Shown: positions 1 to 64,000 of the stretch, in pieces
How positions within the stretch are numbered: the first letter of the stretch is position 1
Layout: every line of letters begins with the position of its first letter
Assembly (NCBI RefSeq): GCF_013409365.1
Contig: NZ_JACCBA010000001.1
Coordinates: forward strand, 7,006,001-7,070,000
DNA: 64,000 bases
Source of the DNA: Actinomadura luteofluorescens
Lineage (GTDB): Bacteria; Actinomycetota; Actinomycetes; Streptosporangiales; Streptosporangiaceae
Direction of reading: 5' to 3'
Notes under the pieces: model-generated
What the model saw: only the letters and a program-made list of their open reading frames with translations
Database searches by the model: none
What the model was told of the DNA's origin: nothing
Program-made: the position numbers and the translations under genes

Positions 1-339
1 CGCGGGATACACCGAGCGCATCGCCTCCTGGGCGGCTGGCACGTCCGCCGAGGTGATGGGAACGGGCCGGGCGTTCAGATCCGACGCGCCGGGGCCGTAG
101 TAGACGACGTCGACGTGGCCGATCCCGCGGAGCGCGGCGAGCAGCGCGTCGCGGTCGCGGACGTCCGCCGCGATGGCCGTGGCCTCGACGCCCTCGGCCT
201 CCAGCGCCGCGATGTAGCCGGGGTGGCGCGCCCCGTTCCTTGACATGAGCACGATCTTGTGGCCTTCGCGGCCGAAGCGGTGGGCGACGGACATGCCGAG
301 GCCCGGTCCGGCCCCGATGACGACGGTCGTGGAAGACAT
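1..339 (-). CDS. SDR-family NAD(P)-dependent oxidoreductase, 3' end cut by window edge
   Basis: The first 113 residues of a short-chain dehydrogenase/reductase are visible. The start (MSSTTVVIGAGPGLGMSVAH) has a Rossmann-type Gly-rich loop (GAGPGLG), followed by a second strand with a basic SRNG turn typical of NADP(H) binding. The catalytic Tyr-x3-Lys lies beyond the window, so activity cannot be judged. The ATG at 337-339 is preceded by GGGAG at a 6-nt spacing. The gene is divergent from the TetR gene at 418. Two copies of TTGAGG-N4-CCTCAA overlap its probable promoter (-35-like TTGAGG at 395-400 and -10-like TAAATT at 370-375, read on the minus strand). I infer that the TetR protein represses it. 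The substrate is unknown. Confidence 0.85.
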   Translation of the reverse strand, partial: MSSTTVVIGAGPGLGMSVAHRFGREGHKIVLMSRNGARHPGYIAALEAEGVEATAIAADVRDRDALLAALRGIGHVDVVYYGPGASDLNARPVPITSADVPAAQEAMRSVYPA

Positions 340-355
340 GCGCAACTCCCGTAAG

Positions 356-411
356 TTGAGGTTGGCCTCAATTTAGCATGAAACTTGAGGGCATCCTCAA
401 CTTCGTAGGAT
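356..411. promoter_or_regulatory. Duplicated TetR operator and divergent promoters
   Basis: Two identical 16-bp palindromes, TTGAGG-N4-CCTCAA, lie at 356-371 and 385-400, 29 bp apart. They fill the space between the SDR gene and the TetR gene. A TAGGAT hexamer at 406-411 sits 6 nt before the TetR ATG, which suggests a leaderless regulator transcript. The sites overlap both inferred promoters, as expected for autorepression plus repression of the SDR gene. Confidence 0.7.
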
Positions 412-417
412 GGAGGC

Positions 418-1047
418 ATGGCCGGAAAGAGCAGGCCGCTTCGGGCGGACGCCGTGCGGAATCGGGACAAGCTGGTGGCCGCCGCCGCGGCCGTGTTCGG
501 GGAACGCGGCCTGGACGCGCCGCTGGACGAGGTCGCGCGGAGGGCGGGCGTGAGCATCGGCACGCTCTACAACCACTTTCCCTCGCGCGAGAGCCTCTTC
601 GACGCCATCTTCCCCGCCCGCCTGGCCGCGCTCGACGCGATCGTCGAGCGGTCCCTGGCCGATCCCGATCCCTGGAGCGGGTTCGTCGTCTACATCGAGG
701 GGCTGTTCGCGCTGCAGGCCGAGGACCGGGGGCTCAACGACGCGCTCGCCCGGCGCTTCCCGCTCGCCCCCGAGTTGAACACCGCCTGCGATCGGGGATT
801 CGGGCACCTGGTGACGATCATGGCCCGGGCCAAGGAGGCCGGCGCCCTGCGTCCCGACTTCGAGCCGCAGGACGTCGTGACGCTGATGTGGGCGATGTCG
901 CAGGTGATCCGGGAGTCGGCGGACGTCGCGCCCGACGCCTGGCGGCGCTGCCTCGGGTTCTTCCTCGACGGGCTGCGTTCCGAGGCGGCGCGGCCGCTGC
1001 CCGTCCCGGCGCTGACCCCCGAGCAGGTCGCCCGTTTCATGGCGTGA
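418..1047 (+). CDS. TetR-family transcriptional regulator
   Basis: A 209-residue protein of usual TetR length. The N-terminal helix-turn-helix is clear around residues 36-66 (PLDEVARRAGVSIGTLYNHF). The C-terminal ligand pocket is alpha-helical and family-variable, so the effector cannot be predicted. The ATG at 418 follows a TAGGAT hexamer by 6 nt. The GGAGG directly before it is too close (1 nt) to serve as a ribosome site, so leaderless translation is more likely. It is divergent from the SDR gene and shares the paired TTGAGG-N4-CCTCAA sites with it, so it probably regulates itself and that gene. Confidence 0.9.
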   Translation: MAGKSRPLRADAVRNRDKLVAAAAAVFGERGLDAPLDEVARRAGVSIGTLYNHFPSRESLFDAIFPARLAALDAIVERSLADPDPWSGFVVYIEGLFALQAEDRGLNDALARRFPLAPELNTACDRGFGHLVTIMARAKEAGALRPDFEPQDVVTLMWAMSQVIRESADVAPDAWRRCLGFFLDGLRSEAARPLPVPALTPEQVARFMA

Positions 1048-1075
1048 TGCCGGTGCGCTGGTGAGGCTCCCGCGC

Positions 1076-1567
1076 TCAGGCTTCCAGGTCGCTCAGGAGG
1101 GCTTGCAGCGCGTCCAGCTCGTCCTCGGTGAAGACGTGAATGCCGGAGCGGCGCAGGAGTGCGGTCGTCACGCCGGATCCGGGGACGGACGCGCCGGTGA
1201 AGGTGCCGTCGTAGACGCGGTGGCCGCCGCAGGACGGGCTGCCTTCCTTGAGCAGGGCGAGGCGGACCTCGGCGCGCTGGGCGGCCTCCAGGGCCAGGCG
1301 GGCGCCGCGCAGGAACTCGCCGGTGACGTCGCCGCCGCCGCCGGTGAGGATGCGGGCCCTGCCGTCCAGGACGTCGCCGCCGTCACCGCCGACGATCTCG
1401 GCGGGCGGGCGGGGGACGGGCAGACCGCCCGAAACCTCGGGGCAGAACGGGACGAGACGGCCCTCGGCGCGCCAGCGTTCGAAGGGGCCGCCGGCCACCG
1501 GCTTGGCCGCGCCGTCGTAGCGGACGGGCCGTCCGGCGAGGCACGAGCTGACCAGGATGCGCTCCAC
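1076..1567 (-). CDS. DUF523 family protein
   Basis: A 163-residue protein matching the whole DUF523 (YbbK-like) family, including the start MERILVSSCLAGRPVRYDG and the conserved KEGSPSCG motif near residue 107. The Cys residues in these two motifs are the family hallmark and may bind metal. No biochemical role is established. I chose the GTG at 1567 because family members begin at this point and a TAGGCT hexamer lies 8 nt upstream. A TTG at 1576 is the longer alternative. It is tail-to-tail with the TetR gene, and its 5' end lies just beyond the terminator of the SDR gene that follows. Confidence 0.8.
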   Translation of the reverse strand: MERILVSSCLAGRPVRYDGAAKPVAGGPFERWRAEGRLVPFCPEVSGGLPVPRPPAEIVGGDGGDVLDGRARILTGGGGDVTGEFLRGARLALEAAQRAEVRLALLKEGSPSCGGHRVYDGTFTGASVPGSGVTTALLRRSGIHVFTEDELDALQALLSDLEA

Positions 1568-1610
1568 GCCGTCCAAGCCTATGCGCGTCCCGGGCGGCCG
1601 GAGCGGTCCG

Positions 1611-1650
1611 CCTTCGACCCGCGACGCCCGAAGCCGCCGCGGGTCGAAGG
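1611..1650 (-). terminator. Hairpin terminator downstream of the SDR gene
   Basis: A perfect 13-bp stem (1611-1623 with 1638-1650) closes a 14-nt loop a few bases past the stop codon of the SDR gene that ends at 1659. There is no T-tract, which is usual for actinobacterial terminators. Confidence 0.6.
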
Positions 1651-1658
1651 GGGTCGTG

Positions 1659-2477
1659 CTACTGGCCGGCGCGGATGCGGTTGACGGCGATCTGGGCGAC
1701 GCGGACGGCCGCGCCCGGGTTGAGGCGGACGCCGCGCCAGGCGAGGCGGCCGTGGGCGGGCGCGACGATGAGGGCCTGGTTCTTGGCGACGCCGCGCATG
1801 ATGTCGCGGGCGAGCTTCTCCGCCGTGTAGAGGCGCGGGGCCGCCTTCGCGATGTCGCCGGTGGCGTCGCCGCTCAGCGGGGTCTCGGGCAGGTCGGGGT
1901 TGACGTTGTGCAGCAGCGGGGTGTCCACGAAGCTCGGGCAAACCACGCTGACCTTGACGCCGCGCCCGGCGGCCTCGGCGCGCAGGCCGAGGGAGAGGCC
2001 GACGACGGCGTGCTTGGTGGCGGTGTAGGGGATGCCGATCGGCATCGGGACGAGCCCGGCGAGCGAGGCGGTGTTGACGATGTGGCCGCGGCCCTGCTCC
2101 AGCATGATCGGGTAGGCGGCGTGGACGCCGTGCACGACGCCCTTGAGGTTGATGTCGATGGCGCGGTTCCAGTGGTCGAGGGTGAGTTCCTCGGCCAGCC
2201 CGCCGACCGCGATGCCGGCGTTGTTGAACACCAGGTCGAGCCGTCCGTGGTCGGCCTTGACGCCCTGGTAGAGGTCGGCGACGGCGCCGGCGTCGGTGAC
2301 GTCGAGGGCGGCGGAGACGGCCTTGCCCTTGCCGAGGGTGTTCAGCTTGTCGGCCACCTGCGCGGCGCCCTCGGCGTTGATGTCGGTGACCACGACGGTG
2401 TCGCCGCGCGCCACCAGGGACGTGGCGATCGCACGGCCGATGCCGGACGCTCCTCCGGTCACGATCGCGATGCTCAT
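1659..2477 (-). CDS. SDR-family oxidoreductase
   Basis: A 272-residue classical short-chain dehydrogenase/reductase. The cofactor loop TGGASGIGR is at residues 7-15, the structural NNAG motif follows, and the active-site Tyr-x3-Lys appears as YTATK. The acidic residue after the second strand (VTDIN) favours NAD(H) over NADP(H). The C-terminal extension ends in GRLAWRGVRLNPG..., a pattern common in actinobacterial 'SDR family oxidoreductase' proteins of lipid loci. The ATG at 2477 was chosen because the Rossmann fold begins directly there. It lies 125 bp downstream of the flavin monooxygenase on the same strand, so it may belong to that operon or have its own promoter in the AT-rich spacer around 2541-2570. 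Confidence 0.88.
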   Translation of the reverse strand: MSIAIVTGGASGIGRAIATSLVARGDTVVVTDINAEGAAQVADKLNTLGKGKAVSAALDVTDAGAVADLYQGVKADHGRLDLVFNNAGIAVGGLAEELTLDHWNRAIDINLKGVVHGVHAAYPIMLEQGRGHIVNTASLAGLVPMPIGIPYTATKHAVVGLSLGLRAEAAGRGVKVSVVCPSFVDTPLLHNVNPDLPETPLSGDATGDIAKAAPRLYTAEKLARDIMRGVAKNQALIVAPAHGRLAWRGVRLNPGAAVRVAQIAVNRIRAGQ

Positions 2478-2602
2478 TGCCCGCTCCGCTCGGGTGAACA
2501 GCGGGCCCGGGCTCGGGGGTGGAGCGAGCCCGGACCGCACTGGCTAATTGGATATTCAGTTCAATTGCGTGGATTCTAGGCGGCGGTGCGGGCCGCCGGT
2601 AC

Positions 2603-4144
2603 TCAGCGGGCCGACAAACTCGCCGCCGCCGACTCGTCCCGCCGCTCGATGTGGAAGTCGCCGGGGTCGAGGCGGCGGGTCCGCAGCCAGAATGCGAGGG
2701 TGGACGCCGGCCACGCCGCCCGGTTGACGCCGTCCCGGTCGAGGTACCAGCTGTCGCAGCCTCCGGCGACCCACACGGCGCCCTCCGACCTGCGCCGCAC
2801 CCAGCGGTTGAACCGGTCCTGCGCGGACGGCTTCACCGAGATCGCGGTGCCGCCCGCGCCGTCCAGCATCGCCAGGCACTGCAGGACGTAGCGGACCTGC
2901 GCCTCGATGATGAAGATCATCGAGTTGTGGCCGAGGCCGGAGTTCGGGCCGAGCAGCAGGAACAGGTTCGGGAAGCCCTTCACGGCGACGCCGAGGTGCG
3001 CCTCGACGCCGTCCCGCCACGCGTCCTGGATCTTCAGGCCGTTCCGGCCCACGATGCGGGCGCCGTCGAAGGCGTCGGTGACGTGGAAGCCGGTGCCGAA
3101 GACGATGGCGTCCACCTCGTGCTCGCGCCCGTCGCGCGTGACGATCGAACGGGGGCGGACCTCGGCGATGCCCTCGGTCGTCAGCTCCACGTTGGGGCGC
3201 GTCAGGGCCGGGTAGTAGTCGCTGGACACCAGCGTCCGCTTGCAGCCCATCGTGTAGTCGGGGGTGAGCTTGCGGCGCAGGCTCCGGTCCGGCACCTGCC
3301 GGGCCAGGTGCCCGCGCGCCAGGGAACTCGCGGCCTTGAGGAGCCTCGGGTTCTTGAACCCGAGGACGAAGCTCTCCTGCATCAGGTAGATGCCGTTGCG
3401 GTAGCCGCGCTGGACGAGCGGGAAGCGGCGGAACAGTGCCCGCTCCACCCCGGTGACCCGGCGGTCGGGCTTCGGCAGGATCCACGGCGGCGTCCGCTGG
3501 AACACCGTCAGATGCCTGACCTTCGCCGCGATCCGCGGGACGAACTGGATCGCGGACGCGCCCGTCCCGATCACCGTGACCCGCTTGCCCTCCAGGTCGT
3601 AGGAGTGGTCCCACTCGGCGGAGTGGAACGCCGTCCCCTCGAACGAGGCGATACCGGGCAGGTCGGGGATGCTCGGACGGTGCAGCGGCCCCATCCCCGC
3701 GACCAGCGCCCGCCCGCGGACGGTCTCGCCGCCGTTGACGGTGACCTGCCAGGTGTCGGTGGCGTCGTCGTACTCCGTCGCGGTCACCTCGGCGTTGAAC
3801 CGGATGTGCTGCGCGAGCTCGTACTTGTCGACGACGTCCTTGATGTACGCCAGCAGCTCGTGCTGCTCCGGGAACATCCGCGACCAGTCGGTCTTCGGCT
3901 CGAACGAGTAGGAGTACAGCAGCGACATGATGTCGCACGCGCATCCGGGATAGGTGTTCTCCCGCCACGTCCCGCCGACCTCGTCCGCCTTCTCCAGGAT
4001 GACGAAGTCGTGCACGCCGGCCTTCTTCAGCCCGATCGCCATCCCGAGGCCGGAGAAGCCCGTCCCGATGACGACGACCTTGTACGGGCCGCCCGGCCCC
4101 GCCGCGGGCGTGACGACGGCGGGGCCGCCCTCGGCCTGCGCCAT
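2603..4144 (-). CDS. Baeyer-Villiger-type flavin-containing monooxygenase
   Basis: A 513-residue FAD/NADPH monooxygenase. The FAD-binding GTGFSG is at residues 27-32 and the NADPH loop GTGASA near 193-198. Between them is the full Baeyer-Villiger fingerprint FxGxxxHxxxW (FEGTAFHSAEW, 168-178). The family inserts oxygen next to ketones or oxidises soft heteroatoms, and homologues act on steroids, cyclic ketones and long-chain ketones. The substrate here is not known. The ATG lies 2 nt past the stop codon of the AurF-like diiron gene, so the two are translationally linked. A TetR gene heads the same transcription unit. Confidence 0.9.
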   Translation of the reverse strand: MAQAEGGPAVVTPAAGPGGPYKVVVIGTGFSGLGMAIGLKKAGVHDFVILEKADEVGGTWRENTYPGCACDIMSLLYSYSFEPKTDWSRMFPEQHELLAYIKDVVDKYELAQHIRFNAEVTATEYDDATDTWQVTVNGGETVRGRALVAGMGPLHRPSIPDLPGIASFEGTAFHSAEWDHSYDLEGKRVTVIGTGASAIQFVPRIAAKVRHLTVFQRTPPWILPKPDRRVTGVERALFRRFPLVQRGYRNGIYLMQESFVLGFKNPRLLKAASSLARGHLARQVPDRSLRRKLTPDYTMGCKRTLVSSDYYPALTRPNVELTTEGIAEVRPRSIVTRDGREHEVDAIVFGTGFHVTDAFDGARIVGRNGLKIQDAWRDGVEAHLGVAVKGFPNLFLLLGPNSGLGHNSMIFIIEAQVRYVLQCLAMLDGAGGTAISVKPSAQDRFNRWVRRRSEGAVWVAGGCDSWYLDRDGVNRAAWPASTLAFWLRTRRLDPGDFHIERRDESAAASLSAR

Positions 4145-4146
4145 GC

Positions 4147-5148
4147 TCACGCGGCCTTGGCCGGCCCGGCGGCGCGGCGCCGCTTGGGCTCGTCCCAGAT
4201 GCCGAAGGCCTTCCAGACCTGCTTGTTCACCGGCGTGACCACGCCGAGCTCGGCCATCAGGTCGCGGATCTTGCCGACCGAGTTGGAGATCTCCGCCTGC
4301 GCCGCGTCGTTCTTGTAGGCGGCGCGGACGACGTCCTTCGGGATGTTGAAGTGCCGCACCATCGGCCCGGGCGGGGACAGCATGATCCGCGCCATCACGC
4401 CGAGGACGACGGGCGTCGCGATGCCGAGGATCCGGCGGCGTGCCGGGTGCATGTTCGGGACCCGGTGCTTGAGGTAGTGCCGGGCGAAGGAGATGTGCCG
4501 GGCCTCCTCCGCGATGTGGATCTTCATGATGGTCTCCTCCAGGGGGTGCTTGATGTGCCCGCCCTTGAGGGACTTGCGCTGGACGTAGTCGATGGGGTCC
4601 TCGCCGCCGAGCACGAAGACGAAGAACATCTCGGTGCTGACCAGCGGGATCCACGGGGCCGCCTGCGCGATGAGGCTGAGCGCGCGCGGCATGCCGCGGA
4701 TCGGCATCTTCGTCCGGTTCACGAACTCCTGGAACATCATCCCGTGATGACATTCCTCGGTCGTCTCGTGGTAGACGTAGCGGAACTCGGGCCGGCCGTT
4801 CGGCAGCCGGTAGGCGTAGTTGAGCAGCCCGCGCTTCAGCAGGTTCTCGAACTGCAGCCCGATCTTCATCGCGGTGGCGACGCGCCACAGGCCGATCTGC
4901 GACTGGATCTCCGGCGGCTGCGACCGGTACCACGCCGTCTCCCCGAGCCGGTCGAACGGCGGCAGCACCCAGCGCGGGTCGTTCTTGTCGACGAGGAACT
5001 CGGGGTCGTCCCAGGGGATGTCGGCGTAGGCCTCCCAGTGCTTGTCGACCGAGGCCTTGTTCAGGCGGTCGATGACGCCGAGGTACGACTTCTTGTCCTT
5101 GACCTGCTCGCGGACCTCGTCGGCGAGTTCGGTGGGGGCTTTCGGCAT
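4147..5148 (-). CDS. AurF-like diiron oxygenase
   Basis: A 333-residue ferritin-like protein of AurF length. Likely iron ligands follow the expected order: Glu at ~101 (QFENLL), E-x2-H at ~131-134 (TEECHH), His at ~211 and EEARH at ~214-218. AurF enzymes oxidise arylamines to nitroso/nitro compounds, but many actinobacterial members annotated as metal-dependent hydrolase or diiron oxygenase have no known substrate. The ATG at 5148 follows GGGAGC on the coding strand. It is co-directional with the preceding TetR gene (58-nt gap) and with the flavin monooxygenase (2-nt gap). I infer two oxygenases acting in one pathway. Confidence 0.82.
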   Translation of the reverse strand: MPKAPTELADEVREQVKDKKSYLGVIDRLNKASVDKHWEAYADIPWDDPEFLVDKNDPRWVLPPFDRLGETAWYRSQPPEIQSQIGLWRVATAMKIGLQFENLLKRGLLNYAYRLPNGRPEFRYVYHETTEECHHGMMFQEFVNRTKMPIRGMPRALSLIAQAAPWIPLVSTEMFFVFVLGGEDPIDYVQRKSLKGGHIKHPLEETIMKIHIAEEARHISFARHYLKHRVPNMHPARRRILGIATPVVLGVMARIMLSPPGPMVRHFNIPKDVVRAAYKNDAAQAEISNSVGKIRDLMAELGVVTPVNKQVWKAFGIWDEPKRRRAAGPAKAA

Positions 5149-5206
5149 GGGGGACGCTCCCTCGGGGTGGTGCGGCCGGCCGGGGCCGGCGCGGGACGGG
5201 TCGTGG

Positions 5207-5881
5207 CTAGGGGCCGGTGCGGGGCCGGGCCTGCGCCGTGCCCTGCTCGGGGACGATCAGCTGCGCGACGTCCTTGACCTGGCGCAGCACCGCGGCCTGG
5301 TGGCCGTCGGCGTCGTCGTCGAGCGCGTTCTGGATGGACAGCCCGACGAACATCGCGAACAGGGTCCGCAGCGTCGTCGAGACGAAGTCGGGGGGAAGGG
5401 TGTTGTCGGGGAACAGCCGCTCGAAGGTCTCCGTGATGACCTGGAGGATCCGCTCGTTCAGGTCGCGGCACAGCGGCCGCAGCTCGTCGTCGGTGCGGGC
5501 CGCCACCGCCAGCTCCATGAGGGCCTTGGCCGGACGGCCGCGGAACACCTCCCAGAGCAGGTCGAGCGCCCCCGACACGTTGCGCCGCTCCGCCGGCAGC
5601 ACCGCGAAGGCCGTCTCGTAGGCCAGGCGCTGCGCCTCCAGCAGGTGCTCCAGCGCGGCCGCGACGAGGACCATCTTCGTCGGGTAGTGGTGCTGCTGCG
5701 CCCCGCGCGAGACGCCGGCGCGGCGCGCCACCTCCGTGGTGGACGTCCCGGACCAGCCGAGGTCCACCAGGCACTCCGTGGTGGCCTCCAGGAGCCTGGC
5801 CTGCGTGCGCGACCGGCGCTCCTCCTGCGTGCGCCGCCCGGAGGAACCGTGGCGGTGACGTCTGCGGCTGCTTACTGACAC
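5207..5881 (-). CDS. TetR-family regulator heading the diiron/flavin oxygenase operon
   Basis: About 224 residues with a TetR helix-turn-helix (TSTTEVARRAGVSRGAQQHH). The YPTKMVLVAAALEHL segment after it is typical of actinobacterial regulators of lipid or xenobiotic genes. The start is uncertain. A TTG at 5914 would lie inside the palindrome, and GTG at 5881 has GGAGG only 1 nt away, so translation may be leaderless from GTG 5881. The gene is followed on the same strand by the AurF-like and flavin monooxygenase genes and is divergent from the ABC exporter. Its operator is probably the perfect inverted repeat at 5903-5932. Confidence 0.85.
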   Translation of the reverse strand: MSVSSRRRHRHGSSGRRTQEERRSRTQARLLEATTECLVDLGWSGTSTTEVARRAGVSRGAQQHHYPTKMVLVAAALEHLLEAQRLAYETAFAVLPAERRNVSGALDLLWEVFRGRPAKALMELAVAARTDDELRPLCRDLNERILQVITETFERLFPDNTLPPDFVSTTLRTLFAMFVGLSIQNALDDDADGHQAAVLRQVKDVAQLIVPEQGTAQARPRTGP

Positions 5882-5902
5882 GCCTCCGAAGGTACGAGCG
5901 CG

Positions 5903-5932
5903 ACATACATGCAATCAAGCCTGCATGTATGT
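5903..5932. promoter_or_regulatory. Perfect 11-bp-arm inverted repeat, probable TetR operator
   Basis: ACATACATGCA at 5903-5913 and TGCATGTATGT at 5922-5932 form a perfect inverted repeat with an 8-bp spacer. It lies between the TetR gene and the ABC exporter. Its AT content stands out from the surroundings. It is placed to repress the TetR operon and possibly the exporter. Confidence 0.75.
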
Positions 5933-6092
5933 TGCCCGCATCACAATTGGACATCGCGTCTTATTGATCTTCGCGGCCGCCCCGTACCGCGCCCGACGTA
6001 CCCGGCGCCCCGCGCGGCCTCCCCGGGGAGCAGGCGCAGTGCATCTCCTGGCCCGACGACGGGCCCCCTGGCGCCAGGCCACGATCCCGGTC

Positions 6093-6869
6093 ATGGGAAA
6101 CGCAGCGGAAGCAAGGCGATCGATCGGCGAGGGCGCCGTCGCGGGCGGCGCCCGCACGGTCGGCCTCGGCAAGGTGTACGGGGCCGGCGCCATGGCGGTG
6201 CGGGCCCTCGACGACGTCAGCGTGGAGTTCCCGGCGGGCCGGTTCACCGCGATCATGGGGCCGTCCGGGGCCGGGAAGTCCACGCTCATGCACTGCGTCG
6301 CGGGCCTGGAGGACGCGACGTCCGGCAAGGTCTACGTGGGCGGCCAGGAGCTCGGCGCGCTGTCGGACCGCCGCCTGACCCGGCTCAGGCGCGAGCGGAT
6401 CGGATTCGTGTTCCAGGCGTTCAACCTGCTCCCCACGCTGACCGCCCGCGACAACATCCTCCTGCCCCTGACCCTCGCGGGGGCGGGCCCGGAGCGGGAG
6501 TGGCTCGACACGGTCGTCCGCGTCCTGAAACTGGGGGACCGGCTGTCGCACCGCCCGTCCGAGCTGTCGGGCGGGCAGCAGCAGCGGGTGGCGCTGGCAC
6601 GCGCCCTGGTCACGCGCCCGCAGATCGTGTTCGCGGACGAGCCGACCGGCAACCTCGACTCCCGCACCGGCGCCGAGGTGCTGGCGCTCCTGCGCGACGC
6701 CGTGGACCACCTGGGCCAGACCGTGGCGATGGTCACCCACGACCCGGTCGCCGCCGGGCACGCCGACGCGGTGGTGTTCCTCGCCGACGGCAGGATCGTC
6801 GACGTCATGGACGCGCCCACGCCCGACCGCGTGCTCGACCGCATGCGCGGACTGGGGGACCCCCGATGA
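6093..6869 (+). CDS. ABC exporter ATP-binding subunit (MacB/LolD type)
   Basis: A 258-residue ATPase with every catalytic element. Walker A GPSGAGKST is at residues 56-64, the Q-loop near 108, the signature LSGGQQQR at 158-165, Walker B with IVFADEPTG at 178-186, and the switch His at 216. The short form and the ATGA overlap with an FtsX-like permease place it in the MacB/LolCDE-like group. These act as mechanotransducers at the membrane for peptides, antibiotics or lipoproteins. The ATG at 6093 is preferred because upstream codons have no ABC homology. A Shine-Dalgarno site is not obvious. Confidence 0.92.
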   Translation: MGNAAEARRSIGEGAVAGGARTVGLGKVYGAGAMAVRALDDVSVEFPAGRFTAIMGPSGAGKSTLMHCVAGLEDATSGKVYVGGQELGALSDRRLTRLRRERIGFVFQAFNLLPTLTARDNILLPLTLAGAGPEREWLDTVVRVLKLGDRLSHRPSELSGGQQQRVALARALVTRPQIVFADEPTGNLDSRTGAEVLALLRDAVDHLGQTVAMVTHDPVAAGHADAVVFLADGRIVDVMDAPTPDRVLDRMRGLGDPR

Positions 6870-9376
6870 CCGGCCTCGTCCTCAAGGAGCTGTGGGGACG
6901 CAAGCGCCGCCTGGCGGGCTCCCTGGTGGCGGTCTTCCTCGGCGTGACGTTCCTGACCGGGACGCTCGTCCTCGGCGACACCCTCGCGGCGAGCATCGAC
7001 GGGTACGTGTCCAGCGCGTACGGCGACACGGACGTGGTCGTGCGGAACGCGACCAAGGTGAGCGACGCGCCGTGGGGCGCGCGCGGGCAGATCGACGCGT
7101 CGGTCCTGGACAGGGTGCGCCAGGTCAAGGGCGTCGCCAACGCCGAGCCGACCATCGAGGGATCCGGGCAGCTGCTCGCCTCGGACGGCACGGTGATCGC
7201 GTCGCGCGGCCCCCGGACGGCGGGCAACTGGAAGACCGACCCGAAGCTCAACCCCTACCGGCTCGCCGAGGGGCGGGCGCCCCGCGCGCCGGACGAGGTC
7301 GTCATCGACAGGATGTTCGCCGACGAGGGCCACCTGAAGGTCGGCGACCGGACGGCGGTGCTCACGCCCGAGAAGGTCCCGGTGACCGTTGTCGGCATCA
7401 GCATGTTCGGCGACGAGGAGGCCTTCGGCGAGACGTCCTTCACGGCGTTCTCCCTCGAAGGCGCCCGCCTGCACGTCGCGAAGGGCGCCGACCGCATCAG
7501 CGGTGTCGCCGTCCGGGCCCGGGACGGCGTCGACCAGGCGGAACTGGCGTCCCGCGTGCGGGCGGCGCTGCCCGCCGGGGTGCAGGCCCTCACGAAGAAG
7601 GCGCAGGTCGAGGAGGGCATGAGCCTCGTCCAGAACGGCTTCCTGCGCGTGTTCCGGACCGTGCTGGCCGCGTTCGGCGGGGTGGCGCTGCTGGTCGCCG
7701 CGTTCAGCATCCACAACACGTTCGCGATCACGATGGCGCAGCGGACCCGCGAGTCGGCCCTGCTGCGCGCGCTCGGCGCCGGGCGCCGGCAGGTCGTCAC
7801 CATCGTCGGCTTCGAGGCGCTGGTGATCGGCGCCGCCGCGACCCTCGCCGGGTTCGCCGGCGGGCTCGGGTTCGCCGCCCTGCTGCGCGAGCTGTTCATC
7901 CGGTTCCGCATCGGGATCGCGCTGGAGGGCCTCACCGTCGCCGCCACCACGATCATGATCGCGGTTCCCGTCGGGCTGCTGGTCACGCTGGCCGCCGCGC
8001 TCGGGCCGGCGCTCAAGGCGTCGCGGGTGCCGCCGCTGGCCGCGCTGCGCGAGGTCGCGGCCGAGGCGTCCCGCCCGACCGAGACCCGGCTCATCGTCGG
8101 CGGCGTCTTCGCGGCCGTCGCGGTCGGCACCGTCGCGTTCGGCGCGGTCACCGAGCAGATGGCGATGGCGGCCGCGGGCGCGGTGATGACCGTCGTCTCT
8201 ATGGTCGTCCTCGGGCCCGTCGCCGCCCGTCCCGTCGCGATGCTGCTCGGCGGGCCCGCGGCGCGGCTGCGCGGCGTGCCCGGGACGCTCGCGCGCGACA
8301 ACGCCACCCGCAGCCCGGCGCGCACGGCAGGCGCGGCGACCGCCCTGATGATCGGCGTCGGGGTCGTCACGCTGATGACGGTGTTCCTCGGATCGCTGCG
8401 CGCCTCTCTGGAGGACGGCGTCGCCGGGTCGTTCCAGGGCCCGATCGTCGTGGACGCGGGCACCAACGAGACCGGCGGGTTCGCCACCTCGCTCGTTCAG
8501 GAGGCGGCCAAGCTGCCTCAGGTGAGTGACGTCGCCGGAATGGGCAGGGGCAGCATGCGGGTGAACGGCAAGCCGTCCACCGTAAGCGTGGCCGACCCGT
8601 CCGGCCTGCGGCGCGTCCTCGACCTGGACGTTACTCAAGGCGGCCTCACCGACGCCGGTACGTTCGCCGTCTCGAAGAAGGCCGCGGACGACAACGGCTG
8701 GCGCGTGGGTACAGCTGTCGGCGTGACGTTCGCGGACGGCGCCTCACAGAGGCTCACCGTGGGCGCCGTCTACGACAACACCGACTTGACCGGCGACTAC
8801 CTCGTCCCGCGAACGGTGTGGAACGCGCACACCAGGCAGCCTCTGGACACCAGGGCGTTCCTCGAGCTGAAGCCGGGCGCGTCGGTCACGTCCGCGCGGC
8901 AGGCCCTCGCCGTCCTGGCCAAGCCGTACGGGGCGCCCGCCGTCGAGTCGCGGGACGAGTTCGTCGCGGCGCAGACCGAGGAGATGGCCGGTTTCATCAG
9001 CGTCGTCTACGGGATGCTGATCCTGGCCATCGTCGTCGCGCTGCTCGGCATCGCCAACACGCTGTCGCTCGCCGTCCACGAACGGACCCGCGAACTCGGC
9101 CTGCTCCGCGCGGTCGGCGCGACGCGCCCGCAGATCCGGTCGATGGTGCGCTGGGAATCGGTCATCGTGGCGCTGTTCGGCACCGGCGGTGGCCTCGTCC
9201 TCGGGGTCTTCCTGGGCTGGGGCCTCGGCGCGGCCCTCGGCAACCCGTTCGCGCCGCCCGCCGCGCAGGTCGCGGTCATCGCCGTGGTCGGCGCGGTCGC
9301 CGGGGCGCTCGCCGCGATCCGCCCCGCCCGGCGCGCGGCGCGGCTGGCGATCCTGTCGGCCATCGCCGCACCCTGA
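6866..9376 (+). CDS. FtsX-like ABC exporter permease
   Basis: An 836-residue permease whose ATG overlaps the stop codon of the ATPase gene (ATGA). One transmembrane segment lies near residues 18-40, followed by a long extracytoplasmic (MacB periplasmic core-like) domain. A block of three transmembrane helices starts near 260-370 (FtsX domain 1). After a middle membrane region and a second extracytoplasmic part, there is a C-terminal FtsX domain near 715-830. This duplicated 10-TM architecture is typical of single-polypeptide MacB/FtsX exporters in actinobacteria. The substrate is unknown. A strong hairpin follows at 9391-9422. Confidence 0.9.
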   Translation: MTGLVLKELWGRKRRLAGSLVAVFLGVTFLTGTLVLGDTLAASIDGYVSSAYGDTDVVVRNATKVSDAPWGARGQIDASVLDRVRQVKGVANAEPTIEGSGQLLASDGTVIASRGPRTAGNWKTDPKLNPYRLAEGRAPRAPDEVVIDRMFADEGHLKVGDRTAVLTPEKVPVTVVGISMFGDEEAFGETSFTAFSLEGARLHVAKGADRISGVAVRARDGVDQAELASRVRAALPAGVQALTKKAQVEEGMSLVQNGFLRVFRTVLAAFGGVALLVAAFSIHNTFAITMAQRTRESALLRALGAGRRQVVTIVGFEALVIGAAATLAGFAGGLGFAALLRELFIRFRIGIALEGLTVAATTIMIAVPVGLLVTLAAALGPALKASRVPPLAALREVAAEASRPTETRLIVGGVFAAVAVGTVAFGAVTEQMAMAAAGAVMTVVSMVVLGPVAARPVAMLLGGPAARLRGVPGTLARDNATRSPARTAGAATALMIGVGVVTLMTVFLGSLRASLEDGVAGSFQGPIVVDAGTNETGGFATSLVQEAAKLPQVSDVAGMGRGSMRVNGKPSTVSVADPSGLRRVLDLDVTQGGLTDAGTFAVSKKAADDNGWRVGTAVGVTFADGASQRLTVGAVYDNTDLTGDYLVPRTVWNAHTRQPLDTRAFLELKPGASVTSARQALAVLAKPYGAPAVESRDEFVAAQTEEMAGFISVVYGMLILAIVVALLGIANTLSLAVHERTRELGLLRAVGATRPQIRSMVRWESVIVALFGTGGGLVLGVFLGWGLGAALGNPFAPPAAQVAVIAVVGAVAGALAAIRPARRAARLAILSAIAAP

Positions 9377-9390
9377 CGCGCCCGCCCCTC

Positions 9391-9422
9391 CCCGTTCCCC
9401 CGGCGCCACGCCGGGGGACGGG
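9391..9422 (+). terminator. Hairpin terminator after the ABC exporter
   Basis: A 10-bp perfect stem (9396-9405 with 9409-9418, loop CCA) is extended by CCCG/CGGG flanks. It lies 20 nt after the permease stop codon, with no T-run. Confidence 0.6.
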
Positions 9423-9495
9423 GCGTCCTCCCAGGTCGCGAGGCCGTCCCGGGGCGGGCCGCGTGTCGCGCCCTGGCCGTGGCTAAGGTAAGTCC

Positions 9496-10707
9496 ATGCA
9501 GGTCAACCAGTCGGGCAAGCTGATCAACGTCTGTTACGACATCCGCGGGCCGGTCCTCAAGCGCGCCAAGCAGCTGGAGAGCGAGGGAAGCAAGATCCTC
9601 AAGCTGCACATCGGCAACCCGGCCCCCTTCGGGTTCGAGGCACCGCCCGAACTCCTCCAGGACATGATCCGCAACCTGCCGGAGGCGCACGGCTACAGCG
9701 ACTCCAAGGGCATCCTCCCCGCGCGCCGCGCCGTCGTGCAGCGCTTCGAGGACAGCGGGGTCGCCGGCGTCGACGTCGAGGACGTCTACCTCGGCAACGG
9801 CGTCTCCGAGCTCATCGTCATGACGCTGCAGGCGCTGCTCAACGACGGCGACGAGGTGCTCATCCCGGCGCCCGACTACCCGCTGTGGACGGCGTCGGCG
9901 TCGCTGTGCGGGGGCACGCCCGTCCACTACCTGTGCGACGAGGACGACGGCTGGCAGCCGAGCCTGGACGACATCGAGTCCAAGATCAGCGACCGCACCC
10001 GCGCCCTGGTGATCATCAACCCGAACAACCCGACCGGCGCCGTCTACTCGCGCGAGGTGCTCTCGCGCATCGTCGAGGTCGCCCGCCGCCGCAACCTGAT
10101 CATCTTCGCGGACGAGATCTACGACCGGATCCTCTACGACGACACCGAACACGTCCCGATCGCGTCCCTGGCCCCCGACCTGCTGTGCCTCACCTTCGGC
10201 GGGCTGTCCAAGAACTACCGCGTCGCCGGGTTCCGCTCGGGATGGGTTGTGCTGTCCGGCCCTAAGGAGCACGCCGAGTCCTACATCGAGGGCCTCGACA
10301 TCCTCGCCAACATGCGGCTGTGCCCGAACGTCCCGGGGCAGCACGCCATCCAGGCCGCCCTCGGCGGCTACCAGAGCATCGACGACCTCGTCCTGCCCAC
10401 CGGGCGCCTCGGCGAGCAGCGCGACCGCGCCTGGAAACTGCTGAACGACCTGCCGGGCGTCAGCTGCGTCAAGCCCACGGGCGCCCTCTACGTCTTCCCG
10501 CGCCTCGACCCGGAGATGTACCCGATCGAGGACGACATGCGCTTCGCCCTCGACCTGCTGGAGCAGCAGAAGCTCCTCATCGTCCAGGGGACCGGGTTCA
10601 ACTGGCCGTCCACCGACCACTTCCGCATCGTCACGCTCCAGTACGCCGACGACCTGGAGGACGCCGTCGGCCGCATCGGCGAGTTCCTGTCGGCCTACCG
10701 CCGCTAG
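9496..10707 (+). CDS. Pyridoxal-phosphate aminotransferase, AlaA/AlaT type
   Basis: A 403-residue class I aminotransferase. The PLP lysine is K239 in GGLSKNYRVAGFR, with NPNNPTG at 175-181 and DEIYD at 206-210. The N-terminal LKLHIGNPAPFGFEAP and GYSDSKGI motifs match the glutamate-pyruvate (alanine) aminotransferase AlaA group, so alanine or branched-chain amino acid synthesis is the likely role. The ATG is 6 nt after a TAAGGT hexamer at 9484-9489 and has no Shine-Dalgarno site, so the mRNA is probably leaderless. The gene ends in a 4-bp overlap with the convergent helicase gene. Confidence 0.9.
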   Translation: MQVNQSGKLINVCYDIRGPVLKRAKQLESEGSKILKLHIGNPAPFGFEAPPELLQDMIRNLPEAHGYSDSKGILPARRAVVQRFEDSGVAGVDVEDVYLGNGVSELIVMTLQALLNDGDEVLIPAPDYPLWTASASLCGGTPVHYLCDEDDGWQPSLDDIESKISDRTRALVIINPNNPTGAVYSREVLSRIVEVARRRNLIIFADEIYDRILYDDTEHVPIASLAPDLLCLTFGGLSKNYRVAGFRSGWVVLSGPKEHAESYIEGLDILANMRLCPNVPGQHAIQAALGGYQSIDDLVLPTGRLGEQRDRAWKLLNDLPGVSCVKPTGALYVFPRLDPEMYPIEDDMRFALDLLEQQKLLIVQGTGFNWPSTDHFRIVTLQYADDLEDAVGRIGEFLSAYRR

Positions 10708-12806
10708 GACGGCGCCGCGGCGGCGTCGAGGCGCCGGAGCGCGCCGCGGACGACCGCGGGATCCGTGGTCGCCCAGAACGGCGGCAGCGAGTTCTTGAGG
10801 AAGCCGCCGTAGCGGGCCGTGGCGAGCCGCGGGTCGAGGACGGCGACCACGCCGCGGTCGTCCATCGAGCGCAGCAGCCGGCCCGCGCCCTGCGCGAGCA
10901 GCAGCGCCGCGTGCGTCGCCGCGACCGCCATGAACCCGTTGCCGCCCCGCGCCGCGACGGCCCGGGACCGCGCCGACGACACCGGGTCGTCCGGGCGCGG
11001 GAACGGGATGCGGTCCATGATGACGAGCTGCAGCGACGGGCCGGGGACGTCGACGCCCTGCCACAGCGACAGGGTGCCGAACAGGCAGGTCCGCTCGTCC
11101 TCGGCGAACTGCTTCACCAGCAGGGACGTGGAGTCTTCGCCCTGGCAGAGCAGCGGGTGGGACAGGTGGTCCTTCAACTCGTCGGCGGCCTGGCGCGCGG
11201 CGCGCATCGAGGAGAACAGGCCGAGCGTCCGCCCGCCCGCCGCCTCGATCAGCTCGGTGATCTCGGTCAGGTAGGCGTCGGCGAGGCCGTCCCGCCCCGG
11301 CTGCGGCAGATGCCGCGCGACGTAGAGGATGCCCGCCTTCGGATGGTCGAACGGCGAACCGACGTCGAGCCCCGACCAGACGACCTGGGTCTCCTCCTCG
11401 CCCTTCTCCGTCGCGGTCTGGGCGAGGCCCTCGGCGGCGGTCTTGGCGTCCCGTGAGCCGCCCTCGTCCAGCGGCGGCAGGCCCCACTGGCGGGCGAGCG
11501 GCTCGAACGACCCGCCCAGCGTGAGCGTCGCCGACGTGAGCACTGCGGTGCGCTGCTCGAACAGCGTCGTGCGCAGCAGCCCGCCGACGCCGATCGGCGC
11601 CACGTGCAGCGCCGGAGGCCGCTTCGGGCGCCCTTCCTGGACGAACGGCTTCTCCAGCCACACCACGTCGAAGCGCTGCGCCATCTCGGGCTGGAACGCC
11701 TCCAGGATCCGCACCGCCGTGTCGTGCAGCTCCTCCAGCGAGGACCGCGCCGCCTTGCGCGCGGCCATGTCGCCGGGGTCGGCGTCCTTCTTCTCCGGCC
11801 CGAGCGCCGTGACGCAGGCGTGCGCGGCGTCCCGCACGGACGCCAGGGTGTTGCCCAGGCCGCCGGACAGGACGTCCATACGGCCCGCGGGCATCTCCTC
11901 CAGCAGAAGGCCGAGCCCTTCGGCGGCCTCCTTGAGCCGGTCGGCGAGGTGCTCCTCGGTCAGGCGCCCGCACCGCCGCGCGGCCGTCTCCACCCCGGCC
12001 GCGCTCAGATCCCCGGTCGCGACGGAGGTGACCCGGTCGACCAGCTCGTGCGCCTCGTCCACGATCACCACGTCGTGCTCGGGCAGGACCTGGAACTCCT
12101 CCAGGGCGTCGATGGCCAGCAGCGCGTGGTTCGTGACGACGATGTGCGCCTCGCCCGCCTCCGCCCGCGCCAGCTCGGCGAAGCACTCGCTGCCCTGCGG
12201 GCACCGCTGCGCGCCCAGGCACTCCTTCGCCGTCACGGCGACCTGCCGCCACGCCTGCTCGCCCACTCCCGGCACCAGCTCGTCGCGGTCGCCGGTCTTC
12301 GTCTCCTCGGCCCACTCGTTCAGCCGCTTGACCTGGCGCCCGAGCGAGGACAGCTGCTGCGGGTCGAACAGGCTCGGCCCGCCGTCCTCCTCCTCGGGCA
12401 CGCCCGTCTGCACCCGGTGCAGGCACAGGTAGTTGCGGCGCCCCTTGAGGATCGCGAACTTCAGCTCCGTCCCGAGCAGTGGCCCGAGGGCCTCCGCGAG
12501 CCGCGGCAGGTCGCGGTCGACGAGCTGCCGCTGCAACGCGATCGTCGCCGTGGACACCACCACCGTCGTCTTCTCCTTGACGGCGTGGCGGATCGCGGGG
12601 ACCAGATAGGCGAGCGACTTGCCCGTCCCCGTGCCCGCCTGAGCGGCGACGTGCTCCCCGGACTCGATGGCCTTCTCCACCGCCTGCGCCATCGTCACCT
12701 GCCCGGGGCGCTCGGCGCCCCCGACGGACGCGACGGCCGCGGCGAGAAGGGTCGCCATGTCGGAAATCTGGGTCTCGCTGCCGGTCAGCAGATCAGGGGC
12801 GGGCAC
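10704..12806 (-). CDS. DinG-family ATP-dependent DNA helicase
   Basis: A 700-residue superfamily 2 helicase of the XPD/DinG group. Walker A is in AAQAGTGTGKSLAYLVPAI near residue 60, the Walker B box DEAH appears as VIVDEAHEL near 250, and C-terminal motif VI-type QGAGRLLRS lies near 645. Cysteines around 110-180 (NYLCLHR, ECLGAQRC) resemble the iron-sulfur cluster region of DinG/XPD. The family unwinds R-loops and blocked forks. GTG 12806 is preferred because a TAGCGT hexamer lies 8 nt upstream. TTG 12815 is the longer alternative. The stop codon shares the palindrome CTAG with that of the convergent aminotransferase. Confidence 0.9.
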   Translation of the reverse strand: MPAPDLLTGSETQISDMATLLAAAVASVGGAERPGQVTMAQAVEKAIESGEHVAAQAGTGTGKSLAYLVPAIRHAVKEKTTVVVSTATIALQRQLVDRDLPRLAEALGPLLGTELKFAILKGRRNYLCLHRVQTGVPEEEDGGPSLFDPQQLSSLGRQVKRLNEWAEETKTGDRDELVPGVGEQAWRQVAVTAKECLGAQRCPQGSECFAELARAEAGEAHIVVTNHALLAIDALEEFQVLPEHDVVIVDEAHELVDRVTSVATGDLSAAGVETAARRCGRLTEEHLADRLKEAAEGLGLLLEEMPAGRMDVLSGGLGNTLASVRDAAHACVTALGPEKKDADPGDMAARKAARSSLEELHDTAVRILEAFQPEMAQRFDVVWLEKPFVQEGRPKRPPALHVAPIGVGGLLRTTLFEQRTAVLTSATLTLGGSFEPLARQWGLPPLDEGGSRDAKTAAEGLAQTATEKGEEETQVVWSGLDVGSPFDHPKAGILYVARHLPQPGRDGLADAYLTEITELIEAAGGRTLGLFSSMRAARQAADELKDHLSHPLLCQGEDSTSLLVKQFAEDERTCLFGTLSLWQGVDVPGPSLQLVIMDRIPFPRPDDPVSSARSRAVAARGGNGFMAVAATHAALLLAQGAGRLLRSMDDRGVVAVLDPRLATARYGGFLKNSLPPFWATTDPAVVRGALRRLDAAAAPS

Positions 12807-12937
12807 GTCGCCCAACGCTACCGCCCGCGGCCGACACCCGCGCCCCGTCCCGCGCGACCGCGTCCCGAATCACCCCGGAGTTATCCACAGTTCGGCAAGC
12901 CGCGACGGCCCTCCGCCGCCCCTGAGAACCTCGGCAC

Positions 12938-13903
12938 ATGACATCACTGGTGATCCGCTCCGCCCAGGACGCCATCGCGGCCGTCCCCTACCTGCTCGGC
13001 TTCCACCCCTCGCGCAGCCTCGTCGTCATCGGCTTCGAGGGGCGGTCCCGCGGCACATGCGCGATCCGGCTCGACTTACCGTCGTCCGGCGAAGCCGAAC
13101 GCGTCGCCGCCGTCCTGTCGGGCAACGGCTTCGCCCGCTCGCTCCTGCTCGGGTACGGCCCGCCCGGCGAGGTGGCGGAGGCCGCCCGGCCCATGCGCGC
13201 CGCCCTGGCCGCCGCGGGCGTCCCCGTCGCCGAGGCCATCCGCGTCGCCGACGGCCGCTGGTGGTCGCTCACCTGCGACGACGTCTGCTGCCCTCCCGAA
13301 GGCACCCCGTATGACATCTCCGCCAGCGCCGTCGCGGCCCAGGCGACGTTCGGAGGCCACGTGGCCCTGGCCGACCGCGCGGAGCTCGTCGCCTCCGTCC
13401 AGCCGCTCGACGGTCCCGCCCGCGCCGCCATGCACCACGCCACCGAACGCGCCGAGCGGCGCTACCTGGCCCGCCCGCCCTCGTCCGCCGAGAACGACCT
13501 CGCCTTCGTCCTCACCCTGCTCGCCCGCGCCCGCGACGGCTCCCGCCCGACCGACGACGAGGTCGCCTGGCTCGGCCTCCTCCTCACCGACCTGCGCGTC
13601 CGCGACGAGACCTGGAGCCACACCGACGAAGATCCCACGGCCGCCGACATCGCCTTCTGGCGCGACATCGTCCGCCGCGTCGACCCCGCCCGCGCCCCGG
13701 CCCCCGCGTCCCTGCTGGCGTTCGCCGCCTACAGCGCGGGCGACGGCGGCCTGGCCAACGTCGCCCTGCAACGCGCCCTGGACGCCGACCCCGCCTACTC
13801 CATGGCCGTCATCCTTCGCGAAGTGGTCAACGCCGGTGTTCCCCCCGCCAAGATGCGCCCACGCACAATTACCGCGGGCTCACGGCCCGGGGCTGCCCGC
13901 TAA
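12938..13903 (+). CDS. DUF4192 domain-containing protein
   Basis: A 321-residue protein matching DUF4192 over its length, beginning with the typical IRSAQDAIAAVPYLLGFHPSRSLVVIG and continuing with the conserved WWSLTC near residue 108. The domain is found only in actinobacteria and has no assigned activity. The C-terminal part (LLAFAAYSAGDGGLANVALQ) is helical and resembles a TPR-like pair. It is divergent from the DinG helicase gene with a 131-bp spacer. This neighbourhood gives only a weak hint at a nucleic-acid role. Confidence 0.82.
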   Translation: MTSLVIRSAQDAIAAVPYLLGFHPSRSLVVIGFEGRSRGTCAIRLDLPSSGEAERVAAVLSGNGFARSLLLGYGPPGEVAEAARPMRAALAAAGVPVAEAIRVADGRWWSLTCDDVCCPPEGTPYDISASAVAAQATFGGHVALADRAELVASVQPLDGPARAAMHHATERAERRYLARPPSSAENDLAFVLTLLARARDGSRPTDDEVAWLGLLLTDLRVRDETWSHTDEDPTAADIAFWRDIVRRVDPARAPAPASLLAFAAYSAGDGGLANVALQRALDADPAYSMAVILREVVNAGVPPAKMRPRTITAGSRPGAAR

Positions 13904-14013
13904 CGGCCCGTGAATCAGACCCGTGGTCGCAAGCCCAAGTGCTTGCGGCCGACGGTTCACGGCCACGGGCCGACGGTAACCCGGCCACGGCCGAAGCCCG
14001 TGGCCCGTGGCCC
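13904..14013. repeat. Cluster of interleaved inverted repeats between convergent genes
   Basis: This spacer holds a 7-bp stem (13928-13934 with 13941-13947) inside longer arms. CGGCCCGTG at 13904-13912 pairs with CACGGGCCG at 13964-13972. Further GCCCGTGGCCCGTGG copies lie at 13996-14010. It probably ends transcription of the DUF4192 gene, but the multiplicity of GGCCCGTG units is more than one terminator needs. Confidence 0.5.
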
Positions 14014-14061
14014 ACGAGAGGGCGCGGTCGGACGACCGAGCGAGAGGAGGGGAGAGTGTGA

Positions 14062-14931
14062 TCAGCCGGCGGCGTCGAGGACCTCGCGGAGCTTGCGCGC
14101 GAAGGCTTCGGGCTGCCCGGCGTAGCCGGACTCGCCGCCGACGAAGCCGCCGTGGTGACTCGGGAAGACGGCCGGTCGCTGACCGAGCAGCTCGGCCATC
14201 GCCACCGAGGTGCGTGCGGTGAAGGTGTCCCCGGACTCTTCGCCCACCGCGATCACGATCCTTGTCGGTGCCGCGGTCAGCGCGCCGACGTCGGGCCGGT
14301 AGTCACTGACCGCCCACGACCGGTCGGACAGCAGCGGATCGTCACGGGACCCGTCGTCCTCGGCCGGCATCCCGAACGCGGCGGGGTCCGGGGCGGGCTG
14401 GACGAAGTAGTCGTCGGTGAACTCGCCCTGCCACGACGTCATCACGATGAAGGCCGCCATGCCGGCGCCCGAGCCCGCCTTCTCGTAGACGTCCCGGACG
14501 CCGGCCCGGGCGCGCTCGGCGGCCCGGGCGTCGGGGAGCACCGCGATGAGCGGCGGCTCGTGCGCCACCAGGGTGGTCACGCAGTCGGGGTGGGCGGTCA
14601 CGAGCGCGAGCGCGGTCACCGCGCCGCCGCTGCTCGCGAACATCTCGACCGGCCCCGCGCCGAGCGCCTCGATGACCGCGTACACGTCGCCGGCCTGGAT
14701 CTCGGGCGCCTGGTCGACGCGGCCGTCCCTGCGGACGCTGCGCCCGAGCCCGCGCGGGTCATAGGTGATCACGCTGCGGTCAGGGAAGTGCGACGCCAGC
14801 GCGCCGAAGCCACTGGCGTCCATGGGCTGCCCGATCATGAACAGCGGCGGACGCCCGCCGCCGCCCGGCAGCGGCCCGTGAACGTCATAGACGAGGTCGA
14901 CCTCGGGAGTCTTGAGCACCTGCGTAGTCAT
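14062..14931 (-). CDS. Alpha/beta-hydrolase
   Basis: About 289 residues with the alpha/beta-hydrolase fold. The oxyanion region is LFMIGQPMDASGF, strand-helix elements follow (YDPRGLGRS), and the nucleophile elbow appears as MFASSGGAVTAL. A late His (SHHGGF) completes the triad. Similar proteins are annotated as lipases or esterases, and the substrate is not predictable. I chose the ATG at 14931. A GTG at 14937, preceded by GGAG at 5 nt, is an almost equal alternative. The gene is divergent from a degraded arsenate-reductase remnant. Confidence 0.8.
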   Translation of the reverse strand: MTTQVLKTPEVDLVYDVHGPLPGGGGRPPLFMIGQPMDASGFGALASHFPDRSVITYDPRGLGRSVRRDGRVDQAPEIQAGDVYAVIEALGAGPVEMFASSGGAVTALALVTAHPDCVTTLVAHEPPLIAVLPDARAAERARAGVRDVYEKAGSGAGMAAFIVMTSWQGEFTDDYFVQPAPDPAAFGMPAEDDGSRDDPLLSDRSWAVSDYRPDVGALTAAPTRIVIAVGEESGDTFTARTSVAMAELLGQRPAVFPSHHGGFVGGESGYAGQPEAFARKLREVLDAAG

Positions 14932-14997
14932 GACCACATTGACTCCGGCCACCTCGAAAACTCATCGCCCCCAACACCACAGACCACCCCGGCCAGC

Positions 14998-15263
14998 GCC
15001 ATCGACGTGCTCGAGCGTGTTCCTGCCAAGGAGGGCATCGACATCTCCGCCGAGATCCCAAGGTCCTCACCGTCGACGCCGTCCAGGCCTCGGACGTCGT
15101 CATCACCATGGGCTGCGGCGACACGTCTCCCGTGTTCCCCGGCAAGCGCTACCTCGACTGGCGGCTCGACGACCCGGCGGGTCGGGGCGTCGACGCCGTC
15201 CGTCCCACCCGCGATGAGATCCGCGCACGCGTCGAGGCGCTCGCCGCGGAGCTCACGGCCTGA
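14998..15263 (+). pseudogene. Remnant of arsenate reductase (low-Mr phosphatase-like ArsC)
   Basis: Two reading frames together spell the C-terminal two-thirds of an ArsC protein: KEGIDISAEIP at 15028-15060, then, after a 1-nt deletion near 15058, KVLTVDAVQASDVVITMGCG, GKRYLDWRLDDPAGRGVDAV and a normal end at 15261-15263. The N-terminal catalytic Cys-x5-Arg loop is absent. The usual second redox Cys after CGD is changed to Ser (CGDTSPVFPG). No start codon or complete frame remains. I see no other ars genes nearby. Confidence 0.8.
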
Positions 15264-15286
15264 GCTTCCGGCGGGTTCCCGCCCGG

Positions 15287-15658
15287 TCAGGAGGAGACGG
15301 CCTCGCCAGGGGCGCCGGGGTCGATGCGACGGTCGCGGTTGCGGTCGTTCCAGGCGCGCATGCGGGGCGGGTACCCGACGATCTGGACGTCGTAGACGGG
15401 CAGGCCGAGGTCGCGGGCCACCTTGCCGATGACCTTGGGAGAGCCGACGCGGCGGCGCGTCCACTCGCCGTCGTGGGCGACGGCGACGGCCGTGGTGTCG
15501 GTGGCGTACGTCTCGGGCTCGACGAAGAACTCGACGCCGCGGCGGGCGCGGGCGAAGGCGATCAGCGCCTCGATGTCGGAGTCCGTCGCCTCCCGGTCGA
15601 GCTTGGTGACCGTGGAACCGCGGTGCCTGCGGATCCCGAACCGATCCCGGAACCTCAT
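15287..15658 (-). CDS. Conserved actinobacterial protein of unknown function
   Basis: A 123-residue protein beginning MRFRDRFGIRRHRGSTVTKLD. The central region (FARARRGVEFFVEPETYATDTTAVAVAHDGEWTRRR) and the segment LGLPVYDVQIVGYPPRM recur in many actinomycetes, sometimes labelled oxidoreductase without evidence. It has no signal peptide or membrane helix. The basic N-terminus and the DGEWTRRRV turn are the most conserved parts I recognise. The start was taken at the ATG at 15658 because upstream codons are low-complexity. I cannot assign a function. Confidence 0.7.
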   Translation of the reverse strand: MRFRDRFGIRRHRGSTVTKLDREATDSDIEALIAFARARRGVEFFVEPETYATDTTAVAVAHDGEWTRRRVGSPKVIGKVARDLGLPVYDVQIVGYPPRMRAWNDRNRDRRIDPGAPGEAVSS

Positions 15659-15831
15659 CGTCAACCCCGTCGTCTGGTCCCGCCCGGAACCGCTCCGGAG
15701 CGGGCTTGCGGTGTACGACGATAACGAGGCCGGCGGCGCGCCGGTTCCCGACACAGCGGCGGCGACCCCGGCGGGCCGGGAGGCCGCGCCCTAGACTGGC
15801 GCCTTCGGGGGATCATCACGCGGGGGTGTCG

Positions 15832-16641
15832 ATGAACGGGCCGAACCTTGTTCGGCGGGTGGCCGGGGCCGTGCTCGCGGTCGCGGTGTTCGGGTTCCTG
15901 AGCACCCTCACCCCGGCCCAGGGCAAGGTGAGGCCCGTCGCGCGGACCGAACCCCCCAAGGCCGGCCCCGGGCCGAGACCGGCGGCGCCCCCCAAGCCGC
16001 CGCCGCCCGACTGCGCGCGGGCCAAGTGCCTGGCGCTGACGTTCGACGACGGGCCCGCGGAGAGCACCGCGGAGCTGCTGGACATCCTCGCCGCCCGCAA
16101 GGTCAGGGCGACGTTCTTCATCGTGGGCGAGAACGCCGCGAGGCACCCGGAGCTGGTGCGGCGCGAGCTGGAGGCCGGGCACGAGATCGCCGACCACAGC
16201 TACACGCACGCCGACCTCGGAAGGGCGTCCAAGAAGAAGATCATGGCGGAGCTGACGCGGACGCAGGACGCGATCCGGCGGGCGTCGGGGGTCACGCCCG
16301 TGCTGCTCAGGCCGCCCTACGGGTCGACCTCCGAGCGGCTGACGAAGATCACGCGGGAGCTGGGGATGGCGCAGGTGCTGTGGACGGTCGACCCCCTCGA
16401 CTGGGAGCACCGCGACACCGCCTACGTCGAGAAGCGGGTGCTGAAGGCGGCGCGGCCCGGCTACATCGTGCTGATGCACGACATCCATCCGACGAGCGTG
16501 CGGGCCGTCCCGAAGATCATCGACCGGCTGGCGGCCGAGGGGTACGTGTTCGTCACGGTGCCCGAGCTGTTCGGCGGGCGCCTGACCCCCGGGAAGGAGT
16601 ACGTCCAGCGGAATTCAGGGGATCCTCAGGGTCTTCCCTGA
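15832..16641 (+). CDS. Secreted or membrane-anchored polysaccharide deacetylase
   Basis: A 269-residue NodB-homology carbohydrate esterase (family 4). An N-terminal hydrophobic segment (residues 9-28) acts as signal or anchor. A Pro-rich linker (41-60) leads to the catalytic domain: TFDDGP at 70-75 with the catalytic and metal Asp pair, HSYTH at 122-126 as metal His motif, then RPPYGS and DPLDWEH, and a late LMHDIH motif. It probably de-N-acetylates cell-wall peptidoglycan or another surface glycan. The ATG at 15832 has GGGGG upstream. A GTG two codons earlier is possible. A TAGACT hexamer at 15792-15797 may be the promoter -10. Confidence 0.9.
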   Translation: MNGPNLVRRVAGAVLAVAVFGFLSTLTPAQGKVRPVARTEPPKAGPGPRPAAPPKPPPPDCARAKCLALTFDDGPAESTAELLDILAARKVRATFFIVGENAARHPELVRRELEAGHEIADHSYTHADLGRASKKKIMAELTRTQDAIRRASGVTPVLLRPPYGSTSERLTKITRELGMAQVLWTVDPLDWEHRDTAYVEKRVLKAARPGYIVLMHDIHPTSVRAVPKIIDRLAAEGYVFVTVPELFGGRLTPGKEYVQRNSGDPQGLP

Positions 16642-16642
16642 T

Positions 16643-16659
16643 GGCCCCGCGGCGGGGCC
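16643..16659 (+). terminator. Hairpin after the deacetylase gene
   Basis: A 7-bp GGCCCCG/CGGGGCC stem with a CGG loop begins directly after the stop codon. It may terminate or attenuate read-through into the DUF1707 gene 18 nt beyond. Confidence 0.45.
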
Positions 16660-16676
16660 GCGCGGAGCATGGGCGT

Positions 16677-17195
16677 ATGAACAGCAGCTACGCGGTGGGG
16701 GATCTGCGGGTCTCGGACGCCGAGCGTGAACCGGTCATCCAGCGGCTTCAGGACGCCTACGCCGAGGGGCGGCTCGACGAGGACGAGTTCGACCTGCGCG
16801 TGCAACTGGCGATGACGGCCAAGACGCGCAACGACCTCGGCGCCGTCCTCCTCGATCTGGTGCCCGCTCCCGCGGGGCCCGTGGCGGTCGAGGGCGAGGC
16901 GGCGACCGGCGAGGACCGGATGCTGGCCGCCGTCGCGCACGCCGTCGCCGTCCCCACGCTGTTCGTCGGCCCGCTCGTGCTGATGCTGCTGAGCGGCAAG
17001 CGGTCGCCCTACGTCCGGCGGCAGGCGGCGGAGGCCGTGAACTTCCAGGTGACGCTGCTGCTGCTCACGATCGTCACCTTCGGCGTCGGCGGGGTCGTGT
17101 ACGCGGTGGCGTGGGTGCTGTCGGCGATCGCGGCGGTCTTCGCGCTGACCGGCCAGACGTTCCGCTATCCGTGGATCCTGCGCCTGGTGAAGTGA
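16677..17195 (+). CDS. DUF1707 / DUF4870 membrane protein
   Basis: A 172-residue two-domain protein. The N-terminal DUF1707 motif (LRVSDAEREPVIQRLQDAYAEGRLDEDEFDLR) spans residues 9-55. After a short linker, a DUF4870 (Tic20-like) membrane part begins near residue 80. It holds one hydrophobic hairpin with the conserved YVRRQAAEAVNFQVT motif and a pair of C-terminal transmembrane helices. DUF1707 proteins are widespread actinobacterial envelope proteins without known biochemistry. The ATG at 16677 directly precedes the first DUF1707 residue and has no clear Shine-Dalgarno site. Confidence 0.85.
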   Translation: MNSSYAVGDLRVSDAEREPVIQRLQDAYAEGRLDEDEFDLRVQLAMTAKTRNDLGAVLLDLVPAPAGPVAVEGEAATGEDRMLAAVAHAVAVPTLFVGPLVLMLLSGKRSPYVRRQAAEAVNFQVTLLLLTIVTFGVGGVVYAVAWVLSAIAAVFALTGQTFRYPWILRLVK

Positions 17196-17423
17196 GGCGG
17201 GGCGCACGGGCCCGGTGTTGAACGCGGCTCGGGTTTGTCGGAGTACCCCTCCGGGGAGGGTTGTCGTGGTCGCGTCGTGCGCGACCGGCCGCCTCCAGGA
17301 GATGGAACGACGCCTATGTGCACGCCCGTGGGTTTATTCCCCTCTCTACCTGTGACTCCTTTAACGTCCGAGTTATGTGGACCATGCATGGGATGATCGA
17401 TTAACTATGCGAGGGAGGGGTAG

Positions 17424-18791
17424 ATGACGGAGCTTGCGATCAAGGGCGATCACCAGCGGGCGGTGGAGGCGCTCCGGAGGTCCTACCAGGCCATCCCGGC
17501 GGGCACGCCGGTGCGGTTGGCCAAGCGGACCTCCAACCTGTTCCGGTGGCGCGACCCCTCGGAGGCGCCCGGCCTGGACGTCTCCGGGTTCGACAAGGTG
17601 CTGAGCGTCGACCCGGACGAGCGGACCGCGCAGGTCCAGGGCATGACGACCTACGAGGACCTGGTCGACGCGACGCTGCCGCACGGTCTGATGCCGACGG
17701 TCGTCCCCCAGCTGAAGACGATCACGCTGGGCGGGGCGGTGACCGGGCTCGGCATCGAGTCGACGTCGTTCCGGGACGGGCTGCCGCACGAGGGCGTCCT
17801 GGAGCTGGAGGTCCTCACCGGCGACGGGCAGATCGTCACGGCCACGCGCGACAACGAGCACAAGGACCTGTTCTACGGCTTCCCGAACTCCTACGGGACG
17901 CTCGGCTACAGCCTCCGGTTGAAGATCGAGCTGCGGGCCGTCCGGCCCTACGTCCGGCTGCGGCACCTGCGGTTCACCGACGCGGCGGAGCTCGCCCGCG
18001 TCCTCGGGGAGATCACCGAGTCCGGGACGTTCGAGGACGAGACCGTCGACTTCATGGACGGGACGGTCTTCGGCGCGGACGAGCAGTACATCACGCTGGG
18101 CTTCTTCGCCGACTCCGCGCCCTACACCTCCGACTACACCGGCCAGAAGATCTACTACAGGTCGATCCAGCAGCGGTCCGTCGACTTCCTCACGATCCGC
18201 GACTACATCTGGCGCTGGGACACCGACTGGTTCTGGTGCTCGGGCGCGTTCGGGGTGCAGAACCCGACCGTCCGGAAGCTGTGGCCCGACAGGTTCAAGC
18301 GCTCCGACGTGTACCGCAAGCTGGTCGCCTACGACCGCCGGTACCACATCGTCGCGCGTGCGGAGCGCTGGCGGGGGCTGCGGCCGCGCGAGGACGTGAT
18401 CCAGGACATCGAGGTCCCGGTCGAGCGGCTTCCGGAGTTCCTGGAGTTCTTCCACGACAAGGTGGGCATGGCCCCGATCTGGCTGTGCCCGCTGCGTGCG
18501 AAGGAGCGGTGGCCGCTGTACCCGCTGGACGTGGGCCGCCCCTACGTGAACGCCGGTTTCTGGGGCACGGTGCGGATCCCGCCAGGGCAGATCCCCGAGT
18601 ACCACAACCGGCTCATCGAACGTAAGGTCGCCGCCCTCGACGGCCACAAGTCCCTGTACTCGACCGCCTTCTACGGCCGGGACGAGTTCTGGCGGTACTA
18701 CGACGGGGAGACCTACCGGCGGCTCAAGGGGTCCTACGATCCCGACGGGCGGCTGCTGGATCTCTACGACAAGTGCGTGCGCGGGCGCTGA
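17424..18791 (+). CDS. tmsA: FAD-dependent oxidoreductase, TmsA/BfaA type (10-methylene fatty-acid reductase)
   Basis: A 455-residue protein of the FAD-linked oxidase (FAD_binding_4) family. The PP-loop and FAD motifs lie at residues ~30-190 (TYEDLVDATLPHGLMPTVVP, GGAVTGLGIES). It is followed immediately by a cyclopropane-synthase-like methyltransferase. Established work on the mycobacterial BfaA/BfaB pair (Rv3719/Rv3720) and on actinomycete tmsA/tmsB shows the methyltransferase adds a 10-methylene group to oleoyl phospholipid and this flavoprotein reduces it to 10-methylstearate. Function is assigned here by pairing and family, which is strong but inferential. The ATG at 17424 follows a long GGGAGGGG Shine-Dalgarno site. 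Confidence 0.82.
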   Translation: MTELAIKGDHQRAVEALRRSYQAIPAGTPVRLAKRTSNLFRWRDPSEAPGLDVSGFDKVLSVDPDERTAQVQGMTTYEDLVDATLPHGLMPTVVPQLKTITLGGAVTGLGIESTSFRDGLPHEGVLELEVLTGDGQIVTATRDNEHKDLFYGFPNSYGTLGYSLRLKIELRAVRPYVRLRHLRFTDAAELARVLGEITESGTFEDETVDFMDGTVFGADEQYITLGFFADSAPYTSDYTGQKIYYRSIQQRSVDFLTIRDYIWRWDTDWFWCSGAFGVQNPTVRKLWPDRFKRSDVYRKLVAYDRRYHIVARAERWRGLRPREDVIQDIEVPVERLPEFLEFFHDKVGMAPIWLCPLRAKERWPLYPLDVGRPYVNAGFWGTVRIPPGQIPEYHNRLIERKVAALDGHKSLYSTAFYGRDEFWRYYDGETYRRLKGSYDPDGRLLDLYDKCVRGR

Positions 18792-18880
18792 CCAGGCGCC
18801 CGCAGTTCGGGGGAGCCCCGCGCGGGAGGCGGCCGATCCGCCGCCGCCCGGGCCGGGGCGAAGAGACAGGAGGAACCAAG

Positions 18881-20146
18881 ATGACGCTGGCCAGGGTCTT
18901 CGAGCAGCTCGCCGGGGCTGAGGCGCCAGTGGAGTTCACGGCCTACGACGGATCTCGGGCGGGGGTGCCCGGCGCCGACATCCGTTTCGACGTGCGCTCA
19001 CCGTACGCGGTCTCGTACCTGCTGCACTCGCCGGGCGCGCTGGGGCTCGCCCGCGCCTACGTCACCGGCATGATCGACGTCGACGGCGACATGATCGCGG
19101 CGTTGACCACGATGCAGCAGGTGCTCAGCGATGTGACGCCGCGCGACAAGGCGAGGATCGTCGGCGGGGTGCTGGGCGATCCGCTGCTGCGCGCCGCGGC
19201 GTCGCGCCGGCTGGACCCGCCTCCGCAGGAGGCGCCGTTCAGCCGGATCCCGTCGTGGCTCCGGCACTCCAAGAGGCGGGACGCGCGGGCCATCTCCCAC
19301 CACTACGACGTGTCCAACACCTTCTACGAGTGGGTTCTCGGCCCGTCCATGGCCTACACCTGCGCGTGCTACCCGCATGAGGGCGCCACGCTGGAGGAGG
19401 CGCAGTTCGCCAAGCACGACCTGGTGGCCAAGAAGATCGGCCTGAGGCCGGGGATGCGGCTGCTGGACGTGGGCTGCGGCTGGGGCGGCATGGTGATGCA
19501 CGCCGCGAAGGAGTACGGCGTCAAGGCGCTCGGGGTGACGCTGTCCAAGCAGCAGGCCGAGTGGGCGCAGAAGGCGATCGCCGACCGTGGCCTGTCGGAC
19601 CTCGCGGAGGTCCGGCACATGGACTACCGCGACGTCACCGAGACCGGCTTCGACGCGGTCAGCTCCATCGGCCTCACCGAGCACATCGGGAAGAAGAACC
19701 TTCCGGCCTACTTCTCCTTCCTCCACGGGAAGCTGAAGAAGGGCGGGCGGATGCTGAACCACACGATCACGCGTCCGGACAACACGTCCCCGTCCCGCAA
19801 GGAGAACGGGTTCATCAACCGGTACGTGTTCCCGGACGGCGAGCTCGAGGGCCCGGGCTACGTCCAGTGCCAGATGAACGACGCGGGGTTCGAGATCCGG
19901 CATCAGGAGAACCTGCGCGAGCACTACGCGCGCACGCTCACCGGCTGGTGCGAGAACCTCGACGCGCACTGGGACGAGGCCGTCGCCGAGGTCGGTGAGG
20001 GCACCGCCCGCGTGTGGCGCGTCTACATGGCGGGCTGCGTGCTCGGCTTCAACCAGAACTGGATCCAGCTGCACCAGACGCTCGGCGTGAAGGTGGAGGA
20101 CGACGGCACGAGCCACATGCCGCTGCGGCCCGACTGGGGATCGTGA
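18881..20146 (+). CDS. tmsB: SAM-dependent fatty-acyl phospholipid methyltransferase, TmsB/BfaB type
   Basis: A 421-residue member of the cyclopropane-fatty-acyl-phospholipid synthase (Mycolic_acid_cyclopropane_synth) family. An N-terminal lipid-binding domain occupies residues ~1-130. The conserved HHYDVSN is at 140-146, SAM motif I LLDVGCGWGG at 194-203, and the later EHIGKKNLPAYF and NHTITRP motifs follow. In this arrangement it should transfer a methyl group from S-adenosylmethionine to the double bond of an unsaturated acyl chain, giving the 10-methylene intermediate for TmsA. The ATG at 18881 follows AGGAGG at 7 nt. No tmsC gene follows: a terminator comes next. Confidence 0.85.
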   Translation: MTLARVFEQLAGAEAPVEFTAYDGSRAGVPGADIRFDVRSPYAVSYLLHSPGALGLARAYVTGMIDVDGDMIAALTTMQQVLSDVTPRDKARIVGGVLGDPLLRAAASRRLDPPPQEAPFSRIPSWLRHSKRRDARAISHHYDVSNTFYEWVLGPSMAYTCACYPHEGATLEEAQFAKHDLVAKKIGLRPGMRLLDVGCGWGGMVMHAAKEYGVKALGVTLSKQQAEWAQKAIADRGLSDLAEVRHMDYRDVTETGFDAVSSIGLTEHIGKKNLPAYFSFLHGKLKKGGRMLNHTITRPDNTSPSRKENGFINRYVFPDGELEGPGYVQCQMNDAGFEIRHQENLREHYARTLTGWCENLDAHWDEAVAEVGEGTARVWRVYMAGCVLGFNQNWIQLHQTLGVKVEDDGTSHMPLRPDWGS

Positions 20147-20166
20147 CGGCGTCACCGCTTCGACCG

Positions 20167-20204
20167 CCGACGAGCCGACCGGAACGTTCCGGTCGGCTCG
20201 TCGG
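20167..20204. terminator. Bidirectional terminator, perfect 38-bp palindrome
   Basis: The 19-bp arms (20167-20185 and 20186-20204) are perfectly complementary with no spacer and are followed by CTTT. It sits between the convergent tmsB and cupin genes and can act for both. Confidence 0.8.
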
Positions 20205-20214
20205 CTTTCGGGGG

Positions 20215-20709
20215 TCAGGCTCGCGCCTTCTCCCAGGCCTCGCTGCTGAGGAAGTAGGTGTCGTAGATCTCCTGGACGTCCAGGAGGCTTTCGGGCGGGA
20301 CCTTCCCGTAGGCGATGCGCTCCAGGTGGCGGAAGTACTCGAACCGCTCGACGCCGGGGGTGATGACGATGAGGATGTCGGCGTCCTCCCCGGGGGCGGC
20401 GGCGAAGGCGTGCGGCAGGCCGGGCGGGACGACGACGAGGTCGCCGCGTTCGGCGGTCACCACCTGCTCGCCCGAGAGGAGCTGGGCGGTGCCGTCCAGC
20501 ATGTAGAACATCTCGGCGGAACCGTCGTGGCGGTGCGGTTTGGCGCCGTCGGCGCCGGCGCCCAGGGTGACGCGCTGGGTGGACAGGGCGCCGCCGGTCG
20601 CGCCGCTGTCGGCCAGCAGCCGGATGGTGACGGGGGAGCGGCCGATCACCTCGGCCTCGGCGGAACGGACGATCACGGACTCGTCGAAGTCCGGTGAGAT
20701 CAGCGACAT
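20215..20709 (-). CDS. Cupin-domain protein
   Basis: A 164-residue single-domain cupin. Motif 1 (KPHRHDGSAEMFYMLDG, metal His-x-His and Glu at residues ~58-66) and motif 2 (GDLVVVPPGLPHAF, metal His) are complete, so a metal centre should form. Small cupins of this kind include sugar isomerases, dioxygenases and ligand-binding proteins, and the substrate is unknown. The ATG at 20709 has AAGGAG eight bases upstream. It is followed upstream on the same strand by the DUF4267 gene (30-nt gap), so the two probably form one unit controlled by the TetR gene at 21202. Confidence 0.82.
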   Translation of the reverse strand: MSLISPDFDESVIVRSAEAEVIGRSPVTIRLLADSGATGGALSTQRVTLGAGADGAKPHRHDGSAEMFYMLDGTAQLLSGEQVVTAERGDLVVVPPGLPHAFAAAPGEDADILIVITPGVERFEYFRHLERIAYGKVPPESLLDVQEIYDTYFLSSEAWEKARA

Positions 20710-20739
20710 GCGGTGGGCTCCTTCTCCGGGTCGGAGGGG

Positions 20740-21111
20740 TCAGATGGCGAACAGCAGGGCCGCGCTGACGAGCACGGCCACGGCGGTGGCGAAGTGGATG
20801 CCGAACGCGACGGCCTTGGTGCCGCCGTGGCGCAGCACGATCAGGGTGTCGCCGAGCGGCGCGATGGCCACGACCAGCATGTACCAGGCCGCGGCGTCGG
20901 CGTCGGCGAAAGCGATCAGGGCGAGGCCGAGGACGCCGAACGTCAGGTCGCGCAGCCCCTTGATCGTCAGGTAGGCGCCGTCGCCGTCGGCCTTGGCGGG
21001 GACGCCGTAGCCGGTGGCCGCGGCCTGGGGCGCCGTGAGGAACCGGACGCCGATGAGGACGCAGAACAGGGCGAGGACGATGGCCAGTCCGTAGGCGACA
21101 GGGGTGAGCAT
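20740..21111 (-). CDS. DUF4267 small integral membrane protein
   Basis: A 123-residue protein with four predicted transmembrane helices (residues ~4-22, 48-66, 70-90, 100-122). It matches DUF4267, including the loop FLTAPQAAATGYGVP and the motif KGLRDLTFG. The function is not known. The family is often found beside TetR regulators, as here. The ATG at 21111 has GGAG 6 nt upstream, better than any earlier start. The divergent TetR gene and three GCTAGC-containing repeats lie directly upstream. Confidence 0.8.
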   Translation of the reverse strand: MLTPVAYGLAIVLALFCVLIGVRFLTAPQAAATGYGVPAKADGDGAYLTIKGLRDLTFGVLGLALIAFADADAAAWYMLVVAIAPLGDTLIVLRHGGTKAVAFGIHFATAVAVLVSAALLFAI

Positions 21112-21126
21112 CAGCGTCTCCAGAAG

Positions 21127-21194
21127 TGCTAGCGGTGCTAGGAACGAGAACGACGCTAGCATAGCGTCGACAGGATGGCTAGCAATGCTAGGAT
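21127..21194. promoter_or_regulatory. Repeated GCTAGC operators and leaderless TetR promoter
   Basis: Two near-identical elements, TGCTAGCGGTGCTAGG (21127-21142) and GGCTAGCAATGCTAGG (21177-21192), flank a perfect 8-bp-arm inverted repeat (CGACGCTA / TAGCGTCG, 21151-21169). A TAGGAT hexamer at 21189-21194 ends 7 nt before the TetR ATG and overlaps the last operator. Confidence 0.7.
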
Positions 21195-21201
21195 CACTGC
21201 C

Positions 21202-21774
21202 ATGTCGATCCAGGGACGCCGGGAGCGCGAGCGGGCCGAACGCGAGAAGCTGATCATCACGGCGGCGCGGGAACTGGCCGAGAGCGAGGGGTGGGACGCG
21301 GTGACGACGCGGCGGCTCGCCGCGGAGATCGAGTACAGCCAGCCCGTCCTCTACAGCCATTTCAAGGGCAAGGGCGCCATCATGGCGGCGGTCGCGGTCG
21401 AGGGGTGCGCCGAGCTCGCGGCCGAGTTGCGGGCGGCGCGCACCGCGGCGCCCGGGCCCGGCGAAGCGCTGGCGGACGTCGCGGCGGCCTACACCGACTT
21501 CGCGGAGCGCAGGCCCGCCCTCTACGACGTGATGTTCGTCAGGGACGTCGACCTGCCGTTCGCGACCCCCGAGGCGCCGCCCGCGCTCCAGGAGGCCTTC
21601 GGTGAGCTACGCGAGAGCGTCCGGCCGTTCGCGGGCGGGGACGACGTGGACGTGCTCACCGAGACGTTCTGGAGCGGCCTGCACGGGCTCCTCATCCTGA
21701 TGCGCGACGGGCGCATGCACCGCGAGCACCACGAGCTGCGCGTGGCCGTCCTGCTCCGCCGCTTCGCCGCCTGA
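21202..21774 (+). CDS. TetR-family transcriptional regulator
   Basis: A 190-residue TetR protein. The helix-turn-helix (VTTRRLAAEIEYSQPVLYSHF) is near residues 35-56, and a TetR_C_33-like C-terminal domain follows (AAYTDFAERRPALYDVMFV). The ATG at 21202 is preferred over an in-frame ATG at 21175, since TAGGAT at 21189-21194 positions transcription start at or near this codon. It is divergent from the DUF4267-cupin pair. The repeated GCTAGC-type elements between them probably form its operator. Confidence 0.88.
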   Translation: MSIQGRRERERAEREKLIITAARELAESEGWDAVTTRRLAAEIEYSQPVLYSHFKGKGAIMAAVAVEGCAELAAELRAARTAAPGPGEALADVAAAYTDFAERRPALYDVMFVRDVDLPFATPEAPPALQEAFGELRESVRPFAGGDDVDVLTETFWSGLHGLLILMRDGRMHREHHELRVAVLLRRFAA

Positions 21775-21799
21775 TCCCGCCCGTCGCGGGCCGGGCCGG

Positions 21800-23287
21800 T
21801 CAGCCGGCGGTTGCGCGGCCCGCGCTGGTGGCCTTGATGAGGCCGTCGGGGGTGAAGGCGACGGTCACCTGCCCGCCCTGCGGGGAGATGCCCTCGACGA
21901 CCTCCTCGGACTCCCTGATCCGGCACCCGTGGTGGGCGAGGTATCCGCTCACGACGCGGCGCTGCTCGGTGGGGAAGACCTCGGCGGCGGTCATCATCAG
22001 TCGCGTCGCCGAGAGCGGGTCGAACTCGGGCTTGGGCAGGGCGGGGTCGTCGACGTGGAAGTAGAACGAGCCCTTGCCGTCGTTCACGCGGCAGCTCTGC
22101 ACGCCGCCGCCGCCGAGCAGCGCGGCGGCGGCGATGGCCATGGTGGTCGCGGCCTGGTGCGGTTCGGGGAAACCGGACAGGTCCAGCCGTCCCGCCGCCA
22201 GCTCCGGGACGGCGTGGCGCTCGCCGTGCTCACGGACGGCCGCCAGCGGTGCTACGGCGGGCACGCTCTCGCCGAAGTGGGGGTTGGCCCACGCCCACAG
22301 CCACGTGTCGCTCAGGTGCGAGAAGCTGCCGAGGAACGTCATGCCGTGGAAGGTGCGGCCGCCCGCGGTGAGGGTGCGTGCGTCGACGTCGAAGGCGATG
22401 TGAACCTCCCCGACGGCCTCGTTGAGGAGGTTCTGCCGCTGGATCGCCGCGGCCGACCCGGCGCTGGCGAACATGGTGAACTCCGGGCTGTAGCCGCTGA
22501 GCCCGTTCGGGAACTCCGTCCAGAACCGGGCGCGGGGCTCGTCGCCCCGGCGCCGGTAGAGGTCGCCGAGCCTGCGGGCGGCCTGCTCGGCGCCGGCCTC
22601 CTGCACGGACCTGCGGAACCAGCCGATTGCGGTGTCCTGGTCCCCCGCCTGCTCGAAGTGCGCGCCGAGGCAGTAGGCGGCCTTGGGGTGCCCGAGGTCG
22701 GCGGCCTGCCGCCACGCCTGGAGCGACCCCGCGGGGTCGCCCTTGTCCTGCCGCACGAACCCGAGGTTGAACGCGGCGCCGCCGTTGCCGCGTTCGGCGG
22801 CGCGGGTGTACCAGGTCTCCGCCGCGTCGAGGTCGCCCTTCCCGTCGTCGTCGTACAGGCGGCCGAGGTTGAAGGCGGCCTTGTCCGAGCCGAGATCCCA
22901 CGCCCGGCGGAAGAAGCCCATGGCCTCCTCGACGTCGCCCCGGTTCTCCAGGAGGATGCCGAGGTTCAGGGTGCCGCCCGAGAACCCGCCCTCGGCGGAC
23001 CGCCGGTACCAGCGTTCGGCGGCCTCCAGGTCGCCGGCCCGCTCCGCGCCGTAGCCGACCTCGAAGGCGCTCTCGGGGAGCCCCGCCTCGGCGGCGCGGC
23101 GCCACCACGCCAACGCCTCCCCGTCGTCGCCGCGTTCCGCCGCGATATGGCCGAGCTCGTGCGCGCCGCCCGGATGCCCCGCTTCGAACGCCTGCCGCAG
23201 CAACCGCTCGGCCTCCGCCAGGTCACCGCCGCGTTTGGCCTCCATGCCGCGCTCGTACGGTTCGACTCCGGCCGGGTGTTCGGTCAT
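21800..23287 (-). CDS. Sel1/TPR-repeat protein with C-terminal DUF6882-like domain
   Basis: A 495-residue cytosolic protein. Residues ~10-255 hold six or seven Sel1-like repeats, each about 35 residues with the A-x-x-G-x-x-A-A pattern (for example GGAAFNLGFVRQDKGD). The second half (from ~265) contains TMFASAGSAAAIQRQNLLNE, TWLWAWANPHF and a C-terminal FPTEQRRVVSGYLAHHG segment. I associate these with DUF6882, found alone in many actinobacteria. Sel1 repeats usually scaffold protein complexes, so the fusion suggests a regulated partner for the DUF domain. The ATG at 23287 has GAGGGGG upstream. It is divergent from the GMC oxidoreductase gene. Confidence 0.75.
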   Translation of the reverse strand: MTEHPAGVEPYERGMEAKRGGDLAEAERLLRQAFEAGHPGGAHELGHIAAERGDDGEALAWWRRAAEAGLPESAFEVGYGAERAGDLEAAERWYRRSAEGGFSGGTLNLGILLENRGDVEEAMGFFRRAWDLGSDKAAFNLGRLYDDDGKGDLDAAETWYTRAAERGNGGAAFNLGFVRQDKGDPAGSLQAWRQAADLGHPKAAYCLGAHFEQAGDQDTAIGWFRRSVQEAGAEQAARRLGDLYRRRGDEPRARFWTEFPNGLSGYSPEFTMFASAGSAAAIQRQNLLNEAVGEVHIAFDVDARTLTAGGRTFHGMTFLGSFSHLSDTWLWAWANPHFGESVPAVAPLAAVREHGERHAVPELAAGRLDLSGFPEPHQAATTMAIAAAALLGGGGVQSCRVNDGKGSFYFHVDDPALPKPEFDPLSATRLMMTAAEVFPTEQRRVVSGYLAHHGCRIRESEEVVEGISPQGGQVTVAFTPDGLIKATSAGRATAG

Positions 23288-23466
23288 CGCACGCCCCCTC
23301 TGGGTGATCACGGATTCACGGGATCGACGCCGCGCGCGCGATCCGGGTTCCATCGGCGCGCGAACAACCGAAACCGCTACGCACGCATGGACGGGCGGAC
23401 CCTCCCGGTGGTAAGCCCGGGGGAAGAGCGGGCCGTGCCGCGGCCCGTGGAGAGCGGGAGCCCCCC

Positions 23467-25023
23467 ATGGAACACGACTATGTCATCGTCGGCGCCGGGT
23501 CCGCGGGGTGCGCCCTGGCCGCCCGGCTCTCCGAGGACGCCTCCGTCACCGTCGCCCTCCTGGAGGCGGGCGGGCCGGACGACAAGAGCGAGATCCACAT
23601 CCCGGCCGCGTTCCCGAAGCTCTTCAAGACCGAGTACGACTGGGACTACAGCACCGCCGCGCAGCCGGAGATGGACGGGCGCGAGCTGTACTGGCCGCGG
23701 GGGAGGATGCTCGGCGGGTCGTCCTCGCTGAACGCGATGATGTGGGTGCGCGGCCACTACGACGACTACGACGACTGGGACGTCCCCGGCTGGTCGTACG
23801 AGGACGTCGTCCCGTACTTCAAGCGGGTGGAGGGGCGCGTCGGCAGCAACAAGGGCGACGTGTACGGGACGTCCGGCCCGGTCACGATCTCCGAGCAGCG
23901 CAGCCCGAACGTGACGACGCGGGCGTTCCTGGAGGCGTGCGCCGCGTCCGGCCTCAACCGGCTGCCCGAGCTGAACGGCCCGTCCAACGAGGGGTACGCG
24001 CTGACGCCGGTCAGCCAGCGGCGCGGCAGGCGGTGCAGCGCGGCCGACGCGTACCTGCGCCCCGCGCGCAAGCGGCCCAACCTGACCGTCGTGACGGGCG
24101 CGCAGGTGTCGCGGGTCCTGATCGAGGACGGCCGCGCGACCGGCGTGGAGTACGGCGGGGAGCGCGTCACGGCGCGCCGGGAGGTCGTCCTGGCCGCGGG
24201 CGCCGTCGGGTCGCCGCACCTGCTGATGCTGTCCGGCGTCGGCGACCCCGAGCATCTGCGGAGCGCCGGAGTCGAGCCGCTCGTGGAGTCCCCGGAGGTG
24301 GGCCGCCACCTCCAGGACCACCTGTCGGTCGGCGTCGTGCGGCACTGCCCGAGGAAGGTCACGCTCGCGGGTGCGGAGTCGCTGCCGAACATCGCCCGCT
24401 ACCTGCTCGCGCGGCGCGGGCCGTTCACCTCCAACGTGGGCGAGGCGGTCGTCTTCACCAAGAGCGACTCCGCGCTGCACGCCCCCGACCTCGAACTGAT
24501 CTTCGCGCCGGCGCCCTACGTCGCGCACGGGCTCACGCCGCCGGCCGAGCACGGCGTGACGCTCGGCGTCGTGCTGCTGCGTCCCGAGTCGTCCGGGCGC
24601 GTCGCGCTCGCCTCCGCCGACCCGGCCGCGCCGCCGGTGATCGACCCCGGCTACCTGACGGAGGAGAGCGACCTGCGGCGGCTGATGCACGGCGTCCGCC
24701 GCGCGGAGGAGCTGCTGGCCGCCGACGCGCTCAGGCCCTTCGTCGGCGACGTCATGGAGCCGTACGTGGGGGCCGGCGACGAGGAGGCGCTTGCCGCGTA
24801 CGTCCGGGGGCACGCCGAGACGCTCTACCACCCGACCGGCACGTGCCGGATGGGCACCGGCGCCGACTCCGTCGTCGACCCGGACCTGCGCGTCCGCGGC
24901 GTCGACGGGCTCAGGGTCGCGGACGTGTCGGTCCTGCCGCAGATCACCCGGGGCCACACCAACGCCCCCGCGATCATGATCGGTGAGAAGGCCGCCGACC
25001 TGATCAGGGCGCGAGCCAGCTGA
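23467..25023 (+). CDS. GMC-family FAD-dependent alcohol oxidoreductase
   Basis: A 518-residue glucose-methanol-choline oxidoreductase. The FAD loop GAGSAGC is at residues 9-15, the GMC signature GRMLGGSSSLNAMMWVRGH near 79-97, and a second signature (GAVGSPHLLMLSGVG) in the middle. The C-terminal catalytic His is in YHPTGTCRMG, with partner Asn in GHTNAPAIMIGEKAAD. It belongs with choline-dehydrogenase-like and aliphatic alcohol dehydrogenases. Oxidation of a primary alcohol to an aldehyde is likely, but the substrate is open. Its 3' end overlaps the convergent hydrolase gene by 20 bp. Confidence 0.9.
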   Translation: MEHDYVIVGAGSAGCALAARLSEDASVTVALLEAGGPDDKSEIHIPAAFPKLFKTEYDWDYSTAAQPEMDGRELYWPRGRMLGGSSSLNAMMWVRGHYDDYDDWDVPGWSYEDVVPYFKRVEGRVGSNKGDVYGTSGPVTISEQRSPNVTTRAFLEACAASGLNRLPELNGPSNEGYALTPVSQRRGRRCSAADAYLRPARKRPNLTVVTGAQVSRVLIEDGRATGVEYGGERVTARREVVLAAGAVGSPHLLMLSGVGDPEHLRSAGVEPLVESPEVGRHLQDHLSVGVVRHCPRKVTLAGAESLPNIARYLLARRGPFTSNVGEAVVFTKSDSALHAPDLELIFAPAPYVAHGLTPPAEHGVTLGVVLLRPESSGRVALASADPAAPPVIDPGYLTEESDLRRLMHGVRRAEELLAADALRPFVGDVMEPYVGAGDEEALAAYVRGHAETLYHPTGTCRMGTGADSVVDPDLRVRGVDGLRVADVSVLPQITRGHTNAPAIMIGEKAADLIRARAS

Positions 25024-25885
25024 GCACGCGCTCGTTCACCTCGGCGGGGCGGTCCAGCTGGAGGAAGTGGCCGGCGCCGCCGATCCGCTCGGCCCGCGAC
25101 CCCGGCGGGAGGGCGGCCCGGACGGCGTCGAGGTCCACCGCGTCCGCGGCGAGGCAGCCGTCCTCGGCGCCGTGCAGGTAGAGCACGGGGCGCTCGCCCA
25201 CGACGGTGGTCGCCCGCTGCTCGGCCGCGTACCGGTCGACGAGCCGGGACGGGTCGAGCATCGCGCGGTAGTACCCGATCGCCGCCGCCGCGTTGGCGGG
25301 CGCGGCGAGGCACTCCATGACGCGGTCGACGTCCCCGGACCGGTCGCGGCCGTCCGCCGGGGACCAGTCGCGCCACAGCCCCTCGACGAACGCGCGGTTC
25401 AGGGCGAGCTCGGCGAGCGGCGTCTGGAAGACGAAGATGTAGAACGAGCGCTTGAGCTGCTCGTAGTCGAAGAACGCGGTCGTCATCACCGATATGGGCG
25501 GGACGGACAGGGCGACGGCCGTGCGCCAGCGGTCGGGGGCGGCGTTGGCGGCGCCGTAGGTGGCGAAGGCGCCCCAGTCGTGGCCGACGAGCACGGCGTC
25601 GGGGCCGCCGCCGAGGGCCTCGTGGAGGGCGACGGCGTCGGCGGCGAGCGCGCCGCTCTGGTACGCGCCGTCCTCGGGGACGGACGTGGGGGCGTAGCCG
25701 CGCATGAAGGGGGCCACGGCGCGGTATCCGGCGGCGGCCAGTTCCGGCATGAGGTGCCGCCAGGTGTGCGGGGAGTCTGGGAAGCCGTGCAGCAGCAGCG
25801 CCAGGGGCCCGTCCTGGGGGCCGGCGGCGAGGTATCCGAAGTCGAGCCCGTTGGCGTTGACCGATCCGGTCGTGATGTCGCCCAT
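25004..25885 (-). CDS. Epoxide-hydrolase-like alpha/beta-hydrolase
   Basis: A 293-residue protein. The oxyanion motif HGFPDSPHTWRHL is at residues ~33-45, and GHDWGA near 102-107 puts Asp in the nucleophile position. This is the mark of epoxide hydrolases and haloalkane dehalogenases rather than esterases. The late His lies in GGAGHFLQLDRP. The cap-domain Tyr pair of epoxide hydrolases is plausible (FDYEQLKRSFYIF) but not proven. The ATG at 25885 has GAGGAGG 6 nt upstream. The gene is divergent from the aminotransferase and overlaps the GMC gene end. I infer detoxification or catabolism of an oxidised aliphatic compound. Confidence 0.85.
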   Translation of the reverse strand: MGDITTGSVNANGLDFGYLAAGPQDGPLALLLHGFPDSPHTWRHLMPELAAAGYRAVAPFMRGYAPTSVPEDGAYQSGALAADAVALHEALGGGPDAVLVGHDWGAFATYGAANAAPDRWRTAVALSVPPISVMTTAFFDYEQLKRSFYIFVFQTPLAELALNRAFVEGLWRDWSPADGRDRSGDVDRVMECLAAPANAAAAIGYYRAMLDPSRLVDRYAAEQRATTVVGERPVLYLHGAEDGCLAADAVDLDAVRAALPPGSRAERIGGAGHFLQLDRPAEVNERVLSWLAP

Positions 25886-26048
25886 GTACGCCTCCTCGGT
25901 TCGCGGCGAAACGGTACCCGCGGCTCCGCGGCGCGGGATCGGCGGGACCCTTGCTCTTCGGATATCGGCGTATCGCCATGTATTTACAGCGGATTCCGCA
26001 GTCACATAGCATCGATGCAACTGGATCGATCGCAGCGAGGGAAACGTG

Positions 26049-27440
26049 ATGACGGAGTCGGACGTGACCAGCCAGCAGCACGACGCGATGCAGAGGGCGG
26101 CGCGCGACCATCTGTGGATGCACTTCGCGCGGCACGCGGCGTCCGGGGACGGCGGCGAGATCCCGGTGATCGTCCGGGGCGAGGGCCCCTACGTGTACGA
26201 CTCGGCGGGCCGCCGCTACCTGGACGGGCTCGCCGGGCTGTTCACCGTCCAGGCCGGGCACGGGCGCGAGGAACTGGCGCAGGCCGCCGCCAAGCAGGCC
26301 GCCGAGCTGGCCTACTTCCCGATCTGGTCGTACGCGCATCCGAAGGCCGTCGAGCTGGCCGAGCGGCTCGCCGCCCTCGCGCCGGGCGACCTGAACCGCG
26401 TCTTCTTCACCACCGGGGGCGGCGACGCGGTCGAGAGCGCGTGGAAGCTCGCCAAGCACTACTTCAAGCTCACCGGGAAGCCGGGCAAGCACAAGGTGAT
26501 CAGCCGCGCGGTCGCCTACCACGGCACCCCGCACGGCGCGCTGTCGATCACGGGCCTGCCGGGCCTGAAGGCGCCCTACGAGCCGCTGGTGCCGAGCGGC
26601 TTCCGGGTGCCGAACACCAACATCTACCGGGCCGCCCAGCACCGCGACGACCCCGAGGCGTTCGGCCGGTGGGCCGCCGACCGGATCGAGGAGGCCATCG
26701 AGTTCGAGGGCGCCGACACCGTCGCCGCCGTGTTCCTGGAGCCGGTGCAGAACGCCGGCGGCTGCTTCCCGCCGCCGCCCGGCTACTTCGAGCGCGTCCG
26801 CGAGATCTGCGACAGGCACGACGTCCTGCTGGTGTCGGACGAGGTGATCTGCGCGTTCGGCCGCCTCGGGACGATGTTCGGCGCGCAGCGCTTCGGCTAC
26901 ACGCCCGACATCATCACCTTCGCCAAGGGTGTGACGTCCGGGTATGCGCCGCTCGGCGGGATGCTCGTCGCCGACCGCCTGTTCGAGCCGTTCAGGGGCG
27001 GGACGGAGATGTTCGCGCACGGCTACACCTTCGGTGGTCACCCGGTGTCGGCCGCGGTGGCGCTGGCCAACCTCGACCTGTTCGAGCGCGAGGACCTGAC
27101 CGGGCACGTCACGCGCAACCGGGACGCGTTCCGGGGCACGCTGGAGCGGCTGCGCGACCTGCCGATCGTCGGGGACGTGCGCGGCGACGGCTACTTCTAC
27201 GGGATCGAGCTGGTGAAGGACCAGGAGACGCGCGAGACGTTCGACGACGAGGAGTCCGAGCGCCTGCTGCGCGGGTTCCTCGACAAGGCCCTCTACGAGG
27301 CGGGCCTGTACTGCCGGGCCGACGACCGCGGCGACCCCGTCGTCCAGCTGGCGCCGCCGCTGATCTGCGACCAGGGGCACTTCGACGAGATCGAGCAGAT
27401 CCTGCGCTCGGTCCTCCAGGAGGCGTGGACGCGGTTGTGA
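26049..27440 (+). CDS. Class III (omega) aminotransferase
   Basis: A 463-residue PLP enzyme. The PLP lysine is in ITFAKGVTSGYAPLGG, the Asp that pairs with the pyridine nitrogen is in LLVSDEVICAFGR, and the N-terminal motif YLDGLAGLFTVQAGHG is typical of omega-amino acid:pyruvate or taurine/putrescine-type transaminases. The Gly-rich HGYTFGGHPVSAAVA motif is intact. It transfers amino groups to or from an aldehyde or ketone, which fits a neighbourhood of alcohol oxidation and epoxide opening. The ATG at 26049 and a GTG one codon earlier both have GAGG upstream. A strong hairpin follows. Confidence 0.88.
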   Translation: MTESDVTSQQHDAMQRAARDHLWMHFARHAASGDGGEIPVIVRGEGPYVYDSAGRRYLDGLAGLFTVQAGHGREELAQAAAKQAAELAYFPIWSYAHPKAVELAERLAALAPGDLNRVFFTTGGGDAVESAWKLAKHYFKLTGKPGKHKVISRAVAYHGTPHGALSITGLPGLKAPYEPLVPSGFRVPNTNIYRAAQHRDDPEAFGRWAADRIEEAIEFEGADTVAAVFLEPVQNAGGCFPPPPGYFERVREICDRHDVLLVSDEVICAFGRLGTMFGAQRFGYTPDIITFAKGVTSGYAPLGGMLVADRLFEPFRGGTEMFAHGYTFGGHPVSAAVALANLDLFEREDLTGHVTRNRDAFRGTLERLRDLPIVGDVRGDGYFYGIELVKDQETRETFDDEESERLLRGFLDKALYEAGLYCRADDRGDPVVQLAPPLICDQGHFDEIEQILRSVLQEAWTRL

Positions 27441-27443
27441 GGG

Positions 27444-27478
27444 CCGCCGGGCCCGGGTGCGCGCTCCGGGCCCGGCGG
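27444..27478 (+). terminator. Hairpin terminator after the aminotransferase
   Basis: A perfect 13-bp GC stem (27444-27456 with 27466-27478), loop of 9 nt, 3 nt after the stop codon. Confidence 0.65.
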
Positions 27479-27584
27479 ACTAATGTGAGGCGCGTCACCC
27501 GGCCGTCAGTGTGCGCTTGCATCTTTACTTTGAGAGGGTGCATGTAAACCGAATCGGGTTCGGACGTGACGAGGTGGTGGGCGC

Positions 27585-28832
27585 GTGCTCAAGGTCGACG
27601 ACATCAACCTGACGGACTGGGAGTTCTGGCGGCGGCCGCACGACCACCGGCACGAGGCCTTCAAGGCGCTGCGGTGGCACGCCGGCCTCATCCGGTACGA
27701 GGAGCCGGACATCGTCATCGCCCCCCAGGGCCCCGGCTACTACGCGCTGACCAGGCACGCCGACGTCGTCGAGGCGTCCCGCCGTCCGCAGGACTTCTGC
27801 TCCGGCCGGGGCGCCATCAGCATCCCGGACATGCCGGGCGACATGCACGAGTACTTCGGCTCGATGATCAGCATGGACGACCCCCGGCACGCCAAGATCA
27901 GGCGGATCGTGTCCCGGGCGTTCTCGCCCCGCATGATCCAGCGGTTCGAGGACCGGGTCGAGGCGGTCGCGGGCCAGATCGTCGAGAACGTGGCGGCGGG
28001 CGGCGGCACGGGCGACTTCGTCGCGGACGTGGCCGCCCGGCTCCCCCTGAAGATCATTTGCGACATGATGGGGATCGCGGAGGAGCAGTACGGGACCGTC
28101 CTGGACGCCACGAACGTCATCCTGGCGGGCAACGACCCCGAGTTCATCCCGTCCGCGGAGCCGGAGCAGATGGCGATGGCGCTGCTCGGCGCCGGCGAGA
28201 CGCTGCGCGGCCTGGTCGAGGAGCTCGGGCGGCGGCGCCGCGCGAACCCCACCGACGACCTCACCTCCGCCCTGGTGAACGCCAACCTCGACGGCGAGTC
28301 GCTGACCGACCAGGAGCTCGGCTCGTTCTTCATCCTGCTGGTCGTCGCCGGCAACGAGACCACCCGCAACGCGATCGCCCACGGCCTCGACCTGTTCACC
28401 CGCAACCCCGACCAGCGGGCCCTGCTCGTCGAGGACTTCGACGCCCGGATGCCCGGCGCGGTCGAGGAGATCGTCCGGTACGTCTCGCCGGTCATCTGGA
28501 TGCGCAGGACCGCGACCCGCGACACCGTGCTGAACGAGCACGAGATCAAGGAGGGCGACAAGCTCGTCCTCTACTACTGGTCGGCCAACCGGGACGAGTC
28601 GGTCTTCACCGACCCGGAGCGGTTCGACATCCTGCGCGACCCGAACCCGCACGTCGGGTTCGGCGGGCCCGGGCCGCACTTCTGCCTCGGCGCGCACCTG
28701 GCCAGGCGCGAGATCACCGTGATGTTCCGCGAGCTGCTGCGCCGCGCCCCCGCCATCCGCGCCGCGGGCGACCCCGACCGCCTGGAGTCCAACTTCATCA
28801 ACGGGATCAAGCGCCTGCCCTACACGATCTGA
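27585..28832 (+). CDS. Cytochrome P450
   Basis: A 415-residue bacterial P450. The I-helix oxygen-binding motif is AGNETT near 262-267, the K-helix Glu-x2-Arg is in EEIVRY, and the heme loop FGGPGPHFCLGAHLARRE places the thiolate Cys at 367. The LTDWEFWRRPHDHRHEAFKALR start and the heme-loop sequence resemble the CYP125/CYP124/CYP142 group, which hydroxylates sterol side chains and methyl-branched lipids. The substrate here is an inference only. The GTG at 27585 is preceded by GAGGTGG. An AT-richer promoter region with TTTAC...GTAAA arms lies at 27520-27550. Confidence 0.9.
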   Translation: MLKVDDINLTDWEFWRRPHDHRHEAFKALRWHAGLIRYEEPDIVIAPQGPGYYALTRHADVVEASRRPQDFCSGRGAISIPDMPGDMHEYFGSMISMDDPRHAKIRRIVSRAFSPRMIQRFEDRVEAVAGQIVENVAAGGGTGDFVADVAARLPLKIICDMMGIAEEQYGTVLDATNVILAGNDPEFIPSAEPEQMAMALLGAGETLRGLVEELGRRRRANPTDDLTSALVNANLDGESLTDQELGSFFILLVVAGNETTRNAIAHGLDLFTRNPDQRALLVEDFDARMPGAVEEIVRYVSPVIWMRRTATRDTVLNEHEIKEGDKLVLYYWSANRDESVFTDPERFDILRDPNPHVGFGGPGPHFCLGAHLARREITVMFRELLRRAPAIRAAGDPDRLESNFINGIKRLPYTI

Positions 28833-28839
28833 GCCCGGA

Positions 28840-29571
28840 CTACCAGGGCAGGGGGCCGTCCTCGGCGAGGAACGCGCCCGTCGGGGCGCCGTCGCCGAGG
28901 AGGGCCACCCCGGCGATCACGGACGCCCCCTGCTCCGGCGTCCGGTGCCCGGCGTGCTCGTTGAGATCCGTCGCGCAGTACCCGGGCGTGGTGGCGTTCA
29001 CCGTGATCGAGGTGCCGGCCAGCTCCTTGGCGTAGGCGACGGTGACGGCGTTCAGCGCCGACTTGGACGCGTTGTACGGCAGCAGGTTGACGCCGTGCAC
29101 CGGGCTGGACGGGTCGCCGTGCAACGTCAGCGAGCCGAGCTCGCTGGAGACGTTGACGATCCGCCCGGCGGGGGAGCGGCGCAGCAGCGGAAGCATCGCG
29201 TTGGTGACCGCGACGACGCCGAACACGTTGGTCTCGAACGCGGTCCGGACCAGGTCCGGCGCCGTCCGGCTCGGCGGGAAACCGGTCGCTCCCGTCGTGG
29301 TGATCCCGGCGTTGTTGACCAGGATGTCGAGCCGGCCGAACTCGGCGTCGACCCACCGGGCGGCGGCCTCGACGGTGCCGGCGTCGGTGACGTCCAGCCG
29401 GACGAACCGGGCGTCGATCCCCTCGGCGGCGAGCGCGGCGGCGGCCGGCCCGCCACGCTCGGCCGAACGCGCCCCGAGCAGGACGACGGCGCCGCCGCGG
29501 CCGAGGGCGCGGGCCGTCTCGAAGCCGATGCCCTTGTTGGCTCCGGTGATGAGTGCGATCTGTGTCGTCAT
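28840..29571 (-). CDS. SDR-family oxidoreductase
   Basis: A 243-residue classical short-chain dehydrogenase/reductase. TGANKGIGFE is at residues 9-18, NNAGIT in the middle, the catalytic Ser in VSSELG, and YNASK as Tyr-x3-Lys. The basic LGARS after strand two suggests NADP(H). The NKGIGFETAR start resembles carbonyl-reductase-like and plant (+)-neomenthol-dehydrogenase-like enzymes. It ends 7 bp from the convergent P450 gene and is divergent from the XRE regulator, its likely controller. The ATG at 29571 lacks a good Shine-Dalgarno site. Confidence 0.88.
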   Translation of the reverse strand: MTTQIALITGANKGIGFETARALGRGGAVVLLGARSAERGGPAAAALAAEGIDARFVRLDVTDAGTVEAAARWVDAEFGRLDILVNNAGITTTGATGFPPSRTAPDLVRTAFETNVFGVVAVTNAMLPLLRRSPAGRIVNVSSELGSLTLHGDPSSPVHGVNLLPYNASKSALNAVTVAYAKELAGTSITVNATTPGYCATDLNEHAGHRTPEQGASVIAGVALLGDGAPTGAFLAEDGPLPW

Positions 29572-29685
29572 GCCGTCCAGGTTTCCCGGCGGCGTCCGGG
29601 CTGAGGAGAGACCGCCCGAAGCTGGGATCGGCCGTACCACCCTCGACCCGGCGGCCGCCCCGCCGAATCGGACATGCTGGAGGAC

Positions 29686-30528
29686 ATGGACAGACAGGAG
29701 ATGGCGGTGTTCCTGCGGTCCCGGCGGGCCCGCATCCGGCCCGCGGACGTCGGGCTCCCGGGAGGGACGCGCCGCCGGACCCCCGGTCTGCGCCGGGAAG
29801 AGGTCGCGCGACTGGCCGGGATGTCGGTGGACTACTACATCCGGCTGGAGCAGGGACGCGGGCCCCGCCCGTCGAGGCAGATCCTCGGTGCGCTGGCGCG
29901 CGCGCTGAGGCTGACCGACGACGAGCGCGCCTACCTCCACGGCCTCGCCGGCGAGGCGCCGGAACCGCCGAGCGGCCCTTCGCAGGACGTCCCGCCGGGC
30001 ATCGTCCACCTGCTCGAACGGCTGGACGACACCCCCGCCTACGTGCTGAGCGCCCGGCAGGACATCATCGCCTGGAACCCGCTCGCGGCGGCGCTCATGA
30101 CCGACTTCGCCGCGATGGCGCCCCAGGACCGCAACGTCGTCCGCTGGCTGTTCACCGGCCCCGACATCGAGCGGTACGGCGCCGACGAGCACGTCACGCA
30201 GTTCGCCCGTGGCCTGGTGGCCGACCTGCGGGCCGCGTTCGGCCGGTATCCGGGCGACGCCGGCATCGCCGGGCTGGTCGCCGAGGTCGCCGGCCGCAGC
30301 GCGCTGTTCGCCCGGCTCTGGGACGAGGGCGAGGTCGGCGTCAGGCGCGGCAGCCGCAAGCGCATGAGGCATCCCGTCGTCGGCGAGCTGGACATGCACT
30401 GCGACGTCCTGTACGTCCCGGAACGCGACCAGCGGGTCGTCCTCTACACGACCACGCCGGGCACGCCGTCGCACGAGGCGATGAAACTGCTGCGCGTCGT
30501 CGGGACCCAGGACCTCGGCATCCGCTGA
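29686..30528 (+). CDS. XRE-type regulator with MmyB-like ligand-binding domain
   Basis: A 280-residue protein. The N-terminal helix-turn-helix is near residues 34-70 (RTPGLRREEVARLAGMSVDYYIRLEQGRGPRPS), followed by the MmyB-like domain from ~100 (VLSARQDIIAWNPLAAAL). This pair is common in actinomycetes. The founding member controls methylenomycin genes, and the C-terminal domain can bind fatty-acid-like ligands. The start is between ATG 29686 (GGAGG upstream, very close) and ATG 29674. It is divergent from the SDR gene, which is the best candidate target. Confidence 0.88.
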   Translation: MDRQEMAVFLRSRRARIRPADVGLPGGTRRRTPGLRREEVARLAGMSVDYYIRLEQGRGPRPSRQILGALARALRLTDDERAYLHGLAGEAPEPPSGPSQDVPPGIVHLLERLDDTPAYVLSARQDIIAWNPLAAALMTDFAAMAPQDRNVVRWLFTGPDIERYGADEHVTQFARGLVADLRAAFGRYPGDAGIAGLVAEVAGRSALFARLWDEGEVGVRRGSRKRMRHPVVGELDMHCDVLYVPERDQRVVLYTTTPGTPSHEAMKLLRVVGTQDLGIR

Positions 30529-30549
30529 GGCCCCGGGTCCCGCGGGCGG

Positions 30550-32094
30550 TCAGCGCAGCTCGCGCTTGAGGATCTTGCCGGTGGCCGTCATCGGCAGCTC
30601 GTCGCGGAACTCGACGATCCGCGGGTACTTGTAGTTCGCGAACTGCTCCTTGCCCCACGCGACCAGCTCGTCCTCGGTCACGGAGGCGCCGGGCGTGCGG
30701 ATCACGTAGGCCTTGACCTCCTCGCCGTGCGAGGGGTGCGCGACGCCCACGACCGCCGCCAGCGAGACCTCCGGGTGGGTCATCAGGACCTCTTCCAGCT
30801 CCCGCGGGTACACGTTGTACCCGCCCCGGATGATCATGTCCTTGGAGCGGTCGATGATGTAGTAGTAGCCGTCCTCGTCGCGGCGGGCCACGTCACCGGT
30901 GCGGAACCAGCCGTCCCTGATGGAGCTTTCGGTCGCCTCGGGCCGCCCGTGGTAGCCCTTCATGATGTTGTGGCCCCGGATGGCGATCTCGCCGGGCCCC
31001 TCGCCCTCGATCTCCTTCCAGTCGTCGTCGATCAGCTTCATCTCCACGCCCCACACCGGCAGGCCGATCGAGCCGGGCCTGGTCGGACGGTCCGGCCGGT
31101 TGAACGAGGCCACCGGCGACGTCTCCGACAGGCCGTAGCCCTCCAGGACGTCCACGCCGAACTTGGTCTTGATCCCCTTGAGGACCTCCATCGGCAGCGC
31201 CGACCCGCCCGACACCGCGACCCGCAGGTTCTCCCGGATCGCCTCGATGTCCTCGTCGGACGTCTCGTCGGTCAGCAGGCCCCAGTACATCGTCGGGACG
31301 CCCGCGAAGATGTTCACCTTCTCCTTGACCATCAGCTCGACGGCCTGCCGGGCGTCGAACCTCGCCTGCATCACGAGCGTCGCCCGCCGGTAGAGGCCGA
31401 CGTTCATCACGCACGTCTGCCCGAATATGTGGAACAGCGGCAGCGTGACCAGCGACGTGTCGTGCAGGGTCCGGTAGAAGAGCGTGTCGTCCACCATCGC
31501 GTTCATCAGCAGGTTGCTGTGCGTGAGCTCGGCGCCCTTCGGCTGCCCGGTCGTCCCGCTGGTGTAGATGATCACGGCGGTGTCGCCCGGTCCGGTGCGG
31601 GCCGTCTCGAAGGTGCCCGGCTTCCCCGCGAGCGCCGCCCAGAACAGCTCGGCCCCCTCGACCGGGGACTCGGCGGCGGACGGGTCGGCGGGCAGCAGGA
31701 AGAGGTGCTCGCACCCCTCCGCCTGCTCGAACCCGGCGCGCCCCATCTCGCCGAGCGGCAGCTCCGGCGTCCCCTCGAAGCAGAAGAACGCCTTGGCCCC
31801 GGAGTCGCCGAGGTGGTAGGCGATCTCCCGCGGCTTCAGCAGCACGTTCAGCGGGACGACCACCGCCCCCGCCTTGAGCACCCCGAAGTACACCATCGGG
31901 AAGTACGGGAGGTTCGGGCAGGAGAGCGCCACCTTGTCGCCCGGCCCGATGCCGCGCTCGCGCAGCAGGTTCGCGACCTGGTTCGCGACTTGGTCGAGGA
32001 AGGAGTAGGACAGCCGGAGGTCGCCGAACACGACGGCGTCGCGGTCGGGCGTCTCCCGGGCGGCGTCCTCCAGCAGCACGGACAGGTTGAGCAT
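30550..32094 (-). CDS. Long-chain fatty-acid-CoA ligase (FadD-like)
   Basis: A 514-residue acyl-adenylate-forming enzyme. The AMP-binding motif is IIYTSGTTGQPKGAE near 175-189, then GYGLSETSP, the RTGD hinge region (WFRTGDVARRDEDGYYYIIDR), and the C-terminal catalytic lysine in PMTATGKILKREL. The length and the DMIIRGGYNVYPRELEEVL segment fit long-chain acyl-CoA ligases. It should activate a fatty acid for beta-oxidation or lipid synthesis. The ATG at 32094 has GAGGAG 4 nt upstream. A TGACCGGCCGGTTA palindrome 22 nt farther upstream is a candidate operator. Confidence 0.92.
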   Translation of the reverse strand: MLNLSVLLEDAARETPDRDAVVFGDLRLSYSFLDQVANQVANLLRERGIGPGDKVALSCPNLPYFPMVYFGVLKAGAVVVPLNVLLKPREIAYHLGDSGAKAFFCFEGTPELPLGEMGRAGFEQAEGCEHLFLLPADPSAAESPVEGAELFWAALAGKPGTFETARTGPGDTAVIIYTSGTTGQPKGAELTHSNLLMNAMVDDTLFYRTLHDTSLVTLPLFHIFGQTCVMNVGLYRRATLVMQARFDARQAVELMVKEKVNIFAGVPTMYWGLLTDETSDEDIEAIRENLRVAVSGGSALPMEVLKGIKTKFGVDVLEGYGLSETSPVASFNRPDRPTRPGSIGLPVWGVEMKLIDDDWKEIEGEGPGEIAIRGHNIMKGYHGRPEATESSIRDGWFRTGDVARRDEDGYYYIIDRSKDMIIRGGYNVYPRELEEVLMTHPEVSLAAVVGVAHPSHGEEVKAYVIRTPGASVTEDELVAWGKEQFANYKYPRIVEFRDELPMTATGKILKRELR

Positions 32095-32115
32095 GGCACT
32101 CCTCGCGCGGAAAGG

Positions 32116-32129
32116 TGACCGGCCGGTTA
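32116..32129. promoter_or_regulatory. Palindrome upstream of the acyl-CoA ligase gene
   Basis: TGACCGGCCGGTTA contains a perfect ACCGGCCGGT core at 32118-32127. Its place just upstream of the fadD-like ATG suggests an operator for a fatty-acid-responsive TetR regulator. The cognate regulator is not in the immediate neighbourhood. Confidence 0.4.
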
Positions 32130-32358
32130 GTTACCGACGAGTGTATGAATTGTTCCGCACATCCTGCTGCACGGGGCTCGTCCGGCGCCATCATTCGCAG
32201 GCTTTGACGTGGCGTTTCCGTCGTCGCGGCGGGGCGGGGGCCGTCCCCGGCGCCGTGACCGGATCCGGTCCGTCCGGCGCGGGCGCCGGGCCCGCGCCGG
32301 ATGCCGGCCGCCCGGCGGCGCTAGCATGTGCCGCTGCAGCGAGAAAGGGTGCGCGATC

Positions 32359-32973
32359 TTGATCATCTTCGGCTGGCGGGTGGTGTTCTTCACCCTGACC
32401 AGGGGAACCTTCCACTGCCCCGGGTGCGGCGGCGACCGCGAGTACCGCCGCCGGCAGGGGCGCAACTTCTTCACGCTGTTCTTCATCCCGGTCATACCGC
32501 TGACGAAGGCCGGCGGCGAGTTCGTCGAATGCGACACCTGCAAGGGCCGCTGGAACCCCGCCGTGCTCGACGTGCCGACGACCGCGCAGCTCGCGCAGAT
32601 GCCCGCGATGCTGCTGCGCATGGCCATCGCCCAGGTCCTGCGCTCCGGCGACTACACCAACGCGGCCGCCCGCTCCCGCGCCGTCTCCGTCGTCCGGCAG
32701 GCCGGCGAGCCCGGGTACGACGAGCCCGCCCTGGACGCCGACCTCGGCCGTCCCTTCGACGAGGTCCGCGTCGAGATGGCGCGCGCCGCCTCGGCCCTCG
32801 CCCCCGAGGCGCGGGAGAGCATCCTGCGCGCCGCCGCCGAGATCGCGCTGGTCGACGGCCCGCTGACCGTCTCCGAGGAGGAGACGCTGTCCGCCGTCGG
32901 CGCCGACCTGGAGCTGACCCGCGTGCAGGTGACCGGCGTCGTGTCCATGGCCCGCCAGGAGTCGGGGCACTAA
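32359..32973 (+). CDS. Zinc-ribbon / TerB-like protein
   Basis: A 204-residue protein. An N-terminal zinc ribbon (FHCPGCGGDREYRRRQGRNF with a second pair in ECDTCKGRW) surrounds a hydrophobic FFTLFFIPVIPL stretch. The C-terminal part (residues ~110-200, EARESILRAAAEIALVDGPL) resembles a TerB/DjlA-type helical domain. Such proteins are widespread and uncharacterised in actinobacteria. I chose TTG 32359 (MIIFGWRVVFF) because family members begin there and because TAGCAT at 32322-32327 looks like a -10. The ATG at 32326 would overlap that hexamer. It lies directly upstream of the leuS leader. Confidence 0.72.
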   Translation: MIIFGWRVVFFTLTRGTFHCPGCGGDREYRRRQGRNFFTLFFIPVIPLTKAGGEFVECDTCKGRWNPAVLDVPTTAQLAQMPAMLLRMAIAQVLRSGDYTNAAARSRAVSVVRQAGEPGYDEPALDADLGRPFDEVRVEMARAASALAPEARESILRAAAEIALVDGPLTVSEEETLSAVGADLELTRVQVTGVVSMARQESGH

Positions 32974-33001
32974 GTCGCGGCAAGCGGGGTTGCGGTTGCG
33001 C

Positions 33002-33093
33002 TACCCTTTGAGGTATGCCAGCCAGGCTGCTCCTCGAAGGACCGCGTTGACGCACTGACGTCAGCGTGGTGGCCCCTCCTGTGCGAGGGGCCG
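33002..33093 (+). promoter_or_regulatory. leuS leader: candidate ribosome-mediated transcription attenuator
   Basis: A TACCCT hexamer at 33002-33007 precedes an 11-residue leader ORF (33015-33050) with three consecutive Leu codons. A CTGACGTCAG-centred hairpin lies at 33055-33064. An 8-bp terminator stem GGCCCCTC/GAGGGGCC (33071-33078 with 33085-33092), followed by GTTTCAT, ends the leader about 50 nt before leuS. The layout fits control of leucyl-tRNA synthetase by Leu-tRNA supply. Confidence 0.75.
33015..33050 (+). CDS. leuS leader peptide MPARLLLEGPR
   Basis: An 11-codon ORF with ATG at 33015 and TGA at 33048-33050. Codons 5-7 are CTG CTC CTC (Leu-Leu-Leu). The ATG lies 7 nt after TACCCT, so the mRNA may be leaderless. 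Ribosome stalling at the Leu codons would occur about 40 nt before the terminator stem. Confidence 0.7.
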   Translation: MPARLLLEGPR

Positions 33094-33096
33094 TTT
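33071..33096 (+). terminator. Attenuator terminator upstream of leuS
   Basis: An 8-bp GC stem with loop CTGTGC and a following GTTT, in the leader between the peptide stop codon and leuS. It is unlikely to serve the zinc-ribbon gene alone because the leader ORF lies in between. Confidence 0.7.
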
Positions 33097-33145
33097 CATG
33101 TCGGCGGACGGCCACGACCCAGCAGCAGGAACCGGAGTCAGAAGC

Positions 33146-35665
33146 GTGAGCAGCGACGTTCCCCACCGCGCAACGCCGGAGGGTGCAGGGGGGGCGTCCC
33201 CCCTGCACGACGGGTACGACCCACGGGCGGTTCAGGACAAGTGGCAGGCCCGCTGGGAGGAGCTCGACCCGTTCAAGGCGGACGAGAAGGGCACCGCCGA
33301 GGAGCGCCGCTACGCCCTGGACATGTTCCCCTACCCCAGCGGCGACCTGCACATGGGCCACGCGGAGGCGTTCGCCATCGGCGACGTCGTCGCGCGCTAC
33401 TGGTTCCAGCGCGGCTTCAACGTCCTGCACCCGATCGGCTGGGACTCCTTCGGCCTGCCCGCCGAGAACGCCGCCATCAAGCGCGACTCGCACCCGGCCG
33501 AGTGGACGTACGCCAACATCGAGACGCAGGCGGCCTCCTTCCACCGCTACGCGCCGTCCTTCGACTGGACCCGGCGCCTGCACACCTCCGACCCCGAGTA
33601 CTACAAGTGGACGCAGTGGCTGTTCCTGCGCTTCTACGAGCGGGGCCTGGCCTACCGCAAGGGCGGCCACGTCAACTGGTGCCCGAAGGACCAGACCGTC
33701 CTCGCCAACGAGCAGGTCGTCGGCGGGCACTGCGAGCGCTGCGGCGCGCTGGTCGAGAAGCGCGTGCTGACCCAGTGGTACTTCAAGATCACCGAGTACG
33801 CGGACCGGCTGCTGGACGACATGGCGCAGCTGGAGGGCAAGTGGCCCGAGCGCGTCCTGCTGATGCAGCGCAACTGGATCGGCCGCTCCACCGGCGCCGA
33901 CGTCGACTTCGTGATCGAGGGGCGCGACGAGCCCGTCACCGTCTACACCACCCGCCCCGACACCCTGTACGGCGCGACGTTCATGGTCGTGGCCGCCGAC
34001 GCCGCGCTGGCCGAGGAGATCTGCCACCCCGACCACCGCGCCGCGTTCGAGGCCTACCGCGACGAGGTCTCCCGCGAGAGCGAGATCGAGCGGCTGTCCA
34101 CCGAGCGTGAGAAGACCGGCGTGTTCCTGGGCCGCTACGCGGTCAACCCGGTCAACGGCGAGCGGCTGCCCGTCTGGACGTCCGACTACGTCCTGGCCGA
34201 GTACGGACATGGCGCGATCATGGCCGTCCCGGCGCACGACCAGCGCGACCTGGACTTCGCGCTGAAGTTCGGGCTGCCCGTCCGCGTCGTCGTCGAGACC
34301 GGCCTGGCCGACCCCGCCGAGACCGGCGTCGCCACCCCGGGCGACGGCGCGATCGTCAACTCCGGCCCCATCGACGGGCTGACCAAGGCCGACGGCATCG
34401 CCCGCATCACCGGGATCCTGGAGGAGCGCGGCACCGGCCGCGCGTCGGTGAACTTCCGGCTGCGCGACTGGCTGGTGTCCCGGCAGCGGTTCTGGGGCTG
34501 CCCGATCCCGATCGTGCACTGCGAGGCGTGCGGCGAGGTCCCCGTCCCCGACGACCAGCTGCCGGTGACCCTGCCCGAGGGCCTGCGCGGCGCCGACCTG
34601 GCCCCCAAGGGCACCTCGCCCCTGGCCGCCGCGTCCGACTGGGTGAACACCGAGTGCCCCAAGTGCGGCGGCGCCGCCACCCGCGACACCGACACCATGG
34701 ACACGTTCGTCGACTCGTCCTGGTACTACTTCCGCTACTGCTCGCCCGGCTACGAGGGCGGCCCGTTCGACGTCGAGCAGGTCCGCAAGTGGATGCCGGT
34801 CGACCAGTACACGGGCGGCGTCGAGCACGCGATCCTGCACCTGCTGTACAGCCGGTTCTTCACCAAGGTCCTGTACGACATGGGCATGGTCGACTTCACC
34901 GAGCCCTTCACCCGGCTGCTGAACCAGGGCCAGGTGATCAACCAGGGCAAGGCGATGTCGAAGTCGCTGGGCAACGGCGTCGACCTGGGCGAGCAGATCG
35001 GCGAGTTCGGGGTGGACGTCGTCCGCCTGGCGATCCTGTTCTCCGGCCCGCCCGAGGACGATATCGACTGGGCCGACGTGTCCCCGCACGGCATGTCGAA
35101 GTTCCTGACCCGCGTGCACCGGATCGCCGCCGAGGTCGCCTCCCCGCCCGGAGCGGACGTCACCTCCGGCGACGCGGCCCTGCGCCGTGCCACGGCCCGC
35201 ACGGTCGACGAGGCCACCACGCTGGTCGAGACGCAGCGGTTCAACGTCGCCATCGCGCGGATCATGGAGCTGGTCACCGCGACCCGCAAGGCCATCGACT
35301 CCGGCCCCGGCGCCGCCGACCCGGCCGTCCGCGAGGCCGCCGAGGCGATCGCGGTTCTGCTGTCGCTGTTCGCCCCCTACACCGCCGACGAGGCGTGGGA
35401 GCTGCTGGGCCGCACCGCGCCGGTGGTCCGCGCGGGCTGGCCGTCCGCCGACCCGGCGCTGCTGGTGGAGGAGTCGGTCACCTGCGTCGTGCAGGTCGCA
35501 GGCAAGGTCCGCGACCGGCTGGACGTCCCGCCCGGCATCGCCGAGGAGGAACTGGAGCGCCGGGCCCTGGCCTCGGTCAAGGTCCAGGACGCCCTGGCCG
35601 GCGCCGACATCGCCAAGATCATCGTCCGCGCCCCCAAGATCGTCAACATCGTCCCCAAGCGCTGA
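33146..35665 (+). CDS. leuS: Leucyl-tRNA synthetase
   Basis: An 839-residue class Ia synthetase. The HIGH motif is HMGH at residues 69-72 ([15 protein letters not shown]), the KMSKS loop is KAMSKS at 602-607, and the connective-peptide editing domain between them includes [12 protein letters not shown]. The [14 protein letters not shown] zinc-like and tRNA-contact regions are present. It charges tRNA-Leu and edits mischarged tRNA. The GTG at 33146 has GGAG 8 nt upstream. An ATG at 33098 in the same frame would fall right behind the terminator and is less likely. Expression is probably attenuated by the leader described at 33002-33093. Confidence 0.96.
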
Positions 35666-35676
35666 CCACGGCCGAC

Positions 35677-35706
35677 GCCGCGCCGCTCCCACCCGAGCGG
35701 CGCGGC
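35677..35706 (+). terminator. leuS terminator
   Basis: A perfect 12-bp stem (35677-35688 with 35695-35706), loop CCACCC, 11 nt after the leuS stop codon. Confidence 0.7.
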
Positions 35707-35784
35707 ACCCCGTCCCGCCCACCGTTGCCAGGGCGTGCTGCGGGCGTGCGCGGGGGGCGTTTCGGGGGAAGGCGGGCGCGCGAG

Positions 35785-35815
35785 AGCGGCCGCCGGAGGG
35801 GTTCCGGCGGCCGCT
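35785..35815 (-). terminator. lexA terminator
   Basis: A perfect 13-bp stem (35785-35797 with 35803-35815) with a 5-nt loop, 12 nt beyond the lexA stop codon on the minus strand. Confidence 0.7.
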
Positions 35816-35826
35816 GAAAGCCTGCG

Positions 35827-36513
35827 TCACATCTTGCGGAGGACCGCCACGACCCGGCCGAGGACGGACGCCTCGTCGCCGGGGATCGGCTCGTAGGCGG
35901 GGTTCTGGGGCATCAGCCAGATGTGGCCGTCGTCGCGGCGCTTGAACGTCTTGACCGTGGCCTCGCCGTCGATCATGGCGGCCACGATGTCGCCCTGCTC
36001 GGCCACCGGCTGCTGCCGCACGACCACCCAGTCACCGTCCGCGATCGCGGCCTCGATCATCGAGTCGCCGGTGACCTTCAGCAGGAAGTGGGTGCCCTCG
36101 CCGACGAGCTGCTTCGGCAGCGTGAAGACGTCCTCGACGGCCTCCTCGGCGAGGATCGGGCCACCGGCGGCGATGCGGCCGACGAGCGGCACGTAGGCGG
36201 GCGCGGGCTGCCCCGAGGACGGCTCGTAGGCCTCCTCGTGCGTGCGCACCGGCGTCGTGCCCGGCACCCGGACCTCGACCGCGCGCGGCCGGTTCGGGTC
36301 GCGACGCAGGAAGCCCTTGCGCTGGAGCGCCCGGAGCTGGTGCGACACGCTGGACGTGCTGGTCAGCCCCACGGCCTCGCCGATCTCGCGCATCGAGGGC
36401 GGGTACCCGCGGCGCTGGACCGAGTCACGGATCACCTCCAGGACCATGCGCTGTCGCTGGGTCAGGCCCGTCTCGTCCATCGGCCCGTCGGGCAGCTCCC
36501 GGACCTTGCTCAT
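35827..36513 (-). CDS. lexA: LexA SOS repressor
   Basis: A 228-residue LexA with winged-helix DNA-binding domain at ~15-75 ([23 protein letters not shown]). The Ala-Gly autocleavage bond is in GRIAAGG (A116-G117), and the catalytic dyad is Ser151 (GDSM) and Lys188 (ATVKTF). RecA-ssDNA stimulates self-cleavage and derepresses the SOS genes. The gene is divergent from a LysM protein, and two LexA boxes with one mismatch each to TCGAACNNNNGTTCGA lie between them, so autoregulation is expected. The order lexA, LysM protein, nrdR, RNR matches other actinobacteria. Confidence 0.97.
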
Positions 36514-36585
36514 CGCTCGTCGCCTCCCGGGCGCCTCGATCCGTCACTCCTTGTCATGGAACGCTATCGCGTCCAGGCCCGATGA

Positions 36586-36601
36586 TCAAACAATTGTTCG
36601 A
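36586..36601. promoter_or_regulatory. LexA (SOS) box 1
   Basis: TCAAACAATTGTTCGA differs at one position from the actinobacterial SOS palindrome TCGAACNNNNGTTCGA. It lies 72 bp upstream of lexA. Confidence 0.8.
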
Positions 36602-36640
36602 AGATGTGCTCGCTTTTTGCGGACGGCCCCTGGTAGAACA

Positions 36641-36656
36641 TCGTACAGGTGTTCGA
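36641..36656. promoter_or_regulatory. LexA (SOS) box 2
   Basis: TCGTACAGGTGTTCGA also has one mismatch to TCGAACNNNNGTTCGA. It lies 33 bp upstream of the LysM gene start, so this gene should be SOS-induced. Confidence 0.8.
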
Positions 36657-36689
36657 TCGAAAATGCATTCGAAGTCGAGGAGGGGAGAG

Positions 36690-37025
36690 ATGCCGGGTTC
36701 ACCCCACAGTGACCGTCCCCCGATCCGCCTGACCCGCCGGGGCCGCGTCGTCCTGGTCGCCTTCGCCGCCACGGTGACCCTCATTCTGCTCTGGCTCACC
36801 GTGGGGCCGGGCGCTTTCGCCGGTTCCCGGGCGGGCCACGTGGGTCCGTCCCGCCCCGCGGCCACGGTCGTCGTCGAGCCCGGCGAGACCCTCTGGGACA
36901 TCGCGTCCACCGCCGATCCCGGCAGCGACCCGCGCATCGTGGTGCAGCGCATCATCGACCTCAACGGCCTGGCCGGTGATCCCACCGTCCATCCCGGGCA
37001 AGAACTCAGGCTTCCCTCAAGCTGA
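36690..37025 (+). CDS. LysM-domain membrane protein, likely SOS-induced division inhibitor (ChiZ/DivS position)
   Basis: A 111-residue protein: basic N-terminus, one transmembrane helix at ~25-44, a short linker, and a C-terminal LysM domain (VVEPGETLWDIAST... to PGQELRLP) for peptidoglycan binding. In mycobacteria the gene in this position, divergent from lexA, is Rv2719c (chiZ). In corynebacteria it is divS. Both are induced by DNA damage and slow cell division. The architecture and SOS box support the same role, but that is inference from synteny. The ATG at 36690 has GGAGGGGAG upstream. A forked terminator follows. Confidence 0.85.
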   Translation: MPGSPHSDRPPIRLTRRGRVVLVAFAATVTLILLWLTVGPGAFAGSRAGHVGPSRPAATVVVEPGETLWDIASTADPGSDPRIVVQRIIDLNGLAGDPTVHPGQELRLPSS

Positions 37026-37026
37026 C

Positions 37027-37083
37027 CGGGCGCCCCCGGCTCCGCCACGCTCGGTCACCGCCGAGCGGCACCCGGGGCGCCCG
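37027..37083 (+). terminator. Forked terminator after the LysM gene
   Basis: A 10-bp outer stem (CGGGCGCCCC at 37027-37036 with its complement at 37074-37083) encloses a second GCTCGG/CCGAGC hairpin near 37049-37066. Confidence 0.65.
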
Positions 37084-37215
37084 TCGAACGATGCGACGTC
37101 CCTCTCTCGCCGTCCGGCCGCAGGGGTGTCTTGCTGGGACTTCGGCGTGCCGGAGGTTACCGGGAGGGGCCTGTTGGCGGCGGTCGGTGACGACACGCCC
37201 GGAGGGAAAAACGAG

Positions 37216-37305
37216 GTGTCGAACATGACCTGCGCGGACGGGGCGGATGTGACGCAGGAGGCTCGCGAGCAGGTTGCGAACGAGTCCGGTGAGCCCTACG
37301 GTTGA
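37216..37305 (+). CDS. Possible small protein upstream of nrdR
   Basis: A 29-codon ORF (GTG at 37216, or ATG at 37225) with GGAGGG or GAGG upstream. It encodes an acidic peptide: [16 protein letters not shown], then [10 protein letters not shown]. Nothing similar is known to me. It sits in the 369-nt gap between the LysM terminator and nrdR, and its stop codon lies at the first NrdR-like box. It may be a real small protein, a leader, or chance. No hydrophobic segment is present. Confidence 0.3.
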
Positions 37306-37306
37306 C

Positions 37307-37351
37307 CACAACATCTAGTAGTCACATCGATGTAGTTCCCTATATATGGCG
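37307..37351. promoter_or_regulatory. Candidate NrdR boxes upstream of nrdR-nrdJ
   Basis: CACAACATCTAGTA (37307-37320) and CCCTATATATGGCG (37338-37351) resemble the NrdR consensus ACACWATATNTWGTGT. Their centres are 31 bp apart, the usual spacing for tandem NrdR boxes. CACATCGATGTAGT at 37323-37336 is a third, weaker match between them. Confidence 0.6.
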
Positions 37352-37394
37352 GCATCATCGGTGTAAGTCGTTTACGTCAGGGGAGGGATTGAAC

Positions 37395-37868
37395 GTGCAC
37401 TGCCCGTTCTGTCGCAACCCCGACACCAAAGTGATCGACAGCCGTTCGACCGATGACGGGGGCGCCATTCGGCGTCGCCGGTCGTGCTCGGAATGCGGCA
37501 AGCGATTCACGACGCAGGAGAATGTGCTCGTGATGGTGGCCAAGCGCAGCGGGGTCACCGAGCCGTTCTCCCGGGAGAAGATCATCGCCGGTGTGCGCAG
37601 GGCCTGCCAGGGCCGTCCGGTCGACGAGGATGCGCTCGCGAAGCTGGGGCAGCGGGTCGAAGAGGCGATCAGGTCGTCCGGGTCCGCGGAAATCCCCTCG
37701 CACGAGATCGGCCTCGCGATCCTGGGGCCGCTCGGCGAACTCGACGAGGTCGCCTATCTGCGATTCGCCTCGGTCTACCGAAGCTTCGAGTCGCTGGACG
37801 ACTTCGCCAAGGAGATCGAAGCACTGCGGAAGGCCGGTTCCTCGGGGGAGCCCGGCCCGTCCCGGTAG
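37395..37868 (+). CDS. nrdR: Transcriptional repressor NrdR
   Basis: A 157-residue NrdR. Its zinc ribbon is formed by Cys3/Cys6 (HCPFC) and Cys31/Cys34 (SCSEC), and the ATP-cone runs from about 46 to 136 ([24 protein letters not shown]...). The ATP-cone senses ATP/dATP, and the protein represses ribonucleotide reductase genes by binding paired boxes. The GTG at 37395 is preceded by GGGAGGG at 7 nt. nrdJ follows after 119 nt containing a near-perfect CCGCGCGGGC/GCCCGTGCGG hairpin (37910-37932). Candidate NrdR boxes upstream indicate autoregulation. Confidence 0.96.
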
Positions 37869-37987
37869 GGACGGTTCCGGAAACACATCAGCACAAGTAA
37901 AGGACGTCTCCGCGCGGGCATGGCCCGTGCGGCGGCGTGGTTGTTCCTGGACAGGGCCCGGCGGGAGGGTCCGAGAGGGGGAAGGTC

Positions 37988-40804
37988 ATGACGGAGACGG
38001 TGAGCGGCTCGGCGGCGCGGCGCGGCAAGGGGGTCCGCAAGGGGCTGAAGATGGAGCGCATCTTCACCACGCCCGGCGTGCACCCGTACGACGAGATGCG
38101 CTGGGAGCGTCGTGACGTCGTCATGACCAACTGGCGCGACGGCTCGGTGAACTTCGAGCAGCGCGGCGTCGAGTTCCCCGACTTCTGGTCGCTGAACGCC
38201 GTCAACATCGTCACGTCCAAGTACTTCCGCGGGGCGGTCGGCACGCCGCAGCGGGAGTGGAGCCTGAAGCAGCTCGTCGACCGTGTCGTCCGGATGTACG
38301 TGGACACGGGCCTCAAGGAGGGCTACTTCGCCTCCGAGGAGGACGCCGAGATCTTCGACCACGAGCTGAAGTACGCGCTGGTCCACCAGCTGTTCAGCTT
38401 CAACTCCCCCGTGTGGTTCAACGTCGGAACCAAGTCCCCGCAGCAGGTCTCGGCGTGCTTCATCCTGTCGGTGGACGACACGATGGAGTCGATCCTGGAG
38501 TGGTACAAGGAAGAGGGCGTGATCTTCAAGGGCGGCTCCGGCGCCGGCCTGAACCTCTCCCGCATCCGCTCCAGCCGGGAGCTGCTGTCCTCGGGCGGGA
38601 CGGCCAGCGGCCCGGTGTCGTTCATGCGCGGCGCCGACGCGTCCGCCGGAACGATCAAGTCGGGCGGCGCGACCCGCCGTGCCGCCAAGATGGTCGTGCT
38701 GGACGTCGACCACCCCGACATCGGGGAGTTCATCGAGACCAAGGCGCGCGAGGAGGACAAGATCCGCGCGCTGCGGGACGCCGGGTTCGACATGGACCTC
38801 GGCGGCAAGGACATCGGCAGCGTCCAGTACCAGAACGCCAACAACTCCGTCCGGGTGTCGGACGAGTTCATGCACGCCGTGGAGTCGGACGGCGAGTTCG
38901 CGCTGCGCGCCCGGATGACCGGCGAGGTCGTCGAGACGATCAAGGCCAAGGAGCTGTTCCGGCTCATGGCCAAGGCGGCGTGGGAGTGCGCCGACCCCGG
39001 CATCCAGTACGACGACACGATCAACGACTGGCACACCAACCCCGAGACCGGGCGGATCACCGCGTCCAACCCCTGCTCGGAGTACATGAGCCTGGACAAC
39101 TCGTCCTGCAACCTCGCGAGCATCAACCTGCTGAAGTTCCTCACCCCCGAGGACGCGTTCGACGTCGCGAGGTTCGTCAAGCTCACCGAGCTGATCATCA
39201 CGGCGATGGACATCTCCATCACGTTCGCCGACTTCCCGACGGAGAAGATCGCGCAGACGACCCGCGACTACCGGCAGCTCGGCATCGGCTACGCCAACCT
39301 GGGCGCGCTGCTGATGGCGACCGGGCACGCCTACGACTCCGAGGGCGGACGGTCCCTCGCCGCGGCGATCACGTCGCTGATGACGGGCGTCGCCTACCGC
39401 CGCTCGGCCGAGATCGCGGGCGTGGTCGGCCCGTACGCGGGCTACGCGCGCAACGCCGAGGGCCACAAGCGCGTCATGCGCAAGCACGCCGCCGCCAACG
39501 ACGACATCCGCACCCTGGACGCGACCGACAAGGCGATCCACGCCGCCGCGGCCAAGCAGTGGGCGGACTGCCTGAAGGCCGGCGAGAAGAACGGCTACCG
39601 CAACGCGCAGGCCAGCCTGCTCGCCCCCACCGGGACGATCGGCCTGATGATGGACTGCGACACCACCGGCATCGAGCCCGACCTCGCGCTGATGAAGTTC
39701 AAGAAGCTCGTCGGCGGCGGCTCCATGCAGATCGTCAACCACACGGTGCCGCGCGCCCTGAAGCAGCTCGGCTACCAGCAGGAGCAGATCGAGGCGATCG
39801 TCGAGTACATCTCCGAGCACGGCCACGTCGTGGACGCGCCCGGGCTGCGCCCCGAGCACTACGAGGTGTTCGACTGCGCGATGGGCGAGCGGACGATCAG
39901 CCCGATGGGGCACGTCCGGATGATGGCGGCCGTCCAGCCGTTCCTGTCCGGCGCGATCTCCAAGACCGTCAACATGCCGGAGCAGGCCACCATCGAGGAC
40001 ATCGAGAAGGTGTACTTCGAGGGCTGGCGGCTCGGCCTGAAGGCCCTGGCGATCTACCGCGACAACTGCAAGGTCGGCCAGCCGCTGTCGGCCGCGGGCA
40101 AGAAGGAGCAGCCGGTGGCGGCGGCGCCCGCGGAGACGACGCCGCGCCCCGTCCGCAGGCGGCTGCCGAAGCAGCGGCCCGCGACCGTGACCCGCTTCTC
40201 CGTGGCGGGCGCCGAGGGGTACATGACCGCCTCGTCCTACCCGGACGACGGCGTCGGCGAGGTCTTCCTCAAGCTCGGCAAGCAGGGCTCCACGCTCGCC
40301 GGCGTGATGGACGCCTTCTCCATGGCGATCTCCATCAGCCTCCAGTACGGCGTCCCGCTGGAGACGTGGGTGGAGAAGTTCACCAACATGCGCTTCGAGC
40401 CGGCGGGCATGACCGACGACCCGGACATCCGCATGGCGACCTCGGTGATGGACTACATCTTCCGCCGCCTGGCGCTGGACCACCTCCCGTACGAGGAGCG
40501 CGCCGAACTCGGCATCTTCACCGCCGAGGAGCGCTCGATGCAGGCCAACGGCGAGGACCCCGCCGCCCTGCACGCCGAGGAGGAGGTCGACCGCGAGTCG
40601 CTGGCGCAGTCCGCCGAGATCGCCCGGCCGTCGGCGCCCGCCCCGGCCGCCGGCGGTGAGGCCCGCTCGTCCATGGAGGTGATCGAGAGCCGCCAGGGCC
40701 GCACGGCCGACGCGCCGCTCTGCCTCACCTGCGGCACCAAGATGCGCCCGGCGGGCAGCTGCTACGTCTGCGAGGGCTGCGGCTCCACCAGCGGCTGCAG
40801 CTGA
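37988..40804 (+). CDS. nrdJ: Vitamin B12-dependent (class II) ribonucleotide reductase
   Basis: A 938-residue class II ribonucleoside reductase. It reduces ribonucleotides with adenosylcobalamin and needs no oxygen or second subunit. Active-site cysteines are visible: Cys157 (SACFILS) as one redox partner, Cys363 in NPCSE as thiyl-radical site with Glu365, and a second in DNSSCNLAS. The C-terminus ends in a Cys-rich tail (CLTCGTKMRPAGSCYVCEGC) with the last CGSTSGCS, probably a zinc ribbon plus the electron-relay thiols. The ATG at 37988 follows GGGGGAAGG. It is co-transcribed with nrdR or has its own start in the AT-rich 37885-37905 stretch. Confidence 0.97.
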   Translation: MTETVSGSAARRGKGVRKGLKMERIFTTPGVHPYDEMRWERRDVVMTNWRDGSVNFEQRGVEFPDFWSLNAVNIVTSKYFRGAVGTPQREWSLKQLVDRVVRMYVDTGLKEGYFASEEDAEIFDHELKYALVHQLFSFNSPVWFNVGTKSPQQVSACFILSVDDTMESILEWYKEEGVIFKGGSGAGLNLSRIRSSRELLSSGGTASGPVSFMRGADASAGTIKSGGATRRAAKMVVLDVDHPDIGEFIETKAREEDKIRALRDAGFDMDLGGKDIGSVQYQNANNSVRVSDEFMHAVESDGEFALRARMTGEVVETIKAKELFRLMAKAAWECADPGIQYDDTINDWHTNPETGRITASNPCSEYMSLDNSSCNLASINLLKFLTPEDAFDVARFVKLTELIITAMDISITFADFPTEKIAQTTRDYRQLGIGYANLGALLMATGHAYDSEGGRSLAAAITSLMTGVAYRRSAEIAGVVGPYAGYARNAEGHKRVMRKHAAANDDIRTLDATDKAIHAAAAKQWADCLKAGEKNGYRNAQASLLAPTGTIGLMMDCDTTGIEPDLALMKFKKLVGGGSMQIVNHTVPRALKQLGYQQEQIEAIVEYISEHGHVVDAPGLRPEHYEVFDCAMGERTISPMGHVRMMAAVQPFLSGAISKTVNMPEQATIEDIEKVYFEGWRLGLKALAIYRDNCKVGQPLSAAGKKEQPVAAAPAETTPRPVRRRLPKQRPATVTRFSVAGAEGYMTASSYPDDGVGEVFLKLGKQGSTLAGVMDAFSMAISISLQYGVPLETWVEKFTNMRFEPAGMTDDPDIRMATSVMDYIFRRLALDHLPYEERAELGIFTAEERSMQANGEDPAALHAEEEVDRESLAQSAEIARPSAPAPAAGGEARSSMEVIESRQGRTADAPLCLTCGTKMRPAGSCYVCEGCGSTSGCS

Positions 40805-40838
40805 TCCAGGGCCGGTGACGGCTGCGTAGTTCCCGGTC

Positions 40839-40875
40839 AGAGCGGGGTATCGGAGACAGTCCGGTACCCCGCTCT
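40839..40875. terminator. Bidirectional terminator between nrdJ and the MFS gene
   Basis: An 11-bp AGAGCGGGGTA/TACCCCGCTCT stem (40839-40849 with 40865-40875) encloses a CGGA/TCCG inner stem and GACAG loop. It is followed by CGCTTTCG. Confidence 0.75.
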
Positions 40876-40901
40876 CGCTTTCGCTGGTCATACGGCCGTC
40901 A

Positions 40902-42359
40902 TCAGCGGGGAGCTTCGGGCGCGGAATCCGGACGGGCCTTCATGGTCAGGGCCAGCAGGATGGTGCAGGCGGTGAACGCCGCTCCGACGGTGAAGGCCGT
41001 AGTCGCCCCCTTGGTGAAGACGTGGTGGCCTGCTCCGTGCGCCGTGCGGGTGGCGGCCCCGAACGCGGTGACGAGGATGGCCAGCCCCAGCGCGCCGCCG
41101 ATCTGCTGCATGACGTTGAGCAGGCCGGAGGCGGCGCCGGCGTCCTCCGCGTGGACGCCGGAGGTCAGCACGGTGGTGATCCCGACCAGCAGGGTGCCCA
41201 TGCCGAGGCCGGCGACGAGTGTCGGACCGAGCAGCGATCCCGCGTACCCGCCCGACGGTGTCAGCCGGGCCAGCCAGAGGAGGCCCACGGTGATGGCCGC
41301 GGCGCCGGAGGCGGTGAGCGTCTTCGCTCCGAGGCGGGGCAGCAGCCGAGCGGAGGCGTTCGAGGAGATGAGGATCAGGACGGTGAGCGGCACGAACGCG
41401 AGGCCGGCCTTCAGCGGGTCGTAGCCGCGGATCTGCTGCAGGAACTGGGTGAGGAAGAAGAACATGCCGTTGCCCGCGGCCATGACGAACAGCAGGCCGA
41501 GGTAGCCGGCGGCCCGGTCGCGGTCGGCGAACAGCCGCAGCGGCGTGATCGGCTGCCGGGCACGGGCCTCGGTGGCCACGAACAGCGCGAGCAGGATGGC
41601 GGCCGCGCCGAGCGCGCCGAGGGCGGCCGGGTCGCCGAAGTCCTGCTCGGCGGCGCGGATGAAGCCGAAGACGAGCGCGGTCATGCCCAGGGTCGAGGTC
41701 AGCGAGCCGGCGAGGTCGAAGTGGCCGGGACGGCGGTGGGTCTCGGCGACGAACAGCGGGGCCGCGGCGAGCAGGACGGCGCCGACCGGCACGTTGATGA
41801 ACAGGACCCAGCGCCAGGAGATCCAGTCGGTGAGCATTCCGCCGGCGATCAGGCCGAGGGCGGCGCCGGAGCCGGAGACGGCCGCGTAGGCGCCGAGCGC
41901 CCGGCCTCGCGCGGCCGGCCCGGGGAAGCCGGTGGTGATCAGGGCGAGCACGGTCGGCGCGGCGACGGCGGCGCCGATCCCCTGCCCGGCGCGGGCGGCG
42001 AGCAGCATCCCGGCCGAGGTCGACAGCCCGCCGGCCAGTGAGGCGGCGGTGAACACGGCGACTCCGCCGATGAGCGCCCGCCGCTGGCCGAAGATGTCGC
42101 CGACGCGTCCGCCGAGGAGGAGCAGCCCGCCGAAGGCCAGCATGTAGGCGTTCAGCACCCACGACAGGTCGGCGGGGGAGAAGGCCATGTCGCGCTGGAT
42201 GCGGGGCAGGGCGATGTTCACCACGCTGGTGTCGAGGATGAACATCGTCTGGCAGATCAGCACGATCGCCAGCACGAGGCCCGGACGGCGCTGCGATCCG
42301 GGCGGATCGGGCAGACGGGCGCCCTCCGTCGTCGGTGTGGGCAGGATCTCTTCGGTCAT
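40902..42359 (-). CDS. MFS drug exporter, DHA2 (14-TM) type
   Basis: A 485-residue major facilitator. The first helix carries QTMFILDTSVVNIALPRIQ, the DHA2 motif with the proton-relay Asp. The loop motif GGRVGDIFGQRR follows helix 2, and motif C-like GAALGLIAGG lies in helix 5. Hydropathy gives about 14 helices. Family members export drugs, dyes or secondary metabolites by proton antiport. The ATG at 42359 has GAGGAG upstream. It is divergent from a TetR gene, with two identical GAGGAGGTTCCTCG sites between them, a typical resistance-pump arrangement. Confidence 0.9.
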   Translation of the reverse strand: MTEEILPTPTTEGARLPDPPGSQRRPGLVLAIVLICQTMFILDTSVVNIALPRIQRDMAFSPADLSWVLNAYMLAFGGLLLLGGRVGDIFGQRRALIGGVAVFTAASLAGGLSTSAGMLLAARAGQGIGAAVAAPTVLALITTGFPGPAARGRALGAYAAVSGSGAALGLIAGGMLTDWISWRWVLFINVPVGAVLLAAAPLFVAETHRRPGHFDLAGSLTSTLGMTALVFGFIRAAEQDFGDPAALGALGAAAILLALFVATEARARQPITPLRLFADRDRAAGYLGLLFVMAAGNGMFFFLTQFLQQIRGYDPLKAGLAFVPLTVLILISSNASARLLPRLGAKTLTASGAAAITVGLLWLARLTPSGGYAGSLLGPTLVAGLGMGTLLVGITTVLTSGVHAEDAGAASGLLNVMQQIGGALGLAILVTAFGAATRTAHGAGHHVFTKGATTAFTVGAAFTACTILLALTMKARPDSAPEAPR

Positions 42360-42390
42360 GACGCTCCTCGCGGCGGCGGTGAGAGTTAAA

Positions 42391-42439
42391 CGAGGAGGTT
42401 CCTCGCTACAAGCCCGGTACATTATGAGGAGGTTCCTCG
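42391..42439. promoter_or_regulatory. Twin operators of the MFS/TetR pair
   Basis: CGAGGAGGTTCCTCG at 42391-42405 and GAGGAGGTTCCTCG at 42426-42439 are the same palindrome (GAGGA-N3-TCCTC) repeated with a 34-bp shift between the divergent genes. Confidence 0.7.
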
Positions 42440-42461
42440 TTTAGCAACCGGCGGAGGGTTC

Positions 42462-43073
42462 ATGACGAACGGGCGGGCGACCGGGCGGGCGCCGCGCAAG
42501 GACGCGCGGCGCAACTACGACCGGCTGCTGACGGCGGCACGGGCGGCGTTCGGCGAGCAGGGCGTCGGCACGTCCCTGAACGACATCGCGCGTAGAGCCG
42601 GCGTCGGGAACGTGACCCTCTACCGGCACTTCCCGACCCGCCAGGCTCTCCTGGAGGCGCTACTGGGGGAGAGCCTGCGCGGACTGCGCGTCCGCTCGGA
42701 CGCCCTGCTCACCGCCGCCATGCCCGGCGACGCGCTGGCCAGGTGGTTCGAGGCCGCGGTGGAGCATGCGATGACCTACCGCGGCCTGGTCGACGCCCTC
42801 GTCGACAGCCTCGCCGATCCGGAATCGGACCTGCACGCCAGTTGCCAGGCCATGAAAGCGGGCGGGGCGCAGTTGCTGGCGCGCGCCCAGCAGGCCGGAG
42901 CCGTCCGGCCGGACGTCGACGACTCCGCGCTCTTCTCGCTCGTCGCGGCGGTCGCCTGGGCCGTGGAACGAGCACCTGGGGACCGCGAGCAGATCCTGGC
43001 CGTCCTGTTCGACGGGCTCCGCCCCGCTGCGGGACCCGTACGCGGTGGCGGCGGCGCCTCAGGACGAGATTAG
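42462..43073 (+). CDS. TetR-family repressor of the MFS exporter
   Basis: A 203-residue TetR protein. The helix-turn-helix (TSLNDIARRAGVGNVTLYRHF) is at ~35-56, and the C-terminal domain resembles the SbtR/TetR_C_36-like group. The ATG at 42462 has GGAGGG 5 nt upstream. It is divergent from the DHA2 pump and shares the twin operator. Its stop codon TAG forms the first bases of the TAGGAT hexamer that precedes the ECF41 sigma gene. Confidence 0.9.
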   Translation: MTNGRATGRAPRKDARRNYDRLLTAARAAFGEQGVGTSLNDIARRAGVGNVTLYRHFPTRQALLEALLGESLRGLRVRSDALLTAAMPGDALARWFEAAVEHAMTYRGLVDALVDSLADPESDLHASCQAMKAGGAQLLARAQQAGAVRPDVDDSALFSLVAAVAWAVERAPGDREQILAVLFDGLRPAAGPVRGGGGASGRD

Positions 43074-43082
43074 GATCGGCTC

Positions 43083-44024
43083 ATGCCTTTGACAGGGGAG
43101 GACGTCGACCGGTTCGAGGCGGCGCGGCCCCGTCTGGAGGCCATCGCCTACCGTCTCCTCGGCTCCGCGGACGAGGCACAGGACCTCGTGCAGGAGACGT
43201 TCCTGCGCTGGCAGGCCGCCGACGTCGCCCGCGTCGAGGTCCCGGAGGCCTGGCTGACGAAGGTGCTCACCAACCTGTGCCTCAACCAGCTCGCCTCCGC
43301 ACGGGCGCGGCGCGAGACCTACGTGGGCCGGTGGCTCCCCGAGCCGCTGCTAGCGGGGGACCCGATGCTCGGCCCGGCCGGCACCGCCGAGCAGCGCGAA
43401 TCGGTGTCGTTCGCGGTTCTCACCTTGCTGGAGCGGCTGTCCCCCCGCGAACGGGCGGTCTACGTGCTGCGGGAGGCCTTCGACCACCCGCACCGGGAGA
43501 TCGCCGAGATCCTCGACATCACCGAGGCCGCCAGCCAGCAGATCTTCCACCGCGCCAGGAAGCACGTCGCCGACGGCAGGGCCCGCCGGGAGATCGATGA
43601 GGCCGCCGCCCGCCGGATCGTCGAGGAGTTCCTCGCGGCCGCCGCCAGCGGCCAGACCGGTGAGCTCGTACGGCTGCTCACCAAGGACGCCATCTCCGTC
43701 GGCGACGGCGGAGGGAAGGTCCCGGCACGCGCCAAGGCGTTCGAGGGCGCCGCCGCGGTCGCGAAGTTCGTGCGGACCCTCCTCAGGCCCACCGAGGCCA
43801 AACGCGCCATCGTCGGCGGCTCGTCCGAGATCTACGCATGGGTCGCCAACGGAGAACCCGCCGTCGTGGCCGTCGTGGACGGCCGGGTCGTCGCCATCAT
43901 GTGCCTGGAGGTCACAGCCGAGGGGATCACCGCCTGCCGTACCCAGGCGAACCCCGACAAGCTCGAACGCGCGACCGAGCAGTGGGCGGTGGCCGACCAT
44001 GCGGAGCCTCTGCTCACGGTGTGA
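43083..44024 (+). CDS. ECF41-family RNA polymerase sigma factor
   Basis: A 313-residue ECF sigma factor: region 2 (~8-70), region 4 (~105-165), and a C-terminal SnoaL/NTF2-like extension. The three ECF41 signatures are present: WLPEPLL at 84-90, DGGGK at 208-212 and NPDKL at 290-294. In this family the C-terminal domain contacts the core and tunes activity in place of an anti-sigma factor. ECF41 genes usually neighbour a carboxymuconolactone decarboxylase, oxidoreductase or epimerase. Here an epimerase-like gene follows. ATG at 43083 lies 6 nt after TAGGAT (43071-43076), so it is probably leaderless. Confidence 0.9.
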   Translation: MPLTGEDVDRFEAARPRLEAIAYRLLGSADEAQDLVQETFLRWQAADVARVEVPEAWLTKVLTNLCLNQLASARARRETYVGRWLPEPLLAGDPMLGPAGTAEQRESVSFAVLTLLERLSPRERAVYVLREAFDHPHREIAEILDITEAASQQIFHRARKHVADGRARREIDEAAARRIVEEFLAAAASGQTGELVRLLTKDAISVGDGGGKVPARAKAFEGAAAVAKFVRTLLRPTEAKRAIVGGSSEIYAWVANGEPAVVAVVDGRVVAIMCLEVTAEGITACRTQANPDKLERATEQWAVADHAEPLLTV

Positions 44025-44110
44025 CGCACGACACGTCCGGCCCCTGTCAGCAATCGGCGGGCCGTCCGGTTCAAGAGTCGAACCCGAACCGGACGGCAGA
44101 GGAGCCGACA

Positions 44111-45046
44111 ATGAGAGTCCTGGTAGCAGGAGCGACCGGAGCGATCGGCAGGGAACTCCTGCCCCGTCTGATCGAGTCGGGCCACGAGGTGTTCGCCATG
44201 GTCCGCGGCGAATCCGGAATGTCCGAGGCGACGCGGATGGGCGCGGAGCCGGTCGTCGCCGACGCGCTCGACCGCGCCCAGGTCGAGGCGGCCGTGCGGC
44301 AGGCGGCCCCCGAGGTGATCGTCCACCAGTTGACCGCCATCGGGCACGTCGACACCCGCCACTTCGAGCGCACCTTCGCCGCCACCGACCGGCTGCGGAC
44401 CGAGGGCACCGACAACCTTCTCGCGGCCGCGCGCGCCGTAGGAGTGCGGCGGTTCGTCGTCCAGAGCAACGGGGCGTTCACCTACGACCGGACCGGCGGG
44501 CCGGTCAAGAGCGAGGACGACCCCCTGGACCGCTCGCCGATCGCCCAGATGACCTCGATGATCGCAGCGATCGGGCATCTGGAGAAGGCCGTGCTGGACG
44601 CCGGCTGGACCGAGGGGATCGTGCTGCGCTACGGCGCGTTCTACGGGCCCGGCACCTCCATGGCCCCGGGGTCCGAGCAGTTCGAGATGATCCGCAAGCG
44701 CAGGTTCCCGATCGTCGGCGACGGCGGCGGGGTCTGGTCGTTCGTCCACATCGCCGACGCCGCGGAGGCCACGCTCGCGGCGGTGGAGAACGGGGGCCGC
44801 GGTGTCTACAACATCGTCGATGACGACCCCGCCCCGGTCTCCCAATGGCTGCCGGAGCTGGCGGCGATGCTCGGCGCCAGGAAGCCGATGCGCGTGCCGC
44901 GGTTCGTCGGACGGCTCGCCGCCGGAGAGGCCGGCGTCGTGCTCATGACCGAGCTGCGCGGCGCGTCCAACGCCAAGGCCAAGCGCGAACTGGGCTGGCA
45001 CCCCGCACACCCGAGCTGGCGTCAGGGACTCCAGGCCGGGACGTGA
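44111..45046 (+). CDS. NAD(P)-dependent epimerase/dehydratase-like protein
   Basis: A 311-residue extended-SDR protein. The N-terminal GATGAIGREL (residues 7-16) binds the nucleotide. The middle region carries VVQSNGAFTYDR in the Ser/Tyr area, but the classical Tyr-x3-Lys is not evident. The atypical GHLEKAVLDAG takes its place, so it may be a redox-sensing or reductase-like family member. It lies 86 bp after the ECF41 sigma gene, matching the known ECF41-epimerase linkage, and is a likely sigma target. The ATG at 44111 has GAGGAG 6 nt upstream. Confidence 0.85.
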   Translation: MRVLVAGATGAIGRELLPRLIESGHEVFAMVRGESGMSEATRMGAEPVVADALDRAQVEAAVRQAAPEVIVHQLTAIGHVDTRHFERTFAATDRLRTEGTDNLLAAARAVGVRRFVVQSNGAFTYDRTGGPVKSEDDPLDRSPIAQMTSMIAAIGHLEKAVLDAGWTEGIVLRYGAFYGPGTSMAPGSEQFEMIRKRRFPIVGDGGGVWSFVHIADAAEATLAAVENGGRGVYNIVDDDPAPVSQWLPELAAMLGARKPMRVPRFVGRLAAGEAGVVLMTELRGASNAKAKRELGWHPAHPSWRQGLQAGT

Positions 45047-45075
45047 CCCGCTGCTCGCCGTTCGATGTTCGCAGA

Positions 45076-45106
45076 GAGAGGGACCGACTTCGGCCAGTCC
45101 CTTCTC
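45076..45106. terminator. Hairpin between convergent genes
   Basis: GAGAGGGAC (45076-45084) and GTCCCTTCTC (45097-45106) form an imperfect stem between the epimerase-like and DoxX genes. Confidence 0.45.
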
Positions 45107-45113
45107 GCCTGGT

Positions 45114-45818
45114 TCAGGACGGTGTGTCGGTGTCGTCGGCGGGACGCTTGGACGGCTGGGTGGTCGAGGCGCGGCGGCGCTGGGCCGGCTTGCGGCGGCC
45201 GGCCACCAGCACGTCGTCGGGGTCGTCGGCGGGCTTGTCCGGTTTCTCGGACGCATCCGGGGCGGGGATCGCGGGCGGTTTGGGGGAGCGGCGCGGCTTC
45301 TTCGCGGGCTTCAGCTCGGCCTGGCGCAGCGACTCCACGAACTTCGCCGCGTCCTCCTCGTCCTCGTCGTCCTCGTCGCCCGGGCCGGGGCGGCGGAGGC
45401 GCTTCGCGACGACCCACTGGTCGAGGGTCAGGCGGCCGCCGCCGCCCGCCGCGAACAGCAGGCTGACCATGGCGAGCGCGAGGACCAGTTCGTAGCCGTT
45501 CTGGACGCTCTTGCCGTCCACCATGAACAGGCCCCGGTCCGCGTGGACGAAGACGAACGCGCCCGCCATGTCGATGAAGAGCAGGGCCCCGGTGAGCGGC
45601 AGGCCGAGCCCGACGATCAGCGCCGCCCCGCCGAGGAGTTCGACGAACGCGGAGTAGACGGCCGCGACCGTCGGCACCGGCACGCCGAGGGCGTCGAACG
45701 AGCGGCCCGTCGCGGTGACCCCCGCCTCGATCTTCTGCCAGCCGTGCGCCATGAAGACGATGCCCACGCCTAGCCGCGCCAGGACGGCGACGACGTCGTA
45801 CAGCGGACGAGTGCGCAT
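45114..45818 (-). CDS. DoxX-family membrane protein with charged C-terminal tail
   Basis: A 234-residue protein. The first ~140 residues form a four-helix DoxX domain (RLGVGIVFMAHGWQKIEAG start, FVELLGGAALIVGLGLPLTG, LFIDMAGAFVFVH). From ~150 on, the tail is low complexity: first acidic (DEDDEDEEDAAKF), then Lys/Pro-rich. DoxX proteins are linked to thiosulfate:quinone oxidoreductase or, in mycobacteria, to oxidative-stress membrane complexes. Neither is shown here. The ATG at 45818 has GGAG 8 nt upstream. Confidence 0.85.
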   Translation of the reverse strand: MRTRPLYDVVAVLARLGVGIVFMAHGWQKIEAGVTATGRSFDALGVPVPTVAAVYSAFVELLGGAALIVGLGLPLTGALLFIDMAGAFVFVHADRGLFMVDGKSVQNGYELVLALAMVSLLFAAGGGGRLTLDQWVVAKRLRRPGPGDEDDEDEEDAAKFVESLRQAELKPAKKPRRSPKPPAIPAPDASEKPDKPADDPDDVLVAGRRKPAQRRRASTTQPSKRPADDTDTPS

Positions 45819-45916
45819 GCCGGCGGCTCCTTCGGCGGGAGGGACGGGCCCTGGTTCGACGGAGAGTATGACGGCCCCGGTGCGGATCTCGCGAACATCG
45901 CAGGTGAACGGGCCGC

Positions 45917-46813
45917 TCAGGTTTCGATGGAGGCGCGGGCGAGGGCCGCGGCGACGGTTTTGCAGGCGTGCTCGACGGTCTCGACACCGTCCCGCATTGT
46001 GGCGCCGCGTTCGGAGAGGGCGGCGATCAGGAAGGTGCGGCCCGCGGCGCGGACGATGCCGATGCTGTTGACCGTCCAGGCCCCGCCGTGCCTTTCGCGG
46101 GGGAGCCAGCCGTTCTTCACCTCGGCGCCGGTCCCCGCCGCGCTGACTCCCCATGCCTGCTCCGGCGCCACGTCCCCCATCAGGTGGCGGACGTAGCGGC
46201 GGCCTGCGGAGCTGAGCGGACTGCCCGCGGACGTGAGGGCGGTCAGCAGCCGGATCTGGTCGGCGGCGCTCGTCGTGGTCGAACCCCATGAGCCGCCGGG
46301 GCCGGGCTCGGTGTCGCGCAGGCCCAGCGTCCTGTTGGCGGAGGCGAGGCCGTGCGCGCCGCCGATGGACCGCCACAGCTCGCTGGCGGCATCGTTGTCG
46401 CTGACCTTGATCGCACGCTCGGCCAGGGCCTTCTCCATGGACGTGAGCGCGCGTCGCTCGTGCTGCGCCCGGAGGAGCAGCGCCATGACGATGTCGACCT
46501 TGACGATGCTGGCCGTCGCCGTGCGCAGGCTCTCGCCGTAGGAGTAGGAGAGGCCGGTGGACGCCTCGCGCACCGAGATCGACAGGTCGCCGGACCTGCC
46601 GTCCAGGTACCGGCGGAGTGCGCGGGTGAGTTCCTCGCGCTGGGGTCGGGTGAAAGTGGGCGTCGTCGGGTGCCGCCTCGGGGCCGGGGTCGTCGCGGTC
46701 GTCGCGGTCGTCGTAGGGACTCTGGGGGGCTCGTAGACGAACGCCGTGGAGCCGGCCACGAGTATCGCGGTCGCGGCGAGCACCGCGCAGGCGAGAAGCA
46801 CGGCCCGTCTCAT
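45917..46813 (-). CDS. Secreted class A beta-lactamase-like serine hydrolase
   Basis: A 298-residue protein with an N-terminal signal/anchor helix (3-25) and a Thr/Pro-rich linker to ~55. The penicillin-recognising fold carries SIVK (S102-x2-K105), SDN (138-140) and KNG at 233-235 in place of KTG. These are the three active-site motifs of class A lactamases. The Omega-loop Glu is not clear, so it may be a non-hydrolysing or differently specific homologue, as seen for many actinomycete proteins annotated 'serine hydrolase'. The ATG at 46813 has AGGA 8 nt upstream. Confidence 0.85.
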   Translation of the reverse strand: MRRAVLLACAVLAATAILVAGSTAFVYEPPRVPTTTATTATTPAPRRHPTTPTFTRPQREELTRALRRYLDGRSGDLSISVREASTGLSYSYGESLRTATASIVKVDIVMALLLRAQHERRALTSMEKALAERAIKVSDNDAASELWRSIGGAHGLASANRTLGLRDTEPGPGGSWGSTTTSAADQIRLLTALTSAGSPLSSAGRRYVRHLMGDVAPEQAWGVSAAGTGAEVKNGWLPRERHGGAWTVNSIGIVRAAGRTFLIAALSERGATMRDGVETVEHACKTVAAALARASIET

Positions 46814-46939
46814 CGACGCCGTCCTGCGTCGGAATCCATGATCGGGAGTGTCGTGAGCCGGCTGTTACCCCTGTGTTAGCACCCGCGAGGGCGTAATAGT
46901 GGAATCACATGGCTGGCTCCGTGGTGAGAACATGAGCGC

Positions 46940-47977
46940 ATGATGGGTTCTCGCCAGCTGGAGTACTTCAGGGCGGTGGCGCGTGAGCTGCACTTCACGC
47001 GTGCGGCGGAGACGCTGCAGATCGCGCAGCCCGCGCTGTCCCAGCAGATCCGCAAGCTGGAGCGGCAGCTCGGCATCACCCTGTTCGAGCGCAACAACCA
47101 CAGGGTCGAGCTGACTCCGGCCGGGGCGGCGCTCCTGGAGCACGCCGAACGGATCCTGTCCGACATCGCGGCGGTCGAGGACGAGATGCGCGGCTGGGCG
47201 GAGGGGACGCGGGGCCGGATCCGCCTCGGCGGGGCCCGCGGCCTGACGGCCCGGCTCGCGCGCCTGCTGGCGGAGTTCTCCGAGGAGTTCCCGGCGGTCG
47301 ACGTGGAACTGCGGGAGATGAACACCGAGGAGATGGTCGCGGGCCTCGGCGGAGGACGCCTCGACGCGGCGACCGTCGTCCGGATGCCGCCGCAGGAGGA
47401 AGGGCGGCGGTTGGAGTCCCTCCCGCTCGGCGAGGAGCCGCTCGTCCTGATCACGTCGGTGTCGGCGCCCCTCGCAGGCAGGTACAGGGTGCCCGTCGCC
47501 GCGCTGGACGGCATCGACCTGGTCTGCTACTCGCCGGGCTCGGTGATCCGCGAGATCGTCCTGTCCGCCTTGGCGGCCGCCGGCGCTACGGCGCGCATCC
47601 GGTTCGAGACGCGGGAGTACAGCACGGCCAGGGCCATGGCGAGCGTGGGACTGGCCGCGGCCGTCGTCCCCCGCTCGGTGGCCGAGGAACCGGGCCAGCC
47701 GGTGAGCGTCGTCCGGCTCGACCCCGAACCGCACCTGGGCGCCGTCCCTCGCCTGGCCCGCCGGACGCCGCCCGAGCCCAGCGCTGGCCGCGTTCATCGA
47801 CTTCGCCGCCCGCCGTCCGGACCTCGCCTCGATCGGACCCTGACCGCTCGGCTCGCCGCGCAGGCCCAGCCGTCCGTGATGCCGGTTCCTGCGGGACGTG
47901 GGGGAGCCCTCAGCGCGGCCGACGCCGGCGGCGAATCGCGCCGCCAAGGTTGGACAGTTAATAAGCAAGAGATATGA
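46940..47977 (+). CDS. LysR-family regulator with a 3' frameshift
   Basis: A LysR protein: HTH at ~18-50 (LHFTRAAETLQIAQPALSQQIRKLERQLG), then the effector-binding domain with conserved LTPAG and TRGRIRLG. Family similarity in this frame ends near 47740. The expected C-terminus, SLAWPAGRRPSPALAAFIDF and then AARRPDLASIGP, lies one frame over and stops at 47841-47843. The in-frame continuation to 47977 is unrelated Arg/Pro-rich sequence. The disrupted part is only the last ~35 residues, so DNA binding may persist. The CMD-hydrolase fusion gene lies 94 bp downstream. Confidence 0.8.
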   Translation: MMGSRQLEYFRAVARELHFTRAAETLQIAQPALSQQIRKLERQLGITLFERNNHRVELTPAGAALLEHAERILSDIAAVEDEMRGWAEGTRGRIRLGGARGLTARLARLLAEFSEEFPAVDVELREMNTEEMVAGLGGGRLDAATVVRMPPQEEGRRLESLPLGEEPLVLITSVSAPLAGRYRVPVAALDGIDLVCYSPGSVIREIVLSALAAAGATARIRFETREYSTARAMASVGLAAAVVPRSVAEEPGQPVSVVRLDPEPHLGAVPRLARRTPPEPSAGRVHRLRRPPSGPRLDRTLTARLAAQAQPSVMPVPAGRGGALSAADAGGESRRQGWTVNKQEI

Positions 47978-48071
47978 CTGCGAGCTTCACCAGGTCTTGG
48001 ACATCTTGCAGCTATCGGCATGAGCATGGAGGCGTCCCACAGAACGTGGACTCTTTACTGAGGAGCAGGAC

Positions 48072-49262
48072 ATGAACCGTGGCGAGCGCGGGCGGCGCGA
48101 ATACGAGGGGTTGATGGGGCGCAGGCCCGAAGAGGCGCTCGGTGAGGTGCTCCGGACGTCCCCGCAGATGTTCGAGGCCGTGGTGGAGGGGGCGTTCGGC
48201 GGGGCGCTGGCCCGGCCCGAACTGGGCCGCCGAGCGCGCGAACTCGCCTCCGTCGCCATCATCGCGGCGCTGGGAGGCGCGGAACGCCGTCTCGCCAGCC
48301 ATGTGCGAGGAGCGTTGCGTCAGGGCATCGAGCCGTCCGAACTGCTGGCCCTGTGCGAGCACCTATCGGTCTACGCGGGTTTTCCTCGCGCGCTGGACGC
48401 GCTCGCCGTCGTCAACGGCGTTCTCGAAGAGCAGGGCCTTCCGAAGCCGCCGCTCATGCACCGCGTGGCGCTGGCCGACCACGAGACCATCGTCGCGCAG
48501 AAGGGCGACCACGGACCGGCTGTGATCCTTTCGCACTCTCTGGGCGTGGACTGGCGCATGTGGGAGCCCGTCATGGAACGGCTGGCGAACGGCCGGCGGG
48601 TCTTCGCCTACGACTTCCGCGGACACGGCGGCGCCGCCGGGGCGCCCCGACCGTTCACGATGGACGACCTCGCCGCGGACCTGCTCGGCGTCCTCGACGC
48701 CTTCGACGTGGACCGGGCGCACGTCGTCGGCCTGTCGATGGGCGGCGGCATCGCGCAGACCGTCGCCGTCCGCGCACCCGAACGCGTCGCCTCGCTGGCG
48801 TTGCTCGCCACCACCGACCACGCCTTCGACGCCTTCGAGGGCCGCGCCCGATCCGGCGAGGACGACGGCATGGAGGCGCAGATCGTCCCCACCCTGACGC
48901 GCTGGTTCACACCTGCCGCGCTCGCCACCGACCCCTGGGGCGTCCGGTACGCGCGGGAGCGCATCCGGCGCCTCGACTCCGCCGACTGGGCCGCGGCCTG
49001 GCGGGCTTTCAAGGGCTTGGACGTCCAGGGCAGGATCGCTGGGAAGGACTTCCCGACCCTGGTGCTCGCGGGCGAGGCGGACGCCTCGACGACCCCGGAG
49101 ATCATGTCCGGCATCGCCGAGCGGATCCCGGGCTCGACCTACCGGGAGCTTCCCGGCACGCCGCACATGCAGACCCTCGAACGTCCCGACCTGGTCGCCG
49201 CGGCCCTCGACGACTTCCTCCCCGCCGATCGCCAGAGCCGGCGCCCTCCCCCGCGCGGGTGA
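48072..49262 (+). CDS. Carboxymuconolactone decarboxylase / alpha-beta-hydrolase fusion
   Basis: A 396-residue two-domain protein. Residues ~10-120 are a CMD (AhpD-like) domain (REYEGLMGRRPEEALGEV, RARELASVAIIAALGG, GIEPSELLALCEHLSVYAGFPRALDA). Residues ~130-385 are an alpha/beta-hydrolase with oxyanion SHSLGVDWRMW, nucleophile GLSMGGG and catalytic His in PGTPHM. These are the two activities of beta-ketoadipate steps catalysed by PcaC and PcaD. In actinobacterial PcaL the hydrolase comes first. Here the order is reversed. No other pca genes are nearby, so the role may differ. The ATG at 48072 has GAGGAG upstream. Confidence 0.85.
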   Translation: MNRGERGRREYEGLMGRRPEEALGEVLRTSPQMFEAVVEGAFGGALARPELGRRARELASVAIIAALGGAERRLASHVRGALRQGIEPSELLALCEHLSVYAGFPRALDALAVVNGVLEEQGLPKPPLMHRVALADHETIVAQKGDHGPAVILSHSLGVDWRMWEPVMERLANGRRVFAYDFRGHGGAAGAPRPFTMDDLAADLLGVLDAFDVDRAHVVGLSMGGGIAQTVAVRAPERVASLALLATTDHAFDAFEGRARSGEDDGMEAQIVPTLTRWFTPAALATDPWGVRYARERIRRLDSADWAAAWRAFKGLDVQGRIAGKDFPTLVLAGEADASTTPEIMSGIAERIPGSTYRELPGTPHMQTLERPDLVAAALDDFLPADRQSRRPPPRG

Positions 49263-49319
49263 AGGAGACGCCCCGCGCGGGGGAGGGGCGCCCGCCCTGG
49301 CGGACGGCAGGCTTCGATC

Positions 49320-50267
49320 ATGACGGGAATGCCCGGAGTGATCGGGACGAGATGGGCGGCGGCGCGACGGTTCGGCGGCTACGGCGCCGCCGCGTCGCTG
49401 TCGCTGTATCTGGCGGTCAAGGTCGTGTGGATAGCGGCCGCGGTGCTCGGCCACGTGCCGGCGGATTTCGGCGGCGCGGACTGGATCGTGCTCAACGTGG
49501 TGACGGTCGGCATGTCCGCGACCGGGATCGTGCTGGGTCTCGTCCTGGCACGGGGCATGCGGTGGCGGATTCCAGCCGCGCCCCTGGTCTTCTTCACGTG
49601 GGTTGGCAGCGGCTTCCTGATACCCCTCATGCCGTACAGCCTGGTCAGCGCCGTCCTGGGCGGCGGTGAGGAGGACACCGGCGGCGACGCGGCACCGTCC
49701 TGGGAGCTGACCCTCATCGGCATCGGATTCACCGGCATGGCCATCGGCCTCGCCATCGCGCTGCCCATCTACATGCGGGAACGATGGCCGTCCGCCTTCG
49801 TGGGACGCCTCCCCGACCGCGGGAGAACCACCGTCCGGCGCGCCCGCACGGCCGCCGTCCTCGCCGCCGTGCCGGCCGCGTTCTGGACGCTCTGGTCTGC
49901 AGGCGCGGAACTCGGCCTCGCCCACCGCGACATGATCGACCTGAACGCCCGGCTTCTCCTGGGCGACTCGGCGCTCTGGGCGCTCCTCGGCGCCTGGAGC
50001 GTCCTGGCCGTGAGCTTCGCGCGTCCGAACGTGCCCGCCTGGCTGCCGACGGCTCTCGGGTTCACCGCATCCGGCTCACTTTTCGCCTGGGGCGGCTGGA
50101 GGCTCGCGGTCGCCCTCCTGCGCCCAGGCGGCTACACGCCCGCCGAGCATCCGGTCGCGGCAGTGGCCCTCAACGGCCTAGCCGCCGCAAGCGGCGTCCT
50201 GATGCTGAGCGCCCTTCTGACCTCCGTCCGCCCCTCCGAAGCACCGCCCCGGGTGAACGCGACGTGA
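49320..50267 (+). CDS. Integral membrane protein of unknown function
   Basis: A 315-residue protein with about eight hydrophobic segments (for example residues 22-46, 55-77, 83-110, 128-150, 182-205, 215-232, 240-262, 280-303). I recognise no domain. The motif WVGSGFLIPLMPYSLVSAVLGGG in the third/fourth segment may mark its family. It begins 57 bp after the fusion gene on the same strand, so the two may be co-transcribed. Codon usage matches that of its neighbours. Confidence 0.75.
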   Translation: MTGMPGVIGTRWAAARRFGGYGAAASLSLYLAVKVVWIAAAVLGHVPADFGGADWIVLNVVTVGMSATGIVLGLVLARGMRWRIPAAPLVFFTWVGSGFLIPLMPYSLVSAVLGGGEEDTGGDAAPSWELTLIGIGFTGMAIGLAIALPIYMRERWPSAFVGRLPDRGRTTVRRARTAAVLAAVPAAFWTLWSAGAELGLAHRDMIDLNARLLLGDSALWALLGAWSVLAVSFARPNVPAWLPTALGFTASGSLFAWGGWRLAVALLRPGGYTPAEHPVAAVALNGLAAASGVLMLSALLTSVRPSEAPPRVNAT

Positions 50268-50273
50268 GGCCGG

Positions 50274-51239
50274 TCAGCGAGTCCGGCCCCTTGGCTTCAG
50301 GGGTGTCGCGGGCATGGCGGGCGCGGGGATCGGGGCGCCGTCGTAGCCGCTCACGGTGCCGAAGCGGTCGCCTCCCATCCAGTCCTCCCGGGCGCGGGCT
50401 ATCTCTTCTCCGGTCCGGGCGACGAAGTTCCACCACATGACGAGCTTCTCCTCGAACGGTTCGCCGCCCAGAAGCACGAACTCGCTCGCGCCGTCGCCCC
50501 TCAGGGAAAGTTCGCGGCGGCCGGATCCCAGGTAGAGCATCGACCCGGGGTCCAGGCGCATGCCGTCGACCTCCGTGACGCCGGACATCGTGAGCGCCGC
50601 GTACTCGAAGTCCGGCTCCAGTGGCAGGCGCACGTCGGCGCCGTCCGCCAAGGCGACGTCCGCCCCGACGATGGGCGTGAAGACCGTGCCGGGCGAGGCG
50701 GCCCCGTCGAGTTCCCCGACGATCACGGTGGCGCTGAATCCCGGCCCTTCGACGACGGGCAGGTCGGCGTGATGCTCGAACGCCGGGTCGCCGCCCCTGT
50801 CCGAATCGGGCAGCGCTACCCAGAGCTGGGCCCCATGCAGGACGGGCCCGTGCCCACGCGGCGATTCCTCCGAGTGGGAGATGGCCCGTCCGGACGTCAT
50901 CAGCCCGAGTTCCTTCGGCCGGACGGTCTGCAGGCTGCCCAGGCTGTCGCGGTGGAGCACCTCGCCGCCGTGCAGCCAGCTCACCGTCTGCAGGCCGATG
51001 TGCGGATGCGGCGGCACCTGCATGCCGGGCTCGTCGGCGATGTCGTCCGGCCCGTAGTGGTCGACGAAGCACCAGGCCCCGACCATCCGGCGCCCCAGGC
51101 TGGGCAGCAGCCGCCGGACGACCGTGCTCTCACCGAGCGGCACCCGCCGGGGCGGCAGCAGCTCATGCACCGGCCCTCCCGGAACGTCCTCCCGCCCCCC
51201 GCACTCGACCGGCTTCGGCTTGACGTCGAGATTGCTCAC
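50274..51239 (-). CDS. Pirin-family protein
   Basis: A 321-residue bicupin of the pirin family. The N-terminal cupin includes VDHYGPDD and the metal motif PPHPHIGLQTVSWLHGGEVLHRDS (two His, one Glu-like and a distal His), then the conserved LGLMTSGRAISHSE and HGAQLWVALP. The C-terminal cupin carries LLGGEPFEEKLVMWWNFVAR. Bacterial pirins include quercetinase-like dioxygenases and regulators of pyruvate metabolism. The GTG at 51239 (SNLDVKPKPVECGG) is preferred since codons farther upstream run into the G-rich repeat. It is convergent with the membrane-protein gene. Confidence 0.88.
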   Translation of the reverse strand: MSNLDVKPKPVECGGREDVPGGPVHELLPPRRVPLGESTVVRRLLPSLGRRMVGAWCFVDHYGPDDIADEPGMQVPPHPHIGLQTVSWLHGGEVLHRDSLGSLQTVRPKELGLMTSGRAISHSEESPRGHGPVLHGAQLWVALPDSDRGGDPAFEHHADLPVVEGPGFSATVIVGELDGAASPGTVFTPIVGADVALADGADVRLPLEPDFEYAALTMSGVTEVDGMRLDPGSMLYLGSGRRELSLRGDGASEFVLLGGEPFEEKLVMWWNFVARTGEEIARAREDWMGGDRFGTVSGYDGAPIPAPAMPATPLKPRGRTR

Positions 51240-51307
51240 CCAGACCGCCCTCCCTGCAACACCCCCATTCAACAACGCCCCCGAACCACCCCACCACCAG
51301 AGCCCCT

Positions 51308-51595
51308 CCCAACAACCCCCACACCCGAACGAGCTCGTCACCTCCACACCGACACGCGCCCCCACCCTGACCGCGAACCCCAGCCCCGCCCCCCCGCAGA
51401 ACCCCAACCCCGCCCCACCGCTGACGTAGAGCGAGATCTCCTCCACTCCCAACAACCCCCACCCCCAACAACCCCCACACCCGAACGAGCTCGTCGCCTC
51501 CACGGCGACGCGCGGCCCCGCCCTGACCGCGAACCCCAGCCCCACCACCCCCGCGGAACCCCAACCCCGCCCCACCGCTGACGTAGAGCAAGATC
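51308..51595. repeat. Two copies of a ~131-bp C-rich/G-rich repeat
   Basis: Copy 1 (51308-51438) and copy 2 (51464-51595) are collinear and highly similar from CCCAACAACCCCCACACCCG to CTGACGTAGAGC(G/A)AGATC. A third partial copy of the first 14 bp lies at 51448-51461. Each copy contains the palindrome ACGAGCTCGT. The minus strand carries runs such as GGGG-C-GGGG-TT-GGGG, suitable for G-quadruplex formation. Apparent ORFs through it translate to low-complexity Gly/Val peptides and are not counted as genes. Confidence 0.8.
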
Positions 51596-51983
51596 CACCA
51601 AGATTGCGCCGACGCCCGACCAGCCGGTAGGGCGCAGGCCCGGTACTTGCGGGCCTCCTGACGACGCCCTACAACCAGGCGCCGAACTCGACGCGCCCGT
51701 CGAATCAGCCACGCAACCGGAAACGGTCGCGAACGCCTCCGCGACCACAAGGTCGGCAAGAGACCCGCCGCCGCTTGACGCAGACGTGCAGCCGCAGCGA
51801 GCGCCCGCAGAACAACGCGCCGAAGATTTCGAGGCCGTACAAACCGACGGGCGTGGTGGTGTGGGTCTGGGCGCTCATGGCGGTGGTCCTTCCGTGCGCT
51901 GTCTCATCGGCCTTCACAGACGCGTCGCACGGCCCGGCGACCGGGTGCTCGCGTGCTCCAAGGGGCTCGGCGTCAACGCCGTC

Positions 51984-52118
51984 GGCAGCGTGACCTACGA
52001 GGACACCCGCTCCCGCGAGGTCGACGTCGCCATCGAGTCCCCCGCCCTGGGCCGGGCGGTCAAGACCCGCATCCTGCTGCCGAAGAACTGGACGCGGAAC
52101 GCGACGGCGACGTGGCCG
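51984..52118 (+). pseudogene. Fragment of a secreted esterase
   Basis: One frame reads GSVTYEDTRSREVDVAIESP, then ALGRAVKTRILLPKNW. This resembles the mature N-terminus of alpha/beta-hydrolase esterases of the antigen-85/esterase-D type. Where 'YPVLYLLHG' should follow, the sequence breaks off (TATWPGPG). A signal-peptide-like stretch (MAVVLPCAVSSAFTDAS, from ATG 51877) lies just upstream in another frame. The catalytic parts are missing. On the opposite strand a 57-codon ORF (51705-51878) is possible but has no recognisable features. Confidence 0.5.
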
Positions 52119-52442
52119 GGCCCCGGACTGGTTCGAACGGCCTCGTGGCGTACTCAGGATGCGTGCAGGCCCTGCCGATTGCCGATTGTGTGGGCGCACC
52201 CGGGTGTGAGTTGGGGGCTCAGCGAGTTCGAGTGCGGCGTCGGGCTGGCCTGTCTGTCTGTCGGGTCTCGTGTCGATGGTGTGGTGGTTGACGGTCCCCG
52301 CCCGCAGGGCCCGGTGGAAGGACGTGGAGGCGCGTTTGGGTGGAGTTGCGAGAGTGGTTTCGGGGGCTCGGGTGGTTTGGGCTGTGGCCCTGTGGGGGTG
52401 TGGTCGGGCGCGTATTTGGAGGCTGGGGCCGGCGGGCGGGGG
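52119..52442. other. Intergenic region without a recognisable gene
   Basis: These 324 bases lie between the esterase fragment and the CMD gene. Frames on both strands give only Gly/Arg-rich or Thr/Pro-rich translations without motifs, and base composition drifts to G/T-rich on the plus strand. I see no RNA gene or clear repeat here. Confidence 0.5.
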
Positions 52443-53003
52443 TCAGGGGGTGGTGGGGGTGGGGAAGGTGGGGGCCCAGGGTTCGTTGTCGAGGTCCAGG
52501 GTGTTGATCAGTTGGCTGATGGTGCGGTACCAGCCGGCGAGCACCAGGAGTTCGAGTAGTTGTTCCTCGTCGTAGTGCTCGGCGAGGGCGGTCCAGGTTC
52601 GGTGGGAGATGCGGGCCGAGTCGTGGAGTTCGTCGGCCGCGCTCAGCAGGAGGCGCTCCTTCGGCGACCAGGGGGCGGTGTCGTCGGACACGGTCGCGTG
52701 GAGTTGCTCCCGGCTGAGCCCCGCGGCCTCGCCGAACGTCGCGGCGTGGACGCCCCACTCGTACTCGCAGCCGGTGCGGGCGCAGGTCCGGTCGATGATG
52801 ATCTCGCGGTCCCGGGCGGGCAGGCGGCCGTGGGCGAGAAGGCCGGCGCCGAGCACGCGCATGCGGGACGCCAGCTCGGGGTTCCGGTGCAGGGTGCGGA
52901 ACAGCACCAGCGGGTCGTGCGCGACGTCCGGCGGCATCCATCTGGCCAGCGCGGCGGCGATCTCGGGGGTGTAGGGGGGATCCAGCGGCGGGATGCGCGG
53001 CAC
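52443..53003 (-). CDS. Carboxymuconolactone decarboxylase family protein
   Basis: A 186-residue CMD/AhpD-like protein. The core motif LPARDREIIIDRTCARTGCEYEWGVH near 60-85 has Glu, Cys and His at family positions. A single Cys pair (TCARTGC) replaces the CxxC of true AhpD. Similar proteins in actinomycetes are probably peroxidase-like or involved in detoxification, and often pair with HxlR or ECF41 regulators. The GTG at 53003 has GGAGG 5 nt upstream. The C-terminus is Thr/Pro-rich (FPTPTTP). A symmetric AT-rich inverted repeat covers its promoter, and the adjacent HxlR gene is truncated. Confidence 0.86.
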   Translation of the reverse strand: MPRIPPLDPPYTPEIAAALARWMPPDVAHDPLVLFRTLHRNPELASRMRVLGAGLLAHGRLPARDREIIIDRTCARTGCEYEWGVHAATFGEAAGLSREQLHATVSDDTAPWSPKERLLLSAADELHDSARISHRTWTALAEHYDEEQLLELLVLAGWYRTISQLINTLDLDNEPWAPTFPTPTTP

Positions 53004-53017
53004 GGCGACCTCCGGGA

Positions 53018-53054
53018 GTGCTTCGATTTTAGAAGCAGTCTGGTGCTTCGAAAA
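53018..53054. promoter_or_regulatory. Operator upstream of the CMD gene
   Basis: TTTTAGAAGCA and TGCTTCGAAAA (53027-53037 and 53044-53054) form an 11-bp-arm inverted repeat with one mismatch and a 6-bp spacer. The half-site GTGCTTCGA also occurs directly repeated at 53018-53026 and 53043-53051. HxlR proteins bind such sites. Confidence 0.65.
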
Positions 53055-53078
53055 CAGAAACGCAAGGGAGGTGCCGGA

Positions 53079-53234
53079 TCAGCCGTGGCCCTGCTGGAGG
53101 GTGCGGAAGCCGAGGGGCGCGTCCTGCGACTCCCAGACGATGCGCAGCGTCCAGCGGCGGCCGAAGAGGTCCAGAGCCGCCATGAGCGGGTGGCCCTCGG
53201 ACGAGCGGCGTACCGGTCTTCCCGGTTTCGGCAT
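53079..53234 (-). pseudogene. Truncated HxlR-family regulator
   Basis: A 51-residue frame from ATG 53234 (GGAGGGGGC upstream) encodes MPKPGRPVRRSSEGHPLMA..., LFGRRWTLRIVWES and FRTLQQ. This is the first half of the HxlR winged helix. It then stops (QQGHG*). The recognition helix and wing, about 60 residues in relatives, are absent from all frames downstream. The gene sits directly upstream of the CMD gene and its operator, the usual HxlR-target arrangement, so it is probably an inactivated local regulator. Confidence 0.7.
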
Positions 53235-53337
53235 GCCCCCTCCTGTGGCTCGGTAGCCGCAGCGGCCGGCGGCCGTCGGACCACTGTCCAGCACGCGGTG
53301 GAATCCGCCGGGTGGCCGCGGGGTTCAGATCTACGTG

Positions 53338-54387
53338 ATGCACGGTGAGTACAAGGTCCCCGGCGGCAAGCTGGTCGTCGCCGATGTCGACGTCGTGGAC
53401 GGGCTGCTGCGCGGCCCGAGGATCAGCGGCGACTTCTTCCTGGAGCCGGACGGCGCCCTCGAAACGATCAACGCGGCCCTGGACGGGCTGCCGGCCGGGC
53501 TGGACGCCCGGGCGATCGGGGCCCGCGTCCAGGCGGGCCTGCCGCGGGACACGGTGATGCTCGGCATCACCGCCGAGGCCGTGGGGATCGCGGTGCGGCG
53601 GGCCGTCGCGCGCGCGTCCGACTGGCGCGAGCACGACTGGCGGCTCATCCATGAGCCGCCGCAGGACCCCGCGCTGCACATGGCCCTCGACCAGGTGCTC
53701 GCCGAGGAGGTCGGCGCGGGACGGCGGCCGCCGACGCTGCGCGTGTGGGAGTGGGCGTCGCCGGCGGTGGTCATCGGCAGCTTCCAGTCGCTGCGCAACG
53801 AGGTCGACGCCGCGCGGGCCGAGCGCCACGGGGTGGACGTGGTCCGCCGGATCAGCGGCGGCGGCGCGATGTTCATCGAGCCGGGCAACACCATCACCTA
53901 CTCGCTCTACGCGCCGGAGAGCCTGGTGGCGGGGATGTCCTTCGCCGAGAGCTACGCCTTCCTCGACGACTGGGTGCTGGGCGCGCTGGGCGAACTCGGC
54001 ATCAGGGCCTGGTACCAGCCGCTGAACGACATCACCTCCGACCACGGCAAGATCGCCGGGGCCGCGCAGAAGCGGCTGGCCGCAGGTGCCGTGCTGCACC
54101 ACGTGACCATGGCCTACGACATCGACGCGGACAAGATGCTGCAGGTGCTCCGCATCGGCCGGGAGAAGATCTCCGACAAGGGCATCGCCAGCGCGGTCAA
54201 GCGCGTGGACCCGCTCCGCCGCCAGACCGGCCTGCCCCGCGAAGAGATCATCGACCGCATGATCGCCCATTTCCGCGGCCGCTACGGCCTCTCCGACGAC
54301 CGCGTGACCGCGGACGAACGACGCCTCGCCGACAAGTACGTGACCGACAAGTTCGCCACGCCCGCCTGGACCGCCCGGGTTCCCTGA
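53338..54387 (+). CDS. Lipoate-protein ligase A-like protein with N-terminal accessory domain
   Basis: A 349-residue protein. Residues ~3-85 (GEYKVPGGKLVVADVDVVDG..., TINAALDGLPAG) resemble the lipoate-ligase accessory (C-terminal) domain. Residues ~100-340 are the biotin/lipoate A/B ligase fold with RRISGGGAMFIEPGN (the GG-A loop) and DITSDHGKIAGAAQKR, where the catalytic Lys lies in the GKIAG motif. In E. coli LplA the order is opposite, so this is a permuted single-chain form. The ligase should attach lipoate or octanoate to E2 or GcvH proteins. ATG 53338 or GTG 53335 are possible starts. Confidence 0.85.
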   Translation: MHGEYKVPGGKLVVADVDVVDGLLRGPRISGDFFLEPDGALETINAALDGLPAGLDARAIGARVQAGLPRDTVMLGITAEAVGIAVRRAVARASDWREHDWRLIHEPPQDPALHMALDQVLAEEVGAGRRPPTLRVWEWASPAVVIGSFQSLRNEVDAARAERHGVDVVRRISGGGAMFIEPGNTITYSLYAPESLVAGMSFAESYAFLDDWVLGALGELGIRAWYQPLNDITSDHGKIAGAAQKRLAAGAVLHHVTMAYDIDADKMLQVLRIGREKISDKGIASAVKRVDPLRRQTGLPREEIIDRMIAHFRGRYGLSDDRVTADERRLADKYVTDKFATPAWTARVP

Positions 54388-54438
54388 CCCCACGCCGCCT
54401 CCTCTCTCTCGCTCGTCATGGCCCACGCGTGCTGGTGG

Positions 54439-55860
54439 TCAGGCGGTCCGGGTGTGAGAGCAAGGCGCGGGTTCTGGAATGGGGTGTGGTGCGGGTCTGC
54501 CGGTCCGTTCTGGACGGGCTATGAGGCGCCAGGCTGCCAGGGCCGCGGTGAGGTAGGCGGCTCCGACCAGTGAGAACGCGATGGTCGCGGCGGTCGTCCA
54601 GTCGGTGGACGCGCCCAGGACGGCGCCGATGAGCGCGATGCCGATGAGCGTGCCTATCTGGCGGCCCGTGTTAAGGACGGAGCCGGCGACGTTGCCGTTT
54701 CCGGGGCCTGAGGCCTCGACCATGGCCGCCGTCATGGCAGGAGAGACGATGCCGCCCGCGATGCCGGTCGCCGCCAGGGCCGCGGCGGTCGTCCAGTAGG
54801 GGCTGGACGGGGTGATCGTGGTCAGTGCGAACGAGGCCGCGGCCGCGGCGAGGAGGGAGACGGTCAGCAGGAGCCCGGAGTTGACGCGCCCGGACAGGTG
54901 CGCGAAGGCCAGGTTGCTCAAGGGTAGGAAGACGGTCATCGGGAGGACCATCAGACCCGCCCGGAGCGGGCCGGCGCCCGTGCCGTGCTGGAAGTACAGG
55001 CCGACCAGGAAAAGCGTGCCGAAGAAGGCGGCGTTGAACAGGAAGCCCACGGCGTTGGCGCCGGTGAAGCGCGGTTTGCGGAACAGCGCCCACGGCATCA
55101 CGGTGGTGCGGGCGCGGTGCTCTCGCAGGGGAAGGAGGGCGGCGACGCCCAGCACCACGGCGATCGCGGCGAGGACCGGGAGGGAGGTCCAGCCGCGGTG
55201 CGGACCCTCGATCAGCGCGAAGCTCAGGGCGCCGAGCCCGGCGGCCAGTGCGGCGTGGCCGGGGAGGGCGAGCGGGGCGGGACGGCCCGGGACGGGGGCG
55301 ATGTGGCGGCGGGCCAGGGCCATGCCCGCGATCGCTAGCGGCACGTTGATCAGGAAGATGGCGCGCCAGCCGAGCGTGCTCACCAGGACGCCGCCGACCG
55401 TCGGGCCGAGCGCGATGGAGGACGACACGATCGCCGACCACAGGCCGAGCACGCGCGTGCGGCGCCGCGGGTCTGGGAACGCGTCGACCAGCAGCGCCAG
55501 CGAGCTCGGCATGAACAGCGCGGCTCCCGCGCCCTGGACGAGCCGGGCCGCGATGAGGACCTCGATCGCGGGGGCGAGCGCGGCCGCCAGCGAGGCGGCG
55601 AGGAACACCGCCATGCCCGCCAGGTAGACCCGCCGGGCCCCGAGCCGCCCGGCGAGACCGCCCGCCAGCATCAGCAGGGCCGCGAACGTCAGCACGTAGC
55701 CGTCGACGGCCCAGGTGAGGCGGCTCAGCGGGGCGTGCAGGCGCTCCTGGACGGTCGCCCCGGCGATCTGCATGACCGTGGCGTCCACGCTCGCCATCAC
55801 GAAGCCCGCGGCGAGCGCGGTGATCTTCATGGCGGGGGAGCCGCCGTGTCCGGATGGCAT
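54439..55860 (-). CDS. MFS exporter, DHA2 type
   Basis: A 473-residue 14-TM major facilitator. Helix 1 contains GFVMASVDATVMQIAGATVQE with the motif-D Asp. The loop after helix 2 holds GGLAGRLGARRVYL. GLWSAIVSSSIALGPTVGGVLV matches motif C of exporters. It differs from the pump at 40902 in sequence. The ATG at 55860 follows AAGGGACC. It is divergent from a TetR gene with CAACCGGAC/GTCCGGTTG arms between, so it is likely a regulated efflux pump. Confidence 0.88.
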   Translation of the reverse strand: MPSGHGGSPAMKITALAAGFVMASVDATVMQIAGATVQERLHAPLSRLTWAVDGYVLTFAALLMLAGGLAGRLGARRVYLAGMAVFLAASLAAALAPAIEVLIAARLVQGAGAALFMPSSLALLVDAFPDPRRRTRVLGLWSAIVSSSIALGPTVGGVLVSTLGWRAIFLINVPLAIAGMALARRHIAPVPGRPAPLALPGHAALAAGLGALSFALIEGPHRGWTSLPVLAAIAVVLGVAALLPLREHRARTTVMPWALFRKPRFTGANAVGFLFNAAFFGTLFLVGLYFQHGTGAGPLRAGLMVLPMTVFLPLSNLAFAHLSGRVNSGLLLTVSLLAAAAASFALTTITPSSPYWTTAAALAATGIAGGIVSPAMTAAMVEASGPGNGNVAGSVLNTGRQIGTLIGIALIGAVLGASTDWTTAATIAFSLVGAAYLTAALAAWRLIARPERTGRPAPHPIPEPAPCSHTRTA

Positions 55861-55913
55861 GTTCGGTCCCTTCGTCAAGCGGACGGGCCGCGTCCGCTTC
55901 GAGGACGCTAGCG

Positions 55914-55972
55914 CAACCGGACGCGGGTTGTCCACTTAAATCGGACCGAAGTCGTCCGGTTGTGGCTAGAAT
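55914..55972. promoter_or_regulatory. Inverted repeat and promoter of the MFS/TetR pair
   Basis: CAACCGGAC (55914-55922) and GTCCGGTTG (55954-55962) form perfect 9-bp arms 31 bp apart. TAGAAT at 55967-55972 ends 7 nt before the TetR ATG, a leaderless layout. Confidence 0.6.
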
Positions 55973-55979
55973 CCGGTTC

Positions 55980-56615
55980 ATGAGCGGTACCAGGAGCGCC
56001 GTGGACCGGCTGCTGGACGACGGCACGGGCCGCCGCCCGCGGGCCGACGCCCGGCGCAACGTGGAGCGTCTCGTCGTGGCGGCGCGCGAGGCCGCCGTCG
56101 AGATCGGCGGCGAGGTCACGGCCCATGAGATCGCGCGCCGCGCCGGGGTGGGCGTCGGCACGTTCTACCGCCGCGTCAGCACGCTGGAGACGCTGCTCGA
56201 AGCCGTCCTCGCCGAGGTGCTCGGCGAGATCGTGGCCAAGGGCGACGAGGGGCTCGCCGCTCCCGACCCCTGGGAGGGCTTCTGCGACTTCGCGGCGTCC
56301 TACACCCGGCTTCGCAACGAACTGTGCGACATCAACTACGCGCTGGGCGGTGGCATCGACCACGCGCGCGCGGAACTGCGCGAGCGCATCCGCCTTCTCG
56401 TGGAGCGGGCCCAGGGCGCCGGTGCCATGCGCGTGGACATCACGTGGCAGGACGTCGCGTTCCTGTTGGTGTCGGTCTCCACAGGCGACCACACGGTGGG
56501 CCTTCAGGCGAGTGACCAGCAGTGGGACCGCAATCTGCGCATCGTCCTGGACGGCCTGCGCACGCCCGAGCCCGCGCCGCTGCCAGGTGCGCCGCCCACA
56601 GACTCGTCCGGGTGA
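55980..56615 (+). CDS. TetR-family repressor of the adjacent MFS exporter
   Basis: A 211-residue TetR protein. The helix-turn-helix (VTAHEIARRAGVGVGTFYRRV) is at ~46-66. The C-terminal domain has LLVERAQGAGAMRVDITWQDVAFLL, as in SbtR-like regulators. The ATG at 55980 follows TAGAAT by 7 nt. It is divergent from the MFS gene and shares the CAACCGGAC arms, so repression of the pump and itself is likely. The effector is unknown. Confidence 0.9.
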   Translation: MSGTRSAVDRLLDDGTGRRPRADARRNVERLVVAAREAAVEIGGEVTAHEIARRAGVGVGTFYRRVSTLETLLEAVLAEVLGEIVAKGDEGLAAPDPWEGFCDFAASYTRLRNELCDINYALGGGIDHARAELRERIRLLVERAQGAGAMRVDITWQDVAFLLVSVSTGDHTVGLQASDQQWDRNLRIVLDGLRTPEPAPLPGAPPTDSSG

Positions 56616-56734
56616 GGACGCGCGAGCGAAACGGAACTCCCTGCGTTCCCCGTGCGTCCTCCCCTCATGGCATGTCGCGGGGCCGGGCGGCTGCCCGTAG
56701 GTTGGTGACAGTCGGTCGATGACGAGGAGCGTTC

Positions 56735-58258
56735 ATGTCGATGCAGAAGGGCGCCAACACGGCGGTTCCGGTTCCTTCGGTGCGGGTCGAGCTCGGCTGG
56801 CAGGGCGGCCCCGGGGTACCCGACGCGGACGCCTCGGCGCTCCTGGTGGCGGAGACCGGCCGGGTCCGGTCGGACGACGACTTCGTCTTCTACAACCAGC
56901 CGGTGCACGGTTCGGGCGCGGTCAGGCACGAGGGCAAGCAGCAGGGGCCGACCGTCCTCGACGTCCTGGCGGTCGACCTGAACCGGGTCGAGCCCGCCAT
57001 CGACAAGATCGTCATCGCGGCGTCCTCGGACGGTGGGAAGTTCTCCCAGTTCCGGGGGCTCTACGTGCGCGTGGTGGACGCCGCGGCCGGGACGGAGGTC
57101 GCCCGGTTCGAGAGCCAGGGCGCCACCACCGAGACGGCGTACGTGCTCGGCGAGCTCTACCGCAGGCAGGGCGCGTGGAAGTTCCGCGCGATCGGCCAGG
57201 GCTACGACTCCGGGCTCGCCGGGCTGGCCACCGACTTCGGTATCAGCGTCGACGACCCGGGCCAGGCGGCGCCGCCCGCGCCCCCGCAGCCTCAGGCCAC
57301 GCCGCCCGCGCCTCCGCAGCCGCAGACCCCGCCCCCGCCTCCCGCGCCGCAGGAGCAGTACGCGCCTCCCGGCGGCCAGTACACGCCTCCGCCGCCGCCC
57401 CCTGGAGGGCAGTACGCGCCCCCGCCGCCGCCTCCCGGCGGGCAGTACGCGCCTCCTCCCGGGCAGTATCCGCCCCCGCCCGGGCAGTACACGCCTCCGC
57501 CGCCTCCTGGCCAGTACCAGCCTCCGGCGGACCAGTACGCCCCTCCGGCCGGCCAGTACCCGCCGCCTCCTGGCGGGCAGTACGCGCCCCCGCCTCCGGC
57601 CGGGGCCACCCCGCCGCAGCAGCAGGGCGGCAAGATCTCCCTGACGAAGAACGCGCCGTCGGTGTCGCTCACCAAGCACGGAGCGACCGGCGGCCACATG
57701 CGCGTCAACCTCAACTGGACGGCGCGCGAGGGCGCCGCCAAGGGGCTCCTCGGCAAGCGCCGCCGCGGCGTCGACCTCGACCTAGACCTGTGCTGCCTGT
57801 GGGAGCTCAAGGACGGCCGGAAGGGCATCATCCACGCTCTCGGCGACATGGGCGCGTTGGACCGTCCGCCCTTCATCAAGCTCGACAAGGACGACCGCAC
57901 GGGCGCGATCGAGTCGGGGGAGAACCTCCACATCAACCTCGACCACACGGCGGACTTCAAGCGGATCCTGGTGTTCGCCGAGATCTATGACGGCGCGGAC
58001 GACTTCCGGGGCATGAACGCGGTCGCCACGCTGTACCCGGTGGGCGCGCCGCCGATCGAGATGCACATGAACGACTGCATGGACGCCTCCCGTGACGCGG
58101 TCCTGGCGCTCATCGAGAACGTGAACGGGGAACTGGTCGTCCGCCGTGAGGGCCGGTACGTCATGCCGCCGCCCGGCCGTCCTCGCTGGGGCAAGATGAC
58201 GGTCGACCAGGCGTACGGCTGGAATCTGGAGTGGGTCGCCTCGCGCGGTAAGGACTGA
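56735..58258 (+). CDS. Double TerD-domain protein with Gln-Tyr-Pro-rich linker
   Basis: A 507-residue protein. An N-terminal TerD domain spans ~5-180 ([43 protein letters not shown] core). The linker (~190-305) is almost only Pro, Gly, Gln, Tyr and Ala, with at least nine PGGQY/PGQY units. The second TerD-like domain runs from ~312 to the end ([36 protein letters not shown]). TerD domains bind Ca2+ through such DDR and DD motifs and occur in tellurite/stress membrane-associated complexes. The ATG at 56735 has GAGGAGC upstream. No other ter genes are adjacent. Confidence 0.85.
57282..57612 (+). repeat. Pro/Gly/Gln/Tyr codon repeats inside the TerD gene
   Basis: Degenerate short repeats of CCTCCCGG(C/G)GGGCAGTACGC type encode the PPGGQYAP linker. 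They are prone to slippage, and the length probably varies between strains. Confidence 0.75.
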
Positions 58259-58285
58259 GCACCGGGCGACGCTCGGAGTGCCTGA

Positions 58286-58331
58286 ACGGGCCCGGAACGT
58301 TGGCTGATCCTGCCGATTGTCCCGGGCCCGT
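58286..58331 (+). terminator. Hairpin after the TerD gene
   Basis: ACGGGCCCGG (58286-58295) pairs perfectly with CCGGGCCCGT (58322-58331) across a 26-nt loop. Confidence 0.4.
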
Positions 58332-58353
58332 GGCCGACGGTAGGAACGGTCAC

Positions 58354-59016
58354 ATGAGCACCCAGCCGCAGTACCCCGTCGTGCCGGCGCCCCGTTTCGA
58401 CGTCCCGCCAGAGCAGTCGGTGGAGCGCGTCCAGTCGTTCGCCGACACGATGACGCTGCGCCGCACCGTTCGGGACTTCTCGGATCGTCCGGTGCCGCGC
58501 GAGGTCATCGAGCACGCGATCCGGGCCGCGGCGACGGCGCCCAGCGGCGCGAACCTTCAGCCGTGGCGTTTCGTGGTGGTGACCGACCCGGAGCGCAAGA
58601 GACTGCTCAGGGACGCGGCCGAGCGGGAGGAGCGGGAGTTCTACGAACGGCGCGCCTCGCAGGAGTGGCTGGATGCGCTGGCTCCGCTGGGCACTGACTG
58701 GCGCAAACCCTTTCTTGAGGACGCCCCGGCGGTCATCATCGTCTTCGAGGTGCACAAGGGCCCTGAGACTCCGCGTCCGTACTACGTGAAGGAGTCGGTG
58801 GGTATCGCGGTGGGGTTTCTGTTGGCAGCTCTCCACCAGGCGGGCTTGGCGACCCTTACGCACACCCCGAGCCCGATGCGCTTCTTGAACGAGGTGTGCG
58901 AGCGTCCGCAGGAGGAACGCGCCTACGTCGTGATTCCCGTCGGCTACCCAGCGGACGACGCGATGGTGCCCGACATCACCCGCAAGAAGGTGGACGAGGT
59001 CGTCGTCTGGACGTGA
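58354..59016 (+). CDS. Nitroreductase-family flavoprotein
   Basis: A 220-residue FMN-dependent oxidoreductase. RRTVRDFSDRPVPREVIEHAIRAAATAPSGAN at ~37-68 forms the FMN phosphate site. PSPMRFLNEVC and VIPVGYPADDAMVPDI at the C-terminus resemble the iodotyrosine-deiodinase/nitroreductase subgroup. Quinone, nitro or dehalogenation substrates are possible. The ATG at 58354 follows TAGGAA (58341-58346) by 7 nt and lacks a Shine-Dalgarno site, so it is likely leaderless. It is convergent with the HhH endonuclease gene. Confidence 0.9.
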   Translation: MSTQPQYPVVPAPRFDVPPEQSVERVQSFADTMTLRRTVRDFSDRPVPREVIEHAIRAAATAPSGANLQPWRFVVVTDPERKRLLRDAAEREEREFYERRASQEWLDALAPLGTDWRKPFLEDAPAVIIVFEVHKGPETPRPYYVKESVGIAVGFLLAALHQAGLATLTHTPSPMRFLNEVCERPQEERAYVVIPVGYPADDAMVPDITRKKVDEVVVWT

Positions 59017-59032
59017 CGTGTGCGCGCCGCGC

Positions 59033-59665
59033 TCACGCGGCTTTCAGATGGTCGGCGAACTTCTTGTCCCGGGCGACTCTGACGAGCGCCGCGGTGAGCC
59101 GTGCCAGGTCCTTCTCCGGGACCTGCGAAGCGAGGTTCTCGGCGTCGCTGGGCAGGCCGAGCCGCTCGGCTCCCTTCTTCACCTGGTCGTCGACGTAGGG
59201 GCGGAGCCATGGCCAGATGACCTGCGCCTCGCGGCAGAAGATGTCCACTCCGGTGGGGCCGATGCCGGGGAACTCCCGCAGCAGCTTCGCCGCCTTCTGG
59301 GGGTCGCGTCCGGCTTCGATGGCGAGCCGCCTCAGGTCGCCCTTGTACCTGTCCTCGACGAGTTCCGCCACATCGCCCAGGCGGGACGCGGTGCTCTCGT
59401 CGTAGCGGACGTAGTGGCCCCGGCCGAGCGCGTCGACGCGTTCCTGCCAGGTGAGCCTGGCCATGCCGCGCGCCGTGCCGCCCCCTGCCTCGAACAGTTC
59501 GCGGGCGGCGGCGAGGGCGATGTCCGAGGAGATGCGGGCGCTCAGCAGGTTGGCCAGGACGAGCAGTTTGAACAGTGCGCCGGGCTGGTCTTTGAGGGTT
59601 ATGCCGGCCTCCTCGGCGAACGTCCCGCCGGACTCCCGCAGCAGCTTCTTGACGACGGCATCCAT
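59033..59665 (-). CDS. Endonuclease III-like HhH-GPD protein
   Basis: A 210-residue protein of the HhH-GPD superfamily. The helix-hairpin-helix reads LLREFPGIGPTGVDIF near 142-157. The catalytic Asp (VDIF) is present but the Nth Lys (normally GxxKTA) is replaced by Thr, so only monofunctional glycosylase-type activity is expected. The C-terminal Fe-S cysteines of Nth/MutY are absent. Such proteins are common and untested in actinobacteria. The ATG at 59665 has GGAGG 8 nt upstream. The rnhB gene lies 83 bp upstream on the same strand. Confidence 0.78.
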   Translation of the reverse strand: MDAVVKKLLRESGGTFAEEAGITLKDQPGALFKLLVLANLLSARISSDIALAAARELFEAGGGTARGMARLTWQERVDALGRGHYVRYDESTASRLGDVAELVEDRYKGDLRRLAIEAGRDPQKAAKLLREFPGIGPTGVDIFCREAQVIWPWLRPYVDDQVKKGAERLGLPSDAENLASQVPEKDLARLTAALVRVARDKKFADHLKAA

Positions 59666-59748
59666 GGCATTCACCTCCCGTGTCTGCCGCTCTACCCGAG
59701 CCATCGGGGATGACTCATGCACGCGCGCGGGGCAGGCTCACAGGGGGT

Positions 59749-60525
59749 TCACAGCAGGCTGAGCTGTCCTTCACCGGCGAGCGGGTCGCGGTGCTTCTTC
59801 ATGTGCCGCCAGCGTGGAAGGTCGTCAAGGTACGACCACGACAGCCTGTGGTGCGGGGTGGGCCCCTGCTCCTCCAATGCCTTCTGATGGACGGGCGAGG
59901 GGTATCCGGCACTGTCGGCGAACCCGTAGCCGGGGAAATCGTCGCCCAGATCTGCCATGAGGCGGTCCCGATGCACCTTCGCCAAGACGGACGCGGCAGC
60001 GACGGTGACGGACCTCTGGTCCGCCTTGACCTCGCACCGCACGCGCCAGGGACGGCTGAGGAAATCGTGCTTGCCGTCGAGGATGACCACATCTGGCTGG
60101 ACGGGCAGCGCCTCCAACGCGCGGACGGCGGCGCGCCTGAGCGCCGCGGTCATGCCCAGCTCGTCGATCTCTTCGGGGCTGGACGCGCCGATGGCGTGCC
60201 CGGCCAGCCAGCCGGGAAGGATTTCTGCGAACGCGTCTCGATGCGCATGCGTGAGGAGCTTGGAGTCGGTCAGCGCGATCGTCTTCTTGCCGCGACCGGG
60301 CAGGACCGGCGGCGGGCTCAGGTCCGTCACGGCCGCACACACCACGACGGGGCCGGCCCATGCGCCGCGCCCGACCTCGTCCACTCCCGCGATCACGACC
60401 GGGTGGCCGCTCCCGGACGGCGCGGCCCGCAGCTCCTCCTCGATCTCGTAGCCCGCGGCACGCGCCACCTTCGGGGCGGCGGGAGAGGGCACCAGCCCGG
60501 GGAAGGCACCGGTGGAGTCGGTCAA
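59749..60525 (-). CDS. rnhB: Ribonuclease HII
   Basis: A 258-residue RNase HII. The catalytic DEVGRG ([17 protein letters not shown]) is near 49-54, and further acidic residues are LTDSK and LDGKHDF. The GYPSPVH and KADQRS loops match the family. It cleaves the RNA strand of RNA-DNA hybrids and removes single ribonucleotides. The TTG at 60525 is accepted because AAGGAG lies 6 nt upstream. In many actinobacteria rnhB follows rplS and lepB. Here it is alone with an HhH endonuclease, so this may be a second or relocated copy. Confidence 0.92.
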
Positions 60526-60758
60526 GGGGTCTCCTTAGAGCGCGAACGGCCTGCGCGACCGATCGTAGGGGCGCGTCGTGCCGCGCGCTCGGAGGCGGCG
60601 GTTCCCAGCTGAGCCGAACATCCACTTCTGGACAGGACAAATGTCCAGGTCTTCGGTGGGGCCTGGGCTCTGCTTCGCACCAGGCAGGCTCGATGTAAGT
60701 CAACGAACAGGGCGCGGGTAGTCCCGTTCCGGGCGGTCCTGCGCTTTACTCGCTCTTG

Positions 60759-63320
60759 ATGGCTTTGTTCGGCAGGTCTCGCTCCCGCCCGGCGAAGAAC
60801 GCCGCGGCGCGGGATCTTTTCGAGCGCCTGAGATGGCGCTACTTCCAGGTCACCCCCGGGCTGAGGTTCTTGGGGGCGGTCCTGCTCGTCGCGCTCGTGC
60901 TGGTGGCGACGGTTCTTCTGGACGGGCCGATCCTCGGCGCGGCCCCGTTCACGGTGATTCTGCTGGTGGTCGTCCACCTGACGTTGCGCTCGCCCACAGG
61001 CATGGCCGTCGTCGCGGTCATCCTGGCCTGGCTGGGCCTATCGGTGCCTCTGGGCGGGCTCTACCCGGACGAAGGAAACCCGCCCTATCTGAACCCGTCA
61101 CTGCTTCTCGCACTGCTCGCCCTGCCCGTCGCATTCGTTGCCTTCCGCCTGCGGGGTTATGCGCCGTGGCGTACGACGCTCCTGGGATTGGCTGCCGCGG
61201 GCGTAGCGACGGCGGCGTGCTCCCATCCGCTGCCGGAGGCCAGTGTTATGCCGGGCTGGCTGGCGGCACTGGCCGTTCTCGCCTACCGCTGGGATCGGGC
61301 AAGGCGAGCCGTTCCTGCGGAGGCTTATGAAACGGGTTGGGTGCAGGAACAGGCGAGCCCGAAGGGGGACGCCATGGCAGGGACGCGTAAGAACTCGTCT
61401 GGCCCGGAAAAGCGTGAACGGACGGACAAGCCGAGCCGGCCAGACCGGCGCGGTTCTGGAGAGGACGGAGCCGTCGGCACTGCCGCGCAGGCGGCCCACG
61501 ACCAGCGCGCCGCGGCGCAGGCCGCCGATCCCGGAGCCGCCCCGGAGCGCCAGGCGCCGCCCGAGCGCCGCACCGAGTCACCGGACATCTCCGTGGCGGA
61601 CGCGCTCGCGGAGCTGGAGCACATGATCGGGCTGGAGCCGGTCAAGCGGCAGGTCCGCTCCATCGCCGCGTCCATCGAGGCCGCGCACATGCGCGCCGCC
61701 GCCGGGGTGCCCACCGAGAAGCCCATGCGGCATTTCGTGTTCGTCGGGCCGTCCGGCACGGGCAAGACCACCGTCGCCCGCGTGCTGGCCAAGATTTTCT
61801 ACGCGTTCGGGCTGCTGCCCGAACCGGCCCTGGTCGAGGCCCACCGCGCGGATCTCGTCGGTGAGTTCCTGGGGGCGACGGCCATCAAGACCAACCGGCT
61901 CGTCGACTCGGCCTTGGGCGGTGTCCTTTTCATCGACGAGGCGTACAGCCTGGTCAACTCGGCGGAGGGGCAACCCGACCGGTTCGGCGACGAGGCCGTC
62001 CAGACGTTGCTCAAGCGGGCCGAGGACGACCGTGACAACCTCGTCATCATCCTGGCCGGGTACGAGACCCAGATGGCGGAGTTCCTCGACTCCAACCCTG
62101 GGCTCGCCTCCCGGTTCGGCACGCGCGTGCTCTTCCCGTCCTACCGCCCCTCTGAGCTGTTGCAGATCGCCGACTACCACACCGCCCTGCGCGATGACCG
62201 GCTCGACGTGGAGGCCCGCCAACGGCTCGCCGCGCGCTTCGAAGAGGTCGAGCGGCGCGGCATCGTCGACGACCTCGGCAACGGCCGGTTCGTCAGGTCG
62301 CTGGCCGAGGCTGCGGCTCGCGCGCGGGACGTGCGCGTGGTCGAAGCCGTCTCGTCGTCGGGCGCACCGGCCAGGCCCACCGCCGAAGACCTGGTCACCG
62401 TGCGCGCCGAGGACGTGGAGACCGCCTTCGCCGAGGTCACCGAGCGGTTCCGCGGCTACGCCGAGACCCCGACCCTGGACGAGGCGCTCGGCTCCCTCGA
62501 CGCGATGATCGGGCTGGAGCCGGTGAAGCGGCAGGTCCGCGAGATCGCCGCCCAGTTGCAGGTGGCCCGGATGCGGCAGGAGCAGGGCCTGGTCACCCGC
62601 ACTCCGACCCGCCATTTCGTGTTCACGGGACCGCCGGGCACCGGCAAGACCACCGTCGCGCGGGTCCTCGGCAGCATCTTCGCCGCGTTCGGGCTGCTCG
62701 CGCGCCCGGAGGTGGTCGAGGCCCAGCGCGCCGACCTCGTCGGCGAGCACCTGGGCGCGACGGCGTTGAAGACGAACAAGATCGTGGACTCCGCGCTCGG
62801 GGGCGTCCTGTTCGTCGACGAGGCGTACGCGCTGAGCAACTCCGGCTACTCGGGCGGTGACGCGTTCGGGGCGGAGGCGGTGCAGACGCTGCTCAAGCGG
62901 GCCGAGGACGACCGCGACCGCCTCGTCGTCATTCTCGCCGGATACGACGCCGACATGACCCGGTTCCTGGCCTCCAACCCTGGGCTCGCCTCCCGGTTCG
63001 ACGTGCGCGTGGACTTCCCGTCCTACGGCCCGGACGAACTGCTCCGCATCGCCCAGCTCATGGCCGAGCAAGGCGGCGACCAGTGGGAGGAGCGCGCCCT
63101 GGACGACCTGGCCCTCGTGTTCCAGCGCGCATGCGGAACGGGCCGGATCGACGAGTTGGGCAACGGTCGCTTCGCCCGCTCCATGTACGAGAAGGCGAGC
63201 GCGTGCCGGGCGCTTCGAGCGGCCCGGCTCGGGTCCGCGGCGACCGCCGCCGACCTGACGCTCCTCACCACCGACGACGTCCGGGACGCCTTCGCCGAAC
63301 TGTCCCACCGTCTCGCCTGA
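60759..63320 (+). CDS. Membrane-anchored double CbxX/CfqX-type AAA+ ATPase
   Basis: An 853-residue protein. Residues ~35-185 hold five or six transmembrane helices. After a charged linker (~200-285) come two AAA+ modules of the CbxX/CfqX (rubisco activase, EccA-like) type. Module 1 has Walker [10 protein letters not shown] at ~330 and [10 protein letters not shown]. Module 2 has GPPGTGKTT at ~623 and [10 protein letters not shown]. Both keep the sensor motif LAGYE(D)xxM and SRF arginine finger. The family remodels protein complexes, for example in type VII secretion. An internal ATG at 61375 behind GGGGG could yield a soluble form without the membrane part. ATG 60759 or TTG 60756 is the start. 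Confidence 0.88.
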
Positions 63321-63369
63321 CGGGGCGACCGCGGTCCGGAGTGTCGGTGAGCTGCGATGTAATCGGGCC

Positions 63370-64000
63370 ATGGCCTCGGTGACGTGGAAGCAGGTCCTCG
63401 CCTGGCGGATGCGGCGGCAGTTCGTCGAGCAGGCGGGGGACGTGTCCGCCCTGGAAATCGCGCGGAGACTGGCGGGCGTGCAGGCGCAGGTGGCGTCCGC
63501 CGCCGAGTTCGCCATCGCGGTACGCCGGCGGGCGCCCGTCTCCGGCGAGGTGACACGGGCCCTGCTGGACGAACGGACGCTCGTCAAGACCTGGGCCGCG
63601 CGCGGCACCCTGCATCTCCTGCCCGCCGACGAGGCCGCCGCCCACCTCATGCTGTGCTCGTCCATCCGCAACTGGGAGAAGGGGGCCTGGCAGAGGACCT
63701 TCGGTGCCACACCCGCCGACCTCGAAGCGATCGCCGCCGCCGCCGACGGAGCGCTGTCGGACGGAGCGGCGCTCACCCGCGAGGAGCTCACCCGGGCCGT
63801 CGTGGACGAGACGGGCTCGCGGCATCTGGCCGAGGTGCTCGGGTCCGGTTGGGGCACGCTGCTCAAGCCGCTGGCCTGGTGGGGAGTGCTCTGCTACGGG
63901 CCGCCACAGGGCACCAAAGTCACTTTCACGTCACCGGCGCGATGGCTCCCGGGCTGGACGGGCCTTCCCTCCATGGAGGACGCCGCCCGCACCGTGATCC
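63370..64000 (+). CDS. Winged-helix DNA glycosylase-like protein (AlkZ/YcaQ family), cut by window edge
   Basis: The first 210 residues are visible. The start is MASVTWKQVLAWRMRRQFVE, followed by the family Gln-x-Gln motif in LAGVQAQVASAAEF and KTWAARGTLHLLPADE. The HTH_42 (winged-helix DNA-binding) family includes AlkZ and YcaQ glycosylases, which excise bulky or crosslinked adducts. Many actinomycete copies sit near antibiotic genes. The ATG at 63370 lies 6 nt after TGTAAT and has no Shine-Dalgarno site. The remaining catalytic part lies outside the window. Confidence 0.82.
   Translation, partial: MASVTWKQVLAWRMRRQFVEQAGDVSALEIARRLAGVQAQVASAAEFAIAVRRRAPVSGEVTRALLDERTLVKTWAARGTLHLLPADEAAAHLMLCSSIRNWEKGAWQRTFGATPADLEAIAAAADGALSDGAALTREELTRAVVDETGSRHLAEVLGSGWGTLLKPLAWWGVLCYGPPQGTKVTFTSPARWLPGWTGLPSMEDAARTVI

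Follow-up and report, generated by a model that had tools for sequence, protein, structure and literature searches.

We asked whether the short spacer that precedes leuS, the gene for leucyl-tRNA synthetase, in Actinomadura luteofluorescens holds a leader-peptide attenuator and, if so, how such an element would switch. The locus lies in a window of 64,000 nucleotides (genome positions 7,006,001-7,070,000; positions below are counted from the first letter of the window), which sits in a 9.6-Mb single-contig genome. All features of the locus are on the + strand. The leuS open frame (33098-35665) encodes a leucine--tRNA ligase (TIGR00396, 932 bits), whose nearest named relatives were those of Actinomadura (L001, 91% identity); its start is uncertain. 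Upstream, an open frame extends to 32973; it is weakly zinc-ribbon/TerB-like, neither match reaching its Pfam cut-off. As observed, the spacer contains a −10-like box, TACCCT (33002-33007), located 7 nt 5′ of the ATG (33015-33017) of a leader ORF, MPARLLLEGPR (33015-33050), which comprises 11 residues and the TGA stop (33048-33050) and is probably translated from the RNA 5′ end. The putative control codons are CTG at 33027, CTC at 33030, and CTC at 33033 (Leu-Leu-Leu; 33027-33035). Folding and covariation further showed two hairpins. Helix A, a 12-bp hairpin (33041-33070; arms 33041-33052 and 33059-33070), includes the Pro-Arg-stop codons of the leader within its 5′ arm. It is followed at a distance of 0 nt by a terminator-like G+C hairpin of 8 bp (33071-33096; arms 33071-33078 and 33085-33092), with the loop CTGTGC (33079-33084) and the tail GTTT (33093-33096). 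The 12-codon ORF with three Leu codons, the 8-bp GC stem with its GTTT, and the TACCCT close to the leader ATG had been proposed in a sequence-only reading, and all were borne out at these positions. That reading had also named a CTGACGTCAG hairpin; the 10-mer is present at 33055-33064, but it is not itself a hairpin, as it falls partly in the helix A loop and partly in the 3′ arm of that helix.

Chance controls were then applied to the locus. Counting start and stop, no other ATG/GTG ORF of 8-18 codons on either strand of the 64-kb window contained an LLL run. The fold of 33040-33101 had an energy of −38.7 kcal/mol, compared with a mean of −21.9 for shuffled sequences (z −5.9), and none of 200 shuffles was equally stable; for the whole leader (33016-33101), z was −3.1, and 1 of 200 shuffles was equally stable. 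No T-box or other known RNA family was found within the window by Rfam at the gathering score. Scans of 32500-33500 returned neither a sigma-70 promoter nor a simple terminator, for which 5 T in 8 are needed; the terminator-like stem is conserved, yet its GTTT tail falls below that threshold.

Next, we analyzed conservation in a set of 65 genus genomes, all of which had LeuS. The named Actinomadura records L001-L005 were left out of this set, with their counterparts G047, G044, G045, G061, and G040 included, and L013 (Nocardioides) was excluded from the alignment. A leader ORF preceded leuS in 65/65 genomes. The LLL run was present in 61/65, and the other four leaders had two adjacent Leu (MRARLLDRPR, MPIRLLPERPR, MPARLLPDRPR, and MRSRRLLRPPR). 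The stop codon lay within helix A in 62/65 members, and three leaders (MRARLLLI, MRARLLLS, and MPRLLLD) stopped before helix A, soon past the Leu run. RNAalifold recovered the same two hairpins from the 65 sequences, with a spacer of 0 nt in 61/65 and 1 nt in 4/65. Among the 58 distinct rows, pairing held in 97.9% of cells compared to 93.4% in shuffles, and 83 cells were changed on both sides compared to 24.4 in shuffles, neither value being reached by any of 500 shuffles; double changes occurred in 8/20 pairs, a number reached by 1/500 shuffles. Controls with slid structures gave only 35-64% paired. For helix A, 97.0% of cells were paired, with changes on both sides in 6/12 pairs, whereas the corresponding values for the terminator-like stem were 99.4% and 2/8; six terminator and four helix A pairs were invariant and uninformative for covariation. 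These results indicated that the leader, its Leu run, and both hairpins are conserved in the genus, so that conservation in relatives, the check proposed along with the sequence-only reading, turned out in favor of the element.

The hexamer TAnnnT was kept before the leader ATG in 65/65 members, at a distance of 6 nt (59) or 7 nt (6), which is the position expected of a leaderless transcript. We also observed a [CG]TTGC element shortly 5′ of the −10-like box (32989-32999 in the window) in 65/65 members. This element is too near the box for a normal −35 motif and is possibly a factor site. Two candidates were found for the leuS start, namely, ATG at 33098 or GTG at 33146 behind GGAG. The former is doubtful, because among the 57 members having an ATG directly 3′ of the terminator, it was in frame with leuS in just 22. 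Our guess is that translation starts from the GTG; an in-frame start behind a Shine-Dalgarno-like motif was detected in 32/65 members by a test that also accepts the ATG at 33098.

An actinomycete leuS leader of this type is an already described kind of control region in Streptomyces. Seliverstov et al. (2005, PMC1262725) assigned leuS of S. avermitilis and of S. coelicolor a predicted classical attenuator, and these elements resemble that of the window in that a Leu-codon leader, a hairpin, and a terminator stand directly before leuS. As far as the accessible text of that article goes, its prediction concerned two Streptomyces species and a classical antiterminator, whereas our analysis covers another genus, further lineages, and both LeuS types (see below), with no antiterminator found by folding. 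In addition, the accessible part of an RNA-seq study of S. lividans TK24 (2021, PMC8079986) describes leuL2, MRAVRLLLSEPR, a leaderless frame before leuS with a hairpin and a U stretch. The LeuL2 peptide given there has the RLLL and PR-stop blocks in common with the window leader, but it is one residue longer and differs outside RLLL and PR. The leuL2-type features common to the window and its relatives are RLLL, PR-stop, helix A, and a CCCCTC-loop-GAGGGG terminator. In contrast, the tail past the terminator stem is GTTT in the window and ATTTTT in Streptomyces-like loci. The MRAVRLLLSEPR peptide was also present in two class genomes (G138 and G158), and three loci (L239-L241) whose peptides are MRAVRLLLSEPR or MRAVRLLLSGPR matched covariance model R1 at 54-56 bits.

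The spread of the element across the class was then analyzed with a covariance model built from the 65 genus sequences. In the own genome, this model gave one strong match (E 4e-26), the next best being at E 1.9. A match of 19.5 bits on the minus strand of the window (49261-49353) was rejected as chance; it starts with ATC, has overlapping open frames around it, and contains no Leu run. Among 296 class genomes, 145 matched at E 0.1 or better, a number that includes cimA sites (see below) and weak chance matches. When 66 sources were searched, 63 (window included) matched at E 3e-6 or better, and L161, L250, and L251 showed no match at E 0.5. Outside the window, 61 of 62 elements were analyzed (L290 was dropped, as no stop was read); these include L157, which is genus member G011 and is thus counted twice, and L270, L274, and L276, which have no start codon at the first position of the model. 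In these 61, many of which are near relatives and hence not independent counts, the spacer was 0 nt in 38, 1 nt in 14, and 2-7 nt in 9, and the stop codon lay within helix A in 49. Class leader peptides include MRAVRLLLSEPR, MRAATLLLTGPHRPSRR, and VRGLLLLIGPR.

Of 29 loci taken as best model matches, LeuS was downstream in 28, and one ended too soon to tell. Twelve of the 29 had LeuS of the window's type, 16 had a longer type, and one was unreadable. We observed that the two types (L262-L290) match each other at about 50% identity. The presence of the same attenuator before two LeuS types suggests that the enzyme was replaced behind a retained control region. The leuS leader is not universal; for the Nocardiopsis records L008 and L009, a scan for ATG mini-ORFs showed none of this kind at leuS. 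Extra LeuS copies with leaders of their own were observed in two genomes, MSILNALLLPGPR in G063 (L361) and MQAVQLLLSGPR in G065 (L364), and the mini-ORF scan found no Leu leader for the second LeuS copies in G064, G023, and G089.

We also examined codon usage in the leader. Where genus leaders have LLL (61), Leu codons 2 and 3 were CTC or CTT in 122/122 cases, codon 3 being CTT in 31/61. The third codon was likewise CTC or CTT in 55/55 of the other elements with LLL (CTT in 39). The 62 Leu codons of leuS itself comprised 60 CTG, 2 CTC, and 0 CTT, and three window genes pooled, leuS included, contained 103 CTG, 25 CTC, and 0 CTT. The bias of the leader favors a model in which it would sense through the tRNA-Leu isoacceptor reading CUC/CUU.

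In trp-type attenuation of enteric bacteria, a leader has codons for its amino acid, a terminator precedes the gene, and antiterminator and terminator share sequence. The two hairpins of the window, in contrast, abut without overlap. Folds of the window were calculated with the ribosome footprint assumed at Leu5, Leu6, Leu7, or the stop codon, or with none. Helix A was whole without a ribosome or with the ribosome at Leu5. With the ribosome at Leu6 or Leu7, the outer pairs of helix A were lost, and an inner pair kept a probability of 0.997 or 0.872, respectively. With the ribosome on the stop codon, helix A was lost and the terminator was left. The probability of the outer terminator pair was 0.996-0.999 across all five states. 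In these window folds with ribosome masks, no antiterminator was seen whose pairing would exclude the terminator. The sequence-only reading had proposed leuS attenuation through mutually exclusive stems. This was supported in part: a conserved Leu-run leader, a promoter position compatible with a leaderless transcript, and a terminator-like hairpin match the Streptomyces cases, but the alternative folds gave no sign of mutual exclusion, with the terminator probability being at least 0.996 in every state. Because the exclusive antiterminator looked for here was not found, we did not class the window element as a trp-type classical attenuator. Two other pairings, considered by eye and not computed separately, were rejected as too weak or of wrong logic; one would pair the Leu codons to the 3′ arm of the terminator, and the other would join the 3′ arm of helix A to the terminator loop in a short stem.

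Taken as a whole, the window element is probably an actinomycete leuS leader-peptide attenuator, in which transcription attenuation keyed to charged tRNA-Leu would match the synthetase to leucine supply; stalling, termination, and the response to leucine are the parts of this model that we infer. RNA polymerase would begin on the A of the leader ATG or next to it, as suggested by the promoter position and as reported for S. lividans, and a ribosome would translate MPARLLLEGPR from the RNA 5′ end. With ample charged tRNA-Leu, the ribosome would reach the stop codon and cover the helix A 5′ arm, and the abutting terminator would end transcription. When charged tRNA-Leu, above all the CUC/CUU-reading one, is scarce, the ribosome would stall within the Leu run before reaching helix A, which would then fold and allow polymerase to continue into leuS. 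If stalling raises leuS expression and the two stems coexist, helix A has to impede the terminator mostly by means other than shared bases. The near-constant zero spacing suggests either steric hindrance or a hairpin-stabilized pause. In the former case, the folded helix A at the terminator foot would clash with the terminator closing at the polymerase exit channel. Alternatively, helix A may hold polymerase in a hairpin-stabilized pause while polymerase is in the partly conserved terminator loop. For this last step, we infer clash or pausing.

Several observations weigh against this attenuator model. A ribosome stalled at Leu6 or Leu7 would sit over the outer helix A pairs, the tail is only GTTT and below the threshold of the terminator scan, and, as described above, a few genus leaders stop before helix A (3/65) or have only two adjacent Leu (4/65). 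Folding of the window gave no antiterminator, and the Nocardiopsis records showed no such leader. According to the accessible text of PMC1262725, mutations in the S. coelicolor leuA leader were inconsistent with classical attenuation, and those in the ilvB leader of that species (see below) also count against the model. A trp-type classical attenuator, in which helix A gains a few further pairs with the 5′ arm of the terminator and thereby excludes it, is a rather doubtful alternative. An example of such an extension is the pairing of GG/GGG of codon 9 with CC/CCC of the terminator, and the accessible text of Seliverstov et al. (PMC1262725) states that antiterminator hairpins exist in both Streptomyces leuS leaders. 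Transcripts cut so as to be without the terminator 3′ arm also showed upstream pairing of 5′-arm bases, with 1-3 nt paired in 62/65 genus members (overall range 0-3). In the 61 other elements, such pairing involved 1-7 nt in 23 (1-2 nt in 15 and 4-7 nt in 8, including 7 nt in 4 of MRAATLLLTGPHRPSRR type). Since arm bases pair upstream in these cut transcripts, a limited overlap of helix A and terminator is possible. However, no 5′-arm base paired upstream in 38/61 of the other elements, and the terminator probability of the full-length window transcript never fell below the value of at least 0.996 noted above.

Another explanation, which we regard as unlikely, is that helix A is only a pause hairpin. 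It would then keep polymerase waiting in the terminator loop for the first ribosome and so provide timing and basal termination with no leucine sensing. Partial conservation across lineages was seen for the loop of the terminator but not for that of helix A; the terminator loop reads CTGTGC or CTGCGC in 48/65 genus members and also in other lineages. Applying the pause consensus, a Y-G whose Y has a G nine bases 5′ of it was found 10-12 nt from helix A in 56/65 genus members and 32/61 others, although these counts are not independent and were made without a null model. Furthermore, according to the accessible text of PMC1262725, changes to candidate regulatory codons of the ilvB leader left regulation in S. 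coelicolor unaffected, which is in line with a pause. Nevertheless, the Leu run and its CTC/CTT bias are kept across lineages, and a pure pause needs neither. It is highly improbable that the hairpins simply terminate the transcript of the upstream gene and are unrelated to leuS control. The weakly zinc-ribbon/TerB-like frame does share the strand of the terminator stem and ends 97 nt ahead of it, but the conserved −10-like box and the leader ORF lie between them (65/65), and the element precedes LeuS of two types across the class.

Model matches away from leuS led to the citramalate synthase gene cimA (TIGR00977, 635 bits). A CimA match was present in 61 order genomes, and 42 stretches (30 best loci and 12 hand-chosen; L311-L340 and L349-L360) were examined. 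A short ORF with Ile codons, a hairpin, and a terminator stood before cimA in 42/42 of them, including that of the own genome (L349, C1:2250800-2251400, minus strand). The peptides include MPSQVLIIVRRAG, MRHSLVIIGWRAGS, and MHYGLLIIGRRAG. One (L358, MLSLGIISP) was caught by nothing but a purpose-written pattern, and for several rows, a shorter internal start was chosen by the script. The spacer between hairpin and terminator was 0 nt in 38, 1 nt in 3, and 2 nt in 1. The stop codon was paired in just 19/42, indicating that the hairpin is formed by the last sense codons. No earlier report of a citramalate leader peptide was found in the literature searched, which was one limited library. We also observed leaders with a hairpin adjoining a terminator at ilvB of the own genome (L341, C1:2268454-2270157, minus strand) and at L301, with the peptides MQSTSTILVVLGRRAG and VRRILVLVST. 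Their layout was similar, with 1-2 nt between the hairpins in folds and 2 nt in the own-genome leader. This similar layout, together with the null codon mutations in S. coelicolor ilvB as recounted in the accessible part of PMC1262725, was counted against codon sensing. A common actinomycete design for leuS, cimA, and ilvB, in which a hairpin of the last codons ends at the terminator foot without competing with the terminator for bases and switching occurs by steric block or by a pause that the ribosome releases, is conceivable and is proposed only tentatively.

The attenuator model for leuS thus extends a prediction for two Streptomyces species and a leader from S. lividans to a whole genus and to other class lineages, and covariation accompanies it. 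Exclusive stems, although the accepted picture, do not fit the folds obtained here, which may bear on the null effect of ilvB codon mutations in S. coelicolor.
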